Shown here: piece by piece, positions 1-36,687 of the stretch
Position numbering within the stretch: the stretch's first letter is position 1
Layout of the letters: each line of letters starts with the position of its first letter
Source: Thermoanaerobaculia bacterium
Lineage (GTDB): Bacteria; Acidobacteriota; Thermoanaerobaculia; UBA5066; DATFVB01
Length of the DNA: 36,687 bases
NCBI GenBank assembly: GCA_035260525.1
Contig: DATFVB010000161.1
Coordinates: 1 to 36,687 of the forward strand
Direction: 5' to 3'
The notes under the pieces: generated by a model
The model's database searches: none
The model's input: only the letters and a program-made list of their open reading frames with translations
What the model was told of the DNA's origin: nothing
Position numbers and translations under genes: made by a program

Positions 1-1930
1 CGGAGAAGAGGGACATCTCGTCGAAGGCGGGCGGCGCCGGAGCCGGCTCCGGCTGCGCCTGCTGGAATTTCGCCATCTCGTCGTCGAGTGCGCGGCCGAG
101 GCCGGCGTCGAACGCGAACTCCATGTCGACGGGCGTGGCCGCCCGCGGGGCGGGCGGCGGCTCCGGGCCGGCGGGCGGCGCGGCCGCGGGAGCCGGCGCG
201 GCGGGGGCGAGATCGTCGAGCTCGATCGCCGCCGCGGCGGCCGGCGCGCGGGTCGCCGGAGCCTCCGCGGGCGCCTCCGGCGCGGAAGGCGACGGACGGG
301 CCGGGACATACCGCGCGCGCGCGGCCTCCGCTTCGAGCTCCTGACCGGACTCGCGGAGCGCTTCGATCAGCGCGGCGGCCTCGGCCGCGAGCGCCGGCGA
401 CTTGAGCTCGCCGAGGAGCTCGACGAATCGGCGCCGCGCCGCGAGCTCGCGCGGCCGGCGGCGGAGCATGCCACGGTACTTCTCGGCCGCCTTCTCGACG
501 AGGCCGTACTTGGCGAAGACCTCCGCTTCCGTGACGGAGTCCTTCCACTCCGACTCCTCGGCGCGCATCCGCCTCACCGCCGTGTTCTCGACGGGCGGGG
601 ACGGCACGGCCAGGGGCGGTGCGGGAGGAGGCGCCGCGGGGACGGCCGGAGTCGGCGACGGCTCGGCGACCTCCGCCGGATCGGGAGGCGCCGGCGCGGG
701 AGCCGGCGAGGGCGCGTCGTACAGGAGCGATTCGTCGAACTCGACGACGAGCTCCCGCGGCTCCTCCGCCGCGGGCTCGGGCGCCGCGGCCGCGCTCCCG
801 GCGCGGCTCCGCGCCTCGGCGCTCTCCGGCTCGACGTCGAGGATCTTCCGATACCAGCCGGCGGCCTCGGCGCGGTCTCCGGCGTCCCACGCGCGGCGCG
901 CCAGGCCGAAGAGCGTCTCGACGATCTTCGGACGGTCGCCGCCGATCTGGTAGAGCTCGAGGAGCTTCAGCTGCACGGCCGGGAAGGGAGGTGTCGCGAG
1001 CGGCAGCAGCATGCCGATCGCCTTCCTCACCGCGCCCTCCCGAATCGCGCGGTCGACGAGCGGGCGGAGCGCCTCGAACGCCCCTTCGAAGTCGTGCTGG
1101 CCGGCGAGGAGCTTCGCGACGAATTGCCGCGCCGGCTCGTGGCCGTGGTCGAACGCGATCGCCGCCTCCGCCGCCTGGCGCGCTTCCTCGAGATTACGCG
1201 CCGCGGCGAGCGCCTCGGCGAGCAGCATCATCGTGTCGGCGTCTCGAGGCTGCGAGCGCAGGAGGAGCACGGCGGCCTCCGCGTTGCCCCCGTCCAGCAT
1301 CGAGCGGACGAGGTCGTTCAAGACCTTCCGGTCGCCGGGCCGGATCTTCAGCGCCTTCTGGTAGACGGCGACCGCCTCGTCGATCGCTCCGCGCTTGACG
1401 AGCATCGAGCCGATCAGGGCGTACTGCATCAGCGCCTGCTCCGGCTCTCCCGCCGTGGTCAGGAGGTCCGCGAGGCGGACGGGGATCTTGATGTCGTTGG
1501 GGTCGACGGCCGCCATCTTGCGGTAGACGGCGATCGCGTCCCGGAGCTGGTTCTGCTTGAGATGATGGTCGGCGAGGATCTGGTACTGCGCTCGCGCCTC
1601 GGGAACGAGCCCCTGTTTGTGGTACAGGTCCGCGAGGTAGTCGTAGATCTCGAGCTTCGACGGATCGATCTTGTTGATCTTCTTGTAGATCGCGATCGAC
1701 TTCAGGAAGAAGCCGTCGCGCGCGTAATGCTCGGCGATCCGGGTGAAGTGCGGCAGCGAATCCATCGGCCGGTTGAGAAGCACGTAGATGTCGCCCACCT
1801 TGTTCAGGACGAGGATGTCGTTGGAGTTCTCCTCGAGGAGCCGCAGGTACTCCTTGAGCGCCGCGTCGTACTTCCCCTTGGCGAGGAGCTTTTCGGCGGT
1901 CGCGAGGGCGACGTCGCGGCGCGCCGCCAT
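1..1930 (-). CDS. TPR-repeat protein, partial (C-terminus off left edge)
   Basis: This reading frame starts at the ATG at 1930 and stays open to the window edge, giving about 643 visible residues. The first ~330 residues are helical tetratricopeptide-like repeats (for example the stretch beginning AEKLLAKGKYDAALKEYLRL), followed by acidic and Pro/Ala-rich linkers separating short helical segments. No signal peptide or membrane segment is visible, so a cytoplasmic scaffold or adaptor role is likely. The start codon overlaps the rnhB stop by one base (TGATG), so it is the distal gene of the ribosomal/SRP operon and probably translationally coupled. TPR proteins mediate protein-protein contacts; the partner is unknown. 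The frame was read by hand because it has no stop codon inside the window. Confidence 0.85.
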   Translation of the reverse strand, partial: MAARRDVALATAEKLLAKGKYDAALKEYLRLLEENSNDILVLNKVGDIYVLLNRPMDSLPHFTRIAEHYARDGFFLKSIAIYKKINKIDPSKLEIYDYLADLYHKQGLVPEARAQYQILADHHLKQNQLRDAIAVYRKMAAVDPNDIKIPVRLADLLTTAGEPEQALMQYALIGSMLVKRGAIDEAVAVYQKALKIRPGDRKVLNDLVRSMLDGGNAEAAVLLLRSQPRDADTMMLLAEALAAARNLEEARQAAEAAIAFDHGHEPARQFVAKLLAGQHDFEGAFEALRPLVDRAIREGAVRKAIGMLLPLATPPFPAVQLKLLELYQIGGDRPKIVETLFGLARRAWDAGDRAEAAGWYRKILDVEPESAEARSRAGSAAAAPEPAAEEPRELVVEFDESLLYDAPSPAPAPAPPDPAEVAEPSPTPAVPAAPPPAPPLAVPSPPVENTAVRRMRAEESEWKDSVTEAEVFAKYGLVEKAAEKYRGMLRRRPRELAARRRFVELLGELKSPALAAEAAALIEALRESGQELEAEAARARYVPARPSPSAPEAPAEAPATRAPAAAAAIELDDLAPAAPAPAAAPPAGPEPPPAPRAATPVDMEFAFDAGLGRALDDEMAKFQQAQPEPAPAPPAFDEMSLFS

Positions 1931-2625
1931 CAGACGATCTCCCCGTCCGGAATCACGCCGTGGAACGACAGGCGATGCTCGGGACAGGGGCCGATCCGCG
2001 CGAGGATCTCGCGGTGCTCCGCCACCGCGTATCCCTTGTGGCGCTCGAACGCGTACGCCGGATAGCGGCGCGCGAGCTCGTCCATGAGCCCGTCGCGGTG
2101 AACCTTGGCGAGGATCGAAGCGGCCGCGATCGAGATCGACAGGGCGTCGCCGTGGACGATCGGGATCTGCCGGCCGCGCCAACCCGGCACGAGGAAAGCG
2201 TCGGTCAAGACGACCTCGGGCGCCGGCTCGAGCGCCGAGAGCGCTTGCTTCATCGCCTCGAGCGACGAGAGCCGGATGTCGGTCTCGTCGATCTCGCGGA
2301 CCGACACGACGGCGACCGCGCTCGCGACCGCTCGGCGGCGCACGACGTCGGCGACGGCCTCACGCTCGCCGGCTTCGAGTTTCTTCGAGTCGTCGATCCC
2401 CGGCCAGGAGAATCCCGGCGGGAGGATCACCGCCGCCGCGACGACCGGGCCGGCGAGGCAGCCGCGCCCCACCTCATCGGTTCCGGCGATCAGGCGGTAA
2501 CCCCGCCGGAAGAGCTGGTTTTCCGGAGCGGAGAGGGAGGAGAGCCGTCCCAGCTCCCACAGCAGCGCCGCCGTCCACTTGTCGCGGGCGGCCCGGCGAG
2601 CATCAATCCGTGCGCTTTTCCTCAA
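1930..2625 (-). CDS. rnhB: Ribonuclease HII
   Basis: Endonuclease that cuts the RNA strand of RNA-DNA hybrids and removes misincorporated ribonucleotides in the cytoplasm. The 231-residue product carries the hallmark GTDEVGRG motif near residues 48-55; the four expected acidic catalytic residues are D50, E51, D142 and D160, the last two 18 residues apart as in the family. The DSKKL motif and a C-terminal RHKGY-like segment ([11 protein letters not shown]) are also present. The start is a TTG that overlaps the last 23 nt of rplS; no better in-frame ATG or GTG lies before the first motif, and the N-terminus is about 35 residues longer than the minimal family length, so the exact start is less certain than the identity. 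The order rplS-rnhB is common in bacteria. Confidence 0.95.
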
Positions 2626-2953
2626 TGCGAGCAGCCTTGCCCTTCAGCTCCCTCAGGTAGTACAGCTTCGCGCGGCGAACGTCGCCGCGGCGATCCACGT
2701 CCACGCGCTCGATCATGGGAGAGTGAAGGGGGAAGACGCGCTCGACGCCGACTCCGCCCGAAATCTTTCGCACCGTGAACGTCTCTCGCGATCCGCCGCC
2801 CCGGCGAGCGATCACGACGCCCGCGAAGACCTGGATTCGTTCCTTCTCCCCTTCCCGGACCTTGACGTGGACCCGGACGGAATCGCCCGGCGCGAAGACG
2901 GGGCGGTCGGAACGAAGGGAAAACTTCTCTGCTTCGCGCAGAACGTCTGTCAT
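2603..2953 (-). CDS. rplS: 50S ribosomal protein L19
   Basis: Large-subunit ribosomal protein that sits at the 30S-50S interface. The 116-residue length is typical, and the sequence shows the L19 signatures: a central [20 protein letters not shown] segment, [13 protein letters not shown], and a basic C-terminus with [18 protein letters not shown]. The ATG at 2953 has an AAGGAG Shine-Dalgarno 8 nt upstream, so the start is firm. It follows trmD after a 101-nt gap that contains a perfect TATAAT on the minus strand at 3022-3027, suggesting that rplS and the genes after it can be transcribed separately from the upstream operon. Confidence 0.98.
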
Positions 2954-3021
2954 GATGCGCTCCTTAACGTAAATCGCTGACTTTACGAGAGAACCGCTCC
3001 CGGAAAGTCCTACGGCGGCGG

Positions 3022-3027
3022 ATTATA
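3022..3027 (-). promoter_or_regulatory. -10 box (TATAAT) of a probable rplS promoter
   Basis: The minus strand reads a perfect TATAAT here, in the only sizeable gap inside the ribosomal operon. A -35 match at the right distance is poor (TTCGGT at 17 nt spacing). Predicted transcript start is near 3015, giving a roughly 60-nt leader before rplS. Confidence 0.5.
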
Positions 3028-3054
3028 GCTCAGGGGGTCGGAAAACCGAAAGGA

Positions 3055-3747
3055 TCAATCGGGGCGCGGCAGGAGATCGGGCCGGCGCTCCCGGGTCCGC
3101 CGCTCCGACTGCTCGCGCCGCCAGGCGTCGATCTTCTCGTGATGCCCGGAAAGCAGCACTTCCGGGACGGCGAGCCCGCGCCAGACCGCGGGCCGCGTGT
3201 AGTGCGGGTGGTCGAGGAGCGAGCGGTAGAAGGAGTCGTTCTCGACCGACGCGGCTTCCTTGACGAAGCCCGGCGCGAGCCGCGCGGACGCTTCGATGAC
3301 CGCCAGCGCCGCGACCTCTCCCCCCGACAGGACGAAGTCGCCGAGCGAGATCTCGCCGTCGTAGAGTCCCGCTTCGGCCACCCGGTGGTCGATCCCTTCA
3401 TACCGGCCGCAAACGAGCGTGCACCTCGCCAGCGCGGCGATCTCCGCCGCCAGGGCGTGGTCGAATCGCCGTCCGTCGGGCGTCAGGCAGAACGTCGAGG
3501 CGCGAGGGAGACCCGGGAGGTCGCGCACCGCCTCGATCGCCGCCGCGACCACCGGCGCCATCATCACCATGCCGGCGCCGCCGCCGTACGGCTCGTCGTC
3601 GACCTTCCGGTGAGAATCCGTCGCCCAGCTCCGGATGTCGTGCACGACGACCTCGAGGATTCCCTTCTCCCGCGCCTTGCCGAGCAGGCTCTCCGAGAGC
3701 GGCGACGCGAAATACCGCGGGAAGATCGTCAGGACGTCGAAGCGCAT
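3055..3747 (-). CDS. trmD: tRNA (guanine-N1)-methyltransferase TrmD
   Basis: SPOUT-class enzyme that methylates G37 of tRNAs reading CNN codons with S-adenosylmethionine, preventing +1 frameshifting. The 230 residues include the N-terminal MRFDVLTIFP start typical of TrmD, the DDEPYGGGAGMVM substrate loop around residue 50-62, and the deep trefoil-knot cofactor site with GRYEGID and SLGDFVLSGGE. It lies 7 nt after rimM, in the conserved rpsP-rimM-trmD-rplS order. No strong Shine-Dalgarno is visible; translation is likely coupled to rimM. Confidence 0.97.
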   Translation of the reverse strand: MRFDVLTIFPRYFASPLSESLLGKAREKGILEVVVHDIRSWATDSHRKVDDEPYGGGAGMVMMAPVVAAAIEAVRDLPGLPRASTFCLTPDGRRFDHALAAEIAALARCTLVCGRYEGIDHRVAEAGLYDGEISLGDFVLSGGEVAALAVIEASARLAPGFVKEAASVENDSFYRSLLDHPHYTRPAVWRGLAVPEVLLSGHHEKIDAWRREQSERRTRERRPDLLPRPD

Positions 3748-3754
3748 CGGCGTC

Positions 3755-4285
3755 TCAGAGCTCGAAGAGCCCCTCCGGCGGATCGAGCACGATCTCTCGG
3801 CGTTCCCGGGACACCTCGCGGACGATCGGCCGCACGAAGGGGACGAGATGTTGCGCGCCCCCGCGGACGACGCGCAGGAAACACGTCGGCCCGTGCCTCT
3901 CGAACGCCTCGGCGCGGCCGAGCGGGGCCCCGGTCGGGTCGACGCAGGAGAACGTCGCGACCTCGTCGTCGAAGAGGAAGTCCTCGGCGGGCCGCTCGAG
4001 CACCGAGCGGTCGACCGTCAGGTCGAGGCCGGCGAGCTCTTCGACGTCCTCGAGGCGTTGCCGGCCGGCGAACTTCACGAGCAGGTGCGTGCCGTGCGGG
4101 CGGATCGACGCGACCTCGAGCCGGATCGCGCGCCCGCCGCCGACGGCGGAAAGAACCGCTCCCGGCCGGATCTCGCCGGGAAAGTCGCCGACCGGGCGAA
4201 CGGCGATCTCGCCGCGCAGGCCGTGCGGTCGCTTGAGCTCCCCGACGCGGCGGCGCGAATCAGCCGCGGATCCGGACGAGGACAC
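3755..4285 (-). CDS. rimM: Ribosome maturation factor RimM
   Basis: Assembly factor that binds S19 and helps mature the head of the 30S subunit. The 176-residue protein has the N-terminal RimM domain with the RPHGLRGEI signature near residues 19-27 and a C-terminal PRC-barrel ending in the family motif with PPEGL. The start used is GTG at 4285, overlapping the khpA end by 26 nt; no ATG, GTG or TTG lies between it and the conserved core, so this start is essentially forced. Position between khpA and trmD matches the usual operon. Confidence 0.95.
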   Translation of the reverse strand: MSSSGSAADSRRRVGELKRPHGLRGEIAVRPVGDFPGEIRPGAVLSAVGGGRAIRLEVASIRPHGTHLLVKFAGRQRLEDVEELAGLDLTVDRSVLERPAEDFLFDDEVATFSCVDPTGAPLGRAEAFERHGPTCFLRVVRGGAQHLVPFVRPIVREVSRERREIVLDPPEGLFEL

Positions 4286-4490
4286 GCTGGTTGCGCTTTC
4301 GTCCCGCGGCGGAGGCGAAGGCGCGCAGCGCGCGCGCCGTCCGGCCCTCCCGGCCGATCACGCGGCCCAGGTCCTCGGGCGAGAGCGTGACGTCGAGCGT
4401 GACCGCTCCCCCCTCTTCGCTCTCCGTCACCGACACGTCCTCGGGACGCGTCACGAGCGCGCGGGCGACCGTCTCGACGAGATCCTTCAC
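4260..4490 (-). CDS. khpA: KH-domain RNA-binding protein KhpA
   Basis: A 76-residue single KH-domain protein (former YlqC/UPF0109 family). The core GRVIGREGRTARALR around residues 42-56 contains the GxxG RNA-contact loop. In other bacteria KhpA pairs with the Jag/KhpB protein to bind many RNAs; no khpB is in this window. The start is GTG at 4490, overlapping the rpsP stop as GTGA, so the two are translationally coupled. The rpsP-khpA-rimM order is widely conserved. Confidence 0.93.
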   Translation of the reverse strand: MKDLVETVARALVTRPEDVSVTESEEGGAVTLDVTLSPEDLGRVIGREGRTARALRAFASAAGRKRNQRVLVRIRG

Positions 4491-4729
4491 GAGGCGGCTT
4501 CCGTCCGGGCGAGGAGCGAGCGGATCGTCGCCGAAGGCTGCGCCCCCTTCGCGATCCAGGCGCGCGCGCGCTCGCGGTCGAATTTGACGGCGGGCGGATT
4601 GGCGACCGCGTCGTAGAACCCGAGCTCTTCCACGATCTCGGAACCGGGTGTGCGCCGGCTCCCGGACACGACGATCCGGTAGTAGGGACGGTTGCGCGTT
4701 CCGGTGCGCCGGAGGCGGATCTTCAGCAT
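4487..4729 (-). CDS. rpsP: 30S ribosomal protein S16
   Basis: Small-subunit protein needed for 30S assembly. The 80 residues start MLKIRLRRTGTRNRPYYRIV, the S16 signature, followed by a conserved EELGFYD segment. A GAAGGAG Shine-Dalgarno stands 6 nt before the ATG at 4729. It lies 34 nt downstream of ffh and heads the ribosomal part of the operon. Confidence 0.98.
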   Translation of the reverse strand: MLKIRLRRTGTRNRPYYRIVVSGSRRTPGSEIVEELGFYDAVANPPAVKFDRERARAWIAKGAQPSATIRSLLARTEAAS

Positions 4730-4763
4730 CGAAGGACTCCTTCTTTCTTCTCGGCCGCCCCGC

Positions 4764-6113
4764 TCACTGGCCGGGCAGCGACAGGTTCTTCAAGTCCCGG
4801 GGACGCAGGCCGCGGCCCAGGCTCTTCATCGACTTCATCATCTTCTTCATCTGGGCGTGCTGCTTCAGCAGCCGGTTCACGTCCTCGACTTTCGTGCCCG
4901 ACCCTTTCGCGATGCGCTTGCGGCGGCTGCCGTTGACGATCTGCGGATAGCGCCGCTCGTCCGCCGTCATCGAGTCGATGATCGCGCCGATCCGGCTGAG
5001 CGCCTTCGGGTCCATGTCGGCCGCGCTCGGCATCTGACGGAACGGCCCGATCTTCGGGAGGAAGTCGAGCACCTGGGACAGCGGGCCCATCTTCTTCAAC
5101 GACTGGAGCTGGTCGCGAAGATCCTCGAGCGTGAACTCCCCCGCCCCGGCCTTCTTCGCGATCCGCGCCGCGTCTTCCGCGTCGATCGACTGCTCGACCT
5201 TCTCGATCAACGACAGCATGTCGCCCATGCCGAGGATCCGGGACGCCATCCGGTCCGGGTGGAAGGGCTCGAGGTCCTCGATCTTCTCGCCCGTGCCGAC
5301 GAACTTGATCGGCCTTCCGATCGTCGAGACGATCGAGAGCGCCGCGCCGCCGCGCGTGTCGCCGTCGGTCTTCGTGAAGATCACGCCGGTGACGTCGAGG
5401 CGCGCGTGGAACGCCGACGCCGACCGGACCGCGTCCTGGCCGGTCATCGCGTCGGCGACGAAGAGGGTCTCCTGGGGGGCGATCGCCTCCTTCAGACGCG
5501 CGACCTGATCCATCAGCTCCTCGTCGACGTGCAGCCGGCCCGCCGTGTCGTAGATGACGGCATCGCGTCCGGTCAGGCGCGCCTCCTCGGCACCGGCGCG
5601 CGCGACGTCGACCGGGTCGCCGTGGCCGGCGGGGTCGAACACCGGGACGCCGATCTTCCGGCCGAGCGTGGCGAGCTGGGCGATCGCCGCCGGGCGGGCG
5701 AGATCGCACGGGACGAGGAGCGGATGGCGGCCGCGCGTTTCCTTGAGCAGCCGCGCGAGCTTCGCCGCCGTCGTCGTCTTGCCGGACCCCTGGAGGCCCA
5801 CGAGGACGATCGAGAGCGGACGCGACCGCACGTCGAGGTCCGCCCGGGCGCCTCCCAGGAGCGCGACCAGCTCGTCGCGGACGATGCGGGTCACCTCCTG
5901 CGCCGGCGAGAGCGCGGTCGTGACTTTTTCCCCCAGCGCCTGCTCTTTCACCTTGGCGAGGAAGGACTTCACGACGGGCAGGGAGACATCGGCCTCGAGG
6001 AGAGACAGGCGGATTTCGCGCAAAGCGGTCTCCAGATGGAACTCCGACAGAGTTCCCTCGCCCTTGAGCTCCTTGAAGACCCGCTGCAGCCGGTCGCCGA
6101 GACCCTCGAACAC
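4764..6113 (-). CDS. ffh: Signal recognition particle protein Ffh
   Basis: SRP GTPase that binds signal sequences of nascent membrane proteins and docks with FtsY. With the start chosen here the protein is 449 residues, the normal length. It begins MFEGLGDRLQRVFKEL (N domain), has the P-loop GLQGSGKTTTAAKLARLL near residue 107, DTAGRLHVDEEL, TKTDGDTRGGAALS in the G domain, and a Met-rich C-terminal M domain (MKKMMKSMK near the end). The start is GTG at 6113; a GAGG Shine-Dalgarno core lies 7 nt before it. A much longer in-frame extension to 7049 exists but is not Ffh-like and overlaps two genes. First gene of the minus-strand operon; no 4.5S RNA is apparent nearby. Confidence 0.96.
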   Translation of the reverse strand: MFEGLGDRLQRVFKELKGEGTLSEFHLETALREIRLSLLEADVSLPVVKSFLAKVKEQALGEKVTTALSPAQEVTRIVRDELVALLGGARADLDVRSRPLSIVLVGLQGSGKTTTAAKLARLLKETRGRHPLLVPCDLARPAAIAQLATLGRKIGVPVFDPAGHGDPVDVARAGAEEARLTGRDAVIYDTAGRLHVDEELMDQVARLKEAIAPQETLFVADAMTGQDAVRSASAFHARLDVTGVIFTKTDGDTRGGAALSIVSTIGRPIKFVGTGEKIEDLEPFHPDRMASRILGMGDMLSLIEKVEQSIDAEDAARIAKKAGAGEFTLEDLRDQLQSLKKMGPLSQVLDFLPKIGPFRQMPSAADMDPKALSRIGAIIDSMTADERRYPQIVNGSRRKRIAKGSGTKVEDVNRLLKQHAQMKKMMKSMKSLGRGLRPRDLKNLSLPGQ

Positions 6114-6214
6114 GTGCCCCCCTCGGGCGCATCCACGCCCGAAAACGCGAAAACGACAACAATAGACCGGAAGCCCCGTTTTCGCAAACTCGCCCGGAAT
6201 TGCCTTCGAAATGG

Positions 6215-6242
6215 TTGACAGTACGGGTCGATCGTGTATGAT
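6215..6242 (+). promoter_or_regulatory. Strong sigma-70-type promoter of the Thr-rich lipoprotein gene
   Basis: TTGACA at 6215-6220, a 16-nt spacer, and TATGAT at 6237-6242. This is the best two-part promoter in the window. Expected transcript start is near 6249, which leaves a ~72-nt leader before the ATG at 6322. Confidence 0.85.
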
Positions 6243-6274
6243 CCTTCGGTCCTGGCGTTGAGAGAGGGTCACGG

Positions 6275-6295
6275 CGAATTTCGAATTTCGAATTC
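6275..6295 (+). repeat. Three tandem 7-nt repeats in a 5' leader
   Basis: CGAATTT, CGAATTT and CGAATTC follow each other directly. The array lies inside the predicted leader RNA of the lipoprotein gene, and its AT-richness contrasts with the rest of the window. Role unknown. Confidence 0.8.
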
Positions 6296-6321
6296 GACCT
6301 TTTAGAGAAGGAGATCGACCG

Positions 6322-6591
6322 ATGAAGAAGTCCCTTGCCCTGGTCCTGATGGCCGCGATGGCGTCGGCTACCCTGTTCCTCGGTGGTTGCAAGAAGGCGG
6401 AGGAGTCCTCCACGACCGAGACCACCACGTCCACGACGGCGAGCGAGCAGCCCCAGGTCGTCGAAGAGACGGGCACCACCGGCACCACCTCGACGGAGAC
6501 GACGACCACCACCTCGACGGAGACGCCGGCCGCCACGACGGGCACGACGACGACCTCCACCGAGTCGACGGCGACGACCTCCACGAAGTAA
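6322..6591 (+). CDS. Small Thr/Ser/Glu-rich lipoprotein
   Basis: An 89-residue secreted lipoprotein of unknown function. Residues 1-22 form a signal peptide (MKKSLALVLMAAMASATLF) ending in the lipobox LGGC, with Cys23 as the lipidation site. Two lysines follow, then a tail of about 60 residues made almost only of Thr, Ser, Glu, Gly and Ala with recurring TSTET units, probably disordered in the periplasm or at the cell surface. AAGGAG precedes the ATG by 9 nt. It is monocistronic: a near-consensus promoter at 6215 and a perfect terminator at 6612 flank it, which suggests high expression. Its Lys after Cys rather than Asp would favour outer-membrane sorting under the E. coli rule. I do not recognise a family. 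Confidence 0.85.
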   Translation: MKKSLALVLMAAMASATLFLGGCKKAEESSTTETTTSTTASEQPQVVEETGTTGTTSTETTTTTSTETPAATTGTTTTSTESTATTSTK

Positions 6592-6611
6592 GCCGGAACG
6601 GTTCGAATCGA

Positions 6612-6639
6612 CGGGGCGCGGCGCGCCCCGTTTTTTTTT
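6612..6639 (+). terminator. Rho-independent terminator
   Basis: A perfect 8-bp stem (CGGGGCGC / GCGCCCCG) with a 3-nt loop is followed by nine T. It ends the lipoprotein transcript 20 nt after the stop codon. Confidence 0.95.
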
Positions 6640-6676
6640 GCCCGCGCGCCGGCGCGCCGCCGCCGGAGAACCGGGT

Positions 6677-6682
6677 TACCAT
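6677..6682 (+). promoter_or_regulatory. -10 box for a leaderless diguanylate cyclase mRNA
   Basis: TACCAT followed by 8 nt and the TTG start at 6691. No Shine-Dalgarno is present between them, and the preceding transcript is terminated at 6639, so this gene needs its own promoter. Confidence 0.55.
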
Positions 6683-6690
6683 TTTTCCGC

Positions 6691-7758
6691 TTGGCCCCCA
6701 ACGTTCTCTCGGCGGCCGACCTCCTGCTCGCGCTGACCGGCGTCGGGCTCGCGATCGAGCTCGCGCGCGTGCGGCGCCGCGAGCGCCGCTCCGCGGAGAT
6801 GCATCGCGAGCTCCAGAACGCAGCGCACGCCTTCGCGGAGTCGTTCGAGCCCGCCGCGATCGCGGCGCACGGCCACGAGGCGGCGAGCCGGCTGGCGACG
6901 CTGCGGCGCTTCGAGCTCTTCCTCTTCGACGAGAACGACCGCGTGCGCGAGGTCTGGCGCTCCGGCGAGAGCGACGCGTCGCCGGTCCGCGAGGAGCGGC
7001 ATCCGCGCCTCCAGGCGGCGATCACGCCGGAGCAGCTCGAGCCGCTCACGGCGACCGAGACCTCGCGCTCCTTCGCGCCGATCGATTTGCAGGACCCGCG
7101 CCGCTCACGGACGCGGTTCCATCTTCCGCTCTTCTCCGGGAGCCGCGCCGTCGGCTACTGGGAGCTCGAGTTCGCATCTCCACTCTCGCGAACCGAGCTC
7201 GAGCGTCTGCGGGCGATCTACCGCTCGCTGACCGACGCGGTCTACGCCGAGCGCAATTTCCGGCTCGCCGCGCGGGACGCGCTCTCGAATCTGTTCGTCC
7301 GCCGCTACTTCGACGGGCGCCTCGAGGCGGAGATCGCGCGCTCGGCCCGCTACGGCCACCCGCTCGCCGTCGCCGTCTTCGACCTCGATCACTTCAAAGC
7401 GATCAACGACGCCCACGGGCACGCGGCGGGCGACGAAGTCATTCGCGCGTTCGGCCGGCGTCTCCAGTCGACGCTGCGGGAGCAGGACCTCTCCGCGCGC
7501 CGCGGCGGCGAGGAGTTCGCGGCGTACTTCCCCGAGACGGACGCGGCGGCGGCGCTCGCCGTGTGCGAGCGCGTCCGCCGGCAGGTCGCCGGCCGGCCGC
7601 TCGCCTGGGAATCCGTCGAGATCCCGCTGACCGTCTCGGTCGGCGTCGCGGCGTGCCGCGCGGGTGACACGGCGGAAAGCCTTCTCGCCCGCGCCGACGC
7701 GGCGCTCTACGCGGCCAAGGAAGGCGGACGCAACCGTGCTATCGTCGCAGGCCCGTGA
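6691..7758 (+). CDS. Diguanylate cyclase (GGDEF domain)
   Basis: Makes cyclic di-GMP from two GTP. The 355-residue protein begins with a hydrophobic segment (residues ~5-27) followed by arginines, which fits a single membrane anchor with the rest cytoplasmic. Residues ~40-185 form a GAF-like sensor region by appearance only. The catalytic domain has FDLDHFKAINDAHGHAAGDE and the active-site GGEEF at 272-276. An inhibitory I-site RxxD (R263, D266) sits exactly five residues before GGEEF, so product feedback inhibition is expected. The usual DxLTxLxNR entry motif is altered (DALSNLFVRRYF). The start is TTG at 6691, preceded by a -10-like box and no Shine-Dalgarno. The stop overlaps the next start as GTGA. 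Confidence 0.93.
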   Translation: MAPNVLSAADLLLALTGVGLAIELARVRRRERRSAEMHRELQNAAHAFAESFEPAAIAAHGHEAASRLATLRRFELFLFDENDRVREVWRSGESDASPVREERHPRLQAAITPEQLEPLTATETSRSFAPIDLQDPRRSRTRFHLPLFSGSRAVGYWELEFASPLSRTELERLRAIYRSLTDAVYAERNFRLAARDALSNLFVRRYFDGRLEAEIARSARYGHPLAVAVFDLDHFKAINDAHGHAAGDEVIRAFGRRLQSTLREQDLSARRGGEEFAAYFPETDAAAALAVCERVRRQVAGRPLAWESVEIPLTVSVGVAACRAGDTAESLLARADAALYAAKEGGRNRAIVAGP

Positions 7759-8162
7759 AACGGACCTTCACGCTCACCGTGGCGGCCGCGCTCCTCGCCC
7801 TCGCCGCCGGTCTTTCCCCCGCGATGACGGGCTCTCCTCTCGATCTCGCGCGGCGCGAAGCGGCGCCGAGGCACGCCCTCGTCGTGGTCGATTTCTACAC
7901 CGACTGGTGCGCCTGGTGCCGGGTTCTCGACCACGAGGTCTACCCCGATCCCGCCGTGCGCCGCCAGCTCGACCGCGCGGTCTTCCTGCGCCTCGACGCC
8001 GAGCGCGAGGGCGCCGACGCCGCGCGGCGCTATCGCGTCGACGGCTTCCCGACGATCGTGTTCATCGATCCCGAAGGGAGGGAGATCGGACGGATCCGCG
8101 GGTTCTACCCGGCCCCGCAGTTCGCCGAGCGCGCGCGCCTGATCCTCGACTCCTGGCGCTGA
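7755..8162 (+). CDS. Periplasmic thioredoxin-like protein
   Basis: A 135-residue thiol-disulfide protein. Residues 1-23 are a signal peptide without a lipobox Cys, so it is probably soluble in the periplasm. The redox motif is WCAWC (C51, C54) after the strand VVVDFYTD, and the cis-proline region reads VDGFPTIVFID. It resembles the DsbD C-terminal/thioredoxin_7 group, which reduce periplasmic disulfides or receive electrons from DsbD; the partner is not evident. GTG start at 7755 overlaps the cyclase stop (GTGA), so the two are co-translated, which may be only a packing effect. Confidence 0.88.
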   Translation: MKRTFTLTVAAALLALAAGLSPAMTGSPLDLARREAAPRHALVVVDFYTDWCAWCRVLDHEVYPDPAVRRQLDRAVFLRLDAEREGADAARRYRVDGFPTIVFIDPEGREIGRIRGFYPAPQFAERARLILDSWR

Positions 8163-8256
8163 TTCCGGAGGAATCGCCTCGCTCTTCGAGGAGCGGATCG
8201 AAGACTTCCACCCGTCGCAGCGCACCCGGGACCGCTTCGGAAAGAGCCGGCGCCCG

Positions 8257-8288
8257 CATTCGGCATTCGCTCATTCGGATGGCGAATG
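8257..8288. repeat. CATTCG microrepeat with inverted copy
   Basis: CATTCG occurs at 8257, 8264 and 8272 (7- and 8-nt steps), and GCGAATG at 8282-8288 can pair with CATTCGC at 8264-8270 (7-bp stem). The element lies at the convergent junction after the thioredoxin-like gene and overlaps the end of the doubtful ORF on the other strand. Confidence 0.6.
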
Positions 8289-8471
8289 GGTGACGGGTTT
8301 CGAGCTTGGGATCTCGTCTCTCCTCCCCCGCCGGCGGCCGGGCGCCCGAGGGGCGCCGGCGAGCTCGGCCAGCCGCCGTGCCACCTCCGCGACGAGCGGC
8401 GTCTGCTCTCGCGCTCCGCAGTCGCCGAGCGCCTTCCCCGCGTCCCGGGCGGCCTGCTCGAAGAGGTTCAC
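8271..8471 (-). CDS. Hypothetical 66-residue protein (doubtful)
   Basis: A short frame starting with GTG at 8471 whose start overlaps the glycosyltransferase stop as GTGA, the same coupling used by the two genes before it. The N-terminal half (MNLFEQAARDAGKALGDCGA and on to ARRLAELAG) looks like a plausible amphipathic helix pair, while the last ~25 residues are Arg-rich and low in complexity and run into a microrepeat. No family recognised. If it is not a gene, 8163-8467 is a 305-nt gap holding only a small hairpin and the CATTCG repeats. Confidence 0.35.
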   Translation of the reverse strand: MNLFEQAARDAGKALGDCGAREQTPLVAEVARRLAELAGAPRAPGRRRGRRDEIPSSKPVTHSPSE

Positions 8472-9517
8472 AGGCCGGCTCCGGCGAGGAGCCTGGCGAT
8501 CACGTCGTCCCAGGAGATCTTCTCGACCTTCGCGCGCCCGGCCCGCGCCATCGCGGCGAGCTCCGCCGTGCGGGACCAGAGCGCGCGGAGGGCGGCGCCG
8601 AGCGCGGCGGGGTCGGGCTCGGTGACGATTCCGGTTCGACCGTCGTGCACGAACTCGAGCGGCCCTCCGGCGTCGCGGACCGTCAGCACGGCTTTTCCCG
8701 ACAGGTACGCCTCCAGCGGAACGTATCCGTAGTCCTCGTCGGCGGCCGTGACGATCACGACGCGAGCCCGGGCGAAGAGCGCGAGGAGCTCCTCTTCGGA
8801 GGGCCGGCCGACGAGCTCGCAACGGCCGGCGACGCCGATCGACCGGGAGTATTGCGCGAGCGCGTCCCGTTCCGGCCCCTCGCCGACGACCTTCAGACTC
8901 GCCTCCGGAGCGCTCGCGAGCGCGCCGATGGCCAGTCCGGGCCGCTTCCACCGTTCGAGGCGGCCGACCCAGAGCGCGTAATCGCCGGGACCATCGTCGC
9001 GGTATCGTCCCGCGAGCGGCGGCGGGTGGTACAGCGGCTCGCTCTCGATCCCGCTGTACCGCGCGAGGCGCTCGGCGACGTTCTTCGAGTTGGCGAACAC
9101 GCGGCGCGACTCCGAGAGTCCCCGGACGTCCATCCGATGGATCATCCGCCGGATCTCGAGATCCTCCTCGTGCGTCTCGAAGTCGCTGTACGCCGTCGCG
9201 AACTGGTCGTAGACGGGACGATGCTGGTGGATCACCCAGGCGACCTTCCGCGGATGCCGCGCGACGAAGCTCGGGAAGCGGGTCGTGATCAGGGCGTCCA
9301 CGTCGTTGCCGGCGAACCGCGTGAACTCCCCGAGCCGCCACGCCAGCGCGCTCTTGACGAGGTCCGCGTGGGTGCGGTCGAACAGGGGCATCGTGACGAG
9401 CTCCGCGTCGACGCCGTGCGCGCAGAGCTCCTCCGTCAACCGCTCGACGTGCCGCTCCGCGCCTCCCGTGAGGAACGGCGTGTGCACCGCGGCAACGACG
9501 ACCCGCGGCCGGCTCAC
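8468..9517 (-). CDS. Family 4 glycosyltransferase
   Basis: Retaining GT-B glycosyltransferase of 349 residues that transfers a sugar from a nucleotide-sugar donor, probably to an envelope glycan. The N-terminal Rossmann half shows the acceptor-side glycine loop in HTPFLTGGAERHVERL; the C-terminal half has WVGRLERWKRP, the long loop GEGPERDALAQ, and the donor-site EX7E-like region DEDYGYVPLEAYLSGK followed by AGGPLEFV. The start is GTG at 9517, overlapping the stop of the methyltransferase (GTGA). A much longer in-frame extension upstream is only a shadow of that gene. The donor and acceptor cannot be read from sequence. Confidence 0.92.
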   Translation of the reverse strand: MSRPRVVVAAVHTPFLTGGAERHVERLTEELCAHGVDAELVTMPLFDRTHADLVKSALAWRLGEFTRFAGNDVDALITTRFPSFVARHPRKVAWVIHQHRPVYDQFATAYSDFETHEEDLEIRRMIHRMDVRGLSESRRVFANSKNVAERLARYSGIESEPLYHPPPLAGRYRDDGPGDYALWVGRLERWKRPGLAIGALASAPEASLKVVGEGPERDALAQYSRSIGVAGRCELVGRPSEEELLALFARARVVIVTAADEDYGYVPLEAYLSGKAVLTVRDAGGPLEFVHDGRTGIVTEPDPAALGAALRALWSRTAELAAMARAGRAKVEKISWDDVIARLLAGAGL

Positions 9518-10593
9518 GCCCGCGGGCGCTCGGCGAAGAGCGCGTAGTCCTGGAAGCCGAAGAGCCAGCGGTTGAGCTTCCGCTCGTTCTCCCCGGTTTC
9601 TTCGAGCGCCTCCTCCGGCGGGACCGGAGCGAGGAATCGGACCTCCTTCTCGGCGAAACCGGCGTCGCGGGCCAGCAGCGAGAGGGTCGCCGCGGGCGCC
9701 GGCCAGCGGTGCGTGGGGTCGAGCCGGTACGCGCGCATCGCGTAGAGCGAATCGGGGTTGATCGTCTCGAGGAGCAGCCGCCCGCCGGGGACGAGCGCGT
9801 CGAACGCGAGTCCCAGGAACTCTCTCGCGGCGCCGGGGTCGAGGTGCTCGACGAACTGGAGAGCGGCCACGCCCCCGAGGCTCCCCCGCGATCCGCGAAG
9901 GCGCTCGAACGCGTCTCCCGCCTCGACCGGCAGTCCGCTCCGTTGCGCGATCGTCACGGCGACGCGGTTCGCGTCGACCCCGCGCGCGGAGATTCCGGAC
10001 GCGGAAAGCAGCGCGACGAACTCCCCGCGCCCGCACCCGCAGTCCAGGACGGGACCGGGAGCCGCGCGGAAGAAGTCGACGTAGCCCTGCTGCCGGTCCC
10101 GGATCGCGTCCTCGCTCCCGCGGAACTCCTCCTCGAACCGGGCATAGAGACCCTCCGGGATCGGCGGCGCGCCCGGACCGACCGCCGGCGCGGACGGCAC
10201 GGCCGCCGAGGGAGGCCGCTCCCACGCCGCCATGCGCGCCTGCAGCACGTCGTTCTGGCGCGCGAGGCGGCGCTCGGCCTCCGCGAGCTCGCTCCGGAGC
10301 GTCTCGACCGTGCGTTCGAGGGCGCGCGCGCCCTCGAGGAGCTTCGCGTTGAAGGTTCCCTGGGAGCGCGTCGCGATGCGGAGCACCCGCAGGACGGCGC
10401 GCTTCACGAACCCGAGCCCGGCGCCGGGCGCGACGGACGGGACGAAATAGCGCTCCGCTCCGGCCCATGCGCGCAGCGCGGGCGAATCGGCCGGACCGTC
10501 GTCGTCAGCGTGCGGCGCCGCCTCGCGCACGCCGCGGCGGATCTCCTGGGCCAGCCGCTCGACGGAAAGCCGCTCCTCGTCTTCGCGTGTCAT
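9514..10593 (-). CDS. SAM-dependent methyltransferase with N-terminal coiled coil
   Basis: The 359-residue protein has a helical N-terminal part: a region rich in charged residues, then a likely coiled coil at about 85-125 (ARALERTVETLRSELAEAER). The class I methyltransferase fold follows, with the SAM-binding motif I VLDCGCGRGEF at 182-192 and a GVDAN acidic-loop motif. The QFVEHLDP and GGRLLLETINPDS segments are typical of methyltransferases found with O-antigen or exopolysaccharide glycosyltransferases, and it is coupled to one by GTGA. A role in capping or modifying a surface glycan is inferred. A TATCAT box lies 11 nt before the ATG, leaving at most a few leader bases and no Shine-Dalgarno. 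Confidence 0.9.
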   Translation of the reverse strand: MTREDEERLSVERLAQEIRRGVREAAPHADDDGPADSPALRAWAGAERYFVPSVAPGAGLGFVKRAVLRVLRIATRSQGTFNAKLLEGARALERTVETLRSELAEAERRLARQNDVLQARMAAWERPPSAAVPSAPAVGPGAPPIPEGLYARFEEEFRGSEDAIRDRQQGYVDFFRAAPGPVLDCGCGRGEFVALLSASGISARGVDANRVAVTIAQRSGLPVEAGDAFERLRGSRGSLGGVAALQFVEHLDPGAAREFLGLAFDALVPGGRLLLETINPDSLYAMRAYRLDPTHRWPAPAATLSLLARDAGFAEKEVRFLAPVPPEEALEETGENERKLNRWLFGFQDYALFAERPRA

Positions 10594-10604
10594 GGGGTCG
10601 TCCG

Positions 10605-10610
10605 ATGATA
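10605..10610 (-). promoter_or_regulatory. -10 box before the methyltransferase gene
   Basis: TATCAT on the minus strand, 11 nt before the ATG at 10593; the transcript would start only about 4 nt upstream of the gene. No Shine-Dalgarno is seen. Confidence 0.45.
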
Positions 10611-10642
10611 CGCGACGGTTCGCGCGCGCTTCAACGGAGCGG

Positions 10643-11719
10643 TCACGCGCCCCGCGACCGAGCGTCCTCCGGCGGGGGAACGGGCGCCGTGGCCGTGTCC
10701 CACACCGCGATCCCGAGCGCCACGACGATCGGGCCGAGGAAGAGGCCGAGGAAGCCGAACGCCGCGAGACCGCCCATCACCCCGAAGAACACCGGAAGCG
10801 TGTTCATCTCTGACCGTCCCGAGATGATCATCGGCTTCAACCAGTTGTCGGCGAGCCCGACGATCAGCAATCCCCACGCGAGGATCCCGATCCCCCGGCC
10901 CCAGTGTCCCTGCACCAGGAGGATGATCCCGGCCGGCGCCCAGACGATCGCCGTCCCTCCGACGGGGAGCAGCGACAGGAACGCCATGATCGCGCCGAAG
11001 ACGACCGGGGACGGGAGCCCGAGGACGGCGAAGCCGACGCCGCCGAGCGCCCCCTGGACGAGCGCGGTCAGGAGCGTTCCGACGAGGATCGCGTGCAGGA
11101 CCGAATCGAGATGCGCGACGAGCGCCGCCGTCTTCTCGCGCTCCGTCGGGATGGCGGCGATCACGCGGCGCCACATCTCCTCGCCGTCCCGGAAGAAGAA
11201 GAACAGCGTGAACGCCATGATGAAGAAGGACGCGACGACGCCCAGGAAGCCGATCGCGAGGCTCGATGCGACCGCCGCCGTGCGCGTGGCCATGGTCTTC
11301 ATCCCCGTCTCGAGCCAGACCTGAACGTCCGCGGTCGTGACGGGGAAATAGCCGGACACCTTTTCGATGACGCGCCGGAAGACGGGGATCCGGAACACGT
11401 CCTCCGCGGAGCTCATCCGGTGGGTCTTCACGTAGTCGGAGACGAGCGCGTAGAGATGCGTGCCCTGCTTGAGGAGCGCGGCGGTGAGCAGGGCACCCGG
11501 GATCACGACAAGGAGGATCGTGAGCACCGTCGCGGTGAGCGCCGCGACGTCGGGCCGGCGGAGCCGCCGCCGGAGCCGCCGGTACGCGGGCATGAACAGG
11601 ATCGCGAGCACCGCGGCCCACGCGATCGGACCGATGAAAGGGGCGAAGATCCGCCAGAGGAGGTACGCGAGCAGCGCGCCCGCCGCGATCGAGAACGCGA
11701 GCGAGCGGGCGCGCGGCAT
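10643..11719 (-). CDS. AI-2E family transporter (PerM/YdiK type permease)
   Basis: Integral inner-membrane protein of 358 residues with about eight hydrophobic segments, in the usual order: two N-terminal helices, a charged soluble stretch (~95-150), then paired helices and the conserved LLPVGGTAIVWAP and DNWLKPMIISGR segments near 255 and 290. Members have been linked to AI-2 export, sodium/proton exchange or are uncharacterised, so substrate is unknown. The start chosen is ATG at 11719, preceded by TATCAT-N8 with no Shine-Dalgarno; an ATG six codons upstream at 11737 is possible but would place the -10 box inside the gene. It diverges from queG with overlapping promoter elements. Confidence 0.9.
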   Translation of the reverse strand: MPRARSLAFSIAAGALLAYLLWRIFAPFIGPIAWAAVLAILFMPAYRRLRRRLRRPDVAALTATVLTILLVVIPGALLTAALLKQGTHLYALVSDYVKTHRMSSAEDVFRIPVFRRVIEKVSGYFPVTTADVQVWLETGMKTMATRTAAVASSLAIGFLGVVASFFIMAFTLFFFFRDGEEMWRRVIAAIPTEREKTAALVAHLDSVLHAILVGTLLTALVQGALGGVGFAVLGLPSPVVFGAIMAFLSLLPVGGTAIVWAPAGIILLVQGHWGRGIGILAWGLLIVGLADNWLKPMIISGRSEMNTLPVFFGVMGGLAAFGFLGLFLGPIVVALGIAVWDTATAPVPPPEDARSRGA

Positions 11720-11727
11720 GCGCCCGG

Positions 11728-11733
11728 ATGATA
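11728..11733 (-). promoter_or_regulatory. -10 box for a leaderless AI-2E transporter mRNA
   Basis: TATCAT on the minus strand, then 8 nt, then the ATG at 11719. It overlaps by two bases the plus-strand -10 box of queG. Confidence 0.6.
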
Positions 11734-11737
11734 GCAT
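11732..11737 (+). promoter_or_regulatory. -10 box for a leaderless queG mRNA
   Basis: TAGCAT on the plus strand, then 8 nt, then GTG at 11746 and ATG at 11749. Together with the minus-strand box at 11728-11733 it forms a compact bidirectional promoter. Confidence 0.5.
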
Positions 11738-11745
11738 CGGCCGAC

Positions 11746-12804
11746 GTGATGACGGCCTCGCTGGAGCCTCCGCCGAGCGTCGCCGCGCCCGACGGCGCGC
11801 AAGATCGGCGGCGGCTCCGGGCGATCTTCGCTCGCGCCGCCCGCGCCGAGGGATTCCTCCGGATCGGCGTCGCCGCCGCGGGTCCCGCCCCGCATGCCGC
11901 GGAGCTCGCCCGCTGGCTCGACGCCGGGTTTCACGCGTCGATGGGTTACCTCGAGCGGTCGCGCGCCCTCCGCGCCGATGCCCGCTCCCTGCTGCCCGGC
12001 GCCCGCTCGGTCGTCGTCCTGAGCCACGCGTACCCGTCCCCGGATCCGGCCGCGGCCGACGGCTCGCGCACCGCGCGGTACGCCCTCGGCGAGGACTATC
12101 ACCGGAGCCTGCGCCGCAAGTGCGAGCGGGTCGTCGAGGCGGTGCGCGCCGCGGGAGTGGATCTCTCCGCCCGGATCGGCGTCGATTCCGCGCCGATCGC
12201 CGAGCGCGACTTCGCCGCCGCCGCGGGGATCGGATGGGTCGGCAAGAACGGGATGATCCTGAACCGGGAAGACGGCAGCTGGTTCCTCCTGTGCGAGATC
12301 GTGACGGACCTCGACCTTCCGCTCGACTCGCCGGAAGCCGAGCGCTGCGGCTCGTGCACGCGCTGCCTCGACGCGTGCCCGACCGGCGCGTTCCCGCGGC
12401 CCGGCGTCGTCGACGCGGCGCGCTGCCTCTCCTACTGGACGATCGAGCAGCGCGGGACGATTCCCGACGAGATCGTGCGGAAGATGAACGGATGGGTCTT
12501 CGGCTGCGACGTCTGCCAGGAGGTCTGCCCCTACAACGCCGCCGTCGACACGGGCGTGCTCGAGCGCCGCCCCGCGACCCTGACGGAGCTCGTCGCGGCC
12601 CGCGCCGCGGAATGGAAACGCCGCTTCGGCGACACGCCGCTCGCGCGCGCGGGGGCCGCGGGCATGCGGCGCAACGCGGCGGCCGCCGCGGCCGGACGGG
12701 GCCTGCGCTCCCTGCTGCCGGCGCTCGAACCGCTCGCGCGCGGGCCGCATCCGGTCGTCGCCGAGCAGGCCCGCCGAGCGATCCGCGCCCTCGAGAGCGC
12801 GTGA
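11746..12804 (+). CDS. queG: Epoxyqueuosine reductase QueG
   Basis: Cobalamin- and iron-sulfur-dependent enzyme that reduces epoxyqueuosine to queuosine in tRNA, the last step of Q34 synthesis. The protein (~352 residues) carries the SAPIAERDFAAAAGIGWVGK segment, and two 4Fe-4S ferredoxin-type clusters: CGSCTRCLDACPTGA near residue 200 and CDVCQEVCPYN near 254. The C-terminal part is a HEAT-like helical extension. Three starts are possible: ATG 11728, GTG 11746 and ATG 11749. I chose 11746 because a -10-like TAGCAT ends 8 nt before it and because 11728 would overlap the promoter of the divergent gene; there is no Shine-Dalgarno. The Nudix gene follows after 4 nt. Confidence 0.93.
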   Translation: MMTASLEPPPSVAAPDGAQDRRRLRAIFARAARAEGFLRIGVAAAGPAPHAAELARWLDAGFHASMGYLERSRALRADARSLLPGARSVVVLSHAYPSPDPAAADGSRTARYALGEDYHRSLRRKCERVVEAVRAAGVDLSARIGVDSAPIAERDFAAAAGIGWVGKNGMILNREDGSWFLLCEIVTDLDLPLDSPEAERCGSCTRCLDACPTGAFPRPGVVDAARCLSYWTIEQRGTIPDEIVRKMNGWVFGCDVCQEVCPYNAAVDTGVLERRPATLTELVAARAAEWKRRFGDTPLARAGAAGMRRNAAAAAAGRGLRSLLPALEPLARGPHPVVAEQARRAIRALESA

Positions 12805-12808
12805 TCCG

Positions 12809-13219
12809 ATGGCCGCCTCCGCGCCGCCGCTCCCGCTCGTGCTGGTCGTCGCCGCGGTCGTCGTGCGCGGCGACCGGGTCCTCCTCTCGCGGCGGCCGCC
12901 CGGAAAGCACCTCGCGGGGCTGTGGGAGTTCCCCGGGGGCAAGGTCGAGGAGGGAGAGACGCCCGAGGAGGCCCTCGTCCGCGAGGTCCGCGAGGAGGTC
13001 GGCGTCGAGATCCGCCGGCTGCGGCCGTACGCGTTCGTGCACCACGCCTACCCGGAGAAGCGGATCCTGATGCTCGCCTATCGCTGCGAGGCGGCCGGCG
13101 AGCCCGGCGACGCCGAGCTCGAATGGCGCTGGCAGCCGCTCGCGGAGCTCGACGCCGCGTCGATGCCGCCGGCGGACGCCCCGATCGTGCTCTCGCTGCG
13201 GGAAGAGGCGGCGGCATGA
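12809..13219 (+). CDS. mutT: MutT-like Nudix hydrolase
   Basis: A 136-residue pyrophosphohydrolase of the kind that removes 8-oxo-dGTP from the nucleotide pool. The Nudix box is complete at about residues 44-66: G, then E50, then REVREEVGV, with all the metal-binding glutamates. The sequence just before it (SRRPPGKHLAGLWEFPGGK) is characteristic of MutT proper and of the MutT-like domain of MutY. Substrate is inferred from that similarity. It follows queG by 4 nt and its stop overlaps the next start as ATGA, so queG, this gene and the CNNM gene form one transcript. Confidence 0.9.
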   Translation: MAASAPPLPLVLVVAAVVVRGDRVLLSRRPPGKHLAGLWEFPGGKVEEGETPEEALVREVREEVGVEIRRLRPYAFVHHAYPEKRILMLAYRCEAAGEPGDAELEWRWQPLAELDAASMPPADAPIVLSLREEAAA

Positions 13220-14493
13220 CGGGGTCTCTGCTGCTCTTCTTCGCGCTGTTCTTCTTCTTCCTGCTCCTCTCGGCGTTCTTCGCCGCGTCCGAGACCGCGC
13301 TCGTGGCCCTGGGCCGCATCGACCTGCAGCACATGCGGGAACGGAAGGTCCGCGGCGCGGCGACGGTCGATCGGCTCAAGAAGCACCCCGCCCGGCTCCT
13401 TTCCGCCGCCCTGATCGGCCAGAACCTCGCGACATCGGCCGCGTCGGCGGTCGCGACCGTCTCCGCCGAGAACCTCTTCGGGGAGAAAGTCGGCATCGCC
13501 GCCGCCGTCGTCGTCTCGACGATCCTCCTCTTCTCGCTGGGCGAGATGATGCCCAAGTCCCTCGCCGCCGCCTCGCCGGCGCGCGTGTCCCTCCTCGTCG
13601 CGCGTCCCTTCGAGATTTTCACCCGGATCGTGAGTCCCGTCGCCAAGGTCGTGATCTTCGTCGTCAACCGGGTCCTCGCGCTCTTCGGCATCCCGCAGAC
13701 GCGGCCCGCGATGACCGAGGAGGAGATGAAGGCGGTGATCAACATCGGGCACGCCGAAGGACTCCTCGAAAAGGAGGAGCGCGAGAGGATGGTGCGCGTG
13801 CTCGAGTTCGGCGACCGCCGCGTGTCGGAGGTGATGGTGCCCCGGCCCCGCATCGTCGCGATCCCGGAGACCGCGTCCTATGCGGAGACGCACGATCTCT
13901 TCTCGCAGCACATGTTCTCCCGCATTCCCGTCTACCGCGACTCCCTCGACAACGTCGTCGGAATCCTGAAGGCGAAGGACCTCTTCGACCTGACCCCCGA
14001 CCAAATCGCGTCGTTCACTCCCGCGCGGTACGCGTCGCCGCCGTTCCTCGTTCCCGAATTCAAGAGCCTCGACGCGCTGTTTCGCGAGATGCGGCGGCGC
14101 AAGCAGCACATGGCGATCGCGATCGACGAGTACGGCGGCACGGCCGGCCTCGTGACGATCGAGGATGCGATCGAGGCGCTCCTCGGCTCGATCCAGGACG
14201 AGTACGACGAGGAGGCGCCCGGGTTCACGAAACTGGACGAGCGAACCTACATCCTCGACGGCAGCTTCCGGCTCGCCGACCTCGAGAGCCGCTTCGGCCT
14301 GCAGTACCCGAACGCGATCGACGAGACCGTCGCCGGCCTCCTGCTCCAGCGCTTCGGCCGGGTTCCCGGGAAGGGGGATCGGCTGCGCGGCCGGCAGGCG
14401 GAGTACGTCGTGCTCGAGGCCTCCCCCTCGGCGATCAAGCGCGTCAAGATGATCCTCCCGCGGAATTCCGGGGCCCCGGCTACAATGCCCTAG
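13216..14493 (+). CDS. CNNM/CorC-type hemolysin-family membrane protein
   Basis: A 425-residue inner-membrane protein of the DUF21-CBS-CorC_HlyC family, associated with magnesium or cobalt efflux and tolerance. The N-terminal DUF21 domain has about three to four membrane segments, starting with a run of Phe and Leu (LLLFFALFFFFLLLSAFFAA) and the conserved ASETAL motif. A CBS pair lies at roughly 200-325 (VMVPRPRIVAIPE, SRIPVYRDSLDNVVGIL, DEYGGTAGLVTIEDAIE), followed by the CorC_HlyC domain. The ATG at 13216 overlaps the Nudix stop (ATGA); the longer upstream frame is a shadow. Transported ion unproven. Confidence 0.92.
   Translation: MTGSLLLFFALFFFFLLLSAFFAASETALVALGRIDLQHMRERKVRGAATVDRLKKHPARLLSAALIGQNLATSAASAVATVSAENLFGEKVGIAAAVVVSTILLFSLGEMMPKSLAAASPARVSLLVARPFEIFTRIVSPVAKVVIFVVNRVLALFGIPQTRPAMTEEEMKAVINIGHAEGLLEKEERERMVRVLEFGDRRVSEVMVPRPRIVAIPETASYAETHDLFSQHMFSRIPVYRDSLDNVVGILKAKDLFDLTPDQIASFTPARYASPPFLVPEFKSLDALFREMRRRKQHMAIAIDEYGGTAGLVTIEDAIEALLGSIQDEYDEEAPGFTKLDERTYILDGSFRLADLESRFGLQYPNAIDETVAGLLLQRFGRVPGKGDRLRGRQAEYVVLEASPSAIKRVKMILPRNSGAPATMP
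14481..14486 (+). promoter_or_regulatory. -10 box for a leaderless isocitrate dehydrogenase mRNA
   Basis: TACAAT, then 7 nt (which include the TAG stop of the previous gene), then the ATG at 14494. No Shine-Dalgarno is present, so the gene could be expressed from a leaderless transcript starting at the A of ATG. Confidence 0.65.
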
Positions 14494-15498
14494 ATGACGG
14501 AACCGCCCCGGGTCGCCACGCTCCTCCGCGGAGACGGAGTCGGTCCCGAAGTCACCGACGCGGTGCTGTCGATCTTCGAGAAGGCCGGCGCACGGGTCGT
14601 CTTCGAGGAGGTGAGCGCGGGGCTCGAATCGCAGCGCGCGCAGGGAGATCCTCTCCCTCCCGAGGTCCTCGACTCGATCCGCAAGAACGGGACCGCGCTG
14701 AAAGGGCCGCTGACGACCCCCGTCGGCGGCGGCTTCAAGTCCGTCAACGTGCGCCTCCGCCAGAACCTCGACCTCTACGCCAACCTCCGCCCGGTCTCGA
14801 ACTTCGCGAACGTCCCGACGCGGTTCACCGGCGTCGACCTGGTCATCGTCCGGGAGAACACCGAGGACCTCTACGCCGGGCTCGAGCACGTCGTCGTCCC
14901 CGGCGTCGTCGAGTCGCTGAAGATCATCACGGAGAAGGCGTCGACGCGCATCGCGCGCTTCGCCTTCGAGTACGCCCTGAAGCACGGCCGCCGCCGGGTG
15001 ACGGTCGTCCACAAGGCGAACATCATGAAGCTCTCCGACGGCCTCTTCCTCGAATGCTTTCGCCGCGTCGCCGCCGAATACACGGAGATCCGGGCCGACG
15101 AGAGGATCGTCGACGCGCTCTGCATGGACCTCGTGCTCAGGCCCGAGACCTACGACGTGCTGCTCCTCGAGAACCTCTACGGCGACATCGTCTCCGACCT
15201 CGCCGCGGGGCTCGTCGGGGGGCTCGGCGTCGTCGGGAGCGCGAATCTCGGCCTCGACTACGCCGTCTTCGAGGCCGTGCACGGGTCGGCCCCGGACATC
15301 GCCGGGAAGGACCTTGCCAATCCGACCGCGCTCCTCGTCTCCGCGATCATGATGCTCGACCACTTCGACCAGCAGGAAGCCGCCGGGCGGATCCGGCGCG
15401 CCCTCGAAGGAACGTACGCCGCCGGGATCCGGACGAAGGACCTCGGCGGCGCGGCCGGGACGAAGTCCTTCACCAGGGCGATTCTGGACAGGCTGTAG
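14494..15498 (+). CDS. Isocitrate dehydrogenase, NAD-dependent type
   Basis: Oxidative decarboxylation of isocitrate to 2-oxoglutarate in the TCA cycle. The 334-residue protein belongs to the isocitrate/isopropylmalate dehydrogenase family: GDGVGPEV at the N-terminus, KSVNVRLRQNLDLYANLRP substrate site with the isocitrate-type Ser and Arg residues, ENTEDLYAG, KANIMKLSDG and HGSAPDIAGK. In the last motif Asp and Ile stand where NADP enzymes have Lys and Tyr (positions 344-345 of the E. coli enzyme), which indicates NAD specificity. Homoisocitrate dehydrogenase is a less likely alternative. The ATG abuts the preceding stop and has its own -10-like box. The gene ends only 4 nt from the convergent methyltransferase. 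Confidence 0.87.
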   Translation: MTEPPRVATLLRGDGVGPEVTDAVLSIFEKAGARVVFEEVSAGLESQRAQGDPLPPEVLDSIRKNGTALKGPLTTPVGGGFKSVNVRLRQNLDLYANLRPVSNFANVPTRFTGVDLVIVRENTEDLYAGLEHVVVPGVVESLKIITEKASTRIARFAFEYALKHGRRRVTVVHKANIMKLSDGLFLECFRRVAAEYTEIRADERIVDALCMDLVLRPETYDVLLLENLYGDIVSDLAAGLVGGLGVVGSANLGLDYAVFEAVHGSAPDIAGKDLANPTALLVSAIMMLDHFDQQEAAGRIRRALEGTYAAGIRTKDLGGAAGTKSFTRAILDRL

Positions 15499-15502
15499 CG
15501 GT

Positions 15503-16372
15503 TCAGCCGCGGCGCGCGTCGATCATTGCCCGCAGGGCGGCCGTGTGCGACGGCGTCGTCCCGCAGCAGCCGCCGACGATCCGGGCGCCGAGGTCGAGCC
15601 ATTCCCCGGCACCATTCGCGTAATGCGCGGGCGAATCTCCGTCCGAAAGGATGTTCGCGTAGGCGCCGAACGAGCGGCCGGCCGCCGTTTCCGCCAGACG
15701 GGCGACGTCGGCGCCGATCCGGCCGCTCGACACGCAGTTGACGCACACGGCCGCCGCGCCCGCGTCCCACAACGCGTCCGCGGTCCCGGCCAGGTCCTCT
15801 CCCGAGAGCAGGCGGCCTTCGCCGTCGGTCGTGACGCAAGCCGCGAACGGAAGAGGCGTCCTCGCGGCGGCCCGCGCCGCCGCGAGGACTTCCCGGCGCG
15901 TGCCGAACGTCTCGAGGAGCAGGAGGTCGACCCCGGCCGACGCCAGCGCTCCCGCGAGCTCGGCGTGCGCCTCTTCGAGCGCTCTCACGTCTTCGGGCAC
16001 GAGGTCGGGCCGGTAGCAGTCGAAGAGCGGGGCGACGGAGCCCGCGACGAGCACCGGCCCCTTGGCGGACCCGGCCGCTTCCCGCGCCAGGCGCACGGCC
16101 CGGCGCGTCAGCTCTTCGGCGCGGTCGGCGTTTCCGCTCTCGTCGAGGGCGGTCCGGGTGGTCCGGAACGTGTTCGCGGTGAGGAGGCCCGCGCCCGCCT
16201 CGACGTTCTCGCGGTGGATCTCGGCGACGAGCTCCGGCGCCTCCACGAGCGCCCGCGCGGACCAGAGCGGCACGTCGAGCTCCAGCCCCCGCCGCTCGAG
16301 CTCGCTCCCCATCGCCGAGTCGAGGAGGAGCGGCGGCCCGGATCGGAGTCGGGAGAGGAACGTGTCCGCCAT
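15503..16372 (-). CDS. Homocysteine S-methyltransferase family protein
   Basis: Zinc-dependent enzyme of the Hcy-binding domain family, which methylates homocysteine to methionine using S-methylmethionine, betaine or, in MetH, methyl-cobalamin. The 289-residue protein begins the TIM barrel with LLLDSAMGSELERRG and carries the Zn ligands in VCVNCVS and in GGCCGTTPSH near residues 267-276. There are no cobalamin, pterin or activation domains, so this is the stand-alone (MmuM-like) form; the methyl donor is not identifiable. Start is ATG at 16372; CATAAT lies 6 nt before it and there is no real Shine-Dalgarno. It converges on the isocitrate dehydrogenase gene with a 4-nt gap. Confidence 0.88.
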   Translation of the reverse strand: MADTFLSRLRSGPPLLLDSAMGSELERRGLELDVPLWSARALVEAPELVAEIHRENVEAGAGLLTANTFRTTRTALDESGNADRAEELTRRAVRLAREAAGSAKGPVLVAGSVAPLFDCYRPDLVPEDVRALEEAHAELAGALASAGVDLLLLETFGTRREVLAAARAAARTPLPFAACVTTDGEGRLLSGEDLAGTADALWDAGAAAVCVNCVSSGRIGADVARLAETAAGRSFGAYANILSDGDSPAHYANGAGEWLDLGARIVGGCCGTTPSHTAALRAMIDARRG

Positions 16373-16378
16373 CTTTCG

Positions 16379-16384
16379 ATTATG
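16379..16384 (-). promoter_or_regulatory. -10 box for a leaderless homocysteine methyltransferase mRNA
   Basis: CATAAT on the minus strand, five of six bases of the consensus, then 6 nt, then the ATG at 16372. Confidence 0.55.
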
Positions 16385-16468
16385 CCGCGTCGTGTGGTCT
16401 AGCAATTCCCTTTGCCCACGGGACTTCTCGAAAGGTTCGCCGACGAGGCGCGGCGAGACGTGCTGGAA

Positions 16469-16532
16469 GACGGGTCCGGCGAGACCGGCCGGCGGTGAAG
16501 GCGTACAAAAACGTACGTCGAGCCGCCGGCGG
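16469..16532 (+). repeat. Dispersed quasi-palindromic element, copy 1
   Basis: Ordered blocks: GACGGG (16469), CCGGCCGGCG (16485), CGTAC-AAAAAC-GTACG (16502-16517) and GCCGCCGGCGG (16522-16532). The same four blocks occur in the same order and orientation at 36359-36426 with different spacer sequences. It lies in the 215-nt gap between ettA and the homocysteine methyltransferase gene. Confidence 0.7.
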
Positions 16533-16577
16533 GCTCGCCGGATCCCGTATAACGGCGCGTATCGTCCGCGCCTGCCG

Positions 16578-16602
16578 CTCACCCGCGCTACGCGCGGGTG
16601 AG
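16578..16602 (-). terminator. Perfect hairpin overlapping the ettA stop codon
   Basis: A 10-bp perfect stem (CTCACCCGCG at 16578-16587 and its complement at 16593-16602) with a 5-nt loop that covers the TAG at 16588-16590. There is no T tract on either strand, so it is not a classical intrinsic terminator; it may stall RNA polymerase or protect the mRNA 3' end. Confidence 0.4.
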
Positions 16603-18270
16603 CTTCTTGTACTTGATGCGATGCGGCCGATCCGCCTCGGCGCCCAGCCGGCGCTTCCGGTCCGCCTCGTAGTCGGCGAAGTTCCCCTCGAACCACGTCG
16701 TCTGCGAATCGCCCTCGAACGCGAGGATGTGCGTGGCGACGCGGTCGAGGAACCACCGGTCGTGCGAGATGATCACCGCGCAGCCGCCGAAGCCGAGGAC
16801 GGCCTCTTCCAGAGCGCGGAGCGTCTCGACGTCGAGGTCGTTGGTCGGCTCGTCGAGGAGAAGGAGGTTCCCGCCCTTCTTCAGCGTCCGCGCCAGATGC
16901 AGGCGGTTCATCTCGCCGCCCGAGAGGTCGGCGACCTTCTTCTGCTGGTCCGCGCCCTTGAAGTTGAACATCGCGCAGTAGGCGCGCGACGGGATCGTGC
17001 GCTTCCCGAGCGCGACGAGGTCCTGCCCCTGAGAGAGCTCGTCGTGGACGGTCTTCCCGGCGTCCGGTCGCTCGCGGTTCTGGTCGACGTAAGAAGCGAC
17101 GACCGTGTCGCCGACCGTGAGCTTTCCGGCGTCGGGCTTCTCCTCCCCCATGATCATGCGGAAGAGCGTCGTCTTCCCGGCGCCGTTGGGACCGATGACC
17201 CCGACGATCCCGCCGCGCGGGAGGTCGAAGTTCAGGTCGTCCATCAGCACGCGGTCGCCGTAGCTCTTGCGCACGTGTTCGGCGCGCACGACGACGTCGC
17301 CCAGGCGCGGCCCGGGCGGGATATAGATCTCCTGCGTCTCGTTCCGGGCGTCGGGTCCCTGCTCGTTCAAGAGCGATTCGTACTTCTCGAGCCGCGCCTT
17401 GCTCTTGGCATGCCGCGCCCTCGGCGACATTCGCACCCACTCGAGCTCCCGCTGGAGCGCCCGGCGCTTGGCCGATTCCTGCTTCTCCTCGGTCGCCAGG
17501 CGCGCCTCCTTCTGCTCGAGCCAGGAGGAGTAGTTTCCCTTCCACGGAATTCCGGCCCCGCGGTCGAGCTCGAGGATCCACTGCGCGACGTTGTCGAGAA
17601 AGTAGCGGTCATGGGTCACCGCGACGACGGTGCCCGGAAACTCCGCCAGATGCCGCTCGAGCCACGCGACCGACTCGGCGTCGAGGTGGTTCGTCGGCTC
17701 GTCGAGAAGCAGCATGTCGGGCTTTTCGAGGAGCACCTTGCACAGCGCGACGCGGCGCTTCTCGCCGCCCGAGATCTTCGTCACGTCCGCGTCCGGAGGC
17801 GGGCAGCGAAGCGCGTCCATCGCGAGCTCGAGCGTCTTGTCGAGGTCCCAGCCGCCGGCGGCGTCGATCGCGTCCTGCACCTTCCCGTGCTCGGCCATGA
17901 CCTTTTCCATCTCCGCGTCCGAGAGCGCGGACCCGAGCTTCTCGTTCAATTCGTCGAAGCGGGAGAGCAGCGCGCGAATCGGGGCCACGCCCATCTCGAC
18001 GTTTCCGAGGACGTCTTTGGAAGGATCGAGCTTCGGGTCCTGCGGGAGATAGCCGATCCGCGTCCCCTCGGCCGGATACGCCTCGCCCTGGAACTCCGAG
18101 TCTTCGCCCGCCATGATGCGGAGCACCGTGGACTTTCCGGCGCCGTTCAAGCCGAGGACGCCGATCTTCGCGCCCGGATAGAAGGAGAGCCATACGCCGC
18201 GAAGGATCTCCTTGTGCGGCGGGACCACCTTCCGCAGGTTCTGCATCGTGAAGATGTACTGCTGGGCCAA
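16588..18270 (-). CDS. ettA: Energy-dependent translational throttle protein EttA (ABC-F)
   Basis: Soluble ABC-F ATPase that binds the ribosomal E site and gates the first elongation steps according to the ADP/ATP ratio. At 560 residues it matches the family (E. coli 555). The N-terminus ([17 protein letters not shown]) aligns with EttA, with two ATP-binding cassettes: [17 protein letters not shown] and DEPTNHLD in the first; [23 protein letters not shown] and DEPTNDLD in the second, joined by a charged interdomain linker with the arm region between. The start is TTG at 18270, with a clear GGAGGGAG Shine-Dalgarno just before it; upstream in-frame codons reach 18360 but are not conserved. Confidence 0.95.
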
Positions 18271-18271
18271 T

Positions 18272-18279
18272 CTCCCTCC
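18272..18279 (-). promoter_or_regulatory. Shine-Dalgarno fixing the ettA TTG start
   Basis: GGAGGGAG on the minus strand immediately before the TTG at 18270. It decides between this start and an in-frame ATG 90 nt upstream that lacks similarity to EttA. Confidence 0.75.
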
Positions 18280-18293
18280 CCGAAGAAACGGAC

Positions 18294-18299
18294 ATCGTA
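18294..18299 (-). promoter_or_regulatory. Possible -10 box of ettA
   Basis: TACGAT on the minus strand, 23 nt before the start codon, upstream of the Shine-Dalgarno. No good -35 was found. Confidence 0.35.
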
Positions 18300-18332
18300 C
18301 ACGAAAGGAGGCGGCGGAAGGAGACGGCGCGA

Positions 18333-18338
18333 TAGACT
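18333..18338 (+). promoter_or_regulatory. Possible -10 box of the addB-like gene
   Basis: TAGACT, then 9 nt, then TTG at 18348. The 77-nt gap to divergent ettA must contain promoters for both genes. Confidence 0.35.
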
Positions 18339-18347
18339 GACGGGATC

Positions 18348-21300
18348 TTGACGGGGTCATCGCGCGCGACGGGTCATCGCGTCTTCTTCGGGTCCTTCCC
18401 GGCTCTCGAACCGCGCCTCTTCGAGGAGATCGCCGGGCTCCAGGAGGGCGATCCTCTCCGCCCCGTCACGATCGTCGCGGCGTCGAACCTCCTCGGGGTG
18501 AATCTGCGGCGGCGCTACGTCGAGTGGCGCGAGGTTCGGGGTCTTTCCCCCGCCCACGGCGGGCTCTCCTTCTCGACGCTCGAGGCGTTCGCGGCGCAGG
18601 TCGCGGGGCCGGGCGATCCCCCGCTCCCGCCTTTCGGCGAATTCGCGCTGATCTCGTCCGCTCTCGCGCGCCTTCCGGAGTCGCGGGTCTTCGGCGACCT
18701 CGCGGGGAGGCCCGAGCTCGTCCCGTCGATCGAGGCGACCCTCCGCGATCTCGCGGACGCCGGCGTCGCCCCGAAGGCATTCCGCGCGTTCGTCCAGAAG
18801 GGAGCGCTCTCGGCCGAGCGCCGGCTCCTGCTGGGCGCCCTCGCGCGGCTCTACGAGGAGCTCGATCGGGGGAACGCGGGCCGGGAGACGAGGGCGACGA
18901 CGTTCCGGCGCTCGGCGGCCTCGCGCGACGCCGCCGCGGAACCGCTCCTGCTCTATGGCTTCTACGATGCGACCGGCCTCCAGAAGGAGTTCCTCGCGGC
19001 GGCGGCGCGGCGGCGGCCCGTCGCGGCGTTCGTTCCCCGTCCGCCGGGACGGTACGGCGAGTTCGCGGATCCGTTTCTCCGATGGGCCGAGGAGCGGCTC
19101 CCGGCCCCCCTCGAGACCGTCGCCGCGCCCGACGATCCGCTCGACGACTTCGTCCGCCGCCTCGGCGGCGACCCCGACGCGCCCGTTCCTTCCGGGAACG
19201 CCGTGCGGCTCGTGTCCGCCGCGGGTGCGGCCGGAGAACGGACCGAGATCGCGCGCGAGATCCTGATGGCGGCCGAGGCCGGCGTTCCGCTGCACGCCAT
19301 CGGCGTCGTCGTCCGCGAATCGAGCGCATGGTCCGGCGCGCTCTCGCGGGAGCTCGCGCGCGTGGGGATCCCGAATTTCGAGCTCTCGGCCGAGTCGGCC
19401 GCCTCATCCCCCCTCGGCCGCGCCGTCCGGATCTGGTGGGACCTCGAGGAGCGCGAATTTCCGCGCGAGGACGTCCTCGACCTCTTCGATCTCTTCCGAA
19501 GCGCCGGGGTCGTCGATTCCCCCGAGTCGGCGCGCGACCTCGCACGCCGCGCGGGCATCGTCCGCGGCGCCGCCGACTGGACCGAGCGGCTCCGCCGGCT
19601 CGCGGAAGCGCCCCGCTCCGAAACGGAAGGACGGGCGGCCCGATCGTTCGCGGCCGAGTGCAACCGGCTGGTCGCATCCGCGCGGGAGTGGCCGAGGGCG
19701 CCGCTCGAATGGACCGCATGGTCGGCCGAGATCGCGCGGCGTCTCGAAGCGCTCTTCGCTCCGGAGGCCGTCCCGGCGCCGCTGGTCTCCGCGGCGGAAG
19801 CGGTCGGCGCCCTCGGGCCGCTCGGAGGCGCCGTCGAGCGCGGTTCGGCGGCGCACGTTTTCTTCGGCGCCCTGGAGGAGCAGCGCCAGGCGTCCGGCCG
19901 GCTCGGCGTCGACGGCGTGTTCATCGGATCGGCGATGGCCGCACGCGGGCTGACCTTCGCGATGACGATCGTCGCCCACCTCGTCGAGCGGGAATTCCCC
20001 GCGCCGGGGCGCCCCGATCCCCTCCTTTTCGACGCCGAGCGCCGCGCGCTCGCCGCCGAGACGGGCCGGCCCGTGCCGCTCAAGGTGGAGGCCCGGGGCA
20101 TGGAGGAGCGCGCGCTCTTCGGCATCGCGGCGGGATCCGCGAGGGAGATCCTCGTCCTGACCGCCTCGCGGCGCGACGAGGCGCTGACGCGCGACTGTCT
20201 TCCCTCACCCTTCTTCGCCGACGCCGAGCGCGCCGCTTCCCCGGGCGCCGGAGTTGCGACGCGGGCCGTGGAGATGGGCGTCCCCGTGACGTTCGGGCCG
20301 AGCGTCTCCGAGGCCGAGGCGTTCGACCGGGCGCTCGCGCGCTCGGGCGCCGCCACGGTCGCGTCGGTCTTCGCGCCGCTCGCGCGGGCGCTCGTCCGGC
20401 AGGACCTCGCCCACGCGCCCGTGTGGACGGCCTTCGAGGGCCGGCTCGGCCCCGCGGCCCGCGATGCGCTCGCGCGGCACCGGCCGAGCGCGCTCGATTC
20501 CCTGTCCGCATCGCGCGTCGCGTGGTTCGCGACCTGCCCCTACCGATACTTCCTCCGGAGCGTCCAGGGAATGCGGGAGTGGGACGAGGCCGACCGCGCC
20601 GCCGAGCTCGATCCGCTCTCGCTCGGCAACACGTTCCACGACGCCGCACGCCGGCTCGTCGCCGCCTCGCGCGACTGGCCGCCGCTCCCGGCCGAGGTCG
20701 TCGCGCTCGCCGCCCGCGTCTCCGAGGAGGCGCTCGCGCGGCACGAGGAGAAGAACGCGCCGGTCGTGCCCGCGCTCGTCCGCGAGCTCGCCCGGGACCG
20801 CATCGAGGCGCTCCTCCGGGCCTGGCTCGCGTTCGAGGCCGATCGCGGAAACTCGCTGCGTCCGGCCGCCGCGGAGCGCCCGCTCGGAGCGGGCGGCGAG
20901 CCCTTCGTGCTCGACGCGGGAGCTTTCCCGGTTCGCTTCGAGGGTTCGATCGACCGCGTCGACGAGGACCGCGGCGGGCGGCCCGCGCGCGTCGTCGACT
21001 ACAAGGTGAAGATGGCGCCGGGGTTCGCGAAGGAGTTTCGCGGGGGCGGGCGCATCGTGGGCGGCGAAGCCGTTCAGCTCCCGGTTTATGCCCTCGCGGT
21101 GGGCGGCGAGGTCGCTTCCGAATACCTCGTCCTGCACGGCGGAAGCTCGGGACCCGCCGTCGAATCCGTTTCCTTCTCTCCGGAGGAAACGGAGGAGGCG
21201 ATCGCCGCCCTCCGCTCCTTCCTCGCCGGAATGGAAGCGGCGGTCGCATCGGGGACCTTCGTTCCCCGAACCGCCGCCCGCCTCCGGAAGGATCCCTGCG

Positions 21301-21416
21301 GGGTGTGCGAGTGCGCCGACGTCTGCGGTCCCGGACACAAGGTCCGGTTCGCGGCCAAGGACGACGACCCCGATCCCGCGGTCCGCGCGCTTCTCGCGCT
21401 CCGGAGGCTGCCGTGA
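18348..21416 (+). CDS. addB: AddB-like PD-(D/E)XK nuclease with iron-sulfur cluster
   Basis: Subunit of a double-strand break processing helicase-nuclease. In 1022 residues the N-terminal helicase-like half has lost the Walker A glycine loop (it reads [14 protein letters not shown]) but keeps a later motif near 530 ([20 protein letters not shown]). The C-terminal nuclease has a His in GNTFHDAAR (~762), GSIDRVDED (~865), VVDYKVK (~883) and a QLPVYALA motif. Cys in FATCPYRYF (~729) and a C-x2-C-x5-C set near 983 match the AddB 4Fe-4S ligands exactly. RexB is the alternative name in firmicutes, but RexB lacks this cluster. Start TTG at 18348 is uncertain. Its stop overlaps addA as GTGA. Confidence 0.88.
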
Positions 21417-24400
21417 GCGGCCCGGCCGACCACGCGGCCCGCGCCCGCGCCGTCTCGGGGAGGGACCGGTCCCTCCTCGTCGAGGCGTCGGCCGGCACCG
21501 GCAAGACGCACGCGATCATCGAAGCGATCGTCGAGGTTTGCGTGCGGCGGACTCCCCGCCTTCCGCTCACACGCGTCGCCGCGGTGACGTTCACCGAAAA
21601 AGCGGCCGGCGAGCTGCAGGACCGGCTTCGCCGCCGGCTCGCGGAGATCGAAGCTTCGCCCGGGGAAACCGGCGCCGCCCGCGCCGCCGCGCGCTTGAGC
21701 CTCGAGGAAATCGATCGCGCTCAGGTCGGGACCATCCACGCCTTCTGCGCCTCTCTCCTCCGCGAGCGGCCGATCGAAGCCGGGCTGGTTCCGGCGTTTC
21801 GCATGCTCCTGCCGGAGGCCTCCGCCGCGCTCGCCCGCGCGGTCTGGGAAGAGTGGTGGCGGGCGGAGGTCGCGGAGCGTCCCGACGGGGCGCTCGGAAC
21901 GGCGCTCCGCCGCGGATTGAAGCTCGTGGGCGGCGACGAGGAGACGACGATCGCGACCCTCGCCGCCGACCTCTACGACAAGCGCTCCCGGGTGCAGGAC
22001 GCGCGGCTTCCCGCCGCCGACGCGGGCCGGATCGCGGCGCGGGCGCGCGAGTGGTTGCCGCGCGTCGACGCGCTCCTCGCGATCGCGCGCGATGCGGGCC
22101 ACCGCGTGGCGGAAACGCTCGTCCGGGTGCGGGAATGGATCGAAGCCCTGCCCGCGGACTTCGAAGGCCTCGCCGCGGCCGGCGAGGCCGCGCCGAAGAT
22201 CACCTTCGCCGGAACGCGGTCGGTCTCGGAAGTCGCCCAATGGCGCGACGACGCGTACGACCCGTTCGTCAAGCGCCTCGCCTCCGTCCGCGACGAGCCG
22301 ATGCTCGTCGACCTGCTGCGCCGCCTGGCCCTGGAGCCGGGGGGCTTTCTCGACGCGGTCGCGCGCCGGAAGCGCCGCGAGAGCCTCCTCGATTTCGACG
22401 ACCTCCTGCTGGCCGCCCGGCATCTCCTGCGGTGCTCCGGGGCCGCGCGAAGCCATTTCCGCGACCGATACGCCCTGATCGTCGTCGACGAGTTCCAGGA
22501 CACCGATCCGATCCAGATGGAGATCGTCCTGCGGCTCGCCCACGCCGAAGGAGGCGGAGAGGCGTGGACGCGGCTCGCGCCGGAGCCGGGCCGGCTCCTC
22601 CTCGTGGGCGACCCGAAGCAGTCGATCTACCGATTCCGCCGGGCCGATCTCGAGACCTACACGCTCGTCCGCAACCTGATGGGCCGCGACCGGGAAACCT
22701 TCGTCGCGAATCGCCGAAGCGTCGCGCCGATCCTCGAATGGGTCAACGCCGTATTCGGCGAGGCGATGGCCCCGCCGGTCCGGCCGTTCGAGGCCTCCTA
22801 TTCGCGCGTCGAGCCGTGGGGCGTCCGGCCCTCGCCGAAGGAGAAGCGGATCGTCTACCTCGACCCGCCTCCGGAATGGCGCGCGGACGAGGAGAAGTGG
22901 CGGGCCGCCGAAGCGCAGGCGATCGCCGCGTTTCTCGCCGGCGCGATCGGCGGGGGATCTCTTCCCGCCGGAGACGACGGGCGGCCGGCGCGGGCGGGCG
23001 ACGTGGCCGTCCTCGTCCGCGCCAACGACGGTATCGGGCTCATCCAGGAGGCGATCACGGGCGCCGGGCTCGACGCGGTCGTCGACGGAGGCCTCGATTT
23101 CTTCCGGCGCGAAGAGCCCGCCGCGGCGCTCGCGGCGCTCCGCGCGATCGACAATCCCCATGACGCGATCGCCCTCTACGCGGCCCTGAAGTCCTTCCTC
23201 TTCGCGATTTCCGACGAGGAGCTGTTCCTCGCGCGCGAAGGCGGGGCCGCCTTCGATTACCGCCGGGCGGGTCTGTCCTCCGGAGCGCTGCGCGAGGCGC
23301 TCGACCTCTTCGCGCGCCTGCATCGAGCGCGCGACGAGCGGCCGGCGTCGGAGACGATCCTCGACCTCTTCGCCGCGACGGGCGCCCCCGTCAAGGCGCG
23401 GGCCCGGCCCGTGGGCGGGCTGCAGGCCGGCGCGAACCTCCACCAGCTGGTCAGCCTCGCGCGGGGGCTCGAGGGGGCCGCCTCGTCGTTCGGAGAGGTC
23501 GTGCGCGGGCTGCTCTCGATCGGCCGGGCGGATCTCTCCGAGCCGCGGGCCTTCGAGGAATCGCCGGACGCGGTCCGGATCCTGACCGTCCACAAGGCGA
23601 AAGGACTCGAGTTCCCGGTCGTCGTGCTCGCGGGCTTCGGAAGCACCGGTCACGCGGGGTCGGACGGCCTGCTCGTGCCCATGCGCGAGGGCGAGTGGGG
23701 CGCCTCGATCAAGCGCGGGAAGCAGACGCTCGCGAGCCCGGATTTCGACCTCCTCCAGACCGCGGACGAGGAACGCGAGAAGGCCGAGATCCGGAGGCTC
23801 CTCTACGTCGCGGCGACGCGCGCGCGGGACTGGTTCGTCCTGTCGCGCTGGAGAAACGTCACCGAATCGAAGAAGGGGGTCAACGACCCCTTCGACCGGA
23901 CGTCGCTTCCGCTGCTCGGCCCGATCGCTCTCTCCGGACCGCTCGAGGGCCTCGTGGACCGGCGCGCGGCGTACCCGCCGCCGCGCCGCCGCGCGCCGCG
24001 CCGGCGGAAGGAGGATCCCGCTGCGGCCGAGCGGCTGCGGCGCGAGATCGAAGAAATCGCCGCGCGGCCGGACCGGCTCGCCCTCACCCGCTCGGCGCTC
24101 CTGCGGCGCGCCGGCGGGACGCACGCCGGATCGGAAGACCGCCCCGCGTACGAGAACCTCCCCGCCGACGAGCCGTCCGTCGCGGCCCGCGTCGGCTGCG
24201 CCGTGCACCGGGCGATGGAAATCGTCGTGCGGGGCGGGGAGGCGGGCGCCGCCGTCGCGAGCGCCGCCGCAGAATGGGAGCTCGGAGAGGGGCGCCGCCG
24301 CGAGATCCGGGAGATGGTCGAAACGCTCCTGCGGTCGGCACCGCTCTCGGCGCCCGCGCGGCGCATCGCCGAGTTCCCGATCCTCTTCCGCTCCCCGGAC

Positions 24401-24643
24401 GACGGGGCGCTCGTCGAGGGGAAGATCGACCTGCTCGTCGAAAGAGCCGAAGGGTGGACGATCGTCGACTACAAGACGGATCGCATCGACGGCCTCCGCG
24501 GAAAGGACGCCCTCCGGGAGCACTTCGAAGCCTACCGGCCCCAGCTCCGGGAGTACGCGACCGCGCTTCGGCTGCTGGGGATTCCCGCCGCGCGCGCCTG
24601 CGTCGTCTCGGCGCGGAGCGGAGAGGTGATCGACCTGCTCTGA
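21413..24643 (+). CDS. addA: AddA-like UvrD-family helicase/exonuclease
   Basis: The ATP-driven 3'-5' helicase and nuclease partner of AddB. The 1076-residue protein shows all superfamily 1 motifs in order: Walker A EASAGTGKT (~24-32), motif Ia VTFTEKAAGEL, Ic GTIHAFC, motif II VVDEFQDTDPIQ (~357), motif III LLVGDPKQSIYRFRRAD, motif V LTVHKAKGLEFPVVVLAG, motif VI RLLYVAATRARD. The C-terminal PD-(D/E)XK domain has GCAVHRAME, EGKIDLLVE, WTIVDYKTD (~1019) and YRPQLREYA. Both subunits thus keep a nuclease site, as in AddAB. GTG at 21413 overlaps the addB stop; the long upstream frame through addB is a shadow. It ends 9 nt before the convergent BON gene. Confidence 0.93.
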   Translation: MSGPADHAARARAVSGRDRSLLVEASAGTGKTHAIIEAIVEVCVRRTPRLPLTRVAAVTFTEKAAGELQDRLRRRLAEIEASPGETGAARAAARLSLEEIDRAQVGTIHAFCASLLRERPIEAGLVPAFRMLLPEASAALARAVWEEWWRAEVAERPDGALGTALRRGLKLVGGDEETTIATLAADLYDKRSRVQDARLPAADAGRIAARAREWLPRVDALLAIARDAGHRVAETLVRVREWIEALPADFEGLAAAGEAAPKITFAGTRSVSEVAQWRDDAYDPFVKRLASVRDEPMLVDLLRRLALEPGGFLDAVARRKRRESLLDFDDLLLAARHLLRCSGAARSHFRDRYALIVVDEFQDTDPIQMEIVLRLAHAEGGGEAWTRLAPEPGRLLLVGDPKQSIYRFRRADLETYTLVRNLMGRDRETFVANRRSVAPILEWVNAVFGEAMAPPVRPFEASYSRVEPWGVRPSPKEKRIVYLDPPPEWRADEEKWRAAEAQAIAAFLAGAIGGGSLPAGDDGRPARAGDVAVLVRANDGIGLIQEAITGAGLDAVVDGGLDFFRREEPAAALAALRAIDNPHDAIALYAALKSFLFAISDEELFLAREGGAAFDYRRAGLSSGALREALDLFARLHRARDERPASETILDLFAATGAPVKARARPVGGLQAGANLHQLVSLARGLEGAASSFGEVVRGLLSIGRADLSEPRAFEESPDAVRILTVHKAKGLEFPVVVLAGFGSTGHAGSDGLLVPMREGEWGASIKRGKQTLASPDFDLLQTADEEREKAEIRRLLYVAATRARDWFVLSRWRNVTESKKGVNDPFDRTSLPLLGPIALSGPLEGLVDRRAAYPPPRRRAPRRRKEDPAAAERLRREIEEIAARPDRLALTRSALLRRAGGTHAGSEDRPAYENLPADEPSVAARVGCAVHRAMEIVVRGGEAGAAVASAAAEWELGEGRRREIREMVETLLRSAPLSAPARRIAEFPILFRSPDDGALVEGKIDLLVERAEGWTIVDYKTDRIDGLRGKDALREHFEAYRPQLREYATALRLLGIPAARACVVSARSGEVIDLL

Positions 24644-24652
24644 AGGGGCCGG

Positions 24653-25204
24653 CTACTTCGGCCCGTTCGTCCGATCGATCACGCGCGCCACGCCCTTGGT
24701 TCCCTTCGCCGTGTCGAGCGCGGTCGCGTGGATGGCGGCCGTCGGAAGGCTCCCGCGGAGCGTGACGATGCCGCCCGAGGCGTGGACCTCGATCTTGAAC
24801 GCGTTCTCGCCGACCTGCTCGAAGAGCCGACCCTTGACGCGCGCCTCGAGCAGCGAATCGTCCAGGTTCCTCTTCGCTTTCCGGGTCGCCGTTCTCGTCC
24901 TCGTCGCCGGACCGTTCCCGAGGGCGATCCGGTCGTCGACGCTGCCCACTCCCTTGACTCCCGCCGCGACCGCCTTCGCCCCCGCCTGCGTCGCCTTCTC
25001 GTCCACCGCGCCGGAGAGGACGACGTTCGCTCCGTTCACGTCGATCTTGATCCCGAGCGCGTCGGTCCCGAACTTCTCGAGGAGCGCCGTCCGCACCTTG
25101 AGGTTCGTCACCGCGTCGTCGAGGGTCGCCGCCGCCGGGAGCGCCCCCGCGATCCCGAGGACGAGCCCGAAAACCATCAAGACCGTAAGCCGTCGATTTC
25201 GCAT
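24653..25204 (-). CDS. Periplasmic protein with two BON domains
   Basis: A 183-residue exported protein. Residues 1-26 form a signal peptide (VLMVFGLVLGIAGALPAAA) without a lipobox. Two BON (OsmY/nodulation) domains follow, about 28-98 and 113-180, each with the characteristic hydrophobic-Gly-x-V-x-L-x-G strand (ANVVLSGAVD and GIVTLRGSLP), joined by a basic Arg/Thr linker. BON domains are thought to bind phospholipids and are common in osmotic-stress proteins such as OsmY. A GGAGAG Shine-Dalgarno precedes the ATG at 25204. Upstream lies a 359-nt hairpin-rich region. Confidence 0.88.
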   Translation of the reverse strand: MRNRRLTVLMVFGLVLGIAGALPAAATLDDAVTNLKVRTALLEKFGTDALGIKIDVNGANVVLSGAVDEKATQAGAKAVAAGVKGVGSVDDRIALGNGPATRTRTATRKAKRNLDDSLLEARVKGRLFEQVGENAFKIEVHASGGIVTLRGSLPTAAIHATALDTAKGTKGVARVIDRTNGPK

Positions 25205-25563
25205 CTCTGTCTCTCCTGCGGGGCAAATCTAGCGAAGGCCGTGCCATTCCGTCGCGGAAGCGGGCTCGGGGAACGGGAGCACGTGACGGCTCCGCGGCTC
25301 GTCGAACAAGCGACTCGACCGCGGAGCCGCCACCCCCTCGCCTTCGCTTCCGCTCCCGCGGCGCAAGTCGTCTCGCGCAGCGATCGCGCGAGACTTCGTC
25401 GCGCCGCGACGAGGCCCGCGCACCCCTCCATCGTTGATGGCCGCATTGTCGCAGCTTGGAGAGCGGAGGGGGATCGGCGCGCTCAGCGCTGGAGACGCTT
25501 CCGCGAACGCTCTCCGCGGTGCGATGAGCACCGGGTCCCGGCAAAGCTGCGCCACCGGTTGCG
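25205..25563. other. Hairpin-rich intergenic region, no gene seen
   Basis: Between two minus-strand genes there is no convincing coding frame. Instead there are several perfect inverted repeats: GGCTCCGCGG paired with CCGCGGAGCC across a 21-nt loop (about 25291-25331), GTCTCGCGC / GCGCGAGAC with a 7-nt loop (25370-25394), CGTCGCG-C-CGCGACG just after it, and CGGTGC / GCACCG near 25520. It must also hold the promoter of the BON gene. It could be a degenerate repetitive element or a structured RNA. Confidence 0.6.
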
Positions 25564-25800
25564 CTACGCCTTCGGCGCCGGAGGCGGGAGATCGCGCGCC
25601 GGACATTCCGATTCGAAGCCGACCTTGCCGTGCGTCGAATCGCAGAAGGGCTTGTTCGCCGAGCGTCCGCAACGGCAAAGGGAAATTGCCGTCCGCCCGC
25701 CCAGGCCGAACCGCCGGCCTTCCGCGTCCACGATCAGAATGTTTTCCCCTTCCACCCGGATGGGGCCGTTCTTGCGGATCAGGATCTTCGTTTCGGCCAT
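25564..25800 (-). CDS. CDGSH-type iron-sulfur protein
   Basis: A 78-residue soluble protein of the mitoNEET/CISD family, which bind a redox-active 2Fe-2S cluster through three Cys and one His. The motif is complete: C42-x-C44, a Ser, a Pro, then C53-D and H57, in the stretch LCRCGRSANKPFCDSTH. The glycine of the CDGSH name is replaced by serine. The N-terminal strand-rich part (ILIRKNGPIRVEGENILIV) is typical of bacterial members. Physiological partner unknown. No Shine-Dalgarno; TAGTTT lies 6 nt before the ATG, compatible with a leaderless transcript. Confidence 0.9.
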   Translation of the reverse strand: MAETKILIRKNGPIRVEGENILIVDAEGRRFGLGGRTAISLCRCGRSANKPFCDSTHGKVGFESECPARDLPPPAPKA

Positions 25801-25806
25801 GACCCG

Positions 25807-25812
25807 AAACTA
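25807..25812 (-). promoter_or_regulatory. Possible -10 box for a leaderless CDGSH mRNA
   Basis: TAGTTT on the minus strand, 6 nt before the ATG at 25800. The weakest member of the leaderless set. Confidence 0.35.
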
Positions 25813-25877
25813 ACACACGCGCTCGTGTCAGCGGCGCCGCCCTGCGACATGCGCGTTTTCATGCATCGCCGCGACAC

Positions 25878-27359
25878 TCATCTCCCATCCAGCGAATATG
25901 CCGTCAGGAACCCGCCCTCGTCCTCGATATACACGTTCCCTTTCGCCACGATCGGGCTCTGCCAGTGGATGCCGCCGATCCCCGCGTCGCTCCAGACCGT
26001 TTCTCCCGTCGAGAGGTCGAGCGCCCGCAGGAGACGCGGGCTCGCGACGAACAGCAGCCCGCCGGCGAACGCCGGCGAGGTTCCTCCGGGCGTCTTCGTC
26101 CAGCGGACGACGAGTTGCCGGGCGCCGGCGTCCCACTGATAGCCCGAGATCCCGGCGTTGTTCGCCACGCAGATCCACGGCTCCCCGCCCGAAGGGTCGG
26201 GCACGCTCGCGACCATCGTCAGCACCCCGGCCCCGCCGGGCGCCCCGATCTTCTGGATCTCCCCGCCCGTGTGCCCCGGCTCCCCGGCGCCGGAGAGGTC
26301 CGCGAGGCGCAGCACGCGCAGCACGCCGTCCTTGCCGACCTCGACACCGAGGTCCTCTCCGGTCGACGGACGAAAGAGCGCGATGTCGGAGCTGCCGAGG
26401 TCCGCGTCGACGTCTTCGAGATGCTGGAACTCGACCGGCGTGTAGCTGTCGAGGAGCGCGCCGGCGTCGGGCGCGAGCGCCAGCACGGAATCGCCCCAGT
26501 TCTGGGTCCCGTCGTAGTCGCCGTTGCCGGTCGCGACGTAGACGCGGTCGGTCGCGGCCGAGTACACCGCGCCGGCCCTCGCCCAGATCGCGTTCTGCAC
26601 GTGCGCGCAGTCCGTCGACGCGCTGCCGCTCTCGTCGAAATGGATCGCGAGATCGCTGCACGCGGCGTTGAACACCTTCTGCGCGCCCGTCTGGAGGTCG
26701 ATGGCGGTCACGTGTCCCTGGTAGTCCCCCTGGTCGCCGGGATAACCGCCGTTGGCGGCATAGAGGAACGAGCGTCCCGCGCGGTCGGTCGCGAGCGCGA
26801 GCGCGGAGGACCCCTTCTCCACGTCCGGCTTCCGGGTCGCGAGCTGCGGCCAGGCGCCGCCGGTGTCCTCCTCGCCCGAGCCCGGCCGGAACCGGTGGAC
26901 GAAGCCGTCGAGGCCGTACGAGTAGACCCACGCCCGGCCCGGATCGATCGCGGGCGACGACGTCGTGTACCGCGGTCCCGAGGCCGGCTGCCGTGTCCAC
27001 ACCCCGCCGCCGTTTCCCGCGTCGATCGCGGCGAGGTGTCCCGCCTTCGTCGTGACGAACAGCAGATCGCGCGCTCCCTCCGGAGTCGACGCCTCGGAGA
27101 GATACGCGGGCGCGCCGTCCGCGACGGCGGGAAGATCGACGCGGAAGCGGACGCGGAGCCGTCCGGCGTTGGAGGGCGAGATCGTCCGCTCGAACGGATT
27201 GACGCCGCTGTGCACCGCGTCGAAACCGAGCTGCGGCCACACGAAGGAGGCGGCCGCGGGCCGGCGGAGCCCGGGGGCGGGGAGCGGCGGACCGGCCGGG
27301 CGAACCGGCGCGCGAAGGGCGAGCGCGCCTGCGACGATCGCCCAGGCTGCCCGATTCAG
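25878..27359 (-). CDS. Exported PQQ-repeat beta-propeller protein, probable CTG start
   Basis: About 493 residues. A short signal peptide-like N-terminus (NRAAWAIVAGALALR) is followed by a beta-propeller of PQQ-like repeats: AIDAGNGGGVW, AIDLQTGAQKVF and ALDLSTGETVW show the repeat hallmark. Such proteins are either quinoprotein-like or non-enzymatic propellers such as BamB; no disulfide pair or Ca/PQQ ligands characteristic of alcohol dehydrogenases are obvious, so a binding role is more likely. No ATG, GTG or TTG fits near the signal peptide. A CTG at 27359 overlaps the spoVG stop (CTGA) and has GAGGAGGAGG 7 nt upstream. An in-frame ATG at 27446 would overlap spoVG by 91 nt and spoil the signal peptide. 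Last gene of the ispE-spoVG operon. Confidence 0.82.
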   Translation of the reverse strand: MNRAAWAIVAGALALRAPVRPAGPPLPAPGLRRPAAASFVWPQLGFDAVHSGVNPFERTISPSNAGRLRVRFRVDLPAVADGAPAYLSEASTPEGARDLLFVTTKAGHLAAIDAGNGGGVWTRQPASGPRYTTSSPAIDPGRAWVYSYGLDGFVHRFRPGSGEEDTGGAWPQLATRKPDVEKGSSALALATDRAGRSFLYAANGGYPGDQGDYQGHVTAIDLQTGAQKVFNAACSDLAIHFDESGSASTDCAHVQNAIWARAGAVYSAATDRVYVATGNGDYDGTQNWGDSVLALAPDAGALLDSYTPVEFQHLEDVDADLGSSDIALFRPSTGEDLGVEVGKDGVLRVLRLADLSGAGEPGHTGGEIQKIGAPGGAGVLTMVASVPDPSGGEPWICVANNAGISGYQWDAGARQLVVRWTKTPGGTSPAFAGGLLFVASPRLLRALDLSTGETVWSDAGIGGIHWQSPIVAKGNVYIEDEGGFLTAYSLDGR

Positions 27360-27652
27360 ATCGGGACCTCCTCCTCGGAAGCGGTCTCCGTCACCTTCCC
27401 GTTGAGCACACGGTCGTATTCGCCGAGGATCTTCTGCTCCATCCACTGCCGGGTCTCGCGATTGAGCGGATGGGCGACGTCCTTGAATTCGCCGGTCTTC
27501 TTCCGCTTGGACGGCATCGAGACGAACAGTCCCGACGGGCCGGCGATCACCTTGATGTCGGAAACGAGGAAACAGTCGTCGAGAACGATGGAGACGTAGG
27601 CCTTGAGCTTGTCCTGATCCACCGGATGCACCTTGATTTCCGTGATGTCCAC
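27356..27652 (-). CDS. spoVG: SpoVG family regulator
   Basis: A 98-residue nucleic-acid-binding protein; SpoVG from firmicutes and spirochaetes binds DNA and RNA and alters expression of many genes. The conserved core is visible: LKAYVSIVLDDCFLVSDIKV and FVSMPSKRKKTGEFKDVAHPLN, then a helix QWMEQKILGEYDRV. The acidic tail EEEVPI encodes, in the DNA, the GAGGAGGAGG used as Shine-Dalgarno for the next gene. The start is GTG at 27652 with GGGAGG 7 nt upstream, and it lies 4 nt after ispE, so it belongs to the same transcript. The spoVG-ispE pairing is also seen in spore formers (established for Bacillus, where ispE-purR-spoVG cluster). Confidence 0.95.
   Translation of the reverse strand: MDITEIKVHPVDQDKLKAYVSIVLDDCFLVSDIKVIAGPSGLFVSMPSKRKKTGEFKDVAHPLNRETRQWMEQKILGEYDRVLNGKVTETASEEEVPI
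27367..27376 (-). promoter_or_regulatory. Shine-Dalgarno supporting a CTG start
   Basis: GAGGAGGAGG on the minus strand, 7 nt before the CTG at 27359. It is coding sequence of spoVG at the same time. Confidence 0.6.
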
Positions 27653-27656
27653 GGCG

Positions 27657-28502
27657 CTACCTCCCGGAGAGCTGCAACGTTGACCGCCTCTGATATTCGC
27701 TTCGCGAGACGGTCCGTGTCCGGAGGACGCGCGCGCCGGGGACCTCCGCCGCGAGCTCGTTCGCCGCGCCGGCGTTCCCTTCCCCTGCCCATGCCACGAG
27801 GGAGGAACCCGATCCCGAGATCTGACAGTCCGGGTACCAGCGTGCCAACGCTTTCCGGTAACGATCCATCTCGGGGTTCATCGCAAGCACAGTCGATGCC
27901 AAGCTGTTTATCCCGAACACGGATCCGGGAGGCGTCGCCGGCGTCCCGGGACGCCATCGCGAATAGACCTCCGCGGTCGATATCGGGAACGGCGGAACGA
28001 GCACGACGAGAGCGCGCGAGGGGGCGTCGGCGAGCGGCTCGACGATCTCCCCGCGGCCGCGGCCTCGCGCCGTGCCCCCGGTGAAGAAGAAGGGCACGTC
28101 GCTCCCGATGGTCGCGCCGAGCGCCGCGAGCGCCGGCAGATCGGCGTCGGCCTTCCAGAGGCGCGACAGGAGGATGAGCGTGATCGCCGCGTCGGATGAG
28201 CCTCCTCCCAGACCCGCCCCCGCCGGTATCCTCTTTTCGAGGCGAATCCGCGCGCCGCTCCGGATGCCGAATTCCGATCGCAGGATCTCCGCGGCGCGGA
28301 CGACGAGGTTCCGCGCGTCCGACGGGATCGCCGGGTCGGAGCATTCGAGCGTCACCGCTTCGGGCGCCCCCGAGACCTCGATCCCGTCCGTGAGGTCGAT
28401 GGTCTGGAAGATCGTGTCGATCTCGTGGAAACCGTCCCTCCGGCGGCCGATCACCTCGAGACGGAAGTTGGTCTTGGCGAAGGCCTCCGCCCGGAGCGTC
28501 AC
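27657..28502 (-). CDS. ispE: 4-diphosphocytidyl-2-C-methyl-D-erythritol kinase
   Basis: GHMP kinase that phosphorylates CDP-methylerythritol in the non-mevalonate isoprenoid pathway. The 281-residue protein has the N-terminal AKTNFRL segment (K10; most homologues have Ile where this has Thr), the ATP-binding glycine loop PAGAGLGGGSSDAA around 93-106, GSDVPFF and the C-terminal TRTVSRSEYQ motif. The GTG start at 28502 overlaps the stop of the LolB-like gene (GTGA), mirroring the lolB-ispE neighbourhood known in proteobacteria. A longer frame upstream is a shadow. Confidence 0.95.
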   Translation of the reverse strand: MTLRAEAFAKTNFRLEVIGRRRDGFHEIDTIFQTIDLTDGIEVSGAPEAVTLECSDPAIPSDARNLVVRAAEILRSEFGIRSGARIRLEKRIPAGAGLGGGSSDAAITLILLSRLWKADADLPALAALGATIGSDVPFFFTGGTARGRGRGEIVEPLADAPSRALVVLVPPFPISTAEVYSRWRPGTPATPPGSVFGINSLASTVLAMNPEMDRYRKALARWYPDCQISGSGSSLVAWAGEGNAGAANELAAEVPGARVLRTRTVSRSEYQRRSTLQLSGR

Positions 28503-29212
28503 GTCCCGCCTCCCGCGTCCCCCCGGAGGGCGAGATCCGCGCGCCCTCCGTGGGCCGCGTCGATCCGGATTCGCGACGGGATCCCGCCGCTCCACTCGGG
28601 AAAGCGAATCTCGACTCTGCGCCTCCCGTCGAGGGACACGACGCGGCGGGCGCGGCCCGACGGGTCGAGCTCGCACGACAACGCCCCTCCTCTCCACGAG
28701 AGCCACGGCGTGGCCCCGGCGAGCTCGACGCTCTCGGGGGGCGAAGCGTCGGGAAGCCCGAAGAGGAGGAGCGAGAGCGACGGCGCCGAGAGCGGAATCC
28801 CGAGCGGCGTGAGCGGCGCGTCTCCTTCGAACTCCCGGTCGTCTCGCGGATCCCCGGCGCGGCGCACGACCGTCCGGGCTCCGTCCCAGGAGGCTCGCGC
28901 CAGCGCAAGACCCGCCGGCCCCTCGAGGACGACCGTCAGAGATCGCCCGGGATCGTCGCGGACGGCGGCCACGCCGCTCGTCGAGAAGATGCTTCGCCGC
29001 GCCCGGGCGTCGTAGAAGAGCTCGGCCGCAGGACGCGCGAGAACCGCCTGCCGGAAGGTTTCCCAGCGCGCGACGATCGCGGCCGTTTCGGCGGCCGTCG
29101 CGGGACGGCGCGAAAGGCGGGTCGCGCACCCCGCCGCGGCGACGGCGAGACCCACCGCGAGCGCGGCACCGGTCCCGCGGCAGCGGGCACGGCGCCGATC
29201 AGGGCGTCGCAC
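28499..29212 (-). CDS. LolB-like outer-membrane lipoprotein
   Basis: A 237-residue lipoprotein. A signal peptide with a basic Arg-rich start ends in the lipobox VAAAGC, Cys29 being the lipidated residue. The mature part has alternating strands consistent with the LolB/LolA barrel fold (for example SLTVVLEGPAGLALARASWD and ALSCELDPSGRARRVVS). LolB receives lipoproteins from LolA and inserts them into the outer membrane. Similarity is weak by eye and DUF4292-like proteins are an alternative; placement between a TPR protein and ispE supports LolB. Its first 14 nt overlap the end of the upstream TPR gene. Confidence 0.65.
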   Translation of the reverse strand: MRRPDRRRARCRGTGAALAVGLAVAAAGCATRLSRRPATAAETAAIVARWETFRQAVLARPAAELFYDARARRSIFSTSGVAAVRDDPGRSLTVVLEGPAGLALARASWDGARTVVRRAGDPRDDREFEGDAPLTPLGIPLSAPSLSLLLFGLPDASPPESVELAGATPWLSWRGGALSCELDPSGRARRVVSLDGRRRVEIRFPEWSGGIPSRIRIDAAHGGRADLALRGDAGGGT

Positions 29213-31094
29213 CCGAATCGTGGATCTTCTTCGCGATCTTCTCGGGCTCGTCGGGCGAGAGCGTCAGCGACCGCTTCCAGTGGACCACCGCTTCCGCCAT
29301 CTGCCCGCGGCGCGCTTCCAGGTCGCCGAGGTGCTCCTGCACCGTCGCGTCGGCGGGGATCTTCTGCGCCGCCTTCGAGAGGAATTTCTCCGCCTCGCGG
29401 AGGTCGTTCATTCGGAAGCAGACCCAGCCGAGCGAGTCGAGAAACGCGCCGTTCTGCGGGTCCAGCGCGACCGCTCGCTCGAGCATCCGGCGCGCCTCGG
29501 CGAGCCGGATGCCCTTGTCGGCGTACATGTACCCGAGGTAGTTGAGCGTGTTCGCGTCGTCCGGGCGGGTCTTCAGGATCTCCTCGAAGACGGCTCCCGC
29601 CTCGTCGATCTTCCCGGTCCGCTCGAGCGCGGAGCCGAGCCGGAACATCAGGTCGAGGTTCCCTTCGAACCTCTTCACGCCGTCGGCGGCGATCTGCGCG
29701 GACGCCGCGAAGTCCTTGAGGCGCTCCCGGGCGTCGGCGGCGGCGAGAACCTCGCCGGCGATCCCGGACCGGGCGAGGTCGGCGAGCGTCTTCTCCCCCT
29801 CGGCGCGCGCGCCGGTTCGGATCTCGAATTCCGCGACGGCGCCCTTCCAGTCGGGATTCCCGGGTTCGGCGTCGGCGGCCTTCTTCGCCCACGCGAGCCC
29901 GTCGGCGGGCCGGTTCTCGTCGCGCGCGCGCTCGAGAAGCACTCCGAGGGAACGATCGGCGACGCCGTCCTTGCCGACCGCGGTCTCCGCGGCGATCTTC
30001 TTCGCCTCGTCGAAACGGCGATCGCCGTAGAGGAGCCCCGCGATCTCGGAGCGCACCTCGCGCGAGAGCTCCGGCTTCGAGGGGGGGACGCCGAGCCGGT
30101 CGACGAATTTCTGGAGGACGGCGATCGCCTCGGGACCTTTTCCGTCGCCGGAGAGCTGGTACGCGAGCGTTACGGCCGCGGTCGGGTCGTCCGGGTCCTC
30201 GTCGATCAGCTTCCGAAGCATTTCCACGGACTCCTCGGAACGCCCCTGAATGTCGAGCGCGGCGGCGAGCGTCCGGCGAGCCCCCCGGTCCTCGGGACGC
30301 GCGGCGACGAGCGCGCGAGCCTCCTTCTCCGCCTCCGCGAACCGGCCTCCCCGGAGCAGGTCGAGGGCGATCCGGTCGGCGACCGGCGTGTTGTCGGCCT
30401 CCGCGCGGCGAAGCTGGCGCAGGAGGTCGACCGCCCGGCCGAAGTCGCGCTGCGACTCCCAGAACTCGATCGACGAGGTCAGCGCATCCCGGTCCGTCGG
30501 GTCCGAGGCGAGCCACCGATCGTAATCCTGGCGCGCTTGCCCGTCGGCGCCGCGCTTGTCGTCGGCTTGCGCGCGCACCTTGATCGCGGCGGGGTTGTCG
30601 GCGAGCCCGGGGACGTCGTCGAGCGCCGCACGCGCGAGATCCGGGCGGCCGGAGAGGAGATGGGCCCGCGCGAGCGCGGCGGCGGTCCCGGGATTCTGGG
30701 GAGCGAGCCGGTGCGCTTTCTCGAGAGCGGCGACCGCGGACGGGACCCGCGAGGGGTCCTTGTCGGCGGCGGCGAGATCGATCGCCCCCGCCAGGCGCCA
30801 GGCGGATTCGAACGAGGGGTCGAGCTCGGCGGCGCGTCCGGCTTCCTTGCGCGCCTCGTCGTCGACGCCCATCTGCTGGAGGAGGACCGCGAGCTCGAAA
30901 TGGACCACCGGGTCGTCGGGCGCGAGCGTGGCCGCCTTGCGGAAGTCGCCGAGGGCCTGCTCGAACTTGCCCTCGGCCTCCGCCATTTTCGCCGACAGGA
31001 AGGTCTCGCGGATGGCGATGACGGGGTCCTCCGCCGCGAAAACCGGCGCCGCTCCCGCCCCGAGGACCAGCAACAGCAGCCATTTCGCCCTCAT
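29199..31094 (-). CDS. Exported TPR-repeat protein
   Basis: A 631-residue secreted protein. Residues 1-20 (MRAKWLLLLVLGAGAAPVFA) are a signal peptide without a lipobox. The rest is a long array of tetratricopeptide repeats, clearest at the two ends: EGKFEQALGDFRKAATLAPDD near the start and TLNYLGYMYADKGIRLAEAR, AFLDSLGWVCFRMNDLREAE near residue 540-580. The C-terminal repeats resemble the common annotation of TPR proteins tied to envelope biogenesis. A periplasmic scaffold that works with the LolB-like protein next door is inferred. The ATG at 31094 follows TATTCT by 6 nt with no Shine-Dalgarno, and heads a five-gene minus-strand operon. Confidence 0.9.
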   Translation of the reverse strand: MRAKWLLLLVLGAGAAPVFAAEDPVIAIRETFLSAKMAEAEGKFEQALGDFRKAATLAPDDPVVHFELAVLLQQMGVDDEARKEAGRAAELDPSFESAWRLAGAIDLAAADKDPSRVPSAVAALEKAHRLAPQNPGTAAALARAHLLSGRPDLARAALDDVPGLADNPAAIKVRAQADDKRGADGQARQDYDRWLASDPTDRDALTSSIEFWESQRDFGRAVDLLRQLRRAEADNTPVADRIALDLLRGGRFAEAEKEARALVAARPEDRGARRTLAAALDIQGRSEESVEMLRKLIDEDPDDPTAAVTLAYQLSGDGKGPEAIAVLQKFVDRLGVPPSKPELSREVRSEIAGLLYGDRRFDEAKKIAAETAVGKDGVADRSLGVLLERARDENRPADGLAWAKKAADAEPGNPDWKGAVAEFEIRTGARAEGEKTLADLARSGIAGEVLAAADARERLKDFAASAQIAADGVKRFEGNLDLMFRLGSALERTGKIDEAGAVFEEILKTRPDDANTLNYLGYMYADKGIRLAEARRMLERAVALDPQNGAFLDSLGWVCFRMNDLREAEKFLSKAAQKIPADATVQEHLGDLEARRGQMAEAVVHWKRSLTLSPDEPEKIAKKIHDSGATP

Positions 31095-31100
31095 TCGCCC

Positions 31101-31106
31101 AGAATA
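31101..31106 (-). promoter_or_regulatory. -10 box for a leaderless TPR operon mRNA
   Basis: TATTCT on the minus strand, then 6 nt, then the ATG at 31094. The operon TPR-LolB-ispE-spoVG-PQQ would start here. Confidence 0.55.
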
Positions 31107-31156
31107 ACACGCAGGATCGCGCGCTTCTTCCGCTTCCGTCGTGCGGCGGCTTCCGA

Positions 31157-31162
31157 GATAAT
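31157..31162 (+). promoter_or_regulatory. -10 box for a leaderless MshEN-protein mRNA
   Basis: GATAAT, then 7 nt, then the ATG at 31170. It overlaps the alternative ATG at 31161, which argues for the downstream start. Confidence 0.55.
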
Positions 31163-31169
31163 GAAAAGA

Positions 31170-32603
31170 ATGTCGAAGCTCGGGGAAACTCTTTTGTCGA
31201 TCGGCGCGCTGTCGGCGGGAGCGCTCAACCGCGCGCTGATGCTCCAGCGATCGACCGGCGGACGCCTCGGCACGATCCTGCTCGAGCAGGGGCTCGTGAC
31301 GGAGGAGACGCTGGCCCGCGCGCTCGCGAAGACGACCGGGCGAAACTACGCGCACTGGAACCGCGTGAAGAACGCGTCGCGCGACGTCGTCACGCTCGTT
31401 CCGGCGCGGATCGCGATCCGCGCGCTCGCGATCCCTTTCGAGCACGAAGGACGCGTCCTGCGGGTCGCGATGCGGGACCCGAACGACCTCGCGGCCGAAG
31501 ACGAGCTCGCGTTGGTGACCGGCAAGCGGATCGAGCCGTGGGTGACGGCAGAGTTCCGCGTCGCCGAGGCGCTCGAGCGCTTCTACGGCGAGCGGCGGTC
31601 GGCGCGCTTCCGGGTGCTCTCGGAACGGCTCGAGAGAGGCATCCGGCCCCCCTCGACGCCGGCCGCGCCGCCGCCTCCCCCGCCCGACCTTCGAGGAGAA
31701 CGGACGGGTCCCTTGGCCGACCTGACGCCCGTGCCCGGCCGGACCTCGGACGTCTGGAAGATCACGCGCGAGGTCTCCGACGAGATCGAGATCGCGACCT
31801 GGCGGCCGGCGGCGCCGTTCGTGCGCCCGACGACCCCGACGCCGACCGGGGAGCTCGAATTCTCGATCGAGGAGCTCGAGGAGGAGGCGGCCGTCCCGTC
31901 CGCGCCCCCGGCGTCTCCCGCGCCGCCTCCGACTGCCGAAGCCCCGCGGGCGCCCGCCGGCGCCGCGCCGGCAGCGGCAACCCCGGCCGCCCCTTCGATG
32001 CCGCCTCGGGAAACACCGGAGATCCATGCGCCGGCCCCCGCCGTGCCGACGGGCCGGCCGAAACCGGGAAGAAAGAAGGAAGTCACGGCGAAAGCCGCGC
32101 CGGAGACGGCTCCGGCGCCTCCCGCCGCAATCTCGCTCGGCCAGGCCCGTGAAAGGATCCTTTCCGCCCAGGCGCGCGACGACATCGCCGAGGCCGTCCT
32201 CGACCGCCTCGCCGGCCCGAGCCCGCTCGTGGCGCTCTTGATCGCCCGCAAGGACGACGTCATCGGATGGCACGCACGGGGCGAGGGGGTGTCCCGGAGC
32301 GCGCTTCGTTCGATCCGCATCCCCTTCACCGAGCCCTCCATCTTCTTGAACGTCAAGCTCTCCGGAACGCCCTACGTGGGGCTGCTTCCCGACCTCCCGT
32401 CTCACGAGGCGCTGCTCGAGGGTCTGGGGAGGCGCCCCGGCCGGAGCGCGGTTTACCCCGTTTTTCTGAAGAACCGGGTCGTGGCATTCATCCTGGCCGA
32501 GCTCCCCGCGGGCACGGAGGACCTCGCCGCGCTGGCCGCTTCGATGGCGGAGGGCTTCGCCGCCCTCATTCTTCAGCAGCGGGGGCGGGCCGAGTCGGCT
32601 TGA
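31170..32603 (+). CDS. MshEN-domain protein, putative c-di-GMP receptor without ATPase
   Basis: A 477-residue protein with the N-terminal domain of GspE/MshE-type secretion ATPases but no Walker A ATPase. Residues 3-26 and 32-55 are two copies of the 24-residue motif RLGxxLxxxGxxxxxxLxxAL separated by exactly five residues, the known c-di-GMP binding signature of MshEN; the first copy has Lys for Arg and the second lacks the final Gln. A GspE_N-like fold continues to ~130. A Pro/Ala-rich linker (~160-325) leads to a C-terminal domain of unknown type (~330-477). It likely relays c-di-GMP levels to a partner. Start 31170 is chosen over 31161 because of the -10 box. Confidence 0.85.
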   Translation: MSKLGETLLSIGALSAGALNRALMLQRSTGGRLGTILLEQGLVTEETLARALAKTTGRNYAHWNRVKNASRDVVTLVPARIAIRALAIPFEHEGRVLRVAMRDPNDLAAEDELALVTGKRIEPWVTAEFRVAEALERFYGERRSARFRVLSERLERGIRPPSTPAAPPPPPPDLRGERTGPLADLTPVPGRTSDVWKITREVSDEIEIATWRPAAPFVRPTTPTPTGELEFSIEELEEEAAVPSAPPASPAPPPTAEAPRAPAGAAPAAATPAAPSMPPRETPEIHAPAPAVPTGRPKPGRKKEVTAKAAPETAPAPPAAISLGQARERILSAQARDDIAEAVLDRLAGPSPLVALLIARKDDVIGWHARGEGVSRSALRSIRIPFTEPSIFLNVKLSGTPYVGLLPDLPSHEALLEGLGRRPGRSAVYPVFLKNRVVAFILAELPAGTEDLAALAASMAEGFAALILQQRGRAESA

Positions 32604-32628
32604 CCGGCCGAAAGGACTTGATTACACT
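32600..32628 (+). promoter_or_regulatory. Sigma-70-type promoter of the HU/IHF-like gene
   Basis: TTGACC at 32600-32605, a 17-nt spacer, TACACT at 32623-32628. The -35 box overlaps the stop codon of the MshEN gene. Expected leader of about 28 nt. Confidence 0.65.
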
Positions 32629-32662
32629 CAAGATATCCGGAAACTCCATGAGGGCTTGACCG

Positions 32663-32959
32663 ATGATCAAAGCGGATATCGTGGACCGTCTTTTCGAGGA
32701 AGCGTCGATCCCGCGGCCGAAAGCGATCACCGCCGTGGAGACGGTCATCGACGCGCTCCGGCAGGCGCTCGGAGCGGGCGACCGGATCGAGCTCCGAGGA
32801 TTCGGAGTTTTCGAAGTGAAGCGCCGAAAGCGCGGCATCGGCCGCAACCCGAAGACGGGAGTCGAGGTCGCGATCCCTCCGGGCAACACGATCCGCTTCA
32901 AGCCGGGCAAGGAGCTGCGTGACATGCGCGACGACTCCGCGCCCACCGCTTCCTCCTGA
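32663..32959 (+). CDS. HU/IHF family DNA-binding protein
   Basis: A 98-residue nucleoid protein that bends DNA as a dimer. The signature RGFGVFEVKRRKRGIGRNPKTG spans residues ~45-66 and is followed by the PPGNTIRFKPGKELR end of the fold, which resembles IHF-alpha more than HU. A short Ser/Thr/Ala tail of about ten residues is extra. GAGGG precedes the ATG at 32663 by 9 nt, and the gene has its own promoter, so independent strong expression is likely. HU versus IHF cannot be decided from this copy. Confidence 0.94.
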   Translation: MIKADIVDRLFEEASIPRPKAITAVETVIDALRQALGAGDRIELRGFGVFEVKRRKRGIGRNPKTGVEVAIPPGNTIRFKPGKELRDMRDDSAPTASS

Positions 32960-32981
32960 TCCGGCCCGCCGCTCCGATCCG

Positions 32982-33911
32982 ATGAGGTTCCTTACGGGCC
33001 GGCGGCGGCTTTCGCTCCCGACCACTCCCGCCTTTCACCTCCTGCTTCTCGGCATCACCGCACTCACGACGACGATCGTGCCTTTCGGCAGCTCATGGGG
33101 AATCTTCTCGGACCGTCCGCTCTCCGAAAGCCTCATCGATCCCGCGATGTGGCGGATCGGCGCCTCGTTCTCGGTGCCTTTGCTCGCGATCCTCGGAATC
33201 CACGAGCTCGGTCACATGATCGCCTGCCGGCGGTACGGGCTTCCCGCGACCTACCCGTACTTCATTCCCGCTCCGATCGGCGTCGGCACGTTCGGCGCGG
33301 TCATCAAGATCCGCGCGCCGATCACCTCGAGGAAGACGCTCTTCGACGTCGGCGCGGCCGGGCCGCTCGCGGGATTCGCCGTGGCGGTGCCGATCGCCGT
33401 GTGGGGCATCGCGATCTCCCGCGTGACGACGGCGGTCCCCTCAGGCGACTACCTCGATTTCGGCGAGCCTCTGTTTTTCCGCCTGGTCGAGCGTCTCGTC
33501 CACCCCGGAATGCCGCCGGGCGCTGAGCTCGCCCTCTCGCCGCTGGGATTCGCGGGCTGGTTCGGCCTCTTCGTGACGGCGCTGAACCTCCTGCCGCTGG
33601 CGCAGCTCGACGGCGGCCACATCCTCTACGCGGCGGCCGGAAGAGCGCAGCGGACGATCGGCTTCGCGCTCTTCGCCGTGCTCATCGGCCTCGCCTTCCT
33701 CTGGCCGGGATGGATCCTGTGGGTGCTCATCGTTCTGCTGATGGGAATCGCGCATCCTCCGACGGCGGACCCGGCCGAGCGGCTCGACCCGAAACGCCTC
33801 GTGCTCGCGCTCGTCTGCCTTCTCGTCTTTGCGCTGTCGTTCACGCCGGTCCCGATCCGGATGGTCAGCGCTCCGCCGCACCCGCGGCCGCCGAGAACCT
33901 ATCAGTTGTGA
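32982..33911 (+). CDS. Site-2-protease-like M50 metalloprotease
   Basis: Intramembrane zinc protease of 309 residues. The zinc-binding HELGH lies at 74-78 inside the second membrane segment and the third ligand in NLLPLAQLDGGH near residue 210; GAVIKIRAPITSRKTLFD between them is typical of the group also found in plant EGY proteins. About six to seven membrane segments. There is no PDZ domain, unlike RseP. Substrates are unknown; relatives release membrane-bound regulators. The ATG at 32982 lies 22 nt after the HU stop; a longer start at 32919 would overlap HU. Confidence 0.9.
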   Translation: MRFLTGRRRLSLPTTPAFHLLLLGITALTTTIVPFGSSWGIFSDRPLSESLIDPAMWRIGASFSVPLLAILGIHELGHMIACRRYGLPATYPYFIPAPIGVGTFGAVIKIRAPITSRKTLFDVGAAGPLAGFAVAVPIAVWGIAISRVTTAVPSGDYLDFGEPLFFRLVERLVHPGMPPGAELALSPLGFAGWFGLFVTALNLLPLAQLDGGHILYAAAGRAQRTIGFALFAVLIGLAFLWPGWILWVLIVLLMGIAHPPTADPAERLDPKRLVLALVCLLVFALSFTPVPIRMVSAPPHPRPPRTYQL

Positions 33912-34160
33912 TCCGGTCACCTCAGCGGCGCGACGCGCCGCCTCCTCCCGAGCGAGCGTCTGCCGCCCGATTGCGAAGCGGAGTCCGATCCGGGACGCGG
34001 GTGGCGCGCCGGCGTCCCTCTCGGAGCCAGCCGCCGCGCACCGGCCTGTAACCCCTCCGCAGCCCGCGCCGGCCGGGCCGAGAGGGCGCCGGCGCGCCAG
34101 GCCCCGCGACTCCCCATCGCGGCATCAGTCCCGCGATCCGGTGGCTGCGCGAGCGAGGCT
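33912..34160. other. Convergent intergenic region with a large inverted repeat
   Basis: The protease and flippase genes converge here. Arms at 34003-34024 and 34078-34098 pair almost perfectly (21 bp with one bulged T); a further CGCGGG/CCCGCG pair extends the base. A second set of small hairpins follows (CGCGA/TCGCG and ATCGCGG/CCGCGAT, 34105-34137). No T tracts are present, so this is not a standard bidirectional terminator. Confidence 0.7.
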
Positions 34161-35708
34161 CTACCGGTCCTTTTCTTCCGCGACGACGGGCCCTTCCGCC
34201 GGAACCGGCGCCGGACGCCCGAACATCCGCCGGAAAAACGCGATTTCCTCGGTCGTGAAGAAGCCGCCGAGCCACAGCAGGACGAACGCCGTGACGATCA
34301 GCGCGGCCTGCGCGGCGAGGCTTCCGCTCCACTTCCCCGCGGCATAGACGCCCGCCGAGACGAGCGCGAGCCGGCCGAGCCTCCCCCGCTCGTACCGGAT
34401 CGGGAAGGCGCGCTGCGAAAAGAGGAACATCGCCGCGGCCATCACGACGTAGGCGGCGAGCGTGGCGTAAGCCGCGCCGAGGATGCCGAAGATCGGCACC
34501 CACCAGAGGTTCGTCACGACGTTGACGAGCGCGCCGAGACCGGTGACGATCGGCAGGCGGCTGGTCTTCTCCCGGATGTAGATCCCGGCGATGAAATTCG
34601 TCGCGAACATCTGGAAGACGTAGGCGAGGAGCACGACGGGGATCACGCCGACTCCGGAGAGGTAGTCCTTCCGCAAGAGCGAGCGGTGGACGACCGGAAG
34701 CCGGATCCCGACGAACCACGGAAGGAAGAACGCGAGCGCGAGGAACGCGAAGAGCGAGAGCGCCGCCGTATAGGTGAAGACGCGAGAGAGGAGCGGCTTC
34801 GCGCGGTCCCCTTCGGTCGCGTACTGCCGGAGAAAGAAAGGCCGCCACGCGTAATCGAAGACCGAGACGAGCACCATCATCGCGAAGCCCATCCGGTAAT
34901 TCGCCTGGTAGACGCCGAGGTCGGAGAAGCCGCGCAGCCGCTGCACGATGGGACGGTCGATCACCTGCACCATCATCGCCCCGAGGTACGCCGGCACGTT
35001 GGCGAGGCCGAAGGGGAGCATCTTCGCGAGCACCGAACGGTCGAAGCGGCCGGCGAGGCGCGAGGCCACGGCCGGGAGGACCGCGACGAACGTCGCCGCC
35101 GACGCGATCGCGTTCGCCCGGAAGATCCCCTCCACCCCCCAGCGCAGCTTCAGCAGGAATGCGAAGTTGAGCGCGAGCGTCAGGAGGATGTTCCCGATCT
35201 TGATCGCGGCGAAGGTCCTGGCCCGATGCTCCAGGCGGAGCGACGCGAACGGGAGCACGGCCAGGGCGTCGAAGAAAAGGATCACCGCACCGAGCCGCAG
35301 GATCGAGAGGAGCAGCGGGAACACCGCGCGGACGTCGTGCTGGGGATCGGCGAAGAGCGGAACGACGAGGGAGGGCGCGGCGAAAAACAGCGCGGCGCCG
35401 ATCGCGGCGGCGAAACCGACGACCACCCAGAACGGTGTCGAGAAGAGCCGGCGCTCGCGATCCCGCTCCTCGGCCGCCCCCTCGGCCCGCGCCGCATACC
35501 GGAAGTACGCCCCTTCGAGACCCAGAGGAAACACGACGGAGAGGAACGCGAGATACGCGTAGAGCGAGCTCGTGAAGCCGTACTCGGCGCGCGACCGCAG
35601 GACGTTGACGTAGAACGGGACGAGCAGGAAGTTCAGGAATCGCCCGACGACGGTCGACAGGCCGTAGATCGCCGTCTCCTGCGACAGGGTCTTGAGCGGC
35701 GATTTCAC
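34161..35708 (-). CDS. Wzx-type polysaccharide flippase (MOP superfamily)
   Basis: Integral membrane protein of 515 residues with about 12-14 hydrophobic segments, of the oligosaccharide flippase (polysaccharide biosynthesis protein) family that moves lipid-linked glycans across the inner membrane. The first segment QETAIYGLSTVVGRFLNFLL and the later QANYRMGFAMMVLVSVFDYAWRPF are typical. MurJ is less likely because the sequence fits the exopolysaccharide type better; substrate unknown. The start is GTG at 35708, preceded by TAGAAT and 7 nt with no Shine-Dalgarno. It is not clustered with other glycan genes here; the nearest are the GT4/methyltransferase pair 24 kb away. Confidence 0.92.
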   Translation of the reverse strand: MKSPLKTLSQETAIYGLSTVVGRFLNFLLVPFYVNVLRSRAEYGFTSSLYAYLAFLSVVFPLGLEGAYFRYAARAEGAAEERDRERRLFSTPFWVVVGFAAAIGAALFFAAPSLVVPLFADPQHDVRAVFPLLLSILRLGAVILFFDALAVLPFASLRLEHRARTFAAIKIGNILLTLALNFAFLLKLRWGVEGIFRANAIASAATFVAVLPAVASRLAGRFDRSVLAKMLPFGLANVPAYLGAMMVQVIDRPIVQRLRGFSDLGVYQANYRMGFAMMVLVSVFDYAWRPFFLRQYATEGDRAKPLLSRVFTYTAALSLFAFLALAFFLPWFVGIRLPVVHRSLLRKDYLSGVGVIPVVLLAYVFQMFATNFIAGIYIREKTSRLPIVTGLGALVNVVTNLWWVPIFGILGAAYATLAAYVVMAAAMFLFSQRAFPIRYERGRLGRLALVSAGVYAAGKWSGSLAAQAALIVTAFVLLWLGGFFTTEEIAFFRRMFGRPAPVPAEGPVVAEEKDR

Positions 35709-35715
35709 TGGCCCG

Positions 35716-35721
35716 ATTCTA
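35716..35721 (-). promoter_or_regulatory. -10 box for a leaderless flippase mRNA
   Basis: TAGAAT on the minus strand, 7 nt before the GTG at 35708. Confidence 0.6.
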
Positions 35722-35732
35722 GTCTCCGCCGA

Positions 35733-35850
35733 GTCGAGTCACGAGTCGCGCGTCCCGGGTCGGGAGTCCGAAGTCGGCGCGGGAATCCGTCGCCCGGAAC
35801 TCCTGAGCCGGCCCCGGGCCCGCGACTCGCGACCGGGCGGACTCGCGACT
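35733..35850. repeat. Degenerate 7-nt repeat array between flippase and ssb
   Basis: GTC recurs at 35738, 35745, 35752, 35759, 35766 and 35773, exactly 7 nt apart, with consensus GTCNCGR. A reverse-complement set (GAC at 35824, 35831, 35840, 35847) follows, with units such as ACTCGCG. The two halves can fold on each other. The region lies between two divergent genes. Confidence 0.7.
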
Positions 35851-35869
35851 CCCCGGCCGCGGGCGGGTG

Positions 35870-35875
35870 TAATAT
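35870..35875 (+). promoter_or_regulatory. Possible -10 box of ssb
   Basis: TAATAT followed by a ~25-nt leader with AGGAGG-type Shine-Dalgarno (AAAAGGAGGAAG). No clear -35, unless the repeat array replaces it. Confidence 0.45.
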
Positions 35876-35907
35876 CCGCGAAACCGACATAGGAAAAGGA
35901 GGAAGAC

Positions 35908-36330
35908 ATGGCCAGCGTCAACAAAGTGATTCTCATCGGGCATCTCGGAGCGGACCCGGAGGTCTCGACGACGCAGGGAGGGACCGCGCTCGCGAAGTTC
36001 CGCCTCGCGACGACGGAGACCTGGAAGGACCGTTCGACCGGAGAGCGCCAGGAACGCACCGAGTGGCATTCGATCGTCGCCTGGGACAAGCTCGCCCAGA
36101 TCTGCGGGGAGTATCTCCACAAGGGCAAGATGGTCTACGTCGAGGGGAGCCTGCAGACGCGCTCCTGGGACGACCAGAACGGTCAGAAGCGGTACAAGAC
36201 CGAGATCAAGGCGAACAACGTCCTGATGCTCTCGCCCCGGGTCGAAGGCGCGGCGCGCGGCGGCGGCGAGTTCCCGCATGCGGTGGCGCCGGCGGGTGTT
36301 CCCGACGAAGACGACGACGTCCCTTTCTAG
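35908..36330 (+). CDS. ssb: Single-stranded DNA-binding protein
   Basis: OB-fold protein that coats single-stranded DNA during replication, repair and recombination, acting as a tetramer. The 140 residues begin [17 protein letters not shown] and contain the conserved [31 protein letters not shown] core. The linker is short (about 25 residues) compared with E. coli SSB, and the acidic tip reads DEDDDVPF, the interaction peptide for repair enzymes. AAGGAGG stands ~8 nt before the ATG. Monocistronic as far as seen. Confidence 0.97.
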
Positions 36331-36358
36331 ATAGCAGGCGCGGCGATACATCGAGCCG

Positions 36359-36426
36359 GACGGGCGCGTTCCGGCCGGCGCCGCCCTCGCCGTACGTTTC
36401 AGTACGACTCGGGACGCCGCCGGCGG
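36359..36426 (+). repeat. Dispersed quasi-palindromic element, copy 2
   Basis: GACGGG (36359), CCGGCCGGCG (36371), CGTAC-GTTTCA-GTACG (36391-36406) and GCCGCCGGCGG (36416-36426), the same ordered blocks as at 16469-16532. It follows the ssb stop by 29 nt. Confidence 0.7.
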
Positions 36427-36582
36427 ACCGCATTCCGTCGGGCTCGCGTCTCGCCGCGCCTCGACCTTCCGCCATGGTCATCATCTCTGTCGTCCCGAAC
36501 GAATGTGAGAGATCCCGGTAGCGGCGCTCTCCTAACGCATCTTGCTCAAGCGCGGCGCGATGAGCCGCGTTACGTTCTCTCC
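36427..36582. other. Intergenic remainder after ssb
   Basis: No convincing gene. A block near 36477-36521 (conceptual translation VIISVVPNECERSR on the plus strand) looks like the dispersed repeat that is often mis-annotated as short ORFs in acidobacterial and other genomes; this resemblance is from memory. A GCGCGGCGCG stretch follows. Confidence 0.4.
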
Positions 36583-36687
36583 ATGCTGGACCGGCCGTCG
36601 TCCATCGGGTACTGCGCACTCCTCGTCGTCGTCGGCACGGCAGTCCGATGCGGGCCGGCAGTCGCCGTGGTTCCGTGGAACCCCCAC
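36583..36687 (+). CDS. Possible start of an exported protein, partial
   Basis: An ATG at 36583 opens a frame of 35 codons to the window edge. The product starts MLDRPSSIGYCALLVVVGTA, with a short polar start and a hydrophobic core like a signal peptide. No Shine-Dalgarno or clear -10 was found, and another frame (ATG at 36560) is also open, so this is a weak call. Confidence 0.3.
   Translation, partial: MLDRPSSIGYCALLVVVGTAVRCGPAVAVVPWNPH

Follow-up and report, generated by a model that had tools for sequence, protein, structure and literature searches.

The 36,687-nt stretch of Thermoanaerobaculia DNA analysed here (hereafter the window) contains, at 25205-25563, a gap lying between the start of a gene for a BON-domain protein and the stop of a gene for a CDGSH iron-sulphur protein. 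The question raised by this locus is whether the hairpins that crowd the gap belong to a structured RNA regulating the BON gene or to a composite of repetitive elements, both of which had been proposed in a previous reading made without database searches. The relevant features are listed below, R1 being the name given to the repeat.

24653-25204, minus strand: BON-domain protein gene (PF04972, E 5.7e-21), starting at 25204 as an open reading frame and at 25177 according to the gene finder
25249-25417, plus strand: R1 copy of 168-169 bp with tail type A, the fourth best of 86 model matches (36-copy alignment)
25249-25253, plus strand: unpaired left tag CCGTC, forming a sharp left boundary (alignment, junctions and consensus structure)
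25254-25262, plus strand: closing stem of domain 1, 5′ arm GCGGAAGCG, perfectly paired with 25345-25353
25288-25297, plus strand: central stem of domain 1 (helix 3), 5′ arm GGCTCCGCGG
25319-25328, plus strand: central stem of domain 1 (helix 3), 3′ arm CCGCGGAGCC
25345-25353, plus strand: closing stem of domain 1, 3′ arm CGCTTCCGC, perfectly paired with 25254-25262
25358-25407, plus strand: domain 2, the exchangeable tail hairpin of type A, GCGGCGC...GTCTCGCGC/GCGCGAGAC...GCGCCGC (from the fold)
25481-25524, no strand assigned: recurring fragments, tail-C-like GCGCTCAGCGCTGGA..., matched by up to five other fetched loci
25564-25800, minus strand: CDGSH iron-sulphur protein gene (PF09360, E 1.3e-16), whose stop borders the gap

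The perfect inverted repeats described by the sequence-only reading were borne out. In addition to the 9-bp perfect pair GCGGAAGCG/CGCTTCCGC and the 10-bp pair GGCTCCGCGG/CCGCGGAGCC, the gap contains two further 9-bp perfect inverted repeats (GTCTCGCGC, 25370-25378, with GCGCGAGAC, 25386-25394; and ACCGCGGAG, 25318-25326, with CTCCGCGGT, 25512-25520), and an 11-bp perfect pair at longer range (TCGCGGAAGCG, 25252-25262, with CGCTTCCGCGA, 25496-25506). That the gap holds no coding frame was likewise confirmed, only the BON and CDGSH genes being called here by a codon-usage gene finder seeded with five frames of the window (training on the longest open reading frames had called antisense frames). 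Folding of 25249-25417 gave -99.9 kcal/mol (z -4.0), a value equalled by none of 200 shuffles, and the opposite strand folded with a z of -4.9. Strong structure was limited to this segment, since scanning windows from 25416 and 25501 were ordinary (z -0.4 and -0.8, respectively). The hairpin density had been called unlike that of other gaps. This is only partly the case: the 170-nt scanning window at 25246 ranked third by z among 430 over the whole stretch, but stronger structure was found in two windows that span other gaps, the one at 16406 (z -8.3; gap 16373-16587) and the one at 36296 (z -5.0; gap behind 36330), and both contain stretches that recur elsewhere in the genome.

Dispersal, anatomy and pairing of R1

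A DNA search of the source genome (3.8 Mb in 368 contigs) with 25150-25620 returned 46 matches including the window itself, and apart from the window itself and one match reaching 25477 all of them lay within 25243-25431. Thirty-seven of the 46 aligned copies passed a length and end filter, and 36 were kept for covariation analysis after one (L035) had been omitted by hand. A covariance model built from these 36 full-length copies, realigned, gave 86 hits in the source genome with E ≤ 0.001 (150 of 12,524 first-look candidates scored), two of which overlap a called gene. Independently of the model, a left-end pattern with up to three mismatches found 86 sites, versus none for the reversed control. 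Fifteen of these sites were outside the model's list, and among the 14 that were read most diverge soon after the left end (the one on contig C69 meets the contig end, and that on C20 resembles a chance match). The unit is sharply delimited on the left: averaged over copies, 34-64 other loci match inside R1, versus about 3-8 in the 50 nt upstream, while downstream 13 match on average and the number falls. The second answer offered by the previous reading, that of a composite of repetitive elements, is therefore supported, as 25249-25417 is dispersed and 25481-25524 recurs in up to five other fetched loci, with weak matches in L035 and L042. The same reading had held that blocks scattered through the genome would point to a repeat; such scatter is what was found, though structure is conserved too. 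The hairpins are thus genuine, but they are those of one copy of a dispersed genomic repeat, not of a control RNA specific to BON.

The taxonomic range of R1 is narrow. Among 40 related genomes examined (71 candidates scored per genome), including the source genome, the model matched the one other genome searched from the same genus, that of a sister species (18 matches), and none of the 38 others. A stricter class-wide scan (19 candidates scored per genome) placed R1 in 2 of 148 genomes, both from one genus out of 69, and the remaining 146 genomes had no match. A covariance search across related genomes, as proposed by the previous reading, recovered R1 in two genomes of one genus. The exact 22-nt left end occurred twice, in a Clostridia MAG and a Corynebacterium, in a one-genome-per-species collection of 84,980 species that may omit records very near the source genome; the model gave no copy at either site, and no exact left-end match was present in a collection of viral contigs. 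A known Rfam RNA family was rejected, since the whole window had no match at the gathering score and R1 only chance-level ones (E 0.8-5). We recognised no description of R1 in the literature, which is not proof of its absence.

When oriented by its conserved left end, CCGTCGC, R1 consists of two domains. Domain 1 is branched and closed by GCGGGAGC pairing with GCTCCCGC. Its closing stem (helix 1) comprises 8 pairs, beginning with G-C and then C-G, encloses 80-90 nt, and is paired in 98.6% of cells over the 36 copies. The central stem (helix 3) is variable yet mostly paired, showing the most two-sided changes (7 of 13 pairs) with 93.8% of cells paired. Domain 2, of type A in the window, is exchanged in other copies for type B (GCATCGC...GCGATGC), a small number having type C ends instead, and most copies finish with a GCGAWGGGCCC-like 3′ end. 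Full copies are mostly 163-176 bp long, while 11 measure 239-249 bp, and 10 of these 11 long matches carry the GGGAGAA motif of a further palindrome in their apical loop. The long copies include those on contigs C316, C278, C152, C175 (at 25165), C189, C237, C39 (at 2230), C57, C339 and C250; the extra palindrome, CCGGC..CTTCTCCCGCCGGGAGAAG, sits in the apical loop of long copies and of the copy at C205:9249, and the tails are of type A or B in those read fully (C278, C189, C39, C152 and C205).

The paired arms of R1 are maintained across copies. Standard pairs filled 96.4% of cells over 36 copies, compared with 87.9% in shuffled controls (none of 500 as high) and 36.6-52.5% in slid ones, and two-sided changes affected 17 of 40 pairs, versus 11.2 after shuffling. 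The covariation score was 0.252, against 0.102 for shuffled alignments (reached in 0 of 500) and 0.028-0.085 for slid ones. This covariation demonstrates a conserved hairpin; it is not proof that the RNA is what counts.

G·T pairs were taken as a sign of selection on the RNA strand, that is, they should outnumber A·C mispairs if plus-strand RNA is selected. For this comparison the copies were sorted by tail, 60 of 69 full-length ones being assigned and 9 being of neither type, while three matched both patterns. Over all pairs the type-B set showed 87 G·T versus 37 A·C, but 57 of the 87 fell in three tail columns that were judged to be mis-registered (2-nt bulge), so domain 1 alone was counted. 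There, 60 copies contained 25 G·T versus 27 A·C, giving no sign of strand-specific RNA selection. The G·T and A·C counts in domain 1 were 15 and 11 in the 15 clean type-A copies and 23 and 23 in the 45 type-B copies, and by tail set with overlap (three copies in both sets) they were 9 versus 13 and 23 versus 23. Because G·T pairs do not exceed A·C mispairs, the covariation does not show RNA to be the selected molecule. Hairpin-templated DNA repair could also keep the arms complementary without selection.

Placement behind stop codons and comparison with the sister species

Placement was counted for the 81 of 86 copies whose left end could be recognised; in the sister species it was counted for 14 of 18 matches, the four weakest being omitted. 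The upstream gene was known for 74 of the 81 copies, and lay on the same strand in 56 cases and on the other strand in 18. The left end of R1 shows a strong preference for a position 0-3 nt past a stop codon, in the sense orientation: it lies there in 23 of the 56 same-strand copies, and in 7 of 10 in the sister species. When both neighbours were known, 21 of 51 copies lay within 0-3 nt of the stop versus about 1.3 expected under uniform placement in the rest of the gap, an expectation that uses today's gap lengths, other repeats included, and is therefore somewhat low; by our own estimate, an ancestral gap of 40 nt would still give only about 10% of stop-abutting copies. Eleven extra left ends were counted apart; four of them were on the same strand as the gene, and two of these four lay no more than 3 nt from a stop. 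Abutment of a gene by the 3′ end of R1 was seen in 1 of 42 convergent and none of 30 unidirectional arrangements, and abutment of a divergent start by the left end in 1 of 18. The 23 abutting sites use TGA 10, TAG 7 and TAA 6 times, and the called genes TGA 162, TAG 92 and TAA 28 times. Some copies start 14-18 nt past the stop, from which a short fragment of another repeat, GGCGCGGCGAT, separates them (C213 and C194; L107 and L115 in the sister species).

This placement, found in both species, together with the retention of paired arms and the similar location of a second repeat family (P, described below) in both genomes, would be explained if R1 were a portable 3′-UTR element under RNA selection, in which case the upstream transcript would end in R1, which would set mRNA stability or slow terminating ribosomes. 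We regard this as possible, if on balance unlikely: G·T pairs are no commoner than A·C mispairs in domain 1, 18 of 74 copies lie on the strand opposite to the upstream gene, and many sites are empty in the sister species. A more specific version, in which R1 is a portable, mobile two-hairpin module whose left end is placed, or kept by selection, exactly at stops and which tunes both termination and mRNA decay, with P following the same rule, is doubtful. If a 3′-UTR module it were, dozens of genes in the genus would share one structured 3′ end. More generally, if the position at stop codons reflected targeting, R1 would follow an unusual insertion rule, whereas if it reflected selection, many genes would have a common structured 3′ end.

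The copy in the window does not follow this pattern. Its left end points toward the BON start, from whose codon it is separated by 44 nt (open reading frame start) or 71 nt (gene finder start), there is no same-strand stop codon ahead of the left end, and by the conserved orientation of R1 the copy is antisense to BON. A cis-regulatory structured RNA, i.e. a 5′ leader or attenuator of BON, would fit with the location of R1 upstream of that gene and with its strong folding on either strand. Against this, R1 has 86 matches and lies next to many other genes, no Rfam family matches it at the gathering score, and a simple scan revealed no promoter- or terminator-like site; moreover, the mispairs in domain 1 are about equally G·T and A·C. 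Nor does the homologous site favour it: the sister species has the same left junction and the first ~38 nt of R1, which then stops, while the BON gene is conserved. Such partial loss with BON kept is not the behaviour of a needed BON regulator. The BON leader RNA, as R1 is dispersed and its sister copy truncated, was rejected as highly improbable, and the corresponding claim of the sequence-only reading is unsupported. Judging from the shared junction, the insertion by BON most likely predates both species and was later partly lost in the sister species while BON stayed. A strongly folded, covarying intergenic stretch may thus be a repeat and not a gene's regulatory RNA, which is a warning for annotation.

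The neighbouring CDGSH gene is inverted between the two species (window 25561-25819 versus 4064-4322 of sister contig C266), the aligned blocks being separated by 17 and 19 bp, and the BON and PQQ-like genes around it keep their orientation.

The two genomes differ by about 20% in aligned loci (identity mostly 78-88%), and 9 of 11 syntenic locus pairs were read. R1 was present in the source genome and absent from the sister in 6 of the 9 syntenic gaps (L041, L072, L067, L071, L073 and L026), the sister gap at L026 being longer and filled with other DNA. The left junction is common to both species at L101, R1 is found in the same gap of both at L084, and a weak R1 subfamily is common to both at L103. 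Presence or absence of R1 thus differs between sister species at syntenic gaps, movement itself not having been seen; because of the ~20% divergence, no exact empty site could be read. The empty gaps could also be explained by losses in the sister species, not gains in the source genome. Among type-B copies the closest pair is C314:163-330 of the source genome and L107 of the sister, which are 95.2% identical, a similarity above that of most loci aligned between the species.

Possible mobility and relation to known repeats

Like MITEs, R1 is short, non-coding and present in many copies, and it forms a discrete unit whose left end is sharp. A MITE would be a non-autonomous transposon derived from some known insertion sequence and would show terminal inverted repeats together with a target duplication. 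The ends of R1, when compared, are not inverted repeats of each other, and no significant target-site duplication was detected in 57 copies (flanks shared at least 5 nt in 3 of 57, and the null reached the observed value in 44 of 300). Furthermore, most of the 14 extra left ends read out of 15 soon diverge, and no transposase was noticed behind them by reading alone. A MITE is therefore an improbable description.

No transposase gene with ends matching R1 was found in the 368-contig assembly, whose fragmentation may break up an autonomous element. That genome has one gene for a Y1 transposase, a 361-aa open reading frame with a Y1_Tnp domain and a DnaA-type helix-turn-helix, located within 5451-7042 of L106 (contig C147; 6060-7019 according to the gene finder). 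It could be proposed that R1 is a REP-type element mobilised by this TnpA-REP-like enzyme, as the Y1 gene is present in the source genome and none was found in the sister species, where R1 matches number 18 instead of 86. However, a correlation over two genomes is weak, and the gene is flanked by inverted repeats of its own with GGGGTCAGATCTG (L106 6035-6063 and 7014-7042), which contain GGGGTCAG and CGGGGTCAGATCTG and are unrelated to R1. It adjoins copies of repeat family P, and its contig carries no R1 match. With its own inverted repeats, no R1 nearby, and a sister species that holds R1 without Y1, the Y1 transposase was rejected as the partner of R1; we rate such a partnership as quite unlikely. 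The smaller number of R1 matches in the sister fits with an enzyme acting in trans, a comparison that comprises two genomes.

Among known systems, R1 is most like REP/BIME elements, yet it falls outside the defined tagged families. As with these elements, R1 is dispersed, extragenic, palindromic, heterogeneous and mosaic with other repeats, and it lies mostly behind genes, often a few nt past the stop. It differs in size and architecture (~168 bp and two domains, versus a single hairpin of 20-40 bp), in having no linked transposase found, and in that its left end abuts the stop. According to Di Nocera et al. (2013; PMC3733652), REPs are tagged GTAG or CGTC and lie mostly close behind ORFs; in the genomes plotted there they are near ORF 3′ ends, the convergent ones being mostly less than 20 bp away. 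CGTC REPs, described there as having no dedicated transposase, a stem of 8-9 bp that opens with two A-T pairs, a 4-5 nt loop and a short unpaired tail, mostly CCA, resemble R1 in the unpaired CGTC followed by an 8-bp stem and in the missing dedicated transposase. In R1, by contrast, the stem encloses 80-90 nt forming a branched domain, its first two positions are not A-T pairs, and there is no CCA tail. GTAG REPs are mobilised by RAYTs and are defined by the GTAG tag and a RAYT gene between copies of the same repeat; R1 has neither. The arrangement of the Y1 transposase between inverted repeats with GGGGTCAG is reminiscent of the TIRYT/TIRtron systems of the same paper (PMC3733652), but R1 bears no relation to these repeats and occurs in the sister species without Y1.

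The best reading is that R1 is a new, unusually large, genus-restricted REP/BIME-like element. Very probably it is a non-autonomous dispersed palindromic repeat of ~168 bp, akin to REP/BIME elements but larger, and restricted to one genus as far as searched. It consists of a fixed left end, CCGTC, a branched, covarying domain 1, and a second hairpin swapped between copies. Its spread, past or present, would have occurred as a hairpin DNA unit moved by a putative enzyme in trans, and copies abutting stops may persist as the 3′ side of genes would tolerate R1. Alternatively, transcribed R1 hairpins could act in the 3′ UTR in the manner reported for E. coli REPs, by ribosome stalling and protection of the mRNA end. 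PMC12306157, citing Liang et al. (2015), reports ribosome stalling by E. coli REPs that lie no more than 15 nt from a stop, and by its own count 446 of 4,072 REPs are that close. The copy next to BON would be an old insertion common to the sister species, its place beside that gene being incidental. Large two-domain palindromic repeats that start at stops would widen the range of REP-like elements, for which a short hairpin is the usual form.

The window also carries a member of the other dispersed family, P, at 36330-36465 on the plus strand, ~135 bp forming one long hairpin (z -5.3 at 36330-36470). With 40 candidates scored per genome, P matches 55 times in the source genome and 49 times in the sister, counts that include fragments as well as an antisense self-match; another seven genomes of the order gave short matches only (25-50 nt). 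Among fetched loci, P lies within 6 nt behind a same-strand stop in 14 of 32 and 13 of 21 copies, and within 20 nt in 24 of 32 and 19 of 21, respectively. The stop at those 27 sites within 6 nt is TAG in 19, compared with 92 of 282 called genes. P also forms short tandem arrays with a spacing of ~170-215 bp on contigs C135, C147, C79, C289 and C94 of the source genome. A further stretch, 16438-16573, lies where structure peaks in the whole 36.7-kb window (z -8.3 at 16406), and as many as 15 other fetched loci contain it. It has short stretches in common with P, 17 nt being identical and 24 nt matching at 83%, and on the basis of this similarity it may be a relative of P.

Follow-up and report, generated by a model that had tools for sequence, protein, structure and literature searches.

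Gene and domain layout of the locus

The window, the whole stretch of 36,687 nucleotides that was analysed, carries near its end a gene for a protein in which an N-terminal MshEN domain, a predicted sensor of the bacterial signal molecule cyclic di-GMP (c-di-GMP), is joined through a long linker to a C-terminal domain whose model identifies it as a GAF domain (Table 1). GAF domains are widespread and serve in dimerisation or in the binding of small molecules. Compared with the ortholog of a sister species in the same genus (G001; 77.5% amino acid identity), the gene differs at 75 first, 42 second, and 194 third codon positions. This pattern indicates that the forward frame is under purifying selection and is a real protein-coding gene. 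Long spurious frames are abundant on both strands of this DNA, which has a G+C content of 71%, and the long antisense frames across the gene were rejected as by-products of that composition, the selection signature lying in the forward frame. Both domains are 82-83% identical to those of the sister ortholog and the linker is 66% identical.

Table 1. Features of the MshEN-linker-GAF locus and related genes of the window
Feature	Position	Strand	Evidence
MshEN-linker-GAF protein, 477 aa	31170..32603	+	Open frame; codon-position divergence; conserved in class relatives
Whole MshEN domain, residues 1-141, four-helix bundle and alpha/beta subdomain	31170..31592	+	Pfam MshEN; structure model
c-di-GMP motif I, residues 3-26, KLGETLLSIGALSAGALNRALMLQ, 9/11 strict positions	31176..31247	+	NF053729; consensus audit
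c-di-GMP motif II, residues 32-55, RLGTILLEQGLVTEETLARALAKT, 10/11 strict positions, last Q replaced by T	31263..31334	+	NF053729; consensus audit
Disordered Pro/Ala-rich linker, residues ~158-314	31641..32111	+	pLDDT; composition
Predicted GAF domain, residues ~320-477, N-terminal helices and long C-terminal helix	32127..32600	+	Model; Foldseek; VIA; Pfam in relatives
IHF/HU-family DNA-binding protein, syntenic partner	32663..32959	+	Pfam Bac_DNA_binding E 1.4e-25; after MshEN-GAF in 21 genomes
M50 site-2-type membrane protease, syntenic partner	32982..33911	+	Pfam Peptidase_M50 E 3.4e-19; HELGH, LDGGH; 19 genomes
TPR-repeat protein, divergent upstream gene	29202..31106	-	Pfam TPR families; similar placement in several relatives
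GGDEF protein, GGEEF and I-site RxxD, possible ligand source	6691..7758	+	Pfam GGDEF E 3.1e-42; motif

The linker is rich in Pro and Ala (41 and 30, respectively, per 168 residues), and pLDDT stayed below 50 across nearly all of residues 158-313 in the full-length model, consistent with a disordered segment. The preliminary description of this DNA had put the linker at about 165 residues, in agreement with our estimate of ~160-165. No hydrophobic membrane segment was found by a scan of the 477-residue protein, and no catalytic, DNA-binding, or membrane part was recognised in it. A motif scan of the same 477 residues gave no Walker A match, and no Pfam ATPase family matched the window protein; the predicted GAF domain takes the place of the ATPase at the C-terminus. 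The earlier reading of the gene as an MshEN-type receptor that lacks a secretion ATPase is thus upheld.

The presence in the window of a GGDEF enzyme with an I-site had also been proposed, and could be verified. In the product of the GGDEF gene the RxxD lies five residues upstream of GGEEF, and no second Pfam domain was matched in this protein. The gene is divergent from the ffh gene. The assembled genome as a whole contains ~20 GGDEF matches, three PilZ matches, and three MshEN genes, namely the window gene and a pair on contig 338 that encode ATPase P-loops. Of the latter two, one lacks the c-di-GMP motif when audited in the same way as the window protein.

The MshEN domain and the predicted GAF domain

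Residues 3-54 matched the NCBIfam model NF053729, 'c-di-GMP_motif', with an E-value of 5.7e-15 (54.8 bits against a cut-off of 38), which places the 24-5-24 motif far above chance. The two 24-residue motifs are separated by a spacer of five residues (27-31). As a strict consensus we used the 22 positions of Wang et al. (PMC5013675), of which the window protein retains 19. The deviating residues are K3, a Lys for Arg at position 1 of motif I; A13, an Ala for Leu, Val, or Ile at position 11 of the same motif; and T55, a Thr for Gln at the end of motif II, where the sister species has Val. The motif had been called exact, which is correct for the spacing but not for the residues.

Beyond the motifs, Pfam MshEN (PF05157) matched residues 69-144 with an E-value of 1.9e-16 (60.2 bits against a cut-off of 23.1). 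With phmmer, MshE (5htl) was matched at an E-value of 1.6e-10, and PilB and PilF chains also match by sequence. The full-length predicted model has the four-helix bundle and alpha/beta subdomain at its N-terminus, and its residues 2-139 align with chain B of 5htl, MshE with c-di-GMP, with a Z-score of 17.6 and an rmsd of 2.9 over 137 residues at 31% identity.

Published work on PilF of T. thermophilus provides a guide to the substituted positions. Lys occurs naturally at motif position 1 in the GSPII-B domain, which has a KD of 6 nM, and in other tight binders, and the first-position consensus was widened to R/K/L in that study (PMC11731258). By phmmer alignment, T55 corresponds to Gln218 of GSPII-B, where mutation to Glu lowers the affinity 77-fold and still leaves a KD of ~460 nM (PMC11731258). 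By analogy with these data for Lys and Gln218, it is plausible that the window protein binds c-di-GMP with high-nanomolar to low-micromolar affinity. A good motif is no guarantee of binding, as restoring the consensus in the full GSPII-A domain of PilF did not make it bind (PMC12002112). On balance, we consider it likely that the MshEN domain of the window protein binds c-di-GMP.

The C-terminal region had been described as unidentified and as a possible new effector module. A model of residues 316-477, built from a five-sequence alignment, reached a mean pLDDT of 91.1 and a pTM of 0.87, with helices at model positions 8-16, 21-32, and 134-161. The top Foldseek match in the PDB was the cAMP-bound GAF domain of Lcd1 (5w10, E-value 9.5e-8), and nearly all listed matches were GAF domains. 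VIA-align gave a Z-score of 17.1 to 3oov (rmsd 2.2, 143 residues aligned) and 15.6 to 5w10, with values of 15-17 across several GAF domains. The sequence signal is fainter: the window protein itself has no Pfam GAF match, 14 of 32 aligned relatives match Pfam GAF_2 (best E-value 2.9e-7), and a single relative passes the GAF profile cut-off. The GAF profile run against PDB sequences returned weak matches, mostly GAF domains, at E-values of 0.06 and above, and the assignment therefore rests on structure. As modelled, the C-terminus from about residue 320 to 477 is a GAF domain rather than a new module.

The NKFDE pattern of animal cyclic-nucleotide GAF domains was absent from the window protein and from 42 of 43 family members, and present in one of the 43. 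The window GAF domain contains no Cys, and the Cys count varies among members with none conserved. Phytochrome-like or bilin-binding GAF domains and free methionine-R-sulfoxide reductase were rejected as identities on this ground, and with NKFDE missing as well, a role as thiol enzyme, bilin sensor, or classical cyclic-nucleotide GAF is unlikely. Dimerisation of Lcd1 needs helix alpha1, and the Leptospira GAZ domain is monomeric partly because its first helix is missing (PMC11800159). Unlike GAZ, the modelled window domain keeps its flanking helices, from which we infer, with moderate confidence, that the protein would dimerise through its GAF end.

Family, gene neighbourhood, and possible function

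The window protein was matched in 51 of 61 near relatives, a count that includes PilB-type ATPases. Among 199 genomes drawn from across the phylum Acidobacteriota, the GAF domain alone was matched in 53. Named records with the family are from Acidobacteria. A contig scan with a narrow GAF alignment yielded just two loci, which belonged to the Acidobacteriota set identified before, and the single match in a plasmid collection was an ATPase. The usual layout is MshEN-linker-GAF, and a minority of members (e.g. L054, L055, L057, L058, L062) have the GAF domain without MshEN in front. These MshEN-less proteins, L063 among them, share a C-terminal tail with a conserved ARxLVS(D/E)I-LYN-like stretch, and scans of two of them revealed no further family besides GAF. 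In a FastTree phylogeny of the domains, members grouped largely by gene context. The MshEN-linker-GAF fusion thus looks like a conserved, vertically inherited family in Acidobacteriota, with a genomic location that is stable within clades and different between them.

Between 31170 and 36330 the window has the order MshEN-GAF, IHF/HU, M50, and later SSB, an order conserved in ~20 genomes of the class. Across the class, the IHF/HU gene follows MshEN-GAF in 21 genomes, in nearly all of them within ~70 bases; the M50 gene comes after IHF/HU in 19, and SSB further on in 17. Two relatives (L064, L065) have a second MshEN-GAF gene in the cluster, between IHF and M50. In 13 genomes of other groups (L082, L084, L085, L107-L116), the MshEN-GAF gene lies directly after pnp in a truB-rpsO-pnp cluster, and six genomes have it in the vicinity of fumarase/malate dehydrogenase genes. 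A response of PNPase to c-di-GMP has been reported in E. coli, which makes a possible link between pnp and MshEN-GAF of interest. Because placement differs between clades, the neighbouring genes give only a hint of a partner.

The strict motif score ranged from 11 to 20 of 22 in 36 family members, with a mean of 16.3. PilB ATPases of class relatives scored 16-19 of 22 in the same audit, so that the window protein is among the best of its family and equal to or above these ATPases. Judged by sequence, this spread suggests that predicted c-di-GMP binding probably varies across the family, being kept by some members and lost by others.

We considered several explanations for this protein. A decayed fragment of a pilus or secretion ATPase would account for an N-terminal domain that is the same as that of PilB. 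It is contradicted by the lack of any ATPase remnant, by the structured GAF domain found instead, by in-frame purifying selection, and by conservation of MshEN-linker-GAF, with its gene order, over dozens of Acidobacteriota genomes; we give this explanation practically no credence, the protein being neither a stray nor a truncated ATPase. A more serious alternative is that the MshEN domain serves for protein docking, with c-di-GMP binding lost or being lost, and that true sensing, or dimerisation, falls to the GAF domain. Many members score only 11-15 of 22, some of them in the same gene cluster, the last residue of motif II is Thr in the window protein and Val in its sister species, and XpsE, a known MshEN domain that has lost c-di-GMP binding (PMC5013675), offers a precedent. 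The site of the window protein is nevertheless not obviously broken, with 19 positions kept and a Lys that is compatible with tight binding, and we regard loss of binding as a minority view that deserves some weight.

The GAF domain could instead bind a second messenger such as cAMP, the protein integrating two nucleotide signals. The best Foldseek match was the cAMP-bound Lcd1 domain; other GAF domains gave equal Z-scores, however, fold likeness says nothing of the ligand, and NKFDE occurs in only one member, making this improbable. The gene order raises another alternative, in which MshEN-GAF is the c-di-GMP-tuned part of a unit of IHF/HU and site-2 protease, serving regulated intramembrane proteolysis or chromatin-linked gene control. 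The close and recurrent adjacency described above favours such a unit, as do the intact HExxH and LDG motifs of the M50 protein. As the same family also occurs behind pnp and beside fumarase or malate dehydrogenase genes, the partnership does not hold generally. The M50 gene is missing from its usual place in two class members that have IHF, and housekeeping clusters can persist without direct interaction. We judge this unit unlikely. Less likely still is its fuller form, a hitherto undescribed family of c-di-GMP adaptors with an MshEN domain and a GAF dimer or second-ligand sensor that acts with the IHF-like protein and the site-2 protease; if true, c-di-GMP in Acidobacteriota would act beyond the pilus, on regulated proteolysis or on gene control.

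Our preferred explanation, to which we assign about an even chance, is a soluble two-domain c-di-GMP receptor and adaptor. Binding of c-di-GMP to the MshEN head would alter docking on a partner, the GAF end, with its N-terminal and long C-terminal helices, would hold the protein as a dimer, and a second small ligand may be bound there. For the adaptor role taken by itself, we lean towards acceptance. The partner would most likely belong to the type IV pilus machine, since the pilus ATPase PilB has this same MshEN domain at its N-terminus, although pilus machinery as the target is a guess and, taken alone, a tentative one. Of the 53 genomes with the GAF domain, 52 had a strong PilM match (E-value below 1e-30, a cut that we chose), compared with 112 of the 146 without it (Fisher p 2e-4). 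This association is confounded by relatedness, as PilM-less genomes cluster in a small number of families, and PilM is present almost throughout the phylum; it therefore adds little to the case for a pilus link. No pilus genes were noted adjoining the family members examined. Eight genomes of one genus (g18; G025, G028, G031, G034, G037, G043, G046, G049) each have a single weaker MshEN match and no match to the window protein or to PilM; related genera have all three.

Few c-di-GMP receptors are known compared with the many enzymes that make the molecule, and Acidobacteriota are poorly studied, with little experimental work on c-di-GMP. That a conserved MshEN family does without the ATPase and carries a second domain of sensor type presents the receptor as a portable part and offers a testable target in this phylum, and motif variation inside one family provides a way to separate binding from docking functions.

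Comparison with known systems

The window protein has its N-terminal domain and 24-5-24 c-di-GMP site in common with MshE of Vibrio cholerae (5htl; PMC5013675). MshE carries a pilus ATPase, whereas the window protein has the long disordered linker and predicted GAF domain instead, and three of its consensus residues differ. T. thermophilus PilF GSPII-B (8pdk; PMC11731258) is likewise of MshEN type, both proteins have Lys at motif position 1, and the model aligns with a Z-score of 16.3. GSPII-B is part of a pilus ATPase and keeps the last Gln of motif II, where the window protein has Thr.

MshEN proteins without an ATPase include FrgA of M. xanthus, PA3740, and NfrB, and MshEN is also joined to REC, HD-GYP, CheA, and CheX (PMC5013675). 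In all of these, as in the window protein, MshEN is joined to a non-ATPase part; for FrgA and PA3740 it consists of uncharacterised domains (PMC5013675). The main text of that paper does not list GAF among the partners of MshEN, and titles, abstracts, and open-access passages yielded no description of an MshEN-GAF fusion. Leptospira YcgR-GAZ (PMC11800159) resembles the window protein in that it unites a c-di-GMP receptor and a GAF-like domain in a single polypeptide. Its receptor is PilZ and its GAF domain is inserted and lacks the dimerisation helix, while the predicted GAF domain here is terminal and keeps its helices. The GAF domain of Lcd1, the closest GAF fold by Foldseek, binds cAMP and regulates a diguanylate cyclase; no cyclase is attached to the window protein. 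The joining of MshEN to non-ATPase domains is already known, and what is new here is the clear assignment, from the model, of a GAF domain as its partner together with a conserved gene neighbourhood.
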